IMG/VR virus record: IMGVR_UViG_3300006922_000057
Location: 1 to 40,747 of that record
From: a virus
Direction: 5' to 3' (one strand)
DNA: 40,747 nucleotides
A program made the translations under genes and the position numbers. Within the stretch, counting starts at the first letter, position 1. The number at the start of each line of letters is the position of its first letter. Below, piece after piece: positions 1 to 40,747 of the stretch. The notes under the pieces were generated by a model. That model saw only the letters and a list, made by a program, of their open reading frames with translations, was not told the origin of the DNA and searched no databases.

Positions 1-620
1 ACAACCACGGACTAAAAGATGACTTTGAAAAGATTATATCTCTTGTTAAGAAAAGAAAACCAACAGATGCTGACAAAGCTGAAGCTAAAGAACTAGTGCA
101 ATACCATATGTACGACGTAGCTAGTATGACAATAGCCACTTATGTAGACAGAAACTTGTTCTTGCTAGCTGAACCATCATTTATGAACAGCTCTATACTA
201 GAAGTTACATCTACTAGATTAGCTATAGACTTTGACGACGCACAAAGATTTCATGCTAAAAACCTTAAATTAGGTTACGAAGGTTCTATATACAGAACAC
301 CATCTGGCAAGTATAAAGGTACAAGATCATGGGATCTTATGAAGTTTAAAGACTTTCACGATGCAGAAGCTACTATTATTGACTTTGTTCCAGGTAAAGG
401 CAAGCGTGAAGGAACGTTAGGTAAATTTATTATGCAAGATGATGAAGGCGTAGAGTTCGGTTGTCCTCCTGGTAAAGGCTACGACTACGATGCTCTTGCT
501 GAAATGCTAGAAAATGCAGCACAATATGTAGGCCAACTAGCTACATTTACATACTTCGAGCGTACAAAAGCTGGAAGCTACAGACATCCACATTACAAAT
601 GCTTACGTAACTATGAGTGA
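1..620 (+). CDS. ATP-dependent DNA ligase, C-terminal part (5' truncated by window edge)
   Basis: Seals nicks in phage DNA during replication and recombination. The reading frame is already open at base 3, upstream of the first ATG at 96, so the gene starts outside the window and its adenylated lysine is not visible. What remains carries the late nucleotidyltransferase motifs: YEGSIYR (motif IV-like), then SWDLMKFK (motif V, the paired lysines). A small OB-fold domain follows, ending in a motif VI-like RHPHYKCLRNYE. This matches the compact T7-type ligases. The stop overlaps the next small gene (ATG at 613). Family confident; specificity assumed from the family. Confidence 0.85.
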   Translation, partial: NHGLKDDFEKIISLVKKRKPTDADKAEAKELVQYHMYDVASMTIATYVDRNLFLLAEPSFMNSSILEVTSTRLAIDFDDAQRFHAKNLKLGYEGSIYRTPSGKYKGTRSWDLMKFKDFHDAEATIIDFVPGKGKREGTLGKFIMQDDEGVEFGCPPGKGYDYDALAEMLENAAQYVGQLATFTYFERTKAGSYRHPHYKCLRNYE

Positions 621-768
621 TCCAATAAGCTATATGCCTTGGCTGAAGAAAAATGAATGGCAAAGCGATTTATATCACTGTGAAATGTGCAGTGAATTTA
701 TGACAGAAGAACATCACACTTTTTGTGATATATGCGACAAATGCAGAGACGAATACCCTGAATTATGA
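613..768 (+). CDS. Small zinc-ribbon-like protein (51 aa)
   Basis: Unrecognised small protein. Its ATG lies inside the end of the ligase gene and its stop overlaps the next ATG (ATGA-type coupling), which supports a real translated gene. Five cysteines are arranged as CEMC (residues 23-26) and CDICDKC (38-44), with His34/His35 between, so a single bound zinc is likely. The N-terminal half has Trp10 and Trp16. Possible roles are a nucleic-acid-binding accessory or a host-directed early protein, but nothing in the sequence decides this. Confidence 0.55.
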   Translation: MSDPISYMPWLKKNEWQSDLYHCEMCSEFMTEEHHTFCDICDKCRDEYPEL

Positions 769-884
769 GAAGATTAATATATGATATGTTTTATGCTGAT
801 GAGATCAGTGAAGACGTTGCTTACAAACTAATTGATAAGCTAAATAAAATAAGAGATAAAACTAAATACAGCTGGGAACGATGA
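765..884 (+). CDS. Hypothetical small protein (39 aa)
   Basis: Unrecognised. The ORF opens with ATG overlapping the preceding stop and closes by overlapping the ATG of the next gene (ATGA at 881-884), so it fits tightly into the translationally coupled chain. The product is charged and probably helical, with a basic C-terminal half (KLIDKLNKIRDKTKYSWER). No domain can be named. Confidence 0.45.
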   Translation: MRRLIYDMFYADEISEDVAYKLIDKLNKIRDKTKYSWER

Positions 885-1360
885 ATATATTTTATTTACA
901 TAGAGATCCAGTTGTAGCTGCTAAGGTACAATACAATAAACACGTTGTTAAAATGATCTTAGAATCAGCCCAAATGCTTTGTACAGCGCATCATCATTTC
1001 AATGAAAATGCAAATGTACCTTATAAAAAAGCTCATTACAATCACCCATCAACTAAATGGGTTAGAGAAAGTATAGATCATTACTTTTGGTTATATGATC
1101 ATATGATAGGGCTAGGTGAAGAATATACAAAAAGGTATAATAAAAAGCATTTAAGTATAACTAAATGTGAAGATGCTTTAAAAATAGAGCCATTTGGTAT
1201 AGATTATAATGGCTTTAAACAACCACCTCAGTGTATGCCTGATGAATTTAAAGATGAATGTAGTGTAAAAGCTTATTGGAACTATTATATAGGAGAAAAA
1301 CATAACGTAGCGAACAAAGATGAGAAAATTTATAAGCAAGCGCCGGTGCTTCCGGCATAA
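881..1360 (+). CDS. Pyrimidine-dimer DNA glycosylase-like protein
   Basis: 159 aa. Probably a member of the phage family usually labelled pyrimidine dimer DNA glycosylase (T4 endonuclease V-type). Near the N-terminus is the family-like block YNKHVVKMILESAQML (residues 18-33), followed by HHHF. Further on are NHPSTKWVRES and a C-terminal PPQ..P.EF...AYWNYY block resembling the end of T4 endonuclease V. The predicted role is excision of UV photoproducts, useful to a surface-water virus. No catalytic N-terminal Thr/amine arrangement identical to T4 can be asserted, so the activity is inferred from family resemblance. Its start overlaps the previous stop and its end overlaps a 57-residue gene in another frame. 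Confidence 0.5.
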   Translation: MNIFYLHRDPVVAAKVQYNKHVVKMILESAQMLCTAHHHFNENANVPYKKAHYNHPSTKWVRESIDHYFWLYDHMIGLGEEYTKRYNKKHLSITKCEDALKIEPFGIDYNGFKQPPQCMPDEFKDECSVKAYWNYYIGEKHNVANKDEKIYKQAPVLPA

Positions 1361-1493
1361 AAGATACGTAGCAAAAAGAATGGCTGAATTACAAATGGAA
1401 ATATGTAATGAGGCAATTAAAACAGGTTACGTCGATGATACAAAAAGAGATAAATTATTAAAATACAAACAACATTATGAATATTTCAAATAG
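1320..1493 (+). CDS. Hypothetical basic protein (57 aa)
   Basis: Unrecognised. The start codon lies 40 bases inside the end of the glycosylase-like gene. The protein is very basic at its N-terminus (MRKFISKRRCFRHKRY), followed by a helical segment (AELQMEICNEAIKTG), which could suit binding to nucleic acid. It overlaps the next ORF by 17 bases. Its support is the gapless packing of this arm, since the bases after the glycosylase stop would otherwise be empty. Confidence 0.4.
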   Translation: MRKFISKRRCFRHKRYVAKRMAELQMEICNEAIKTGYVDDTKRDKLLKYKQHYEYFK

Positions 1494-1599
1494 AATTTTC
1501 AATTCTTTTCAAGAATACATCGAAGCAGAAGATATGGTCTTCAAAACATTGGAGGCTCAGATAAAAAGTGGGACATTAGGGTCTAAGGATATAGAGTAA
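1477..1599 (+). CDS. Hypothetical small protein (40 aa)
   Basis: Unrecognised 40-residue protein, mildly acidic and predicted helical (F.EYIEAEDMVFKTLEAQIKSG). It starts 17 bases inside the previous gene and stops 7 bases before the HTH gene at 1607. It fills the only remaining gap in this stretch, which is its main support. The downstream spacer contains AAGGGG, the only SD-like string noticed in the left arm. Confidence 0.35.
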   Translation: MNISNRIFNSFQEYIEAEDMVFKTLEAQIKSGTLGSKDIE

Positions 1600-1606
1600 G
1601 GGGCTA

Positions 1607-2227
1607 ATGTCACACCGTAACTTAACATATCTAAATAATAATAGGATAGTGTACCGTAAGTACTCTTCAGACAATCCAACAGCGAGTTACGACTGGGGTT
1701 GGTATTATGCTGATGGTACTTATGGGTATTACTCATTGTTTAATACCAAGGCTAAAATTAATAGTTACAAGTCATTAAAATGGCATCTATTAACTTTATG
1801 GTATTTAAATCCTAAATTAACAATGGATGAGTTTAGAAATTTATCTGAGTATATATGTTATGAAAACAATTGCTTTATAACTTTCGAAGTTCCTGAACAG
1901 ATATTAAACAATATGATTTATGAAGTCTATATGGAAGATCTTGATCAACCACCTAAAAATAGATTACGTAAAATAGTATTTAAAGATGGTACTGGTTTAA
2001 GTACTAGTGAGAAACTAAGTATTGTAGGTACTATAGCTGGTAAAGGTAAAAGTGTTAATGAAGACGATATTTACGATGCAATGCTATACACGCATGAGCA
2101 AGGTAAAATTACAATTAATAAATTAGCTAAGCTTTTAAATTGCACAGCTAGAACAATACATAGAAACATGGGTGAAGAACTTAAAAGAGAAAAAGAGTTA
2201 TTAAATAGACAACATGAAAAAATATAA
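1607..2227 (+). CDS. Phage HTH protein, putative transcriptional regulator
   Basis: 206 aa. The N-terminal two thirds are rich in Tyr/Trp and have no named fold. After a conserved-looking stretch (KLSIVGTIAGKGKS, about 136-149), the C-terminus carries a helix-turn-helix: ITINKLAKLLNCTARTIHRNM (about 168-188), with the typical small-residue turn. A basic tail follows. It immediately precedes and overlaps the sigma factor gene by 14 bases, so the pair is probably co-translated and could act together in temporal control of transcription. Regulatory role inferred from the HTH and context; its binding sites are unknown. Confidence 0.6.
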   Translation: MSHRNLTYLNNNRIVYRKYSSDNPTASYDWGWYYADGTYGYYSLFNTKAKINSYKSLKWHLLTLWYLNPKLTMDEFRNLSEYICYENNCFITFEVPEQILNNMIYEVYMEDLDQPPKNRLRKIVFKDGTGLSTSEKLSIVGTIAGKGKSVNEDDIYDAMLYTHEQGKITINKLAKLLNCTARTIHRNMGEELKREKELLNRQHEKI

Positions 2228-2969
2228 TGTAAAAAACTACGTAAGGTACAAGGAAGATATTAAAATATCTATTGAGAATATAAAAAGTAAAAGATTTATT
2301 GATTATACTCCAAGAGAACTTAAAATAATATTTTTACCTTTAGTAGAGAATATAGCTAGGAAGTTTGCAACTTCACAAGAAGCGTCGGGTGTTATGTCTA
2401 TTAATGATATAATACAAGAAGGTAGCTTACAACTTTGTAAAGCTGTAGATAAAATAGATAGAACAAGGTTAATAGAGTCTGAAGACATTGAAAAGACTTT
2501 AAAATCTTTTTTAGCTAAAAGAATACGTGGTGGAATACGTAGAGAGATAGATAGAAACAGAGGTACAATGCGCATACCTGAACACAAGCTAAATGAAATG
2601 CGTAAAGATGGAGGTAAAGATAAAAAGATGGTTGCTATGTTTTTTAATAGCATATTCTTAAGTATCGATGCTAATCCATCAGATGAGAATATGGTTTATC
2701 AAATACCTGATAAATCAGATCCTTACAATGAAATACTGCTTAATGCTTATATATTAAGTTTGTTAAACAAACATTTAACTTCTGATGAAGTATTTGTTTT
2801 AAACAAGAGCTATGGCCTTGATGGTAAGAAATGGTCTGCTAATGATATAGCAGCAGGTTTAGAGATTAAAGGTGTGTCTGCATACGTAAGAGTATCAGAG
2901 CTAAAAAAGCAAGCAGTAAACAAGTTAATAGATAATGTAGATCACTCGCAAGTGCTTGATTATCTGTAA
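2214..2969 (+). CDS. RNA polymerase sigma-70-family factor
   Basis: 251 aa phage-encoded sigma factor expected to bind host core RNA polymerase and redirect it to phage promoters. Region 2 spans about residues 40-128: LVENIARKFA (43-52), then SINDIIQEGSLQL (the region 2.2 core-binding helix, 62-74). Next comes AKRIRGGIRREIDRNRG (101-117), the basic region 2.3/2.4 melting and -10 recognition helix, and MRIPEHKL. About 175-240 is a degenerate region 4 with a helix-turn-helix-like segment (SANDIAAGLEIKGVSAYVRVSELK). Regions 1 and a full region 3 are missing, as in compact alternative and phage sigmas. No phage RNA polymerase is visible in the window, so late transcription probably depends on it. 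Confidence 0.85.
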   Translation: MKKYNVKNYVRYKEDIKISIENIKSKRFIDYTPRELKIIFLPLVENIARKFATSQEASGVMSINDIIQEGSLQLCKAVDKIDRTRLIESEDIEKTLKSFLAKRIRGGIRREIDRNRGTMRIPEHKLNEMRKDGGKDKKMVAMFFNSIFLSIDANPSDENMVYQIPDKSDPYNEILLNAYILSLLNKHLTSDEVFVLNKSYGLDGKKWSANDIAAGLEIKGVSAYVRVSELKKQAVNKLIDNVDHSQVLDYL

Positions 2970-2999
2970 ATTAATAAATAAATATGTAATTATATATAT

Positions 3000-3536
3000 A
3001 TGACAATAAACCAAAAATTAACCAAAATTCAAACAGAGTTTAAATCAAAGAAATCAAGATTTAACTCTTTCGGCAAGTACTATTTCAGGTCTGCTGAAGA
3101 CATCCTAGAAGCTACAAAACCCTTTTTAAAGGAGTTAGATGTAACTGTTACAGTTGATGAAGAACTAATATCTTTTGACCCTCCGGTGATGCAGGTAACT
3201 GCGTCTTTATCTGATGGTAAAAACGATATTAAATCTAGAGCTGTAGTTGGTGTTGATTTAGATCAGAAAGGTATGCAAATGCCACAAAGATATGGTGCAG
3301 CTAGTTCTTATGGTAAGAAATATGCACTAGGTAATTTGTTCTTGATTGATGATACTCAAGATTCAGATGCTACAAATACACACGGTAAAAAACAAACTAT
3401 TACTGAAAAAGCGATTATATCAGCGCAACAATTATCTAAAGCTAAAGACTATGTTAAAAGCGGTGGTAAGTTAGACGCTATAAAATCTAAATATAGTTTA
3501 ACAAAAGAGCAAGAGAAAGAATTAGCTACATTATGA
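3000..3536 (+). CDS. ERF-family single-strand DNA annealing protein
   Basis: 178 aa recombinase of the P22 Erf superfamily, which anneals complementary single strands during phage recombination. Diagnostic is the block PQRYGAASSYGKKYALGNL (residues 95-113) followed by acidic IDDTQDSD, equivalent to the family's G..xTYa.RYaL..ll.i....D signature. N-terminal FGKYYFRSAEDILEATKPFL also fits ERF. The last 4 bases overlap the start of the exonuclease gene, giving the classic annealase plus exonuclease pair. The 30-base upstream spacer is a pure A/T leader (ATTATATATATATG) with no SD. Confidence 0.85.
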   Translation: MTINQKLTKIQTEFKSKKSRFNSFGKYYFRSAEDILEATKPFLKELDVTVTVDEELISFDPPVMQVTASLSDGKNDIKSRAVVGVDLDQKGMQMPQRYGAASSYGKKYALGNLFLIDDTQDSDATNTHGKKQTITEKAIISAQQLSKAKDYVKSGGKLDAIKSKYSLTKEQEKELATL

Positions 3537-4267
3537 AAGATACAAAAGAAATACTAGAGAAGCTGAAGAACGATGAGCATTATTATGGTGAGTTTGGCAG
3601 GAATTTTATATCTAATTCAGATATAAGAACACTGATGACTAATCCATTAGACTTTAAAAAGCCATCTGAACAGTTTCCTCATTTTCTTATAGGAGGCTAT
3701 TTTCATACTGCTATTCTTGAACCAGATAAGATCAAGAACTTTAAAATAGTAGAAGCTAGCTCACGTAATACGAAAGCTTATAAAGAAATAACTAATGGCG
3801 AAGTTTGCTTGTTACAACATGAAGTTGATAAAGTAGAAGCATTAGTTGAGAAGATGATGAATAATAAAGTTTGCAGAGATCTTATACACTCAGAAGGTAA
3901 TGATTTCGAAGTACCAGGCGTCTGTGAAATGGCAGGCAACTGGTGGAAAGGTAAAGCTGATATTGTTAATCATAATGAAAAATTAGTTATTGATTTAAAG
4001 ACAACTGCAGACTTAGAGAAGTTTCATTGGTCAGCAAAGAAATATAACTACGATTCACAAGCTTTCGTATATAAGAACTTATTTGGCTATGATATGTTAT
4101 TCATGGCTATAGATAAGAACACAGGTCAGATCGGTATCTATGACTGCTCAGACAACTTCTATCAGACAGGTTCTGATAAGGTTGAAAAAGCATCAGAAAT
4201 ATATGATCTGTTCTTTAAAAATAAGGATTTCGATCCTAACAATTACTTCATAAATAAAACCCTATAA
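3533..4267 (+). CDS. PD-(D/E)XK exonuclease (RecE/exonuclease VIII-like)
   Basis: 244 aa nuclease expected to resect double-stranded ends to provide single strands for the adjacent ERF protein. Visible motifs: GGYFHTAILEPDK (54-66), the His-containing motif shared with exodeoxyribonuclease VIII-like proteins; WWKGKADIV (137-145), with the first metal-binding Asp143; VIDLKTT (152-158), the D-x-K core (Asp154, Lys156); and YDSQAFVYKNL (173-183), the conserved Gln helix. The start codon overlaps the ERF stop by 4 bases, which is strong evidence for coupled function. Confidence 0.8.
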   Translation: MKDTKEILEKLKNDEHYYGEFGRNFISNSDIRTLMTNPLDFKKPSEQFPHFLIGGYFHTAILEPDKIKNFKIVEASSRNTKAYKEITNGEVCLLQHEVDKVEALVEKMMNNKVCRDLIHSEGNDFEVPGVCEMAGNWWKGKADIVNHNEKLVIDLKTTADLEKFHWSAKKYNYDSQAFVYKNLFGYDMLFMAIDKNTGQIGIYDCSDNFYQTGSDKVEKASEIYDLFFKNKDFDPNNYFINKTL

Positions 4268-4268
4268 A

Positions 4269-4592
4269 ATGGCAGGAATAATAAAAGCAAGTATCAATTT
4301 AAATGCAATTGATAAATCAAAGATAATCACAGGCAAGAAAGGTAAATACCTACCTATTACGATTACAGTAAACGATGAGCCAGACCAGTTTGGCAATCAA
4401 GGTCCTGTGTGTATAGAACAAACAAAAGAAGAAAGAGAAGCTAAAACAGCTAAGGTATATTTAGGTAATGTTAAAGTCTTATGGACTAACGGAACATTCC
4501 CTGAAAAAGTACCATACGATAGTAACTTAGCTGCTCAACCACAAAACAATAAACCACAAGCGGTAGCTGCTGATCCAGATCTACCATTTTAA
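4269..4592 (+). CDS. Single-stranded DNA-binding protein (phage SSB-like)
   Basis: 107 aa. The N-terminal about 70 residues look like a small beta-rich fold with positively charged strands (IDKSKIITGKKGKYLPITI, then NDEPDQFGNQGPV). A Gln/Asn/Ala-rich linker leads to the extreme C-terminus ADPDLPF, the acidic-hydrophobic tip that bacterial and phage SSBs use to recruit partner proteins. Position between recombination nuclease and primase-helicase agrees. It starts one base after the exonuclease stop. Identification rests on tail, size and context rather than on a clear OB-fold motif. Confidence 0.7.
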   Translation: MAGIIKASINLNAIDKSKIITGKKGKYLPITITVNDEPDQFGNQGPVCIEQTKEEREAKTAKVYLGNVKVLWTNGTFPEKVPYDSNLAAQPQNNKPQAVAADPDLPF

Positions 4593-4605
4593 TTAAATCA
4601 AATAA

Positions 4606-6315
4606 ATGCAAGTCGAAGATAAAGAAATAAATGGATTCTTAATTGAGTCTTTTAATCAGCACGGCTTAGAAGTAGGAAAAACGCAGGGGATTTGTCCCCT
4701 GTGTTCGTCTTCTAGGAAACCTGAAAATAAGAAAGCTAAATGCTCTTCTTATGATTGGGAGCGTGGTATCGGTACTTGCCATAACTGTGACAAATCTTTC
4801 CAGTTACATACATTCAAACGTAAAGGCAGAGCTGAGCGTGAGTATGTAATACCTGAAGTTAAACATAGGCCAGTTGAATCTAAAGTGGTTGATTGGTTTA
4901 AAACAAGGGGAATATCTAAACAAACCTTAGATGAGGTTGGTGTAGGTGAAGGTAAAGAGTTTATGCCACAGACCGGTAAACCCGAGAATACTATTCAGTT
5001 TAATTATTATGTAGGTGGAAACCTAACTAATGTTAAATATAGAGATGGTCGTAAAAACTTTAAGCTATATAAAGGAGCTGAAAAAGTATTTTACAATATA
5101 GACAGTGTTGTTGGTCATGACACCTGTGTTATAGTTGAAGGCGAAATGGATGTACTTGCTATACACGAAGCTGGTTACACTCCAGTTGTGTCAGTGCCAA
5201 ACGGTGCTACATTAAATACAAACAACCTAGATTATCTAGATAACTGTATTGATTACTTTGAAGATAAGAAAAAGATAATCATTGCAGTTGATGATGATCC
5301 ACCTGGTTTAGCTTTACAAGCAGAGCTTATACGTAGGCTTGGTGCTGAGGTATGTTATATAACTACGTTTGATGATTGCAAAGATGCTAATGAGTACTTA
5401 ACTAAGCACGGTACTAAGGAGCTAATGTCACGTATTGATACAGCACATCCTGTACCTCTTGAAAACGTTACAACATTTAGAGATATTGAAGATGAAGTTA
5501 CAGACTTTGTTCGTAATGGTTTTAAACGTGGTTTTCAAATTGGTTTACATAACTTTGATAACATCTTTTCTACATACACTAAGCAGTTTATAACTGTGAC
5601 AGGTGTTCCTAGTTCAGGTAAGTCAGACTTTGTAGATCAAATGGTTGTAGGTTACAATAGAGAATATAGCTGGAAGACAGCGTTTGCATCTCCTGAAAAT
5701 GCACCAACATATTTACATGCACATAAATTAATGCGTAAAGTATGGGGTGATATGCCTGATAAAGGTGATATTGGTGGTGATAAATGGAATCAAGTAGCTA
5801 ATCATGTTAATGATAACTTCTTCTTTATTGATATGGAACGTTATACATTAGAATCAGTATTACGTAAAGGCGCTGAGCTAGTTAAACGTAAAGGTATTAA
5901 ATGCCTTGTTATTGATCCATATAATAAAGTTAGAGACACTGATTGCCAAACAGAGGATGTTAACCGTTACACAATGGAATATCTAACTAAGATCGAGACT
6001 TTTGCAAAGAAGTATGATGTGTTAGTATTTATTGTAGCTCACCCAACTAAGATGTACAAAGGGCAAGATGGTAAGATTGAAGAGCCTACGATGTATAATA
6101 TAAAAGGTGGTGGTGAATGGTATGATGCTAGTTACCACGGTTTATTAGTACATAGAGACTACGATGCTAAGACTACTAAAGTTAAAGTATTAAAATGTAA
6201 GTTTCAAAACTTAGGCATTAATGGAGCTGAGGCTCACTTTACTTGGGAACCAAAGTCTGGCTGCTTCGTACCACACGAAATGCCTGAAATAGATGAGAAG
6301 ATGCCATGGGACTAA
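4606..6315 (+). CDS. Bifunctional DNA primase-helicase (T7 gp4-like)
   Basis: 569 aa replication protein that makes primers and unwinds the fork as a ring. An N-terminal zinc-binding domain has CPLC (30-33) and CHNC (58-61). The TOPRIM primase core has VEGEMD (177-182) and IAVDDDPPG (226-234). The RecA-like DnaB-family helicase has Walker A GVPSSGKS (333-340), Walker B CLVIDPYN (433-440) and the VAHPTK motif (477-482). Length is like T7 gp4 (566 aa). Preceded by an A-rich, SD-less leader (AAATCAAATAAATG). The stop overlaps the next small ORF (TAATG). A strong hairpin sits inside the zinc-finger coding region. Confidence 0.93.
   Translation: MQVEDKEINGFLIESFNQHGLEVGKTQGICPLCSSSRKPENKKAKCSSYDWERGIGTCHNCDKSFQLHTFKRKGRAEREYVIPEVKHRPVESKVVDWFKTRGISKQTLDEVGVGEGKEFMPQTGKPENTIQFNYYVGGNLTNVKYRDGRKNFKLYKGAEKVFYNIDSVVGHDTCVIVEGEMDVLAIHEAGYTPVVSVPNGATLNTNNLDYLDNCIDYFEDKKKIIIAVDDDPPGLALQAELIRRLGAEVCYITTFDDCKDANEYLTKHGTKELMSRIDTAHPVPLENVTTFRDIEDEVTDFVRNGFKRGFQIGLHNFDNIFSTYTKQFITVTGVPSSGKSDFVDQMVVGYNREYSWKTAFASPENAPTYLHAHKLMRKVWGDMPDKGDIGGDKWNQVANHVNDNFFFIDMERYTLESVLRKGAELVKRKGIKCLVIDPYNKVRDTDCQTEDVNRYTMEYLTKIETFAKKYDVLVFIVAHPTKMYKGQDGKIEEPTMYNIKGGGEWYDASYHGLLVHRDYDAKTTKVKVLKCKFQNLGINGAEAHFTWEPKSGCFVPHEMPEIDEKMPWD
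4681..4704 (+). other. Strong intragenic hairpin in the primase-helicase gene
   Basis: ACGCAGGGGA-TTTG-TCCCCTGTGT forms a 10-bp stem (one G-U pair) with a 4-base loop, about 75 bases into the primase-helicase coding region and overlapping the codons of the first zinc-finger CPLC. It is not followed by a T-run, so it is not a typical terminator. Such a GC-rich stem is out of character for this AT-rich region. Role unknown. Confidence 0.6.
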
Positions 6316-6467
6316 TGCCTAAACCAGTAGATTATAATATAAAGCATGTTATAACAGCTAATGGAATTGACTATGAAACATATGTAGAAGAAACTGTAGG
6401 AATATATAAAGCTATACTAGATAAATTTAATATAAAATATAAAGTATGGCAAAAACAGTTAAGCTAG
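6315..6467 (+). CDS. Hypothetical small protein (50 aa)
   Basis: Unrecognised. Its ATG shares one base with the primase-helicase stop (TAATG) and it overlaps the next gene by 22 bases, consistent with the coupled chain. The product is mixed-charge and probably helical (ETYVEETVGIYKAILDKFNI). Without it a 130-base gap would interrupt an otherwise gapless operon. Confidence 0.45.
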   Translation: MPKPVDYNIKHVITANGIDYETYVEETVGIYKAILDKFNIKYKVWQKQLS

Positions 6468-6694
6468 ATGAGTATAGGCAAACAAAAGAAGATAAAGAAG
6501 CCTATTCTTGGTGTATAAAACACGGTGTTAAAATAGGTATGCTAGCAGCAGGACCTGGCTTTGACAACGCTGCTTGGAAAATACGTATTGTAGCTAATAA
6601 TAAAGAAATGATTAGCCCAGGAGAATATAGAAAACATGAAATACTGCCTAAATTATTTGAAATGTATAGGCATTATTATAATAAACGTAAATGA
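6446..6694 (+). CDS. Conserved-looking hypothetical phage protein (82 aa)
   Basis: No recognised domain. It contains a central glycine-rich block with aromatic and basic residues (GMLAAGPGFDNAAWKIRIVANNKEMISPGEYRKH in part; GPGFD at 51-55) and a basic helical tail ending YYNKRK. The last 4 bases overlap the start of the thymidylate-synthase-like gene, so it is probably co-expressed with nucleotide metabolism genes. The SD-less leader TATAAAGTATG supports the chosen ATG. Confidence 0.55.
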   Translation: MAKTVKLDEYRQTKEDKEAYSWCIKHGVKIGMLAAGPGFDNAAWKIRIVANNKEMISPGEYRKHEILPKLFEMYRHYYNKRK

Positions 6695-7377
6695 TAGAAA
6701 ATAAATTTAAAAATGCAGATGAAGCTTTTAACTTCTATTATGGTGTAATACCATACGAAGGAGAAAGATTTGATAATACTATGACCATGTTTAACCAAGG
6801 TTTTACTATTGAAAATCCTGCAGATCGCATGATAACTAATGAAGCTAGAAACTTCAACGTTGAATATGCAGAAGCTGAATGGCAATGGTACTTATCAGGT
6901 AATAGATCAACAGCAAAGCTTGGTGAACTATATGGTAAGATACCTAAGATATGGCAGGATATGTCTGATGGTAATGGTAATGTTAATTCTAATTATGGTT
7001 ACCAATGGGAAAGAGGTTATCAGCTAGACAGAGTTGTAGCTATGTTAAAAGATAATCCTAAAACTAGAAGAGCTACCGTATCTATATATGATGGTAAAGA
7101 AATATCTAAATATAAATATGATACACCATGCACATACGCTGTACAGTTTACAGTTGTTAATAATAAATTAAATATGTGCGTCACTATGCGATCTAATGAT
7201 CTCTGGTTTGGTTTCTGTATTGATCAGTATTGTTTCAGTAAACTACAAGAACTAGTGTCAGAGAGAACAGGATATGCAATGGGTACTTATTACCACTTTG
7301 CACATAATTTACACATCTATGATGATCAGCTACCTGAAAAAAATACATTAACAGAAAGGGCTAGAATATATGGATAA
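6691..7377 (+). CDS. Thymidylate synthase-fold enzyme, likely dCMP hydroxymethylase or methylase
   Basis: 228 aa pyrimidine methylase/hydroxymethylase family. Catalytic Cys147 lies in DTPCTYAVQF and phosphate-binding Arg167-Ser168 in RSNDLWFG; Glu63 in EWQWYLSGN matches the catalytic Glu; NYGYQW is at 101-106; His208/Tyr210 are in NLHIY. In the RSxDxxxGxxxN motif the Asn that reads dUMP in thymidylate synthases (E. coli Asn177, 31 residues after Cys146) is here Asp178, also 31 after the Cys. T4 dCMP hydroxymethylase has Cys148/Asp179. The enzyme therefore probably acts on dCMP using methylene-tetrahydrofolate. Product (5-hydroxymethyl- or 5-methyl-dCMP) cannot be decided here. The C-terminus is shorter than in standard ThyA. 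Overlaps the next gene by 8 bases. Confidence 0.8.
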   Translation: MIENKFKNADEAFNFYYGVIPYEGERFDNTMTMFNQGFTIENPADRMITNEARNFNVEYAEAEWQWYLSGNRSTAKLGELYGKIPKIWQDMSDGNGNVNSNYGYQWERGYQLDRVVAMLKDNPKTRRATVSIYDGKEISKYKYDTPCTYAVQFTVVNNKLNMCVTMRSNDLWFGFCIDQYCFSKLQELVSERTGYAMGTYYHFAHNLHIYDDQLPEKNTLTERARIYG

Positions 7378-8230
7378 AATAAATTATTATTTATACCACA
7401 TACCGGGTAAAAAAATAGGTGTTACACGTGATCTTATATCCAGAGTTGTTGACCAACAGGGTTACAGCTTAGACGAAGTAGAAGTTCTAGAACAAAGTAC
7501 AGATATAAATTATATATCCGACCGCGAGTTAGAACTTCAACAGTCTTACGGCTATAGGGTTGATAGACAAAAATACAAAGATTTATATATAAATAAAATA
7601 AAACCAAAACCAATGAATATAAACGCAACCGAACAAACCTCAACATTTCCAGTACCAGTATCTAAACTAAAAGGAAGACTCATGGATGACATGGGCAAGT
7701 CATGGGTAACATCTCACGGTAAGTTTGAGATTAATATGGATACCATTAAATGGATAATGGAAAATGTAAAGACATCTATGTATACTACAGAAAGATGTTA
7801 TGTATACAATAAAGCTTTTGCTAAGTACTTTAACACGCCTAAGTTTCCTTTTGGTGAAGATGCTTACCAAGCTTACTATGATACTTTAAATAAAAGAGCT
7901 ACGCTAAATGGTTCTATGGAGTATATGAAGACTGACAACAGGTTCCAGCTTATAAGAGACTGGGCTGGTGAAAGAGGTCTTTATACTAAAGGCGATACTA
8001 AAACTCAGTTCTGTAAGCTAATGGAAGAATCTGGTGAACTAGGTAGAGCTATACTTAAAAATGATAATGAAGAGTTTGTAGATGCTATAGGTGATATGGT
8101 TGTAGTGCTTACAAATCTAGCTCATCTTGGTGGCACAACTATTGAAGACTGTATCGATGCTGCGTACAAGGTTATATCTAAAAGAACTGGTAAGATGGTT
8201 AACGGAACATTTGTTAAAGATGAAAAGTAA
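7370..8230 (+). CDS. GIY-YIG-like domain fused to MazG-type NTP pyrophosphatase
   Basis: 286 aa fusion. Residues 5-70 resemble a short GIY-YIG fold: YYLYHIP, then KIGVTRDLISRV (GIY...YIG-like, Arg25), with Glu53 as a possible metal ligand, though catalytic competence is doubtful. A middle segment (100-180) is unassigned. Residues 190-280 form an all-alpha MazG-like domain: KLMEESGELGRAIL (EExxE, Glu219-Glu223) and EEFVDAIGDMVVVL (ExxD plus GD, 234-247). The expected reaction is (d)NTP to (d)NMP plus PPi. Next to a dCMP-specific enzyme, a dCTPase role like T4 gp56 (same superfamily) is attractive but inferred. Overlaps both neighbours. Confidence 0.7.
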   Translation: MDKINYYLYHIPGKKIGVTRDLISRVVDQQGYSLDEVEVLEQSTDINYISDRELELQQSYGYRVDRQKYKDLYINKIKPKPMNINATEQTSTFPVPVSKLKGRLMDDMGKSWVTSHGKFEINMDTIKWIMENVKTSMYTTERCYVYNKAFAKYFNTPKFPFGEDAYQAYYDTLNKRATLNGSMEYMKTDNRFQLIRDWAGERGLYTKGDTKTQFCKLMEESGELGRAILKNDNEEFVDAIGDMVVVLTNLAHLGGTTIEDCIDAAYKVISKRTGKMVNGTFVKDEK

Positions 8231-8579
8231 GACTATATTATTCAGAGATCCTGTTGTAGAAAGAGTCTGCGATAAGTTCGTTACGAGATCAGATGTTGGC
8301 TACGCTAAGTATGGCAGAACATTACACGATGAAAGAACTGGTAAGCATAAAGATCTTGGTGGCTATTTAAATGATATACAAGAAGAGCTTATGGATGCTA
8401 TTCTTTATATTCAAGCTGCTAAAGAAGAGTTTGCTGATAAATTAGCTGATGAAGCTATAGCTGAGGCTAATAAAGCTAGTTTCAGACCACCGCATCCTAG
8501 TGATGCTGGTCAGATGGATCTTGAAAGAGCAATATCAACAGCACAGCTAGACTGGGATGACAAGATCGCGCCGGTTTAG
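8220..8579 (+). CDS. Second MazG-like nucleotide pyrophosphohydrolase
   Basis: 119 aa with start chosen at ATG 8220, 11 bases inside the preceding gene. A longer in-frame ATG at 8127 would overlap that gene by over 100 bases and is unlikely. The signature is YAKYGRTLHD (28-37) followed by GYLNDIQEELMDAILYIQ (48-65), with EE (55-56) and Asp59. This resembles phage MazG-like/dATP-dGTP diphosphohydrolase-type proteins. A nucleotide pool-sanitising or pool-steering role next to the first MazG is inferred. The C-terminal 40 residues are variable. Confidence 0.6.
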   Translation: MKSKTILFRDPVVERVCDKFVTRSDVGYAKYGRTLHDERTGKHKDLGGYLNDIQEELMDAILYIQAAKEEFADKLADEAIAEANKASFRPPHPSDAGQMDLERAISTAQLDWDDKIAPV

Positions 8580-9012
8580 CCGCAAGAAAGGTCCGGTAAG
8601 ATCTAAAAAAACTAAGCATGATGGAATACAATTTGCATCAGGGCTTGAGAAGCATATGTATATAGCTCTTAAAAAAGCTAAACTGAAGGCACAATATGAG
8701 GGACAAACTTACGAGCTTGTCCCTTCTTTTAACTTCGAACAAGAAGCTTATGAACGACAAGGTAATGGTAAAGGTGAATACCGTAATAGAGGAAATAAAA
8801 AAATACTTAACATTAAGTATACTCCAGATTTTATCGGAAGTGACTTTATTATTGAATGTAAGGGACGTGCTAATGAATCTTTTCCCATACGCTGGAAGTT
8901 ATTTAAAGCTTACGTACATAAACACTTACCGAACATTACATTATATAAACCTCAAAACCAAAAGGAATGCGAAGAAACCGTGAACTTAATTCTTTCGAAA
9001 AGAAAGACCTAG
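8557..9012 (+). CDS. T7 endonuclease I-like nuclease (Holliday-junction resolvase type)
   Basis: 151 aa. Motifs follow the PD-(D/E)XK layout of T7 gp3: Glu31 in ASGLEKHMYIAL, YEGQTYELVPSF, then YTPDF (88-92, Asp91) and IIECKG (98-103, Glu100, Lys102). The likely function is to cut branched DNA before packaging. The N-terminal 20 residues are strongly basic (MTRSRRFSRKKGP). The spacing between the first Glu and Asp is longer than in T7 because of a Gly/Asn/Arg-rich insertion (68-84). DUF1064-like phage nucleases share this layout and are the main alternative. Starts 23 bases inside the preceding gene. Confidence 0.7.
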   Translation: MTRSRRFSRKKGPVRSKKTKHDGIQFASGLEKHMYIALKKAKLKAQYEGQTYELVPSFNFEQEAYERQGNGKGEYRNRGNKKILNIKYTPDFIGSDFIIECKGRANESFPIRWKLFKAYVHKHLPNITLYKPQNQKECEETVNLILSKRKT

Positions 9013-9140
9013 CAAGAAGGAAGTATGCTGAACGACAACTTCAGAAGTTTATAGACTGGAGTATAGAACAAAAAGGATATTTAAAATATAAAGAACTAAT
9101 AAAATATGAAAGAAAGTACTTTGCTAGAGATGCAAAATAA
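8967..9140 (+). CDS. Hypothetical basic protein (57 aa)
   Basis: Unrecognised. Starts within the end of the endonuclease gene (AAAAGGAATG just ahead) and overlaps the next ORF by 35 bases. The product is strongly basic and helical (EKKDLARRKYAERQLQKFIDW; KYKELIKYERKYFARDAK). Gapless packing supports it; function unknown. Confidence 0.45.
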   Translation: MRRNRELNSFEKKDLARRKYAERQLQKFIDWSIEQKGYLKYKELIKYERKYFARDAK

Positions 9141-9333
9141 AATTGCGGCATTAACAAGAGTTGTGCAACAAATGATAAATGAAATGAATATACTTAGTAC
9201 TACTGCAATAGGTACTTTAGAAACTGTAAAATTAATACCAGGCTACGATAGAGCTATAGAGTTCTTAAAAAAAGAAGCTGAAAAAATAGAAAAAGAAAAA
9301 CAAGATGGAGTTAAGCAACAAGATACTAAGTGA
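9106..9333 (+). CDS. Hypothetical coiled-coil protein (75 aa)
   Basis: No named family. Heptad-like hydrophobic spacing over MQNKIAALTRVVQQMINEMN (9-28), a short hydrophobic middle, then a Lys/Glu helix (AIEFLKKEAEKIEKEKQ). It probably oligomerises. It overlaps the ribonucleotide reductase start by 29 bases and the upstream 57-aa ORF by 35, so it lies in the same transcript. Confidence 0.5.
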   Translation: MKESTLLEMQNKIAALTRVVQQMINEMNILSTTAIGTLETVKLIPGYDRAIEFLKKEAEKIEKEKQDGVKQQDTK

Positions 9334-11167
9334 TATAACAGTGTACATGAAGTACGCTAAATTTGTACCTGAATTAAATCGTAGAGAAACCTGGGATGAA
9401 TTAGTTACAAGAAATAAAAACATGCATATAAAAAAATACCCAAAATTAAAAGATGAGATTGAGGAAGCATACAAAAGTGTATATAGCAAAAAGATATTAC
9501 CGTCTATGCGATCACTTCAGTTCGGAGGAAAACCGATTGAAATTAGCCCTAACCGCGTGTATAATTGCGCTTATCTACCTATTGATCATATTGATAGCTT
9601 CCACGAAACTATGTTTCTCCTGCTTGGTGGAACTGGTGTAGGTTATTCAGTACAGAATCACCACGTTAAGAAAATGCCACCTGTTAATAAACCTTACAAG
9701 AAAAGAATAAGAAGGTTTTTAATTGGTGATAGTATTGAAGGTTGGGCTGATGCTATTAAGGTTCTTATGAAGTCTTATATGGGCGAAAAGAGATCATCTA
9801 GCATACAGTTTGATTTTTCTGATATTAGACCAAAGGGAGCTCAATTAGTAACGTCTGGTGGTAAAGCTCCAGGACCACAACCTCTAAAAGAGTGTATACT
9901 AAAAATTAAAGGTATACTTGATGCTAAAGATGATGGTACACCACTCACTACATTAGAAGCTCATGATGTTGTATGTCATATTGCCGATGCTGTTTTAGCT
10001 GGTGGTATTAGACGTGCTGCTTTAATTAGTTTGTTTTCTGCTGAAGACAGTGAAATGATTAGTGCTAAGTCTGGTAATTGGTGGGAAACTAATCCACAAA
10101 GAGGTAGAGCTAATAATTCAGCTGTATTAATGAGACATAAAGTAACTCAAGAGTTTTTTATGGATCTGTGGAAACGTGTAGAGCTATCAGGATCAGGTGA
10201 GCCTGGTATATATTTTAACAATGATAAAGACTGGGGAACAAACCCTTGTTGTGAAATAGCATTAAGACCTTTTCAGTTTTGTAACTTATGTGAGGTAAAT
10301 GCTAGTGATCTTGAATCACAAGAAGATTTTAACGATAGAGTTAGAAAAGCAAGCTTTATAGGTACACTACAAGCTGGTTATACTGACTTTCATTATTTAA
10401 GAGACGTATGGAGAGAAACGACAGAGAAGGACGCCCTTATCGGTGTATCAATGACGGGGATCGGGAGTGCCGCTGTGCTGCAGTTGGATATGACGGCCGC
10501 TGCAAATATAGTAAAAAGAGAGAATACAAAGACGGCGAAAGCCATTGGTATTAATCCAGCTGCAAGATGTACAACCGTGAAGCCTGCTGGGACGACATCT
10601 CTGGCATTAGGAACTTCATCTGGTATTCATGCATGGCATGCTAATTATTATACACGTAGGATCAGAGTTGGTAAAAACGAATCTATGTATAAGTATTTAT
10701 CAGAAAATCATCCTGAGTTAGTTGAAGATGAATTTTTCAGACCTCATGATACTGCAGTAATTAGTATACCTCAAAAAGCACCTAAAGGTTCTATTATAAG
10801 AACTGAATCACCGTTTGATTTACTTGAACGTATAAAGAAAGTTGCTAATGAATGGGTTAAGCCTGGTCATAGAAAAGGATCTAACACTCATAATGTATCC
10901 GCAACTGTAAGTCTTAAACAAGATGAATGGGATAAAGCAGGTGAATGGATGTGGAACAACAGAGAACATTACAATGGTTTATCTGTATTACCTTATGATG
11001 GTGGCACTTATACTCAAGCACCTTTTGAAGATATAGGTAAAGTATATTATGATATGGCTATGAAACATTTAAAGGAAGTTGATCTCAGCAACATTGTAGA
11101 AGTTGAAGATGAAACGGATCTTTCAGGTGAATTAGCTTGTGCAGGAGGAGCATGTGAGATAACATGA
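9305..11167 (+). CDS. Class II (adenosylcobalamin-dependent) ribonucleotide reductase
   Basis: 620 aa. Reduces ribonucleotides to deoxyribonucleotides using a B12-generated thiyl radical. Residues match Lactobacillus RTPR: Cys88 (YNCAY) and Cys326 (FCNLCEVN) are the reducing pair; Cys315 in NPCCEIAL is the thiyl cysteine, with Glu317 as partner; C-terminal Cys612/Cys617 (CAGGAC, same 5-residue spacing as 731/736) shuttle electrons. GGTGVGYSVQ (108-117) and KPAGTTS are also present. At 620 aa it is about 120 shorter than the 739-aa Lactobacillus enzyme. Base composition changes sharply around 10420-10610. Terminates 4 bases into the next gene. Confidence 0.92.
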   Translation: MELSNKILSDITVYMKYAKFVPELNRRETWDELVTRNKNMHIKKYPKLKDEIEEAYKSVYSKKILPSMRSLQFGGKPIEISPNRVYNCAYLPIDHIDSFHETMFLLLGGTGVGYSVQNHHVKKMPPVNKPYKKRIRRFLIGDSIEGWADAIKVLMKSYMGEKRSSSIQFDFSDIRPKGAQLVTSGGKAPGPQPLKECILKIKGILDAKDDGTPLTTLEAHDVVCHIADAVLAGGIRRAALISLFSAEDSEMISAKSGNWWETNPQRGRANNSAVLMRHKVTQEFFMDLWKRVELSGSGEPGIYFNNDKDWGTNPCCEIALRPFQFCNLCEVNASDLESQEDFNDRVRKASFIGTLQAGYTDFHYLRDVWRETTEKDALIGVSMTGIGSAAVLQLDMTAAANIVKRENTKTAKAIGINPAARCTTVKPAGTTSLALGTSSGIHAWHANYYTRRIRVGKNESMYKYLSENHPELVEDEFFRPHDTAVISIPQKAPKGSIIRTESPFDLLERIKKVANEWVKPGHRKGSNTHNVSATVSLKQDEWDKAGEWMWNNREHYNGLSVLPYDGGTYTQAPFEDIGKVYYDMAMKHLKEVDLSNIVEVEDETDLSGELACAGGACEIT

Positions 11168-11325
11168 AAAAGTTAACAATAATTGCCGGTCTTAGCATGA
11201 TGACAGCTGGGACCGGTTATATGGTACATCACAAGAACGCGCCGAGATTTAATATGAATCCTAATACAATGGCAATAGCTACTGGAGGATTCTTTGTTGC
11301 GTTTGGTTTAAGTTATAGATTTTAA
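11164..11325 (+). CDS. Small putative membrane protein (53 aa)
   Basis: Overlaps the reductase stop by 4 bases. Two hydrophobic stretches, LTIIAGLSMMTAGTGYMV (4-21) and TMAIATGGFFVAFGLSY (35-51), are separated by a short polar loop (HHKNAPRFNMNP). This suggests a two-segment membrane protein or a signal-like N-terminus plus one segment. A holin-like role is possible, but no lysis partner is visible, so this is speculation. Confidence 0.5.
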   Translation: MKKLTIIAGLSMMTAGTGYMVHHKNAPRFNMNPNTMAIATGGFFVAFGLSYRF

Positions 11326-11336
11326 AATGTAAAGTT

Positions 11337-11384
11337 ATGTGCGGACTATGTCTAGGCGGTACTTGCGAATACTGCAAGGATTAA
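11337..11384 (+). CDS. Candidate 15-residue Cys-rich micropeptide
   Basis: MCGLCLGGTCEYCKD: two CxxC pairs separated by four residues, a minimal zinc-knuckle layout. It is the last ORF of the + strand unit, 11 bases after the membrane protein gene and 6 bases before the terminator hairpin. The preceding AAATGTAAAGTT leader is A/T-rich like other starts here. The tiny length means chance cannot be excluded; the ordered cysteines make it worth listing. Confidence 0.3.
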   Translation: MCGLCLGGTCEYCKD

Positions 11385-11390
11385 AATAAT

Positions 11391-11423
11391 AAAAGGGGAG
11401 GTCATTTACGACTTCCCCTTTTT
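11391..11423. terminator. Bidirectional intrinsic terminator between convergent units
   Basis: AAAAGGGGAGGTC-atttac-GACTTCCCCTTTT: a 13-bp stem with one G-U wobble, A-rich on the left and T-rich on the right, so it terminates in both directions. It closes the + strand operon ending at 11384 and the - strand operon ending at 11468. The remaining bases to 11467 hold no gene; a weak second hairpin (TGGGT..GCCCA near 11438-11452) precedes a T-rich run. Confidence 0.85.
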
Positions 11424-11467
11424 GGTTACAGGAACTTTGGGTATGGTGCCCAGTATTTTTATTGTCC

Positions 11468-14400
11468 CTATCTAATTACTATTTTCTTTTTACCACTTTT
11501 AGCTTTAACTCCGGATCTTATTTTTATTTTTCTAGATTTAGGAGGTTGTATTTTTTCTTGATTTTTAATTTGCCAAGCTGGCCAACCTAATAATAAAGCT
11601 ACAGCTTGCCAAGCTTCCGTATCAGCTTCAGCCGCGGCTTTTAAATTTTCTACTTTTCTATACATTCTATCTAAAGGAAAGTTTGTTGTAGCTGTTATAA
11701 CTTTAGCTGCAGATTCATAAGCTGGATTATCTAAGCTAAATCCTTTTTCAAACACTTCTTCTTTTCGCTTTTTACTATCAAATGGATATGCAGCACTTTG
11801 AAACCTAGTTAATTTACTTTTTATTGAAGGTGAAAAATCTAACAATTTCTTATAAGCTTCTGAGTATTCAGGATTATCTTTTTTAGATCTATCATATATA
11901 TCTATACCTAAATTCTTTATTACTTGCAGTGTTACTCCACCTAGTCCTAAGCCTCTTAGTTGAGAATCAATCATTCCATTAGCTACTTTAAATAACTTCT
12001 TATCCTTATCCTTATCACTTGCTTCTATTTGTTTAGTTGACATTTCGCTTTCATCGTCTCCAAAGCCTAATGCAAAAGCACCTTGCTGCAACCCATTAAA
12101 CATCATATTTTGTAAAAAACCGTAATAAGCTATTCTAGAAACTCTAATCCTGTTACTTTCAGCTAAAGTTTTGCCAGGTATTCTTCTTTTATTAGCAATG
12201 TCTTGAATATCTCTTTTTTGCATACGAGCATACTGCATAGGAGTATTAACGTATTGAAGAATAACCCTACCTAAATCAGTTGACTGTTGTTGGGATATTT
12301 TACTAGGATCAGAAGATTGCTGAGATAATTCAGAAACGTCTCTCCATTCTTTCATTGCTATTTCCTCAGCTTCTTTTTCTGTTTTGCCTTCTTTCTTGAT
12401 TAGATCTTTAATTCTATTTCTGTAAAACAAAGCTCCTCCAGAAGCTATAGCAAAGCTATCAGCATACTTAGTTGGTGCGTATCCTTTTTCTAAAATATAG
12501 TTTAAAGCTGCTTTTGCTTTGTTCTTAGAGGTTTTAGCTGCGTCAGCTATTTCAGATTCGTTTATATTAAGCTTAAGCCCATTACGTCTATCTTTTAAAT
12601 AGTCTGAATTTATTAGCTTTGTAAAATCTTTCCAATATTGAGGTTGATTTGCAAATGCTGCACCTGCTTTAGCTGGGTTGTTAAAACTCCAATTAATGTA
12701 ATTAGCAGAAGATATTGTTTGCAATAAAGCTGATCTTGTATTTAAAAACATTGTAACTGCTGTAGAGTTGTTTATGTAATCTAAAACATCATTACTTAAT
12801 TTATTTCCACCTGAAACTCTATTGCTACCAGAATTCATTCTAGTTAAAGAGTTTTCCAAAGCTAACCTATATTTTTTACCATAAGCAGCTTCTAACTTAT
12901 TTAAATTATCTTTAGAAAATATAAGATCTTTGTTTTGATTAAAATCTTGTAAATACTTACTTCTTTTATCTGTATTTAATAAATCCATTAAATCAGTGGT
13001 TATAGTTCCTACAGCCCAGTTTTTACCAGGTTTAGAGTAACCGTCACCTTTTGTTATACTTAAAATTTGATCTGCAAAAGCTTGTAGTTTTGGGCTTTCA
13101 GATACTATATCATTTAACTCTTTTAAATCTGTTTTAGAAATACCAGGTATTTCTTGACCTGTTTTGTTCCAAAGATACGTTCTTACAGCTTGCTCATTTG
13201 TAAACCCTGACTCTGTTTTAAGTCTTAAGTCTTTAGGAACATCTAGCTGCTTTTTTAAAGCTTTAAAATCATCCATTAGATTAACTCTGTCAGTAGATAG
13301 ATTTTCCATAGCTCTACTATATGGATTTAATAAATTGTCTTGGTAAAACTTCATGTGAGCCTCTCCCTTTTTACCTTTTCCTAGAGTAGTATATAATAAA
13401 CCAGTGAAATCTTCAGCAGATGGAGGTATAAAAAACTTTTGTTTTCTTGCTTTATTACCTCTAATTTCTGCTTTTATATCAGAAAAAACTTTTTCAGCTC
13501 CAATTCCTGTAGATTCTTCTATGTTTTTATTAAACTCAGCTGATAAGTCTTGAGAAGCATATGCTTGTTGAGTTTTTGATTTAACATCTAAAACTTCTAA
13601 AGCGTCTCTAACTGCTTTAACATTTTGAGGCGCATCATCTGCAAAGTAAAAATCATTATAACCTTCAGCTGCTTTGTTAACTAGCCAATCAGCTTTAGCC
13701 TCACCTGTAGAATTACCTAATCCAGTTATATTTTCTAAAGGTATTTCAATACCCATAACATCTAAAAACTCTTTAATAGCTGGAGCAGATTCAGGAGCTC
13801 TAGCAGTTAATATAAACATATCTCTATCGCCTGCTGATTCTTTAATCTTTTTCATCAGTTCAAACAAAGGTCCTTTCTTACCTTCAACAACTCTATTAAA
13901 GTCGGAAAAATCCATTTTCCAACCAGCATCAACTAGCCCCTTGCCTTGCTTAGCAAATTCTTCAGCTGTTAAAACTTTTCTTTCACCATCTTTTTCAGCG
14001 AAAACTTTACTATTTGTTCTAGCAACTGTATCATCAAAGTCAAATACTCTAGCTTTTTTCACTGTCTTGTTTCTAACTCTAGCATTAGATATAGCTTTGT
14101 CCCTAGTCTTCAATGTATTTACAACTTGAGTTTGATTTAAATCTTTACTAGACATAGAAGCTTCTTTAAGAACTTCTACATTATTTTTAACTACCTCTGT
14201 TCTAGGATATTCTATTTGTTGTTCTACTTCTACTTTTGCTTTACTTGGTGGAAATTTAGTAAGAATATTTTCAGCTTCTTTTTTACCATATCTTTTTAAT
14301 AATATTTTAGCAATTGTATTTACATTTTTACCAGAAAAATCACGTAAAGATAAAGTTCTTGAAGGAGATCCTGGATTCAAAAAAGTAGTTAATAATTCGT

Positions 14401-17400
14401 CATTAATTATAGGATCTATTGAACCACCAGTTCCTCCGTATTTAGGATCATCCTTTACTGCTCTATCAGCATCAGAAGTTAAAGATTGTGAAACACTATT
14501 GGTAATATTTTCTAGTTCTTTCATGAACTTTTTATTTCCAATTTTATTTTTAGATTTTAAAAGTAAATTAACAAATTCTGTATTATATATAAATAAGTCT
14601 TTATTATGCTCATTATGAAATCTTTTACCTCCAGGTCTTGTAGCTTCTCCAATTAAAGATAGATACTCCATAGGTGCAAGACCTTTAATTATACCTGTGG
14701 CTTGACCTGTTTGTATTTGAAGAAAAGTTATTATATCTTCTAATGTTTCTTTTGTAGGGCTTTCTTTATAAACTTCTGATAGTTTTTCGTAAGTATACTT
14801 TATAGCTTCTCTATTAGCATCCATAGTTCTTTCATAAGCATCAGGTAATAATTTACCATTAGCATCCACTAATTTAGGATTGCTTAATTGATCTCTACCA
14901 AAAGAAGTTAAATAACTTTTATACTGCTCTCCTTGAGAAGATTCCCAAAGAGGAAACCTAACCTTAGCAGCTTCAATTTCTTTTTCCCATTTTTTCTTAA
15001 AACCTGTTTCGCTATAGTTAACCATGAAAACATCATCCATAAAATCTAGTCTTTCACCTTTGCTTTCAATTTTACCAAACACATCTTTAAATTCAGCTAT
15101 ACCAAAGTATTCAGCATCTCCTTTTTTTCCTTTATATTTTTTAAGACCAAAAGTTTTCAACGAACCTTCTCCAAAAGTATTTCTTACATACTTTGAAAAA
15201 TTATCATTTTCTAATAATTCAGGAAACTTTTTAAGAATTTTATTAAAACTTTTTATAGTTCTATCTCTATTTTCTGCACTAGTTACGTTTTTACTTCTAG
15301 TACCAGGGGCTATTGGTTGTAAATCTTTAAAGCCAGATAGCTTTCTTAAACCAGGTAATGCTTTGCTCCATCTAGATATGCTTAGCTCTTCTTCTTTTTC
15401 TATTTCTTCAAGAGTCATGTCCTCTCGTCTAGCTTGTTTCTCTCTTTCAATTTTTATTTTTGGATCAACTACAAATTTTTGCAAGTGGCTAACTACAGCT
15501 TTCTTTTGTTCGTCAGTAGTAGTAAGAGACAATTTAGTAATAAAGTCACTAGCGTTTCTTTGAGCAGCTAGAGCTTTAATATCTTTTGGTGTTAATTTTT
15601 CTCCTGAATTTAATTTCTCAACTACTTCTTCTAAAAAATCTACATCGTTTAAACTCATGGAAGCTAAGTTTTCAGACTTACCAGATTTTAAATCTTCTAT
15701 TTCGTTAGCTGTTAATTCTTTTATTTTTCTTATCTGAGCGTTAGTTACAGCTTTTCCATCTTGATGTATTAATGCTTTTATTCTTTGATCAATCTTTCCG
15801 TTTTCTTTTAAAGTTTCAAAAGAACCATCTTCTTTTATACCAAAATATTCTAGAAATTTACTTCTATTAAATGGTAGTTTTTCTTGACCTTTTAATCCTG
15901 CTCCTGTACTTACCCTATCTCCTTGTTTGTAAAAAGCGTCTAATAAAACTTTTTGAACGCCAGTAGAAGTTTCTTTTAAAGATTCTTTAGCTGTCTTAGT
16001 GGTTTTACCATCAGGTAAAAGTTGATAAAGCATTTCAGCATTATCTACAATATACTGTTGAGCGGAAGTCACTTCTTTCTGAGATAATCTAGTTGAGGTT
16101 TTACCTTTAAAAGTTCCATCTTCATTATTAATTTTACCGTCTTTAACTCCAAAATCTTTACTTATGTTAGATAAGTCAGGAGTTGTTTTATAACTTTCTA
16201 TAATTAAATTTGAATCTTCAATTCTATTATCTAAAAGCCTAGCTGATGCTTCTGGCTCTTGCAACACTGTGGTAACATCAAGTTTTCCTGTAGCTGGATC
16301 AATAAATTTTTCCGGTATAGAACTAACGTCTCCACTGGTACTAAAAGTTTGATCAACAAGATTTTCTAAACCTCCTGATTCTCCGTCCCCTAAGTCTGAC
16401 TCACTAATCTCTCTATCAAATGATCCTACTTTTTTTAATGTATTTACAACCTGTTTTGTGAATCCCATGTTTAAATAAGCGCCAACATCGTTTTTATTAG
16501 CGTCGTATCTCTCAGCGTATTCATAGAGTTTTAATTGTAATTCAAAAGCAGCTTCTTCTTTTATATCTTTTGACAATTTAAATCCAGTAATTGTTTCATA
16601 TTTATTTAATGAATTATATATTAAATTTTTATTATTGTCAACTATTTGATCTCTTTGTTTTCTATTCGGTTTACCGTCTGGATTTTTAAGTATTTCAGCT
16701 CTTAATTTTCTATTATCTTCAACTATTTCTTTTGTAGTTTTCTTAACTACTGTACCTTCTAAATCTAAAGAAGATTTAATTTCTTTTTCAATATTAGCTT
16801 TATCAGCTTTTCTATTAGCTTCTGCATTACTTAAGTTATCTATATCAACATCTGGAATACTTTTTTTATCGGTAAAACCCATAAGCTCAGATACAAGACT
16901 TTCAGCTCCTCCTTGTCCTCTAATTCCTTTCCTAGATAATATACCTATATTTTCAACTACATCTTTAGCTGTTTTAGGTAATGGACTTTTTACTCCAGTT
17001 TGAATTAATATGTCTTTAATTTCTAACTTTATTTCATTTAAAAGACTAGAAGCCAAGGCAGGATTTGTATAATAAGCTTCTGGACTACTTAAATACTCAC
17101 CCATAAAAGATAAATATTCTTCTGCTAATAATTTTTTACCTTCTGGAGCGTTTGTATTTATATTATATTTATCTATAATTCTTTGTTCTAATTCTTTACC
17201 ACTAAACTCTCCAAACTGGTAATCATAAAATTGAGACATACCGTCTTTTGCTAAATTTTCAAGCGCTGCTGGATTTTTTTTATAGTACTCTTTTTGAAGT
17301 AAATGAGTTAACTCATGTATTTCTTTTCCTGGCGTATAAAGATCCATGTCTATAGTTATAGTGTTTGTATTAGGATCAAACTCAGCAGTAGATTTACTTT

Positions 17401-20400
17401 TTCTAAAATTATTTTTTCTAAATCTAGCTCCTCTACCAACCACAACGTTGACGCCTTTAAAATCTGGACTAAATGCTTGTATGCCCTTAACCCAAGGATC
17501 TACGTATCTTTTTGTAAGATTGTTTTTAAAAGCTTCAACTTCTTTTTTATATTCTTTTACTGTTTCAGGATTTGTGCTTTCAAACTTTTCTCTACTTGGT
17601 GGAGTTAGTTCTACATAAGCTATTTCATATTGTATTAAGTTTTGTAACTCATTTACACCAGATGTTAAGTTTTCTACTTGTTCTTTTTCTTTAGGGCTAA
17701 GATCCTTAAGATCTCTTAGTAATCCAGGAGCTTCTTTTTCTCCATTAATCAGTCTAGTCGGTCCTCTTCTAACATCTTCTATCCTCTTATTAAGCTTATT
17801 TCTTAACTCTATCTTTTTACTTGTAGGAATAACATCGTTCCCTTTAAGACCCATAGCTCCAAATCCGGAAAATATACCAGTTTGAACCATAATTCTTTCT
17901 TCAAGAGGACCTAACTTTCCATAAAGTTCCTCTATTGAAGTTTCAAAATTTTTCTCTCCTCTTATACTTGCAGAAACAGCACTAACTGCACTTGCGACTT
18001 CTGAAGACACAGCTCCTAATGGCCCAGATGCTATTAGTTTTTGAAAAACAGGTTGAAGAGCTCTATAGTTTTTACCCCATTTTATTGTTGTTCTACCAAG
18101 AGATCCAACACTAAAGAAAACAGCGCCAGTTCCGTACTCAGCATCTAAAGCTATTTGCATTTGTATATCTTCAACAATAGCACCCATTACAAACTTCTTA
18201 ATACCTTTCAAGCCGTTATAATACTTTTTCCAACCTAAAGCGTTTAAAGCTTGTCCACCACCCATTAGTAAAGGCATTTCTGGAATGAAACTACCAATAC
18301 CTTGAGCTATTTGATTACTTACAGATACTTTTACAGCTTCTTTTTGCTCTGGTGTTAATTCTATTTCAACACCTGACAATGACTTTACTTCATAAGCACT
18401 TGTTACTATAGCTGAGTTTATAGCAGCTATTCTGTCTTGGGGTGACATTCCTTTTGAATATACAATATTTTTAGCTTCTTTGTCATTATATCCAAACTTT
18501 TCTAAAGTACTTACGAATGTAGAAGTTGCAAGAGTCTTTAAAAAACCATCTTTCTCTATAGCTGATATGTCTACGTTCCCAGCATACATGCTCCAATAAG
18601 CATTAGCTAAGGTTTCTACTTCATCATATTCTTCGTTATATATTTTAATAGCTTCAACATCTTGCTTGCTAGCCATGTTAAGCATTTCGTCAAAAAAGCC
18701 CTCAAAATCTCTTTGATCTATTCCTAATTGTCTCAACTTAAGTAAAGATATTTCTACTTCACCATTTTTATCAACATTGATACCAGCAGTTCTAAGATTA
18801 TTTTTTAAAGTAGTATAACCACTTTCAAAGCCTGAAGGAATTTTTAATTTTATTTTAGACTCACTTCCTTGCTTACGCAATGTCTGTAAATTTATTATTT
18901 CTTTATTGAATATATTACCAATAGCTTCTCTTTGAGTAAGTAAAGGATTAGACTCTTGTTCTGATTTTATTGAATCTTCAATTCCAGATTGTGCATCATC
19001 AGCTATGTTAATCAACTTATCTATACTTGCTTCAGAAAAACCTCTATCGTTAAAAAAGTTTTTAGTTAATTCTCCGGCTGTAGTTTTAACTTCTACTGAA
19101 CCAAAGTCCTCACCAAACCTACCTGGTATATTGGTTGTTGTTGTAGCATTCTCTTCTCTTTGAAGCTGTAGTACTTGATAATTACTTTGCTTATTAAACA
19201 ACTGTAAATCTAAAGCTTTTAATTCATTCTTTTTAGCTTCTTCATCATATTCAATTGTTAACTCTTTCTTATTAACTTGATCAATTTTATTTTGTAATAT
19301 GTTTATATCTTTTGATATATCACCTTGCTTAATACTTAACTCTTGGTTTTTTAATTCTTGCTGTGTTAATTTAGAATTAAAATTACTTATTGTTTTACTT
19401 TTAAAATCTTCATCAACTTCTATACTTGAAAGACTTATGGATCTATTTTCGTCATACTCTTGCTCTATAAAAACTTTATTTTCTGCCATTAAGTTATTAT
19501 ACATGTTGTCAAAAGAGCTTTTATATATACCTATCTCAGTATTAGTTCTTAACTCATCAATTAATTTTGCTTTAATTTGATCATGGTTTTCCGCGGTTAA
19601 AGTAAACTTTTCTTTACCTGGTGTATTTTCATTACCAATACCATATTTCCAAGGGTTTCTAAAGGCATCTTTTTGTAATATATCTAACTCTGTTATTAAA
19701 CTAACCGCTTGTTCTTTGCTAGGATTTACAGCATCACCCGCACCTTTAAAATCACCTGTTGGCTTCTCGCCAACTGGTCTTATTTTTGGTTGATCATCAT
19801 ATGTGCCAATTTTTATTGACCTAATTCCATCTAGTCCAACTTCGCCAGTTGCTTTATATATTAAGTTAGACTCTTCGTTAAACTCAGGATTATCGTTTAT
19901 AAAGTTAATAAAGCTATTGTATGCTTTTTTACTCTCACTTAGTGCATCTTCTTCTATTAAACCTTCTTGACCTATAGGTATGTTAACATCTCCACTACTT
20001 CTTCTACTCTTAGTATTATATATAGTTCCTAGCTTTATAGTTTCATTTGTTCCAGTCTCTTTATTTATAACAGTAAAGCTATCACTACCTGGCTCAACTT
20101 GTTTGAAAACAAAATTAGGATATAAAGAATTTAGTTCAGGTACTATTTTTTCTTCACTTTTTAATTTAAAGTCTTCAAAAGATATTTTAACGTCAACGTC
20201 TTCTATAGGTGGTATTTTAATAATATCCTTGTGTCTTTCTAAATACTCATCTATACTTAATCCATCTACATCTGCAGCTTCTTGTATTTTATCGGTAGTA
20301 AAAGAAGCACCTTTATACTTATATTTTACAGGTTCTTTTTCAACAGTATCTTCCTCTGTCTCAACTTCAATATTGTTTTTTTCTTCTGAATTAACACCCA

Positions 20401-20455
20401 CTTCCTCAACTATTTCTTCAGTTGGTGTATTTTCACTAAGTACTTCTTCAATCAT
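11468..20455 (-). CDS. Giant multidomain internal virion / ejection protein (2995 aa)
   Basis: Likely packaged in the capsid and ejected with the DNA, like the last large protein of T7-like (gp16) and crAss-like gene orders. Regions seen: acidic N-terminus; coiled-coil-rich 200-650; hydrophobic/amphipathic stretch about 715-870 that could insert in membranes; zincin motif HELTH at 1047-1051 with AEEYL as possible third-ligand site; a helical segment 1263-1352 resembling sigma region 2; HAD phosphatase domain about 2130-2300 with DFDDT (2139-2143), ILTARAP and FYFADDAP; a conserved-looking block with NTPMQY (2737-2742); and a very basic tail. It does not show a DxDGD-type polymerase motif. It is the last gene of the unit, 9 bases after its neighbour. 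Confidence 0.75.
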   Translation of the reverse strand: MIEEVLSENTPTEEIVEEVGVNSEEKNNIEVETEEDTVEKEPVKYKYKGASFTTDKIQEAADVDGLSIDEYLERHKDIIKIPPIEDVDVKISFEDFKLKSEEKIVPELNSLYPNFVFKQVEPGSDSFTVINKETGTNETIKLGTIYNTKSRRSSGDVNIPIGQEGLIEEDALSESKKAYNSFINFINDNPEFNEESNLIYKATGEVGLDGIRSIKIGTYDDQPKIRPVGEKPTGDFKGAGDAVNPSKEQAVSLITELDILQKDAFRNPWKYGIGNENTPGKEKFTLTAENHDQIKAKLIDELRTNTEIGIYKSSFDNMYNNLMAENKVFIEQEYDENRSISLSSIEVDEDFKSKTISNFNSKLTQQELKNQELSIKQGDISKDINILQNKIDQVNKKELTIEYDEEAKKNELKALDLQLFNKQSNYQVLQLQREENATTTTNIPGRFGEDFGSVEVKTTAGELTKNFFNDRGFSEASIDKLINIADDAQSGIEDSIKSEQESNPLLTQREAIGNIFNKEIINLQTLRKQGSESKIKLKIPSGFESGYTTLKNNLRTAGINVDKNGEVEISLLKLRQLGIDQRDFEGFFDEMLNMASKQDVEAIKIYNEEYDEVETLANAYWSMYAGNVDISAIEKDGFLKTLATSTFVSTLEKFGYNDKEAKNIVYSKGMSPQDRIAAINSAIVTSAYEVKSLSGVEIELTPEQKEAVKVSVSNQIAQGIGSFIPEMPLLMGGGQALNALGWKKYYNGLKGIKKFVMGAIVEDIQMQIALDAEYGTGAVFFSVGSLGRTTIKWGKNYRALQPVFQKLIASGPLGAVSSEVASAVSAVSASIRGEKNFETSIEELYGKLGPLEERIMVQTGIFSGFGAMGLKGNDVIPTSKKIELRNKLNKRIEDVRRGPTRLINGEKEAPGLLRDLKDLSPKEKEQVENLTSGVNELQNLIQYEIAYVELTPPSREKFESTNPETVKEYKKEVEAFKNNLTKRYVDPWVKGIQAFSPDFKGVNVVVGRGARFRKNNFRKSKSTAEFDPNTNTITIDMDLYTPGKEIHELTHLLQKEYYKKNPAALENLAKDGMSQFYDYQFGEFSGKELEQRIIDKYNINTNAPEGKKLLAEEYLSFMGEYLSSPEAYYTNPALASSLLNEIKLEIKDILIQTGVKSPLPKTAKDVVENIGILSRKGIRGQGGAESLVSELMGFTDKKSIPDVDIDNLSNAEANRKADKANIEKEIKSSLDLEGTVVKKTTKEIVEDNRKLRAEILKNPDGKPNRKQRDQIVDNNKNLIYNSLNKYETITGFKLSKDIKEEAAFELQLKLYEYAERYDANKNDVGAYLNMGFTKQVVNTLKKVGSFDREISESDLGDGESGGLENLVDQTFSTSGDVSSIPEKFIDPATGKLDVTTVLQEPEASARLLDNRIEDSNLIIESYKTTPDLSNISKDFGVKDGKINNEDGTFKGKTSTRLSQKEVTSAQQYIVDNAEMLYQLLPDGKTTKTAKESLKETSTGVQKVLLDAFYKQGDRVSTGAGLKGQEKLPFNRSKFLEYFGIKEDGSFETLKENGKIDQRIKALIHQDGKAVTNAQIRKIKELTANEIEDLKSGKSENLASMSLNDVDFLEEVVEKLNSGEKLTPKDIKALAAQRNASDFITKLSLTTTDEQKKAVVSHLQKFVVDPKIKIEREKQARREDMTLEEIEKEEELSISRWSKALPGLRKLSGFKDLQPIAPGTRSKNVTSAENRDRTIKSFNKILKKFPELLENDNFSKYVRNTFGEGSLKTFGLKKYKGKKGDAEYFGIAEFKDVFGKIESKGERLDFMDDVFMVNYSETGFKKKWEKEIEAAKVRFPLWESSQGEQYKSYLTSFGRDQLSNPKLVDANGKLLPDAYERTMDANREAIKYTYEKLSEVYKESPTKETLEDIITFLQIQTGQATGIIKGLAPMEYLSLIGEATRPGGKRFHNEHNKDLFIYNTEFVNLLLKSKNKIGNKKFMKELENITNSVSQSLTSDADRAVKDDPKYGGTGGSIDPIINDELLTTFLNPGSPSRTLSLRDFSGKNVNTIAKILLKRYGKKEAENILTKFPPSKAKVEVEQQIEYPRTEVVKNNVEVLKEASMSSKDLNQTQVVNTLKTRDKAISNARVRNKTVKKARVFDFDDTVARTNSKVFAEKDGERKVLTAEEFAKQGKGLVDAGWKMDFSDFNRVVEGKKGPLFELMKKIKESAGDRDMFILTARAPESAPAIKEFLDVMGIEIPLENITGLGNSTGEAKADWLVNKAAEGYNDFYFADDAPQNVKAVRDALEVLDVKSKTQQAYASQDLSAEFNKNIEESTGIGAEKVFSDIKAEIRGNKARKQKFFIPPSAEDFTGLLYTTLGKGKKGEAHMKFYQDNLLNPYSRAMENLSTDRVNLMDDFKALKKQLDVPKDLRLKTESGFTNEQAVRTYLWNKTGQEIPGISKTDLKELNDIVSESPKLQAFADQILSITKGDGYSKPGKNWAVGTITTDLMDLLNTDKRSKYLQDFNQNKDLIFSKDNLNKLEAAYGKKYRLALENSLTRMNSGSNRVSGGNKLSNDVLDYINNSTAVTMFLNTRSALLQTISSANYINWSFNNPAKAGAAFANQPQYWKDFTKLINSDYLKDRRNGLKLNINESEIADAAKTSKNKAKAALNYILEKGYAPTKYADSFAIASGGALFYRNRIKDLIKKEGKTEKEAEEIAMKEWRDVSELSQQSSDPSKISQQQSTDLGRVILQYVNTPMQYARMQKRDIQDIANKRRIPGKTLAESNRIRVSRIAYYGFLQNMMFNGLQQGAFALGFGDDESEMSTKQIEASDKDKDKKLFKVANGMIDSQLRGLGLGGVTLQVIKNLGIDIYDRSKKDNPEYSEAYKKLLDFSPSIKSKLTRFQSAAYPFDSKKRKEEVFEKGFSLDNPAYESAAKVITATTNFPLDRMYRKVENLKAAAEADTEAWQAVALLLGWPAWQIKNQEKIQPPKSRKIKIRSGVKAKSGKKKIVIR

Positions 20456-20464
20456 ATTAAATAT

Positions 20465-22414
20465 TTATGGTGTGGTTCCAGTTCCAGTTGGTAAAGTTAC
20501 ATTGTTAGCATTGCCAGATGATACTGGTGTGTTACCACTAATGTTCTGGTTTATTAAAGGATTTGGATCTACATTTGTAGAAGTTCCTGACTGATTGCCT
20601 TTATAAAGTTTCATTGATTCTTTTAAAACTGTAGGAGTTGCCATTCCGCTAACTTTTCTAAGTTCTCTTATAAAGTTATCTTTAGCCTCTAAATCTTTTC
20701 TTTGAACATAAGTGTTTCCACTTCTAATATATAAAGAGGATTTATTAAGCATTATTGGATTACCATTTACATCAACTATTTCCTGATTAGAACTTAAATC
20801 TGCTCCACTCATATACTTATCGTTACCATACATGTTTAACAACTCTAATTGACCTTTGAAATTATCTTTTTTCAACTTAGGATAATTTGTTAAAATAGAT
20901 TCTAAACCTACATTAATGTCACCTTCTTGAGTTTGACCAATTGGAGTTCCAAAATAATTGTTAGCAAAATTTCTTTGTGAACTTGGTATAGATATAGCTG
21001 AAGTAAGAAGATTTTTTGCATCTTGTTTTTGTATAGTATTACTTAACGATACGTCAGATCTTGAAAAAGATACATTTTCTTCAGCCATGAACCTAGCATA
21101 CATGTCATTATAAAGCAGTTCTTTAGCTCTCTCTCTTTGTGCATATGAGTCTTTATTCCACTGATAAGAGTTTTTTACATCTTCTAAAGTGTAAACTCCC
21201 CCGGTGGGCTTAGGATCACCTGGTTTGGCTTCTAAAGGTCCACCCATTAATTGCCAATTGTTTTGAACAATATTCCCAGTATAAGAGGTTGTACCTAACC
21301 CGTTTAAGTCTATTTGTTCATCTACGTAGTTTCTTAATTTTTCTTTAGCTTTATCTAAATCTCTAATTTTTTGAATCGTAACAACCTTAGAGTCACCTCC
21401 ATCGTCAATTGATTTTTTGTAAGTTTTATTAATTCCTTTAAAGTCCACGTTGCTACCTTCCTTGTGCCCGTCTAAAAACTCTTTGTATTTTTTACCATCT
21501 GTTACTCCTATAAATGCTCCACCTGTTCTTTCTATTGATCTAGAAAGCTCTTCTTGAGTCATCTTAAAAGTTGAACCATCACTTTTGGTGTATCTAACAA
21601 AAGGATCACTACCATCACCTGGGTTAATATATTTATAAGCGCCTTTGTTTACACCAAAGCTTAAATCTTTAGCTATATTTAACTTTAAATCAAACTGATC
21701 TTCATTTGTGAAGTATAATGGAACTCCATCTTTACCTTTTTTAGGTGGTAATGGTAAGCCATCTTCAGTCCAAGGGCCACCTGGGTTGTTAGGGTTTGTG
21801 TGTTCTCCAATCTTATATAATGTAGCTATTAAAGGTATACCTTTAGTTCTATCAATATTTATTATCTCCTTTACTTGTGAATATTCTTCTTTTTTATAAT
21901 CAAGATCTTTTAAACTAGAGAAATTAGCTATCATTTGATTAGACAATTGGTCATCAATGGCTTCTCCAGGTTCATTTCCTAAAGCATTGTAAACTTCTTG
22001 ATCTAGTCCAGCTGCGGTTAATTCTGCTTGAAGTTCTAAAGGTGGAAGATTTTTACTTCTTATTTCTTTATACTTTTCACCCTGTTCAATTGTTAAATTA
22101 GCTACAGTACCTTCTTCTCCATAACCATCTTTACCAAACCTTAACTCACCACTTTTAACTTTTTTAGTAAGTAAAATACTTTTATCAACTTCTTTTTGAA
22201 TTTCTTGTTGCTCTTTATTTAATAATAAATCTTGCTGTATTTTATCTTTTTCTTCTTTTTCTTTTTTCTTCTGATCACTTAAAGCTTTTTGTTGCTCTTT
22301 ATTTTTCTGAGCTTGAACAGCTGCTATAGCTTTAGAAGTAGAATCACTTATGGCTTTCGATGCTTTAGAAAAACTAGTATCTAAAACTAAACTTGGTTGA
22401 CTATATGTTCCCAT
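20465..22414 (-). CDS. Internal virion protein (649 aa)
   Basis: Unrecognised by motif; assigned by place between a gp14-like and a gp16-like protein. The N-terminus (residues 15-90) is a Lys/Glu/Gln-rich coiled coil with Ala-Ser repeats (KASKAISDSTSKAIAAVQA). The centre is globular and polar. The C-terminus is a low-complexity Asn/Thr/Ser/Pro tail ending TLPTGTGTTP. Architecture fits a cargo protein that forms an ejected trans-envelope tube with its neighbours. The leader AAAATAAATTAAATG has no SD. No enzymatic motif was found. Confidence 0.6.
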   Translation of the reverse strand: MGTYSQPSLVLDTSFSKASKAISDSTSKAIAAVQAQKNKEQQKALSDQKKKEKEEKDKIQQDLLLNKEQQEIQKEVDKSILLTKKVKSGELRFGKDGYGEEGTVANLTIEQGEKYKEIRSKNLPPLELQAELTAAGLDQEVYNALGNEPGEAIDDQLSNQMIANFSSLKDLDYKKEEYSQVKEIINIDRTKGIPLIATLYKIGEHTNPNNPGGPWTEDGLPLPPKKGKDGVPLYFTNEDQFDLKLNIAKDLSFGVNKGAYKYINPGDGSDPFVRYTKSDGSTFKMTQEELSRSIERTGGAFIGVTDGKKYKEFLDGHKEGSNVDFKGINKTYKKSIDDGGDSKVVTIQKIRDLDKAKEKLRNYVDEQIDLNGLGTTSYTGNIVQNNWQLMGGPLEAKPGDPKPTGGVYTLEDVKNSYQWNKDSYAQRERAKELLYNDMYARFMAEENVSFSRSDVSLSNTIQKQDAKNLLTSAISIPSSQRNFANNYFGTPIGQTQEGDINVGLESILTNYPKLKKDNFKGQLELLNMYGNDKYMSGADLSSNQEIVDVNGNPIMLNKSSLYIRSGNTYVQRKDLEAKDNFIRELRKVSGMATPTVLKESMKLYKGNQSGTSTNVDPNPLINQNISGNTPVSSGNANNVTLPTGTGTTP

Positions 22415-22440
22415 TTAATTTATTTTTATTATTATTTTAA

Positions 22441-23133
22441 TCACCCTAACGTTCCGCCTAGTTCTACCATGCTTCCAGTAAATGCTCCTATAGATTGTAA
22501 ACCAGCGCTCTTGTATTCCATTTGCTGAGCTAAAGCATTGTCATGTAGCGCTTGAGCTCTGTCTAGATCTGTTTTCTCTCTTTCTTCAACAGCATTAAAA
22601 GCAAATTGATCCGCGGCTAATTGACCTTGTTGTACCCTTATTTTTTCAGCCATAATTTGCTGCTGTAGTTGTTGCTCTCCTTGAGCTCTTAATTTTTCAT
22701 TAGAAGCTTCTTGCTGTTCTATATTAGCTGCTATATTTTGCTTACTTCTAGAGGCGGCTTGTGCTAAAGCAGTTGCGCCACCAGCGCCCATACCTCCAGC
22801 CTGCATAGCATCTAATGTATTTGCTAAAGCTATATCTGTTTGCTCCATTTGTATTTTAGCAGCCCCTGTAGCAACGCTTAAGCTAGCATATGGATTTTTT
22901 AATCCTCCTGATAAATCTTTAATATTTTCACCAAAATCTGGTATTTCTTGTCTAGCATTAGCTAAATTTGTTATATCATCATTTAATGATTCTATATTTG
23001 AATTCATAGCGTTTGCAGATCCCATTGCAAAAGCAGCATTGACACCCTGCATTGCTACACCAGCAATCATTAAAGCAGGTATAACACCTTGAGTAGGTTC
23101 TATTATAATTGTTTGAAATATTTCTAATAACAT
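22441..23133 (-). CDS. Internal virion protein, T7 gp14-like position (230 aa)
   Basis: Start chosen at the internal Met preceded by the A-rich leader TTAAAAATAAAAATATG. A Met nine residues upstream would overlap the preceding gene by 17 bases and has no such leader. The N-terminus is a hydrophobic helix (PALMIAGVAMQGVNAAFAMG). The middle has a Gly-rich hinge (QAGGMGAGGATALAQAASRS). The second half is a long Gln/Ala/Glu helix (EQQLQQQIMAEKIRVQQGQL). Small size, Ala/Gln helices and position before two larger cargo proteins agree with a pore- or channel-forming ejection protein. Function inferred. Confidence 0.6.
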   Translation of the reverse strand: MLLEIFQTIIIEPTQGVIPALMIAGVAMQGVNAAFAMGSANAMNSNIESLNDDITNLANARQEIPDFGENIKDLSGGLKNPYASLSVATGAAKIQMEQTDIALANTLDAMQAGGMGAGGATALAQAASRSKQNIAANIEQQEASNEKLRAQGEQQLQQQIMAEKIRVQQGQLAADQFAFNAVEEREKTDLDRAQALHDNALAQQMEYKSAGLQSIGAFTGSMVELGGTLG

Positions 23134-23143
23134 ATTTTTATTT

Positions 23144-24832
23144 TTAAGATGATTGAACAAATTTACTACCTACAGACCATATTTCTTTTAAACCTCCAAC
23201 GTTAGTATAGTTATCTGTTGATATTTTTACTCTAGCAAAATACCCTTTTATACCACTCATAGAAACGCCGAATACAACTTCATCAGGTCTAGCAGAGCTA
23301 TTATTTATTAAGTTTGCAACATATAAGTTTTCTTTTCTATCAAAACCAGCTCTTTTTGGTTGTCCAGTTATAGTATCAGTATATAATCCTTGATCATAAC
23401 TATAAACTTGAACCGAAGTATCTTGATAACTATTACTAGTTAAGTAAGTTGAAGGTGAAGTTAGTGGAATATCAGGATCTGTCTGCTGCGAATCTGACTT
23501 AAAATAATTAATTTGATACCCATTATCTCCTTCATAATTCACTGTTTGAAAAACTTTTTTAGCAGATGGAGAAGTGTTAAATATAAAATCAACAAAAGAG
23601 CTATTATGAGTATTGTAAAAAGTCCCTCTATTATTAATCACACTTTCATCATAATGTTTCCATAAACCACCATTAAAAGTTGTATAATAAGAGTTTTTTA
23701 AACTAAAAGAGTTTGATGGATTGTAAGTATACAAACTAGTCCAACCTTTAACAGACTCGTCAAAAGACAATGTTTGATAAGCCATTTCTTCATTAGGACT
23801 TTGTGGTTTCTTTTGCATAGATAAACTATATTGTCTATCATATATATCCCAACCTCCTACTATTTTATCTTTAACTCTTGTCACAAATCTTAAATCACTA
23901 ACTCCAGTTAAAGTTATATTACTTGAAAGAGTTATACTAAAAGGCGAAACATAAGACACGTCGGTAACAAAAGAATTAGTTTGAAGATTATTTATTTCTA
24001 CATTCATACCTATTTCTATGTCTTTAGGATCACTTACAGGAACTATAGAATTAACGGTTCCAGTGGTGTTAGTAGTGTTTTCAACCACGTAAGGTTTAAC
24101 TTCATTAGATAATTTCTCAAGTTCATCTCTAAAATAATCTGTCATACCATTTTGAGATATTTCTGTTAAACCATCTCTAGAAAGTCTTAAAATAGACCCT
24201 CTATAAGGATCTGCAAAATACTTTCTCATTCCAAAGTCAGCGAAACTTTCAGGATTATTACCAATTCCAAACTCCCCAACATAAGGAATTGTTTGACCTA
24301 GTACTGTTCCAGGAGGGTTTGTTGCCGTACCATCTTCAGAAGTGTATATTGTATCTTTATCAATTAAGCTTTGACTTACTTTGCTTTCTTGTAAAATTAT
24401 TAAATTCGTGTCGTAAGATACTGTTCTTTTTATCTCACCGTAAGAAGGGTCTATTGATTTGCTAATATTTTCAGAAACACTAAACACATTAGTACTATTA
24501 ACACCTGTATTAGCATTGTAAACTCCAGAATATATCAAGCTATTAAATCTATGTCTTTGATTTATTTTTTCTTCATTTATATAAGCCCTAACACCTAGAT
24601 CTGTAGAAGTGTTATTATAACCTCCTACTATTCTAGACTCTTCTATCATCCAGTTTCTTTCATAATCACTAGCTACTATAGTCATGTCATTAGGATATAC
24701 TGGGTATCCAGCTGGGTTCCATGGTAATCCAGGCCAATAAGAAACTAAACCTGGTGCTGAAGCGGGGCCTTGCGTTACTACTTTTTTATTCCAAAAAGTG
24801 TTGTAATAAGATACTTTTGTTATAGTTGACAT
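23144..24832 (-). CDS. Tail nozzle protein 2 (562 aa)
   Basis: Beta-rich structural protein of a type common in marine short-tailed phages. Recognisable stretches include WMIEESRIVGGYNN, ESKVSQSLIDKDTIYT, MRKYFADPYRGSILRLSRDG and EISQNGMTDYFRD. These resemble the distal half of long nozzle/tubular proteins (P22 gp10-like, T7 gp12-like, crAss muzzle). It follows the 1199-aa nozzle protein after a 9-base gap and probably assembles with it below the connector. A split of a single ancestral nozzle gene is possible. Leader TAATAAAAATATATG without SD. Confidence 0.65.
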   Translation of the reverse strand: MSTITKVSYYNTFWNKKVVTQGPASAPGLVSYWPGLPWNPAGYPVYPNDMTIVASDYERNWMIEESRIVGGYNNTSTDLGVRAYINEEKINQRHRFNSLIYSGVYNANTGVNSTNVFSVSENISKSIDPSYGEIKRTVSYDTNLIILQESKVSQSLIDKDTIYTSEDGTATNPPGTVLGQTIPYVGEFGIGNNPESFADFGMRKYFADPYRGSILRLSRDGLTEISQNGMTDYFRDELEKLSNEVKPYVVENTTNTTGTVNSIVPVSDPKDIEIGMNVEINNLQTNSFVTDVSYVSPFSITLSSNITLTGVSDLRFVTRVKDKIVGGWDIYDRQYSLSMQKKPQSPNEEMAYQTLSFDESVKGWTSLYTYNPSNSFSLKNSYYTTFNGGLWKHYDESVINNRGTFYNTHNSSFVDFIFNTSPSAKKVFQTVNYEGDNGYQINYFKSDSQQTDPDIPLTSPSTYLTSNSYQDTSVQVYSYDQGLYTDTITGQPKRAGFDRKENLYVANLINNSSARPDEVVFGVSMSGIKGYFARVKISTDNYTNVGGLKEIWSVGSKFVQSS

Positions 24833-24841
24833 ATATTTTTA

Positions 24842-27800
24842 TTAATTAGCTAACTCAGCTCTAACGGTGTACTCTGTAAAAAGACCACCTCCATCGTATA
24901 ATTTAAAATTAATATCATACTTAGCGGTTGAACCACCACCACCTTGTGGCGCTCCTAAAGAACTATAGTGTATATATATACCTAATCCAGTTATTGAATT
25001 ATCGTTTGGATCTAAGTCTCCAGTAGTAGTCCCGTTGTCTATTCTTGCTGGGCCAGGCTGTATAACTCCATTAAAATTCTGTTGATCACCAGAGACAAAC
25101 GTAGCTGTTAAATTACTTATAGAAAGCTCTCTAGTTTGATTAGAATTATTTGGACTAATAACAGAACCATTAGTAGGATTACCATTGGTGTTACCGGTAA
25201 ATTCAGTATTAGTTCTTAGGTTACCATATGTCAATAAACTACCTAAATAATACATATCACCTTGAATAGGACCGCTATTGTTTACATTGGCAAGATCACC
25301 CCAGCTAAAAGTTGTTGCCGGTATAATGTTAAAAGTCCAGCTAGGAACTATATTAGACAAACCACCGGTAAAACTAGCTGTTATTGTCCTGTAGTTTACG
25401 ATACAAGTAACCGTAAAAGTATATTGATTAAATCCTAAAGCCTCATCTTGACCATAGTAAACATTTTCAACACCTGGATTGTTTTTTGTTTTTATAACAA
25501 AACTACCATTACCATTATTAAATAGCTCAAACAAGTTGTTTACGGGCGTGTTTCCAGGATTTACAACAACAGAGTTTAATTCAAAAGAAGCATCTGGACT
25601 AACTATATTGTTTCCGTCAAAATCAATAGGGTATATGTTATTAGTTACGAAAGATGAAACACCTTCATTTTCAAACCAAGCTATTGATGGATCAGAGTAC
25701 CCATAAGGCGTGTCGCTATCTCCCGTTGTTATTTCAGTATTTAAAACGCTTATCAAGCCTGAAGTAGGCGTTTCCCAAAATATTTCTAAATTAGAAAAAC
25801 TTGGTTTAGTTTCGTAAACAGCTAGATTGATAGGGAAATAAGAGTCATCGGTAGAAGATGAACTATCATTGAAGTCAACTGGTTCACCTATATTTGGAGA
25901 TGGAGAAGTGTTGAATCCTGAAGGGATTGTTGATATTCTACCTATTAACGGATTGTTTTCAGCATTATAAAAAGGAGATGAATTTAAAGATACTTGATCA
26001 AAGGTTATAGAACTACCTGTGTTATTGGTATATTCTGGAATAAACTTGATTACAGCATCTTGAGAACCACCAACCCCAGCTTTAGCAACATAATATGTTA
26101 ATTGTCTATTGTTAAATATAACAGTACCGTCATTAGCTCTAACACTAACTCTTTGCCCAATAATAGAATCAGATCTAAAATTCCCTTCAGCAATTAAAGT
26201 ACCTGTAGTATCACCACTAGCCACTGTTGTTGCACTTTCCTGAGAAATAACCGAAGAAGATCCTATATTTAAATCTTTCTGCGTTCCGATAGTATTAACA
26301 AAATCAGGTGTAGTTGTTGGGTAAAACTGAACATTACCATTAGTTACAGGGCTCGTATTAAAGTTAATGTTAGTAACTCTACCAAACAAATTAACAGAAC
26401 TTCTAAATTCTTTAGCTTCAGGACCAACATCTGTTAAGTCTTTAGGAACTTTGTTTATATTGTCAGAAAACAAAGATATATGAGCTGTTTTATTTAGCTC
26501 TTTATCAGCATTATTTGGGTAGGCATTTAATATAGAAGGTAAGTAAACATTGTAATAATCTTGTTCTTGTTGTTTTATTACTATTTTCCAGCTATACCAA
26601 CCTAGTGGATTTGTTAAATCGTATAAACCAGGATAACCTGGACTACTAATAACAGATGGAATTGCTGTTTTCCATAATATTTCTAAACCTTCACCATTCC
26701 AAGACGTGGTAGACGTGTTCAAATTATTGTCACTTGGTGTTCTATAGTTGTTGTATACTGTAGAACCACTAAAAGTATCTACCAAACCAGGTACAACTCC
26801 GTCATCAACTTCAGATAATATTACATCTGATTGCCTGCCATATCTATCTGATAAAACTATACCTACTTGGTATGTTCTATTCTGTTTTAATGTATGGTTT
26901 TGATATTCTATAGACTGAGAAGTATTCTTATCAACAGTGTTTACATTATAGTTTAATGTCTCTGGACTAGTATGCTTGTCGTAGTAATTAGAGTATATAA
27001 CTCTATTTCCAGAGCAGGAAAGATTAAAAGCTCTAACAGGTGCTTTATCGAAAACTCTAGTATAATCTTTTTCAGGAAGCGTTCTTATTGGTTTTCTTGA
27101 TTGGTAATCATATTGAAGCTTGTCTATGCTGACATTAGATAAATCACTACTTTCTATAACGTCTAGAACCTTTATAGATGTTTGATCAGATTCTTTTATC
27201 AACAATTCTACTTCTTTTATTTTTAAATCTAAAACAGAGTTAGCCCAAGAAGATGAAGTTGAAGGACAATTAATTATTAATCCAACTTCATTTATATTGT
27301 TCCGCATTATTCTATTAGTAGTACTAGTATAAGCATATTGCTCATCTGAATCTGAACTTATTGAAACACCTGTTTTAGGATTAAATGTTTCACTTAATAA
27401 ATAACCATCATTTTCAGGAACAAAAGCAGTTTGAGTAAAAGGAGCTATTAGCGAATACTCACCATCTTCAAATCTAAATCTATAGCTAAATCTAACAAAT
27501 CTTTCTCTCAAGTAATCTTTATCACCTGGCCAATTAACATCGTAATGTGGGTTCAAGTTATTACCTGACGTAGCTTTAGGTGGTAAGTATTGATTAGTTT
27601 TGTTTTTCATTGTAGAAGATTCTGCAACTGTTAAAGTTATAGTACCATCACCTACTCTTGGGTATACATTTATAACGTCTCCATTAGTATAACCAACGCC
27701 TGGATTTGTCATTGTAATACCAGTTATACCTCCAGTTACTGAACTAACAGAGGTTATAGTTACAATTAAACCTTCTCCAGTGCCACCTTGCATTTGGTTT

Positions 27801-28441
27801 ACTGGGACTTCAAAAGGAAGTATTAAACTGCCATAGCCACTACCAGCTGTAGTTATAGATATAGCAGTTACTTCTTCTTTTATTAACGATATTGGAGTAT
27901 ATGGATAATATTTTAAAACTGATATATTGTCTTCTGAATTATAATAACTTGAGTTTGAACTAGCTGTTTTTACATCTATTCTTCTAGGCTGGTTTCTATT
28001 GTCAGTAAAAAACAACACGTTTTCTATCATGTCAACTCCGGTTATATTGCTAGTTTTAGAAAAATTTAAAAAATATCCTTGCACTAATATACTAGAAGTA
28101 TTAGTTATTGAATTATAACTACATATATAATGCTTTGAACTTGAGTATGCAAAATTACTTAAACCATCTTCTGATGAATCAGTGTAGTTTGTTATAAAAA
28201 AATATATACTATCATTTAATTCATCTACATAATATCCTATAACTTCCAAGTGTTTGTCAGTCAAGCCAAATCTTGTTAACTCAGTATTACCTAAAACATT
28301 CTGAACTGTACCTACACTATCACCTTCTGATCTGCTTATTACAATATTTTGAGCATCTCTATATTGACCATTAGGAACAAGTCTAGCATCTAGATCTTTG
28401 TTCATTTTAGATTGTAAAAAATTATTTTTAGCCTCTGCCAT
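24842..28441 (-). CDS. Tail nozzle / tubular protein 1 (1199 aa)
   Basis: Large beta-rich tail protein. The N-terminus LQSKMNKDLDARLVPNGQYR followed by DAQNIVISRSEGDSVGTVQN is typical of tail-stabilisation/tubular proteins of short-tailed marine phages (P22 gp10/T7 gp12-type, crAss muzzle). Near residues 190-280 are two Gly-Tyr loops (TTAGSGYG; NPGVGYTNGD) of the beta-repeat kind often inserted in phage tail proteins. The C-terminal third is Asn/Ser/Thr/Gly-rich and may be surface-exposed or host-contacting. It starts 2 bases after the upstream connector gene. Role assigned from N-terminal resemblance and order. Confidence 0.7.
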   Translation of the reverse strand: MAEAKNNFLQSKMNKDLDARLVPNGQYRDAQNIVISRSEGDSVGTVQNVLGNTELTRFGLTDKHLEVIGYYVDELNDSIYFFITNYTDSSEDGLSNFAYSSSKHYICSYNSITNTSSILVQGYFLNFSKTSNITGVDMIENVLFFTDNRNQPRRIDVKTASSNSSYYNSEDNISVLKYYPYTPISLIKEEVTAISITTAGSGYGSLILPFEVPVNQMQGGTGEGLIVTITSVSSVTGGITGITMTNPGVGYTNGDVINVYPRVGDGTITLTVAESSTMKNKTNQYLPPKATSGNNLNPHYDVNWPGDKDYLRERFVRFSYRFRFEDGEYSLIAPFTQTAFVPENDGYLLSETFNPKTGVSISSDSDEQYAYTSTTNRIMRNNINEVGLIINCPSTSSSWANSVLDLKIKEVELLIKESDQTSIKVLDVIESSDLSNVSIDKLQYDYQSRKPIRTLPEKDYTRVFDKAPVRAFNLSCSGNRVIYSNYYDKHTSPETLNYNVNTVDKNTSQSIEYQNHTLKQNRTYQVGIVLSDRYGRQSDVILSEVDDGVVPGLVDTFSGSTVYNNYRTPSDNNLNTSTTSWNGEGLEILWKTAIPSVISSPGYPGLYDLTNPLGWYSWKIVIKQQEQDYYNVYLPSILNAYPNNADKELNKTAHISLFSDNINKVPKDLTDVGPEAKEFRSSVNLFGRVTNINFNTSPVTNGNVQFYPTTTPDFVNTIGTQKDLNIGSSSVISQESATTVASGDTTGTLIAEGNFRSDSIIGQRVSVRANDGTVIFNNRQLTYYVAKAGVGGSQDAVIKFIPEYTNNTGSSITFDQVSLNSSPFYNAENNPLIGRISTIPSGFNTSPSPNIGEPVDFNDSSSSTDDSYFPINLAVYETKPSFSNLEIFWETPTSGLISVLNTEITTGDSDTPYGYSDPSIAWFENEGVSSFVTNNIYPIDFDGNNIVSPDASFELNSVVVNPGNTPVNNLFELFNNGNGSFVIKTKNNPGVENVYYGQDEALGFNQYTFTVTCIVNYRTITASFTGGLSNIVPSWTFNIIPATTFSWGDLANVNNSGPIQGDMYYLGSLLTYGNLRTNTEFTGNTNGNPTNGSVISPNNSNQTRELSISNLTATFVSGDQQNFNGVIQPGPARIDNGTTTGDLDPNDNSITGLGIYIHYSSLGAPQGGGGSTAKYDINFKLYDGGGLFTEYTVRAELAN

Positions 28442-28443
28442 CT

Positions 28444-29568
28444 TTAATGTTTAATCCATTTAGATTTACCACGCATTACTTGAGTAAACTCTTCAAGTTT
28501 AATATTACTTAATCTTATTTTAGCATTTCTTAATTTAGCTGATCTTTCTCTTTTATATCTTTGAACTATATACTCAGGAAAATTAGCTCTAGAAGCTACC
28601 ATAGAATGCATTATATGAGCGTATAACGCTTCTTCTGCCATCTTAGGTACTTTTGTATTAGAATCATACGCTAAGCCATCAGAGATGTATTCTAATATAA
28701 TCAACTGATTTGCTAAGCCACTAGAAAAACTAAACTTACCTTCTCTTTCATTTATAGTAAACCAACCATTTTTCTGAGATACTTGAGGTTCTAAGCCATA
28801 TCTTTCACCATAAGCCATTTTCCACCAAGACCAATCATATACATTAGCTTGATCAAATATTTCATCTGTTAGTTGCCCTGTAATGTTTAGATTATTATTA
28901 CTAGCCCATCTAGCGTCTGTTTTAGCTTGTTGTGACTCTAGATTTTCACCAGTGTTATCTTGCTCAGGTATTCCATCTGTATTCTGCAATAATGGTTGTG
29001 TAGGATTACTAGTTAAAGTAGTTGGGTATATAATATGTTTAACACCAGATGAATCTACCCAAGATAATTGAACATAATTAACGTAGTCTTGAGGTATTGC
29101 TAAAGATAAACTTGGTGGTATTGTAAGTTCTTGTGAGTTAACAGATTTTAAAGTATCATAACTAAATTCTTGTAAACCTCTTTTAGCATGAAATATAACA
29201 TCTGATCTTTTAGCTCTCGGTATGATTTTATCTAAACCAACATAGGCAACCATAAAGTTATTTACGATGTCTATTAAACTAGTGTAAGCATAGCTACCGT
29301 AATTATCCCATATAGACTCCTCTAGCAGTTGTATTACTATAATATCTGTTAAAATAGGTGCAACTACTAATGTGATTGAATTACCATTAATGGTATAGTC
29401 AATAGTTGATGTTAGCTCTGTACCATTTTTTAATACTTTGAAATTAGGTTTTGGTAAAGTAGCTAATAAGGTTTCACCAGTCCAAGTGTAAGGACCAAGA
29501 CTTGTGGAATTAGTAAAAGCTTGTTGACCAGAGTAATATTGAGCGTTAGTTTCGTTTATTAATCCCAT
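28444..29568 (-). CDS. Connector / tail ring protein (gp11/gp4-like adaptor, 374 aa)
   Basis: Virion structural protein between the head portal and nozzle. An N-terminal beta domain (residues 1-85; GPYTWTGETLLATLPKPNF) is followed by a helical adaptor core (SLIDIVNNFMVAYVGLDKIIP; RSDVIFHAKRGLQEFSYDTL) and a beta section IPQDYVNYVQLSWVD. The C-terminus is basic and helical (RYKRERSAKLRNAKIRLSNI). This pattern matches head-tail adaptor or ring proteins of podoviruses. A 6-base gap separates it from the preceding ring protein gene. Confidence 0.6.
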   Translation of the reverse strand: MGLINETNAQYYSGQQAFTNSTSLGPYTWTGETLLATLPKPNFKVLKNGTELTSTIDYTINGNSITLVVAPILTDIIVIQLLEESIWDNYGSYAYTSLIDIVNNFMVAYVGLDKIIPRAKRSDVIFHAKRGLQEFSYDTLKSVNSQELTIPPSLSLAIPQDYVNYVQLSWVDSSGVKHIIYPTTLTSNPTQPLLQNTDGIPEQDNTGENLESQQAKTDARWASNNNLNITGQLTDEIFDQANVYDWSWWKMAYGERYGLEPQVSQKNGWFTINEREGKFSFSSGLANQLIILEYISDGLAYDSNTKVPKMAEEALYAHIMHSMVASRANFPEYIVQRYKRERSAKLRNAKIRLSNIKLEEFTQVMRGKSKWIKH

Positions 29569-29574
29569 GTTTTA

Positions 29575-30315
29575 TTATCTTTTAGAATTTATTTCTTCTT
29601 GCTGTAGTTCTTGAGCAGCTGCTTGAATTATTTGTGGATCTCTTATAACGATACCAGAATATTTTAATATAGATAAAATAACTTCAGTTTGTTGACTTTC
29701 ACTTATTTCAAAATTAACAGATCCAGTAGTTGGAACAACACCAGCTCCAGTATTGGTTGGCTCATATATATATTGACCTAATGAACCAGAACTATAAGCC
29801 CAAACAACATCTAAAGGTTTTCTAATATAATTAAAACCAATATCTGAAACCAACGGTGTAGTTGCAATTGGGTAAACTGTTAATTTATCTTCTTGATATA
29901 TTGCTACTGGAAAATTAGTAGTTGGTTGAGTGAGAGGAGATAATCGCTGTTGGTGATAATCTCTTTTGCTTACTATTTCTAATTCTGGAGAATTCGTACC
30001 TATTTCATAAAAGGCAGATCCAAATCTATGTAAATCTGTAGGCTGTGTATAAACGTTGCTAGTTACAGCAGAAGCGTTTGAGTTCTTTTCAAATACTTGA
30101 AACTCTTCTCTTATGTGGTCCATTCTAGACGCGAACTCCACGTTTGTTTTTGGCATACGTATGTATTGGTTATAATCTTCAAAAAAGCTTTCAAATATTT
30201 CTAATTGAACTTGAGTAGCTATTTTGTTAAACTCATCAGGTGTTAAGTATCCTCTTTGTTCTTTATTAAGTATACTCAAAACTGTGGTATATACCGTGTT
30301 TACGTTTATTGCCAT
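29575..30315 (-). CDS. Virion ring/adaptor protein (246 aa)
   Basis: Start placed at the Met of MAINVNTVYTT, preceded by the AAAAATATTAAAATG leader. A longer reading from 30354 would translate through a terminator hairpin and is rejected. The N-terminus LNKEQRGYLTPDEFNKIATQ, followed by VQLEIFESFFEDYNQYIRMP, is a block seen in many marine phage structural proteins. The C-terminus is helical (IVIRDPQIIQAAAQELQQEE). Likely one ring of the connector stack. First gene after the terminator, so it may be expressed from its own promoter or by read-through. Confidence 0.55.
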   Translation of the reverse strand: MAINVNTVYTTVLSILNKEQRGYLTPDEFNKIATQVQLEIFESFFEDYNQYIRMPKTNVEFASRMDHIREEFQVFEKNSNASAVTSNVYTQPTDLHRFGSAFYEIGTNSPELEIVSKRDYHQQRLSPLTQPTTNFPVAIYQEDKLTVYPIATTPLVSDIGFNYIRKPLDVVWAYSSGSLGQYIYEPTNTGAGVVPTTGSVNFEISESQQTEVILSILKYSGIVIRDPQIIQAAAQELQQEEINSKR

Positions 30316-30327
30316 TTTAATATTTTT

Positions 30328-30358
30328 AAAAAAAAAGGGTGGCGATAAAACCACCCTT
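30328..30358 (-). terminator. Intrinsic terminator after the 265-aa virion gene
   Basis: On the - strand: AAGGGTGG-ttttatcg-CCACCCTT followed by seven more T. An 8-bp perfect stem with a U-run, 16 bases after the stop of the upstream gene and 12 bases before the ATG of the ring protein. It should reduce transcription of the tail genes relative to the head genes. Confidence 0.85.
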
Positions 30359-30373
30359 AATTATAATCACTTG

Positions 30374-31171
30374 TTATTTAAGCTTTTTATCTATTGATTT
30401 GTAAACTTCAAGTCCTTCATCTGTTTTAAACCACGCAGCCATAGCTGAGTAAGGATTTTCATCAAAAGGTACTGTCATTAATTTACGACCATTAGCAACC
30501 CATTTAAATGTTCTTTGATCATCATCGAGTCTAACAATGTTAGCTTCAACAGACCTAATTGCGAAATTTCTTAACTCTACATTTTCATCTTGAGCCAAAT
30601 CTAATAGCAAAGCAGGTTGTTGCCTCGCAAAGAGTAATAAATCTCTTTTTAATTCTTTAGAGCTTAATTCAGTTACAGAAGAACCTTTTTCAACTCTTAA
30701 AATAGCTTCAGCTTTGTCTATATCCATTTCATAAGCCATATTCATAGCTGCTATTTCCATTTCAAGATAATCAAATTGATCAACTGCTTCTTCTATCTTA
30801 TCATGCTCTTGAAACAAAACGCCTTTATGAGGGTGTTTAGCTAAGAACTCTTGTAAATTTCTTTTTTCTTTAGGAACCATTAAATGACCTTGGTCAAAAA
30901 CAATATGCTTTAAAGTAGCTGAACCTTTTTGTTCATCTACAAATATACTTTTTTGATTAGTAGCATATCTTAATTCTCTTTCATAACCTTTGTCTTCATC
31001 AAACCAAACACAAGGATACCTTCGTGAATGTCTAGATGTTATTGTGTAAGTTAATGGAGTTTTATTTCCTAATAAGTAATAGTTTCTATCTTTATATTCC
31101 CAAGTTTCTTTTTGAACTTTAGGAGTTGCTGGAGCTTTAGCTACAGGCTTTTTATTTTCTTTTGTTTCCAT
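30374..31171 (-). CDS. Conserved phage protein of unknown function (265 aa)
   Basis: Not assignable. A Lys/Pro-rich N-terminus is followed by a conserved-looking beta section (LTYTITSRHSRRYPCVWFDE; RELRYATNQKSIFVDEQKGS; HIVFDQGHLMVPKEKRNLQE). A helical middle has FLAKHPHKG and EMEIAAMNMAYEMDIDKAEA, and the end is globular (WVANGRKLMTVPFDENPYSA). Position between capsid and connector genes, bracketed by terminators, suggests a virion-associated or assembly protein. Its ATG is immediately preceded by four TATTA repeats. Confidence 0.55.
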   Translation of the reverse strand: METKENKKPVAKAPATPKVQKETWEYKDRNYYLLGNKTPLTYTITSRHSRRYPCVWFDEDKGYERELRYATNQKSIFVDEQKGSATLKHIVFDQGHLMVPKEKRNLQEFLAKHPHKGVLFQEHDKIEEAVDQFDYLEMEIAAMNMAYEMDIDKAEAILRVEKGSSVTELSSKELKRDLLLFARQQPALLLDLAQDENVELRNFAIRSVEANIVRLDDDQRTFKWVANGRKLMTVPFDENPYSAMAAWFKTDEGLEVYKSIDKKLK

Positions 31172-31190
31172 AATATAATATAATATAATA
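31171..31190 (-). promoter_or_regulatory. (TATTA)4 leader directly before the start codon
   Basis: Four perfect TATTA units run into the ATG of the 265-aa gene (the last A is the A of ATG). A three-unit copy precedes the scaffold gene at 34197. It may be an unstructured translation enhancer in an organism that does not use SD, or part of a promoter -10 element. Role inferred. Confidence 0.4.
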
Positions 31191-31193
31191 ATT

Positions 31194-31220
31194 AAAAAAG
31201 ACCCCGCCGAAGCGGGATCT
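31194..31220 (-). terminator. Intrinsic terminator with UUCG tetraloop after the 91-aa gene
   Basis: On the - strand: GATCCCGC-ttcg-GCGGGGTC followed by six T. An 8-bp stem with one wobble and the extra-stable UUCG loop, 12 bases after the stop of the 91-aa gene. It ends the scaffold/capsid transcript segment. Confidence 0.9.
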
Positions 31221-31232
31221 TATTATTTTGTT

Positions 31233-31508
31233 TTATGATACAGCTGTAAATACAGTTGTATTAGCAACAGCTCCAGCAGCGTCTGGACCTGCATTTATAC
31301 ACTTTAACCAAGATGCTTGTAAGCTAGCTTCTAAAGCCCTAGCAGCGGCAGCATCGTCCAATGTTATAGTTGCAGTAATAGTTGAACCACCAATGTAAGT
31401 AAATACACAGTTGTTAGAACTATCACTAGCTACAACTTTTAACAATTCCTCAGAAGGAATATATAAAGGTTGGTCAGTGTTATATTTTGCTTCTATTAAT
31501 TTAGCCAT
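31233..31508 (-). CDS. Small capsid-linked protein of unknown function (91 aa)
   Basis: No named family. Beta-rich, with an Ala-rich helix in the middle (DDAAAARALEASLQASWLKC). It lies 30 bases after the major capsid gene and just before a strong terminator, so it is probably made in large amounts with the capsid protein. Its G/C-richer codons resemble those of the capsid gene. A capsid decoration or head-fibre accessory is plausible but unproven. Leader ATAGAAATTATG without SD. Confidence 0.5.
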   Translation of the reverse strand: MAKLIEAKYNTDQPLYIPSEELLKVVASDSSNNCVFTYIGGSTITATITLDDAAAARALEASLQASWLKCINAGPDAAGAVANTTVFTAVS

Positions 31509-31538
31509 AATTTCTATCTTTTAAATATTAATAATTAA

Positions 31539-33002
31539 TTAAGCTCCTTTAAATAACACAAAGTTATTAGCAGCTTGAGTTACTAAACATCTTTCAGATA
31601 AGAAATTAACTCTCATAACGTCAAGATCAGAAGTGTAAGCTCCACCTACAGATCCAGTGATCCAAGACTTCATCTTTCTATCTTCAGACTCAGAAGCTCT
31701 ATATCTTACATGTAAGAAAGGACGTCTGATGTTTGATCCTAACATTTGATCGTAAACTGTAGTTGTTCCAGCAGGAACCATTACACCATCAATCTCATTA
31801 GATAAACCTCTAGTCGTAGCATCGTTTAGATATTTCCAATCAGTTTTGTAGAAGTCATAAGAACCTCTTCTAAAACCTGAAAATCCAAAGTTTAATGCCA
31901 TATCACCATCATTCTCAAATAATCCGAAAGAAGCAGCTTGAGTAGAAGCAAATCCACCATTAACAGCAGCGATCATATCGTCGAAATCAAGAGCAGTAGC
32001 TCTAGATAAGAATAACATGTTTTCTTCAATAGCACCTTGCTTGTCTAGGTTTTTAAGGATTTCATCGAAATCACCTAAAGCACCAGCACCAGGAGCAGCA
32101 GCTCCAGCAAAACCAGAGTATACATTACCTCTTGCTTCGATAGCAGCAAATAAACCTTCAGTACCTTTGATATTTTGAGTTGGAGTACCACCAGTTGGCG
32201 TAAAATTAGTTCCAAAAGCAACTGTTCCAGTCATTTTTTCACCTTCAACCATTGACATCTCCATATAGTCTTCAAATCTTAGTCTAGTTTCAGACTCAGC
32301 TTTTAAATACCATAAGTATCCAGACTGACCATCTTCAGTAGCAACTTCGATCCAACCTATTTGAGCAACATCAGAACCACTTAATTCATAGTTATCTTTA
32401 AGTATAATTGGAGAATTTTTGTAAGTAGTTACACCTGGTTCAATAGCTCCACCCATTCCATTAGTTCCTTTTGGAAACTCAGAACCGTATACAAACAAGC
32501 TATTTGAAGCAGCGCCTGTGATAATTCCAGCAGGAGCAGCGTCATATAACTCACAAGTTAATACAAAACCTGTAGCGTTAATACCAATCACAAGAGCTTT
32601 AGTAGTCACAAGACCAGTAGCATTGTCAGATATTAAAATTGTATTACCAACTCTAACACCAGAAGAAGCCTCAGCACCTTGAGGTGTAATAGTAACAGTT
32701 ACTTGATTATTAGCGACTGCAGCTACCTGTACCGTATCATAAGCTACATGTAATCTATTTTGTTCAGACCAAATAACTTGATCAGATGTCATTGGCATTT
32801 CAGCGCCAACCATTCTCAAGAAACCACCAATAGTTCGGTTTCCGTATCTTTCTACTTCTGCTTCGTAAAGCTCAGGTAGATATTGTTGTGTCCATTGCGA
32901 AAAACCAGCCTTCTGAAAATCGATATAATTATCTTGTACAGCTACTTGATTCGGCATTGGAACTATAGAAGCAGGAAAAGACCCGCTAGTTGCAAAACTC
33001 AT
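31539..33002 (-). CDS. Major capsid protein (487 aa)
   Basis: Assigned from position directly after a scaffold-like gene, from length, and from visibly G/C-richer, biased codon use typical of a highly expressed protein. The N-terminal segment (residues 20-75: VAVQDNYIDFQKAGFSQWTQ; ERYGNRTIGGFLRM) leads into a beta-domain insertion (95-165), a Gly/Ala-rich central region (GAAAPGAGALGDFDEILKNL) and a C-terminal block with RRPFLHVRYRASESEDRKMK. HK97 fold expected by analogy with tailed phages; no single motif proves it. Leader AAAAACAAAATAAAATG. Confidence 0.8.
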   Translation of the reverse strand: MSFATSGSFPASIVPMPNQVAVQDNYIDFQKAGFSQWTQQYLPELYEAEVERYGNRTIGGFLRMVGAEMPMTSDQVIWSEQNRLHVAYDTVQVAAVANNQVTVTITPQGAEASSGVRVGNTILISDNATGLVTTKALVIGINATGFVLTCELYDAAPAGIITGAASNSLFVYGSEFPKGTNGMGGAIEPGVTTYKNSPIILKDNYELSGSDVAQIGWIEVATEDGQSGYLWYLKAESETRLRFEDYMEMSMVEGEKMTGTVAFGTNFTPTGGTPTQNIKGTEGLFAAIEARGNVYSGFAGAAAPGAGALGDFDEILKNLDKQGAIEENMLFLSRATALDFDDMIAAVNGGFASTQAASFGLFENDGDMALNFGFSGFRRGSYDFYKTDWKYLNDATTRGLSNEIDGVMVPAGTTTVYDQMLGSNIRRPFLHVRYRASESEDRKMKSWITGSVGGAYTSDLDVMRVNFLSERCLVTQAANNFVLFKGA

Positions 33003-33024
33003 TTTATTTTGTTTTTAGTTGTTG

Positions 33025-34197
33025 TTATTTTTTTATTTTAAATTTCAACTTAGAACTATCTGCGCCAGTGACAGCTTTCACTTTTAATCCATTAATAAAC
33101 ATATCACCATTAGCTTGTGGCCTTACTTGACCTGTTATATTCTTAGATTTAGCCATCATATCTTTTACAGCGTCGGCTTTACCTTGCTCATAGAAATGAT
33201 TAGCAATAGTGTCTGCATTTTCAGCAGCGTAAATAGCTTTGTGATAACCTACAGTATCAACAACTTCACCCTCATTGTTTAAGAACTTCTTAACAAACGT
33301 GTTTAAGTTTGACTGTTTTTCTGCAACATCATTAGCATTTCCAACATTGTATCTAAATTTCTTTTCACCTACGTTAAACTCGAAACCTTCGAAATTATTA
33401 GTGAAAAACTCATTAGTTTTTGATTGAAACGTTTTATGACGTTGATCAGCTATTTGTTGTTCTTTGTTGTATCTATTGAAAAAGTCTAATGCTTTTTGTT
33501 GGTCCTGAGTTACGCCGGGTCTCAACTTGATTTCGTCGTAGTACTTACTCTTGGTTTCTTCCAAAAAGTTTTTGGCTTTAGCAATTTCTTCTTTGAAGGC
33601 AAGTTTCTTTTTCTTTATATCTCGCTCTTCATCCATATCTTCGTCAAAAGAGAAATTGTCTTCCATTATGAAGTTTATTTCTTCTTGATCTAAATGTGGT
33701 TTAGTATTTTTGTAATATTCTTTAAGCAAAGAATTATCGTCTATATTAGAATAATCTCTATTTAATCTAGCATAATCTTCTATAGTTCCACCTGTTTCTT
33801 CCATAAATGAAACTAGTTTTTCGATGTTTTCAGGTAATGGTTTTCCAGTAACCTTTTCATCTCTTATAGCTTCTTTATATTCTTTCTTAACTTCTTCTAC
33901 TTCTTTAGCAGCTTCTTCAGTTATTTCAGATATTGGAGATATTACTTCTTTTTCTTCTTTAGCTTCAGTGGCAACGACTTTTTCTTCGTGTGTTTCTCCC
34001 ACTTTTTTGCCATCTCCGGATGGTTCTTGTACATCCACTTTCTCTGCGCTTGGCTCTTGAATGGCATCTTCTTTTATTTCTTCTTTTACTTCTTCTTTTT
34101 TACTTAAATCAACTTTATGTACTTTGTTTGATTTAGTTTTTAATGAAGGTTTCTTAACCTTAACTTTCAAAGGTTTTACTTCTTCTTTTTCTGACAT
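33025..34197 (-). CDS. Capsid scaffolding / assembly protein (390 aa)
   Basis: Highly charged, Lys/Glu-rich protein directly upstream of the capsid gene, the usual place for scaffolds. The N-terminal 115 residues are low-complexity acidic/basic repeats (KEEVKEEIKEDAIQEPSAEK). The middle is coiled-coil (KKKLAFKEEIAKAKNFLEET; QQKALDFFNRYNKEQQIADQ). The C-terminus is short and basic (SSKLKFKIKK), suited to binding capsid subunits. No protease domain was seen. Three TATTA units run into its ATG. Confidence 0.7.
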   Translation of the reverse strand: MSEKEEVKPLKVKVKKPSLKTKSNKVHKVDLSKKEEVKEEIKEDAIQEPSAEKVDVQEPSGDGKKVGETHEEKVVATEAKEEKEVISPISEITEEAAKEVEEVKKEYKEAIRDEKVTGKPLPENIEKLVSFMEETGGTIEDYARLNRDYSNIDDNSLLKEYYKNTKPHLDQEEINFIMEDNFSFDEDMDEERDIKKKKLAFKEEIAKAKNFLEETKSKYYDEIKLRPGVTQDQQKALDFFNRYNKEQQIADQRHKTFQSKTNEFFTNNFEGFEFNVGEKKFRYNVGNANDVAEKQSNLNTFVKKFLNNEGEVVDTVGYHKAIYAAENADTIANHFYEQGKADAVKDMMAKSKNITGQVRPQANGDMFINGLKVKAVTGADSSKLKFKIKK

Positions 34198-34211
34198 AAT
34201 ATAATATAATA
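34197..34211 (-). promoter_or_regulatory. (TATTA)3 leader directly before the scaffold start codon
   Basis: Three perfect TATTA units end in the ATG of the scaffold gene, the same arrangement as the four units before the 265-aa gene. The 10 bases upstream (CATTAACTAT) keep the A/T-rich, SD-free character. Possible translation-initiation enhancer or promoter element. Confidence 0.4.
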
Positions 34212-34222
34212 GTTAATGAAAT

Positions 34223-36643
34223 TTACTCAGGCATTAATTCTCCTGGGTTTTGTAAGCTACCCATATCATTATTAGCTAGATCTTGTTTTGCTTCAAAATC
34301 TATAGGTAGTAAATCGTTTTTTCTTTGAGAAATCATCTCGCTTTGTTGAGTTGCTTGGATTTTAGTTCTTTTATCTTTTCTATCTTCAATCTCTTGTTCT
34401 TTACTTTTTTGAACTTGAATCTCCATTTGTTTAAGCTGCATATCAAACTGGAACTTCATCTGAAGAATCTGCTTGTCAAGTTCTCCTTTTTGCTGCATCT
34501 TGTTTATATCAAACTGAGATTTAGCTTGTTCTACTTGCATTTCAGACTCTGTTAAAGCTTGTTGTTTTTGCATTTCAGCTTGAGCTGTTCTTTCAGCTAA
34601 TTCAGCGTTAGCATTAGTCTGCTGTTGTACTTGAGCAGCTTGTTGCTGTTGTTTTATTTTAAGTCTTTTGGCTTTTCTTTGTTTTAGCATTTGATTAGCC
34701 AACTTAAGATTATTTATACCTCTTAAGTCTATAGCGTCATCTAAGTCTATTTGACCTGATTTTAAAGCTATTTGAATGTTTTGTTCTAAAACTTGTTTTT
34801 CTTCTTCGTCTGGTTCTAAATTTAAAAATATTCCAAACTCATACATGTTTAAATCTGCAAGCTCTTCCAAAGTACCTACATTAAATCTAGATATACTGTT
34901 TTCTAAAGTTTGTTTAGTTAATGGAAACTCTAAAGAGTCAGCTACTCTTAAACTTATATTTTCACACGTTTTAACAGTCATATACATCATAGCTTGAAGT
35001 AAATGTCTTGTAGCCGTGTTTGAGTTAGCCGCTGCTAACTTCTGTAAACCTACTAGAGAGTTTTTATCAGGTGTTGATCCATCTCTAGCTTCGTTCAAAC
35101 CGGTAACATCTCGTATCATTTGTAAGTAATACTGATAAGTTTGTATTAAGCTTTGTATTTTGGCTCCACCTGAACCTGTTTGTAATTCTTGTATAGGAAC
35201 TTTACCTCTATTAATATCGCCATCTTGTGTTAACGATCTACCTACAATAGAACCAGTTTGAAAATACATATTTAAAGCTTCAGCTGGATTGTAGTTAGTT
35301 CCATTACCTAAATCAACCTCTGCTAAACCATCCATATCTAAATAAACACCATCTGGCACAACTCTAGATAATACTTGTTGCAGTTTAAGATGTGTTAACT
35401 GAATCATATCAGCAAAGCCTGTTATTTTACTAACGGTAGATTCAATACGGCCTTTGTACATTCTAGGAGCACATATATTGTAGTTCATTCTAACTTTATT
35501 TATGTTAGAATTAGGCCTTGTCATATTTTCCGCTAGTTCCCATTTTAACATCATAGGATGTCCTAATATTTTTGCTCCACTATATAATGTTTCGATAGTT
35601 CTAGAAACTCTATTAAACTTCTCGCTTTCAGGCGGATTAAAAGTATCAGGCTTTTGTAATGCTTTTTCTAAACCCGTAGGTGTTTGTTTTATTTTAAAAA
35701 CTTGATCAGAGTAAGTCTTATATTCAAAATATAATACTTGTACGGTTAAATCATCTTGTTTACCACTCCAATTTCTTAAATATTCTTGATTACCAGGGTA
35801 TTTCTGTATAGTTTGAAGTTCTTGATCTGTTAAGTATGGAAATTCCATTTTTAAATCTGATATATAAACAGACTTTACTTCACCAACATAATATATGTCT
35901 TCAAAGTTAGGATCTTCCGTGTAAGAATAAACTAAAGAAGCTGGGTCTACGTAATCTACAACAACCCCTTCAGCTTTATTCCAAGTTGTTTTAACTGCTG
36001 ATATACCAAGCGTTACTAAGTCTTGACAAAACCTCTTTTTTATAGAGTCGTATTTGTTTTTATTTAATATATCTTTTATAACTTCTTCTTCGGCTATTTC
36101 GATTGACTGTTTGTAATCTAGTTGTAAATGTAATTTTACTTCATCTTCGTTTTCTAAACCTAATTCTCTAACTTCTTTAGACAATATTTCAACCCCCAAC
36201 TCTTTCTCCATTTGTTGAATTAGCTCTAACTCTCTAACATCTCTTAACAACGTAGATGCGTAATCAGTTCTTGATTTCAAAGAAAATGGATCAACACTAA
36301 AAGCGCTTATTTCATAATTTCTTTGAGTCATTCCATTAACGACAATATCTACAAACTTAGATATTATTGGAACTGGCTTCCAGTCTAAGTTTAGATATGA
36401 TAAATCACCATTAATAGCTAGTTCATCTTTATACTTTTGAACAGGTTGCTCACCTCTTGCATACAGTCTTAAGCTGTGGTAGTTATTATAATTAGTTGCG
36501 TATCCATTATTACCACGACCATTATTTCTAAACCATTCACCCTCAATCGCTCTACCGACAGCAAGTCCATAATCTAAAGTAGCTTTCTCTGCGTCAGGTA
36601 CCACCTGATCCGGGAATGAACTATTATTAGTAGTATAAATCAT
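34223..36643 (-). CDS. Portal protein (806 aa)
   Basis: Dodecameric DNA gate at the capsid vertex (family role). Long portal of the Bacteroidetes-phage/crAss-like size class. Visible: crown/wing-like N-terminal helices; KRFCQDLVTLGISAVKTTWN and YVDPASLVYSYTEDPNFEDI (beta/DPxxl block common to portals); IQTYQYYLQMIRDVTGLNEA followed by RDGSTPDKNSLVGLQKLAAA, typical of portal stem/clip regions. From about 650 on is a very long Gln/Lys/Glu coiled coil (LKIKQQQQAAQVQQQ; EMQVEQAKSQFDINKMQQKG) that could form the internal barrel. Lies 4 bases after TerL. Confidence 0.8.
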   Translation of the reverse strand: MIYTTNNSSFPDQVVPDAEKATLDYGLAVGRAIEGEWFRNNGRGNNGYATNYNNYHSLRLYARGEQPVQKYKDELAINGDLSYLNLDWKPVPIISKFVDIVVNGMTQRNYEISAFSVDPFSLKSRTDYASTLLRDVRELELIQQMEKELGVEILSKEVRELGLENEDEVKLHLQLDYKQSIEIAEEEVIKDILNKNKYDSIKKRFCQDLVTLGISAVKTTWNKAEGVVVDYVDPASLVYSYTEDPNFEDIYYVGEVKSVYISDLKMEFPYLTDQELQTIQKYPGNQEYLRNWSGKQDDLTVQVLYFEYKTYSDQVFKIKQTPTGLEKALQKPDTFNPPESEKFNRVSRTIETLYSGAKILGHPMMLKWELAENMTRPNSNINKVRMNYNICAPRMYKGRIESTVSKITGFADMIQLTHLKLQQVLSRVVPDGVYLDMDGLAEVDLGNGTNYNPAEALNMYFQTGSIVGRSLTQDGDINRGKVPIQELQTGSGGAKIQSLIQTYQYYLQMIRDVTGLNEARDGSTPDKNSLVGLQKLAAANSNTATRHLLQAMMYMTVKTCENISLRVADSLEFPLTKQTLENSISRFNVGTLEELADLNMYEFGIFLNLEPDEEEKQVLEQNIQIALKSGQIDLDDAIDLRGINNLKLANQMLKQRKAKRLKIKQQQQAAQVQQQTNANAELAERTAQAEMQKQQALTESEMQVEQAKSQFDINKMQQKGELDKQILQMKFQFDMQLKQMEIQVQKSKEQEIEDRKDKRTKIQATQQSEMISQRKNDLLPIDFEAKQDLANNDMGSLQNPGELMPE

Positions 36644-36647
36644 CTAT

Positions 36648-38873
36648 TTATTTTATTATTTTTGAAGTTACCCCATCATTGTTATATCTTTTAATACCTA
36701 AACTAATAGGTTGATATTTTCTTTCAGGATTAGGTCTGTATCTATTTTTGTTACAAGCCATTATAGCTAAACCAGAGCTTATAGTAGCATCGAACTTAGT
36801 TCTGTTATTAATATTAAACCTCCCCCAGTCTTCTAGGGTTTTTTGAAAGTACATATCTCCATAACCTTCTTGAAGTATACCTATGTATTGTTCTATATAA
36901 GATTCAATTGCAGCAGCATGTGCTTGTTTAATGTCTTCACTTGAGTTAGGTATTCCACCTATTTCTTTTTCTGTTGTAGAAAGTTTATTCCAAATTTTAT
37001 CAGGACGATTCATTGAAAAACCTCTATAACCTCTACGTTTAAAGTAGTATAATAATCTTGGTTTGTTATTTTCAGCAAGTATAGGCATACCGTAAAATAC
37101 ACAAGCCATTAACACATCTTCAAAGAATATCTCAGCTGTTTGAGGTCTTGATATATATTCTAAAAAGAAATGATTAGGCGGCGCATCTTCCATACTAAAC
37201 TTTGTTAAGCCATGTAATGCTCCGTTAGATCCTTTACCATCTACTGTACCTGATATATCATAGCTATCACAACCAAAAGCTCCAATGTGTTCGTTTCCAG
37301 GACTCTTAAGCCCATTATTTACTATCACTCGATTTTGTAAGTTTTTAGGTGGTACCCAAGATATTAAAAACCTACCATCTTTATTAGGCATAAAAGAAAC
37401 TCTTGTATCCTTAATACCATTTTCCCACATGAAGCTCCCTCTAGTTACAGAAGATACATTGTTCATTTCAAGATTATAATCTATTTGTTGATATATCTTG
37501 GTTAAGTTAAATAATGTGTTTTTAGCTTCGTCTCTGAATGCATGAGCTTCAGTTCTTGGAAACTGTCTATAGTATTCGTTTAATCCGTCTGTGTCGTCTT
37601 TAAGTCCATCAACTTCGTTTTCCCAGTGCTCAATAACTCCGATTGTAATTGGTTCACCATCAACTCCTTTGACTGGACTCTTTTGTCTAGTGAAGACAGG
37701 AAGTCCAAAAGTATCCATGAATCCTTCGTAGTTCCATTCCATAGGGATGAAAAGAGAGTAGAGGCCAGAAGATGTTTGTCCGTTTCTATTTCTTTTAGTA
37801 ACGTCTGAATTGTAGTATAATTTTTTGAAGTTGTCTCCACCTTTATCTAAAGCATTTGAAGTTGAGCCCATCATACACTTGCCCACGATTCTTGATCCTA
37901 GTCTTAATGTAGTTTTTGTAACTCTCCAGTTATTTAATATATTATCAGGTCTTTCCCATTTACCACTTTCATCATGAGCTAATAGTTTTAGCTTTTCACC
38001 ATCGTAAGAGTTGTCACCTGTATTTTTCCAGTCAATAGTTGTATCTAATCCTTCTAGTTCTCTAAGCTGTTCATTCGACTCAAGCTTTCTTCTAGTAAGC
38101 TTTGATGCCGGAACACGATATGCCAACTCAGTTTTTGGCCTGTCCATACCATCTTGAATGGGTTTAAAGAAGAACGGGTAGTTGACTGATATGGGTACAA
38201 CTTTATCTGTAAACATTTTTTTGGCGTCCGAACCAGACTTGGACAATATACCGAATCTAGCATCGGAAGATATTGTAGCTTGGTTAACAAGTTCCGCTGA
38301 CGACATAAAAGAGAATCCAGATCGTCTGTTTTTAAGGTAGCACATTCCGTAACATCTTGTATCTGCTTTACATGCTTCCCAAAATATAAAGAAGAGTCTA
38401 TTTGCTTCTCTATAGTCTGGTGCTCCAATATCGATCTTTGACCATTGGAGGTACATGTAATGAGTACCAGTAATGTAATTAGCCATGCCGTTATTGTAAA
38501 ACCAATAACCATTTTCTCGCCTTTTGAATTCTTCGTCGATGTAATCATACCACTTTTCTTTAAATTCAGCTGGGTATTCTTCCCAGTCAAATCTACTTTT
38601 GATTTTACTTAATTCTTTTGGGTAGTCTTGTCTTTCCCAGTATTGTTCCGCTTTTTTATCGCTTCGTTTAAACGGTTCATCTGTTGCCGGTAAAGCAATC
38701 CTGAGATCTTGTATTTCAATGATTTGTCCAATTTTTCCAGTTTTACTTATTACTATAAAATCATAATCAGAGTTATAACCATACTCCCATTTTTTAAATC
38801 TATTGTTTTTAGCTAATATCTTAGGATTTACAACGTCCTTAATTTCTTTCCAAAGTGCTTGTTCGTAACTCAC
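36648..38873 (-). CDS. Terminase large subunit (741 aa)
   Basis: DNA-packaging motor and nuclease. It starts at GTG, overlapping the TGA of the preceding gene (GTGA). ATPase: deviant Walker A KNRRSGFS (181-188), Walker B LKLLAHDE (295-302), coupling-motif-like MGSTS (335-339), and the TerL-typical YYRQFPRTEAHAF (434-446). Nuclease (RNase H-like) begins with FGCDSYD (533-539), with FEDVLMACVFYGMPILAENN later. The length and motifs resemble large terminases of crAss-like and Cellulophaga podoviruses more than T7. Several long out-of-frame ORFs in its 5' half reflect local composition and are not genes. Confidence 0.85.
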   Translation of the reverse strand: MSYEQALWKEIKDVVNPKILAKNNRFKKWEYGYNSDYDFIVISKTGKIGQIIEIQDLRIALPATDEPFKRSDKKAEQYWERQDYPKELSKIKSRFDWEEYPAEFKEKWYDYIDEEFKRRENGYWFYNNGMANYITGTHYMYLQWSKIDIGAPDYREANRLFFIFWEACKADTRCYGMCYLKNRRSGFSFMSSAELVNQATISSDARFGILSKSGSDAKKMFTDKVVPISVNYPFFFKPIQDGMDRPKTELAYRVPASKLTRRKLESNEQLRELEGLDTTIDWKNTGDNSYDGEKLKLLAHDESGKWERPDNILNNWRVTKTTLRLGSRIVGKCMMGSTSNALDKGGDNFKKLYYNSDVTKRNRNGQTSSGLYSLFIPMEWNYEGFMDTFGLPVFTRQKSPVKGVDGEPITIGVIEHWENEVDGLKDDTDGLNEYYRQFPRTEAHAFRDEAKNTLFNLTKIYQQIDYNLEMNNVSSVTRGSFMWENGIKDTRVSFMPNKDGRFLISWVPPKNLQNRVIVNNGLKSPGNEHIGAFGCDSYDISGTVDGKGSNGALHGLTKFSMEDAPPNHFFLEYISRPQTAEIFFEDVLMACVFYGMPILAENNKPRLLYYFKRRGYRGFSMNRPDKIWNKLSTTEKEIGGIPNSSEDIKQAHAAAIESYIEQYIGILQEGYGDMYFQKTLEDWGRFNINNRTKFDATISSGLAIMACNKNRYRPNPERKYQPISLGIKRYNNDGVTSKIIK

Positions 38874-39145
38874 TTACTTCTCCCTTCTGCAAAACCTCTA
38901 AAAGACTTTTGTTCTTTAACTTCTTTTGGTTTTTCATTTAGTATATCTTCTTCTTGTTGAATACGATTAAGTATTTCAAAAGCATCAAATATAGCTAACT
39001 TTTTAGTAGCGGCAGCATTCTTTAATCTATCAGCGCTTACATCGTCGTCTGAGTCTACAATCTTTTCTTTTGCTACCTTTATAAGTTCCTCAACTGCTTT
39101 TTGCCCAGCTTGGATTATTTTCTTCTTCGTTTCCTTGGTATTCAT
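38870..39145 (-). CDS. Candidate small terminase subunit (91 aa)
   Basis: Small, charged helical protein directly before TerL and overlapping its start by 4 bases, the usual place of TerS. Helices: KKKIIQAGQKAVEELIKVAK (8-27) and the block RLKNAAATKKLAIFDAFEIL (40-59); the tail is basic (SFRGFAEGRSK). No classical HTH can be shown. The only ATG gives a 56-base overlap with the preceding gene, so a later non-ATG start is possible. Function from context. Confidence 0.5.
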   Translation of the reverse strand: MNTKETKKKIIQAGQKAVEELIKVAKEKIVDSDDDVSADRLKNAAATKKLAIFDAFEILNRIQQEEDILNEKPKEVKEQKSFRGFAEGRSK

Positions 39146-39683
39146 GAGTTAAAGCTATATCATTTGATTTCATACAATAAAGTCGTTCACCATCTATTAT
39201 AAATTCAAACTCAGAATTTGGGGTAAACGTAATAAGTGTTCCAGGGGTGATTCCTAGCGCTTCTAATGAACTATTACTATATTTCATTATACCAACGTTA
39301 GGTTGCTCTTTCCTGTTCTCTAATAAGTTTTGGTTTTTAAGTGGTTTTACAAAACAATAATCTAAATGTGGTTTAAGATTATACATGTATATTTGTTCTT
39401 GTGAAACAAAATATAAGTCATCTTTGAAAAAGGTTGAACTATTTCTTTCATTACCTTTTTGATCATACCATCTTCTAAATATATTATGATGTACGTAAAG
39501 CTCATCACCTACTTTTATCTTTGAGGTGTAAGCCGCTGGAGTAGATACAACAGCAGCTTTTTTACTAACAAACCTATGGTTTTCAATACCTGTATTAATG
39601 ATGAGTGTTTTATCATCAACTTTTTTAATATTGTCATACCTTTCATTTAAAGGTTTTACAATAAAGCTATATAAGCTTTTCAT
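39090..39683 (-). CDS. Tandem GroES-like co-chaperonin (197 aa)
   Basis: Two Cpn10-like units appear in one chain. Unit 1 (about 6-100): FIVKPLNERYDN, a region comparable with the mobile loop, AAVVSTPAAYTSKIKVGDEL (the G-V-V..P......vk.GD.V core of GroES), YVHHNIFRRWY, then QEQIYMYN. Unit 2 (about 104-185): DYCFVKPLKN, GIMKYSNSSLEALGITPGTL, ITFTPNSEFEFIIDGERLYC, MKSNDIAL. The tail ends EEENNPSWAKSS. If correct it would help host GroEL fold the capsid protein, as T4 gp31 does. It sits just upstream of the packaging/head genes. Shares one base with the previous stop (TAATG). Confidence 0.6.
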   Translation of the reverse strand: MKSLYSFIVKPLNERYDNIKKVDDKTLIINTGIENHRFVSKKAAVVSTPAAYTSKIKVGDELYVHHNIFRRWYDQKGNERNSSTFFKDDLYFVSQEQIYMYNLKPHLDYCFVKPLKNQNLLENRKEQPNVGIMKYSNSSLEALGITPGTLITFTPNSEFEFIIDGERLYCMKSNDIALTHEYQGNEEENNPSWAKSS

Positions 39684-39910
39684 TAGTACTTTAAATCGTA
39701 CTCTACAGATATTGCCATATTAGCGTTAAACTTTTTCCAAGGCAAGACTTCATCATTTTTAGTTATAAAAATATTATATGACTGATCTTGATCTTCAAAA
39801 AGAATATCACTAATAGTATGTCCACCGTATACTTCCTGACCAGTTGAATAATGCATTGCATCGTTCTTGTAGTCAGAACCTATACTAATCTTCCTTATTA
39901 CTTTCGACAT
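39683..39910 (-). CDS. Conserved-looking phage protein, unknown function (75 aa)
   Basis: No assigned domain. The compact beta-rich protein has stretches typical of a small conserved marine phage family: ISIGSDYKNDAMHYSTGQEV, a hydrophobic middle, and the C-terminus WKKFNANMAISVEYDLKY. It overlaps the coiled-coil gene upstream by 26 bases and abuts the GroES-like gene, so it is co-expressed with the head genes. Confidence 0.55.
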   Translation of the reverse strand: MSKVIRKISIGSDYKNDAMHYSTGQEVYGGHTISDILFEDQDQSYNIFITKNDEVLPWKKFNANMAISVEYDLKY

Positions 39911-40133
39911 CTTCTTCTATCTTAGTATAAGTACCATCTTCAACATTAATATTGATAGCACCATACTCAGCTTCTAAAACCTCTTTGTAATCTTCTATTT
40001 CTTTATTAGCTCCAGCTATTTCATGAAGTAATCCATGCTTTTGGCTTTCTAATAATCCGATGTTGTGAACAAGCTCGTTAAGCTGTTTTTGTTGCTCTTG
40101 AATTAATAATAATTCTTCTTCTTTAATTTTCAT
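39885..40133 (-). CDS. Coiled-coil phage protein, unknown function (82 aa)
   Basis: Almost entirely heptad-patterned helix over residues 4-60 (LLLIQEQQKQLNELVHNIGL; ESQKHGLLHEIAGANKEIED), then a short conserved-looking tail YGAININVEDGTYTKIEED. It probably oligomerises, perhaps as a scaffold- or prefoldin-like accessory. Leader AATTAAATCAAATCAAATG closely resembles that of the primase-helicase gene and lacks an SD. Confidence 0.55.
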   Translation of the reverse strand: MKIKEEELLLIQEQQKQLNELVHNIGLLESQKHGLLHEIAGANKEIEDYKEVLEAEYGAININVEDGTYTKIEEDVESNKED

Positions 40134-40161
40134 TTGATTTGATTTAATTGTTTGTTTTTAT

Positions 40162-40413
40162 TTACTCTCCTGGTCCTGGTTCAGCAGGTGTCCATTCTGG
40201 AGTAGCTAATAAGACTAATATCTCTTCATGAGTATAAGTCCCAACAGGTGTCAACGAACCGTTTGTAATAAAGCTAGGCTCTACCTGAAAAGACAAAACA
40301 CCCTCTGTGTTAGCTACGTTTCTTCTCATTGTTTGAGCAGAAGACTGATTCACTTGACTGAACAAAACTGCGTTTGTATCAGATAAGTTAATTACTACAT
40401 AAGTTGTTGCCAT
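40162..40413 (-). CDS. Small phage protein of unknown function (83 aa)
   Basis: No recognised domain. Mixed alpha/beta: strand-forming N-terminus TTYVVINLSDTNAVLFSQV, a basic middle, and the end GTYTHEEILVLLATPEWTPA, a small conserved-looking motif. It lies 28 bases before the coiled-coil gene and is the first complete gene after the LamG-like fragment. The leader TAACAAATAACAATTAAACAATG is A-rich; a TATAAATA element lies about 30 bases upstream of the start. Confidence 0.5.
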   Translation of the reverse strand: MATTYVVINLSDTNAVLFSQVNQSSAQTMRRNVANTEGVLSFQVEPSFITNGSLTPVGTYTHEEILVLLATPEWTPAEPGPGE

Positions 40414-40442
40414 TGTTTAATTGTTATTTGTTAATTACTTGT

Positions 40443-40450
40443 TATTTATA
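40443..40450 (-). promoter_or_regulatory. Candidate late-promoter element TATAAATA
   Basis: In the 60-base gap between the LamG-like gene and the 83-aa gene the - strand reads AAGTAAATATATAAATAACAAG. This contains the exact T4 late-promoter consensus TATAAATA, flanked by two copies of ACAAGTAA. T4 late promoters are read by a small sigma-like factor without a -35 element. This phage encodes a compact sigma factor. A/T-richness makes chance occurrence easy, so confidence is low. Confidence 0.3.
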
Positions 40451-40473
40451 TATTTACTTGTTTTATTTTTTTT

Positions 40474-40747
40474 TTACGACGGTACATCTATTCCTCTAGC
40501 TGTAACCGGCATACCACTTGATATTGCATTAGCCGTACTATATGGCGCGTCACCTACTAAACTACCTTCTGACATTCCGCTAGACACTCCATTAGCTGTT
40601 GTACCTACACCGTTTGTTAAAGCGCTTACTGGCATACCATTACTTTCTCCATTGTTTGATCCTATTTCGTCAGCTACAATCCAATCATTTCCATTGAAAC
40701 TACTATTTTCACCTAACTGCCACCACGCTACAGGAGCTGCACCAGAA
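40474..40747 (-). CDS. LamG-like (concanavalin-fold) adhesin or fibre, C-terminal end (5' truncated by window edge)
   Basis: The frame is open from the window edge to the TAA at 40474-40476, giving about 90 C-terminal residues. It opens with PVAWWQLGENSSFNGNDWIV followed by ADEIGSN, the style of LamG/jelly-roll modules in marine phage tail and head fibres. Three imperfect repeats of about 20 residues follow, each with an N-x-x-S-x-GM core (NGESNGM, NGVSSGM, NAISSGM). Probably a receptor-binding or surface decoration protein. Only part of the gene is present, so its size is unknown. Confidence 0.6.
   Translation of the reverse strand, partial: SGAAPVAWWQLGENSSFNGNDWIVADEIGSNNGESNGMPVSALTNGVGTTANGVSSGMSEGSLVGDAPYSTANAISSGMPVTARGIDVPS

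What the first reader, a model, noticed from the sequence alone, without database searches (positions are those of the whole stretch)
11468..20455. 2995-residue ejection protein combining zincin, HAD and other modules
The protein occupies 22% of the window. It holds an HExxH zincin motif, a complete HAD motif I (DFDDT) with downstream Thr and DD motifs, a likely membrane-active stretch and a conserved C-terminus. Delivering a protease and a phosphatase-like enzyme with the genome would be a means to act on the host before any phage gene is expressed.
Basis: partly seen in the sequence, partly recalled or inferred. Interest (0 to 1): 0.6.

Follow-up and report, generated by a model that had tools for sequence, protein, structure and literature searches.

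The report
Giant phage ejection protein, swappable enzymes
A marine phage of Flavobacteriia-type bacteria encodes a giant protein, probably injected with its DNA, that has an almost constant tail end and a fast-changing front end carrying a protease, a domain resembling a transcription-initiation (sigma) factor and a phosphatase; it belongs to a known class of injected multi-tool phage proteins but has an undescribed combination of tools.

Summary
HExxH sits in a predicted zincin fold with an invariant third acid, E1113. DFDDT sits in a predicted HAD fold, and motifs I-IV are invariant in 45 relatives. The gene closes a late operon syntenic with Cellulophaga phi38:1 gp093-gp101; the phi38:1 counterpart gp101 is annotated as structural.

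New here: the C-terminal ~850 residues (HAD plus an all-helical domain) are ~50-80% conserved in 67 compared full-length relatives; a search with the last 520 residues found 266 IMG/VR matches. The first ~2100 residues are hypervariable and mosaic, yet 63 of 67 keep the HExxH. After the zincin lies a helical segment that matches sigma-70 region 2 (Pfam hits in three relatives; profile-profile P=3e-5). In some relatives the HAD carries, between motifs I and II, an inserted P-loop kinase (five) or an ART-PolyVal-like domain (one), so it is an insertion platform.

This is a polyvalent protein (the Iyer 2017 class), likely the third, gp16/vRNAP-like member of an ejection triad. The class is known; the zincin + sigma-like + HAD combination is a new variant. 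Presence in virions and all enzyme activities are inferred, not shown.

The parts
11468..20455 (-). 2995-aa giant polyvalent/ejection protein gene (with stop codon)
   Evidence: Open reading frame without stops; last gene of the minus-strand structural operon; 67 non-redundant full-length homologues compared, itself included
17831..18313 (-). Gly/Ala-rich, moderately hydrophobic stretch, aa 715-875; candidate membrane-active segment
   Evidence: Hydropathy maximum of the protein (KD 1.34) lies here; in most relatives the maximum lies ~220-620 aa upstream of the zincin; function inferred
16991..17569 (-). Zincin-like metallopeptidase domain, aa 963-1155
   Evidence: HExxH in 63/67 relatives; predicted helix - 3 strands - HExxH helix - Glu helix, pLDDT ~75-90
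17303..17317 (-). HELTH (HExxH) zinc-binding motif, aa 1047-1051
17117..17119 (-). E1113, invariant candidate third zinc ligand
   Evidence: Invariant in all 63 sequences of A2, within the predicted second active-site helix
16421..16735 (-). Sigma-70 region-2-like helical domain, aa 1241-1345
   Evidence: hhalign score 31.7, P=3.1e-5 against 28 sigma factors vs maximum 14.9 in 60 shuffles; sliding-window peak only here; Pfam Sigma70_r2 hits at the same place in L016, L030, L033; five helices, pLDDT ~90 over the last four
13556..14083 (-). HAD-superfamily phosphatase-like domain, aa 2125-2300
   Evidence: PHROG 415 (polynucleotide kinase) E=6e-8; invariant motifs I-IV; Foldseek hits to HAD phosphatases
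14027..14041 (-). HAD motif I, DFDDT, aa 2139-2143
13634..13639 (-). HAD motif IV, DD, aa 2273-2274 (motif II T2217 at 13805-13807, motif III K2254 at 13694-13696)
   Evidence: Invariant in 45 relatives
11591..13543 (-). Conserved all-helical C-terminal domain, aa 2305-2955
   Evidence: Last 520 aa match 266 IMG/VR stretches, 47-77% identity among the 80 kept apart from the window's own twin; fold shared with the C-terminal parts of phage polyvalent proteins in BFVD
20465..22414 (-). 649-aa gene immediately upstream, probable second ejection protein (positional counterpart of phi38:1 gp100)
   Evidence: Synteny; sequence homologues in only 5 loci, all directly upstream of the giant gene
22441..23160 (-). 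239-aa Ala/Gln-rich gene, probable first ejection protein
   Evidence: Homologues in 54 giant-gene loci ~1.1-2.0 kb upstream of the giant gene; matches phi38:1 gp099, annotated structural, E=2.6e-4

Best explanation
The gene encodes a virion-packaged polyvalent ejection protein of a Flavobacteriia-type podovirus. It is the largest member of a three-gene ejection set (239, 649 and 2995 aa), analogous to T7 gp14/gp15/gp16 and to N4 gp52/gp51/gp50. The constant C-terminal helical domain is the part needed for packaging and/or translocation. The Gly/Ala-rich region helps cross the inner membrane. The zincin cuts the chain, most likely itself, to release modules. The sigma-region-2-like domain engages host RNA polymerase or promoter DNA. 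The HAD (in some relatives carrying an inserted P-loop kinase or ART-PolyVal-like domain) dephosphorylates a nucleotide or nucleic-acid end. The N-terminal ~2100 residues are remodelled by module exchange between phages. Shown here: the ORF, domain folds by prediction, catalytic-residue conservation, constant/variable architecture, mosaicism, insertion site, synteny. Inferred: presence in the virion, ejection, self-processing, every substrate. The confidence given is for 'packaged polyvalent ejection protein with active zincin and HAD'; the sigma-like module's role is much less certain (see the section on the most novel reading).
For: Late-operon position behind terL, portal, MCP and tail genes, syntenic with phi38:1 gp091-gp101, elemo, Panino and MW202828; phi38:1 gp099-gp101 and elemo gp18 annotated structural. 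239-aa partner at a fixed place in 54 loci. C-terminal 520 aa: 266 IMG/VR relatives. C-terminus ~50-80% identical, N-terminus 5-20% over 67 relatives. Cassette exchange between close relatives L003 and L004. Zincin. HAD. Sigma-like. Kinase insertion in L030, L032, L038, L062, L066 and ART-PolyVal-like insertion in L021. C-terminal fold shared with 'PolyVal ADP-ribosyltransferase', 'Large polyvalent protein associated domain' and elemoC structural proteins. Published framework: PMC5512222; N4 vRNAP as giant ejection protein: PMC12633501.
Against: No virion proteomics for this phage or any close relative; the phi38:1 'structural' notes are by similarity and the giant proteins share no detectable sequence with P0001. 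PDB fold matches are individually insignificant (E>0.4) and were judged on the kind of fold. No Pfam domain passes its cut-off in P0001 itself. The sigma match in P0001 itself is seen only through the family profile. About 10 of 67 relatives lack the HAD and 4 lack HExxH, so neither is essential to the core function.
Confidence: 0.72

Rival explanations
1. Mainly a structural/translocation (gp16-like) protein: the variable domains are decoys, spacers or membrane-interaction elements; the zincin only matures the chain before or during packaging, and HAD and sigma-like folds are remnants without a role in the host.
For: The constant part is the C-terminal helical domain; processing before packaging is known for P1 DdrB, attributed to its zincin (PMC5512222); four relatives lack HExxH and ten lack the HAD.
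Against: All HAD catalytic residues and the three zincin ligands are invariant despite low overall identity around the zincin; enzyme domains are inserted inside the HAD in some relatives.
Confidence: 0.2
2. The protein is made late and stays inside the infected cell (not packaged), e.g. a morphogenesis factor that processes or repairs components during assembly.
For: No direct virion evidence for this phage; chaperonin genes are encoded by relatives, in places near the late operon.
Against: Position and partner genes match phi38:1 gp099-gp101 and elemo gp18, annotated structural; C-terminal fold shared with many polyvalent proteins including an elemoC structural protein.
Confidence: 0.06

Closest known systems
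Phage polyvalent proteins (Iyer et al. 2017, PMC5512222)
   Same: Giant multidomain protein beside virion genes; zincin of the described topology (3 strands, HExxH helix, Glu helix); ART-PolyVal-like insertion in a relative; C-terminal fold shared with annotated polyvalent proteins.
   Different: The paper's main text does not mention sigma factors, haloacid/HAD superfamily, phosphatases or polynucleotide kinases; no Pfam polyvalent domain matches P0001 itself.
N4 virion RNA polymerase gp50 and its ejection partners gp51/gp52 (PMC12633501)
   Same: ~3000-3500-aa late protein in a three-gene ejection operon (150/644/3500 aa versus 239/649/2995 aa); N4 gp50 also has a zincin per PMC5512222.
   Different: No RNA polymerase domain detected here; a sigma-region-2-like segment instead; no direct sequence or structure comparison with N4 gp50 was run.
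T7 gp16 / gp15 / gp14 internal virion proteins
   Same: Largest of three ejection proteins, last in the operon, helical (working analogy, PMC12633501 introduction and general knowledge).
   Different: No T7 protein turned up in any search run here; T7 gp16 carries neither a zincin nor a HAD (general knowledge).
Cellulophaga phi38:1 gp101 / Flavobacterium elemo gp18
   Same: Same operon position; the elemoC structural protein shares the C-terminal fold.
   Different: No detectable sequence similarity; phi38:1 gp101 has no HExxH or HAD motif I; elemoF gp18 has HExxH but no HAD motif I.
Polynucleotide kinase-phosphatase HAD domains (PHROG 415)
   Same: HAD matches PHROG 415 at E=6e-8; some relatives carry a P-loop kinase (PHROG 505, AAA_33/zeta) inside the HAD.
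   Different: The kinase is nested between HAD motifs I and II and absent in P0001; it is as close to zeta/PezT as to PNK.

Membership tests
Phage polyvalent protein | Several domains of disparate biochemical activity in one chain | tested here: met
   Zincin, sigma-r2-like, HAD and helical CTD by alignment, profile and structure prediction
Phage polyvalent protein | Encoded next to late virion genes | tested here: met
   Last gene of the terL-portal-MCP-tail operon; syntenic in relatives
Phage polyvalent protein | Packaged and injected with DNA | not testable with these tools
   Only annotation of phi38:1/elemo counterparts as structural
Zincin-like metallopeptidase (MPTase) | HExxH helix plus downstream Glu helix after a three-stranded sheet | tested here: met
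   H1047, E1048, H1051, E1113 invariant; predicted secondary structure order matches
Zincin-like metallopeptidase (MPTase) | Significant fold match to a solved zincin | tested here: inconclusive
   MATCAP, collagenase, ACE, selecase and IrrE recur in the Foldseek list but with E>2
HAD superfamily | Motifs I (DxD), II (T/S), III (K/R), IV (DD) on a Rossmann core | tested here: met
   All invariant; strands lie beside motifs I, II and IV in the model; HAD phosphatases lead the PDB hits, prob 0.4-0.9 but E~1
Sigma-70 family factor | Region 2 sequence/structure | tested here: met
   Profile P=3e-5, local peak, Pfam hits below cut-off in three relatives; no significant 3D match was obtained
Sigma-70 family factor | Region 4 (-35 recognition) | tested here: not met
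   No window matches region 4 above background; so 'sigma-region-2-like', not filed as a sigma factor
N4-type virion RNA polymerase | T7-like single-subunit RNAP domain | tested here: not met
   No Pfam or PHROG polymerase match anywhere in the chain; aa 1-895 and 1667-2101 were not folded

The most novel reading that the evidence does not exclude
The phage injects a sigma-like module, tethered to or released from a giant carrier by the carrier's own zincin, which captures host RNA polymerase on the incoming genome to start transcription before any phage gene is expressed: a sigma-based counterpart of the N4 virion RNA polymerase, carried by a polymorphic, module-swapping ejection protein whose HAD serves as a cassette-insertion platform.
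Probability: 0.22. Interest if true: 0.8.

Novelty: new variant of a known kind. Interest (0 to 1): 0.55.

Why it matters
How short-tailed phages of Bacteroidota take over the cell before making any protein is largely unknown. This family (266 matches in IMG/VR) shows a constant delivery end joined to a fast-evolving payload, comparable in logic to polymorphic toxins, and points to testable payload enzymes. A virion-delivered sigma-like domain would be a way to start phage transcription that, to my knowledge, has not been described. The constant C-terminal domain is also a sequence handle for finding and classifying further early-acting phage effectors.

Tried and rejected
Single-sequence Pfam, NCBIfam and PDB searches of P0001 gave nothing useful. 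tblastn of the whole chain and of the C-terminus against 50,697 phage records found no cultured relative; only a HAD-level hit in LR756500. Profile search of A3 against PDB gave one chance hit; that of A2 gave influenza HA2 and TCTP hits, discarded as noise. A sigma profile built only from phage sigma factors was too narrow (P=0.008 vs 0.039 for the reversed control), so cellular sigma factors were added. Whole-model Foldseek of the A2 model is dominated by long helical proteins and shows no sigma factor; domain-trimmed searches were not possible. A universal N-terminal packaging motif was considered and rejected: the YxxxGxxFT-type motif matches in only 20 of 67. Virion proteomics for phi38:1 gp101 was sought in PMC13288928, PMC11946311 and PMC8776804 and not found.
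Full report
OBSERVATION. The ORF at 11468-20455 is real, 2995 codons without a stop, but on the minus strand. The window is a virus record, and an identical protein is held in the 66-kb contig IMGVR_UViG_3300025084_002866 (L002). HExxH lies at aa 1047 and DFDDT at aa 2139. Composition shuffles give HExxH in 0.25% and a HAD motif I in 7% of sequences, so conservation was needed to judge them.

THE PHAGE AND THE OPERON. The major capsid protein is 36-50% identical to those of Cellulophaga phi38:1, Flavobacterium elemo, Maribacter Panino and MW202828, and 24% to those of the phi46:3/phi13:2 group. Gene order terL, portal, MCP, tail genes, then a final giant gene is shared. In phi38:1 gp099, gp100 and gp101 are annotated structural by similarity; in elemoF the giant gene gp18 is annotated structural. 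The window's 239-aa gene matches phi38:1 gp099 (E=2.6e-4) and is found in 54 relatives ~1.1-2.0 kb upstream of the giant gene, leaving room for one gene; the 649-aa gene in that place is itself variable. The size set 239/649/2995 recalls N4 gp52/gp51/gp50 (150/644/3500 aa; PMC12633501).

CONSTANT END, VARIABLE FRONT. A search with the last 520 residues found 266 IMG/VR relatives, of which 80 were kept: the window's own twin and others at 47-77% identity; it also found flavobacterial MAG contigs. Full-length non-redundant relatives are 2065-3810 aa. In an alignment of 67, residues 2101-2950 are mostly ~50-80% identical to P0001 (39% in the blocks 2101-2150 and 2801-2850), whereas residues 1-2100 fall to 5-20%. 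Close relatives show cassette exchange: L003 is 81-98% identical over aa ~100-1600, then mostly 30-64% over 1600-2300; L004 is 35-41% over aa 1200-1400 but 84-98% over 1600-2300 (alignment).

ZINCIN. HExxH occurs in 63 of 67 relatives against 0.3 expected, 1054 +/- 89 residues before HAD motif I where both occur. E1113 is invariant in all 63. The predicted structure (pLDDT ~75-90) has an N-terminal helix, three strands, the HExxH helix and a later helix with E1113, the topology given for polyvalent-protein MPTases in PMC5512222. Foldseek lists MATCAP, collagenases, ACE, selecase and IrrE, none significant. Individual members touch Peptidase_M90, M78 and ATLF models weakly.

SIGMA-REGION-2-LIKE SEGMENT (new). 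About 200 residues after the HExxH, relatives share a YDPxxG.LxxYINxxIxxR-type motif. Pfam Sigma70_r2 hits the giant ORF of L016 (E=6.8e-6), L030 (3e-4) and L033 (9.4e-4), all inside this segment; these E-values are per single record among 50 searched, and the bit scores are below the Pfam cut-off. The family profile against 28 sigma factors (16 cellular, 12 phage) gives score 31.7, P=3.1e-5; 60 column-shuffled templates reach at most 14.9. Sliding windows over aa 896-1666 and 2102-2995 score ~24-26 only across aa 1225-1408 and no more than 18.6 elsewhere. PDB profile searches list sigma factors at the right place but with E 0.5-1.4. The segment folds as helices with pLDDT mostly ~90. Region 4 is not detected, and Foldseek of the whole model shows no sigma factor. 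The phage also encodes a separate sigma factor (window 2214-2969).

HAD AND ITS INSERTION SITE. The HAD matches PHROG 415 'polynucleotide kinase' at E=6e-8. D2139, D2141, T2143, T2217, K2254, D2273 and D2274 are invariant in 45 relatives. Foldseek puts HAD phosphatases first (prob up to 0.9, E~1). Of 67 relatives, 55 have a clean motif I, 2 only the later motifs, and 10 none. In L030, L032, L038, L062 and L066 the distance from motif I to motif II is 277-278 instead of ~78 because a P-loop kinase (AAA_33/Zeta_toxin, PHROG 505) is inserted; in L021 it is 210 because of a different insert whose best Pfam match is ART-PolyVal (E=0.0026, below cut-off). The kinase is as near to PezT/zeta as to polynucleotide kinases, so its substrate is open.

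C-TERMINAL DOMAIN. All-helical. In BFVD it matches, with probability 1.0 for the leading hits and TM-scores (query) roughly 0.2-0.67, pieces of many phage giants annotated PolyVal ART, large polyvalent protein-associated domain, MuF C-terminal, and the elemoC structural protein. I read it as the shared packaging/translocation end; that reading is inference.

MECHANISM. Most likely the protein is stored in the head, ejected with its two partners, threads through the tail, crosses the inner membrane with help from the Gly/Ala-rich region, and is cut by its zincin to free modules. The sigma-like module may recruit host RNA polymerase; the HAD acts on a phosphate ester, possibly a nucleic-acid end. 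Everything after 'late gene with conserved catalytic residues' is inference.

NOVELTY. Polyvalent proteins, their zincins and their proposed early action are published (PMC5512222). That paper's main text contains no mention of sigma factors, HAD superfamily/haloacid, phosphatase or polynucleotide kinase, and paper searches for a virion-carried sigma module found none (open-licence papers only). Hence a new variant of a known kind.

LIMITS. No cultured member has detectable sequence similarity. Residues 1-895 and 1667-2101 were not folded. The counts rest on 80 fetched loci out of 266 matches. All IMG/VR records are metagenomic, often fragments.

Noticed in passing
window 2214-2969 (+): Stand-alone sigma-70-family factor (Pfam Sigma70_r2 25.6 bits; PHROG 351), also present in about a dozen of 50 related virus records.
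   Followed up: partly
L021 aa 1929-2139 (locus ~8585-9217): ART-PolyVal-like domain inserted between HAD motifs I and II, at the site where five other relatives carry a P-loop kinase.
   Followed up: partly
L004 aa ~1200-1450 and L003 aa ~1600-2300: Sharp identity drops inside otherwise 80-98% identical genes, a sign of cassette exchange between close phages.
   Followed up: partly
L005:10001-14556: Close relative whose giant ORF is interrupted by a frame change near aa 1228, so split or a sequencing error.
   Followed up: no
L097, L098, L100: The conserved C-terminal domain occurs in contigs binned as Woesearchaeota and Aliivibrio MAGs; probably misbinned phage contigs.
   Followed up: no
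L007:37267-40030: Maribacter phage Panino has a run of 15 tRNA genes with an annotated tmRNA overlapping two of them, right behind its giant-gene counterpart.
   Followed up: no
window 20465-22414 (-): The 649-aa gene next to the giant is nearly as variable as the giant's front end: homologues detected in only 5 loci although the gene slot is conserved.
   Followed up: partly
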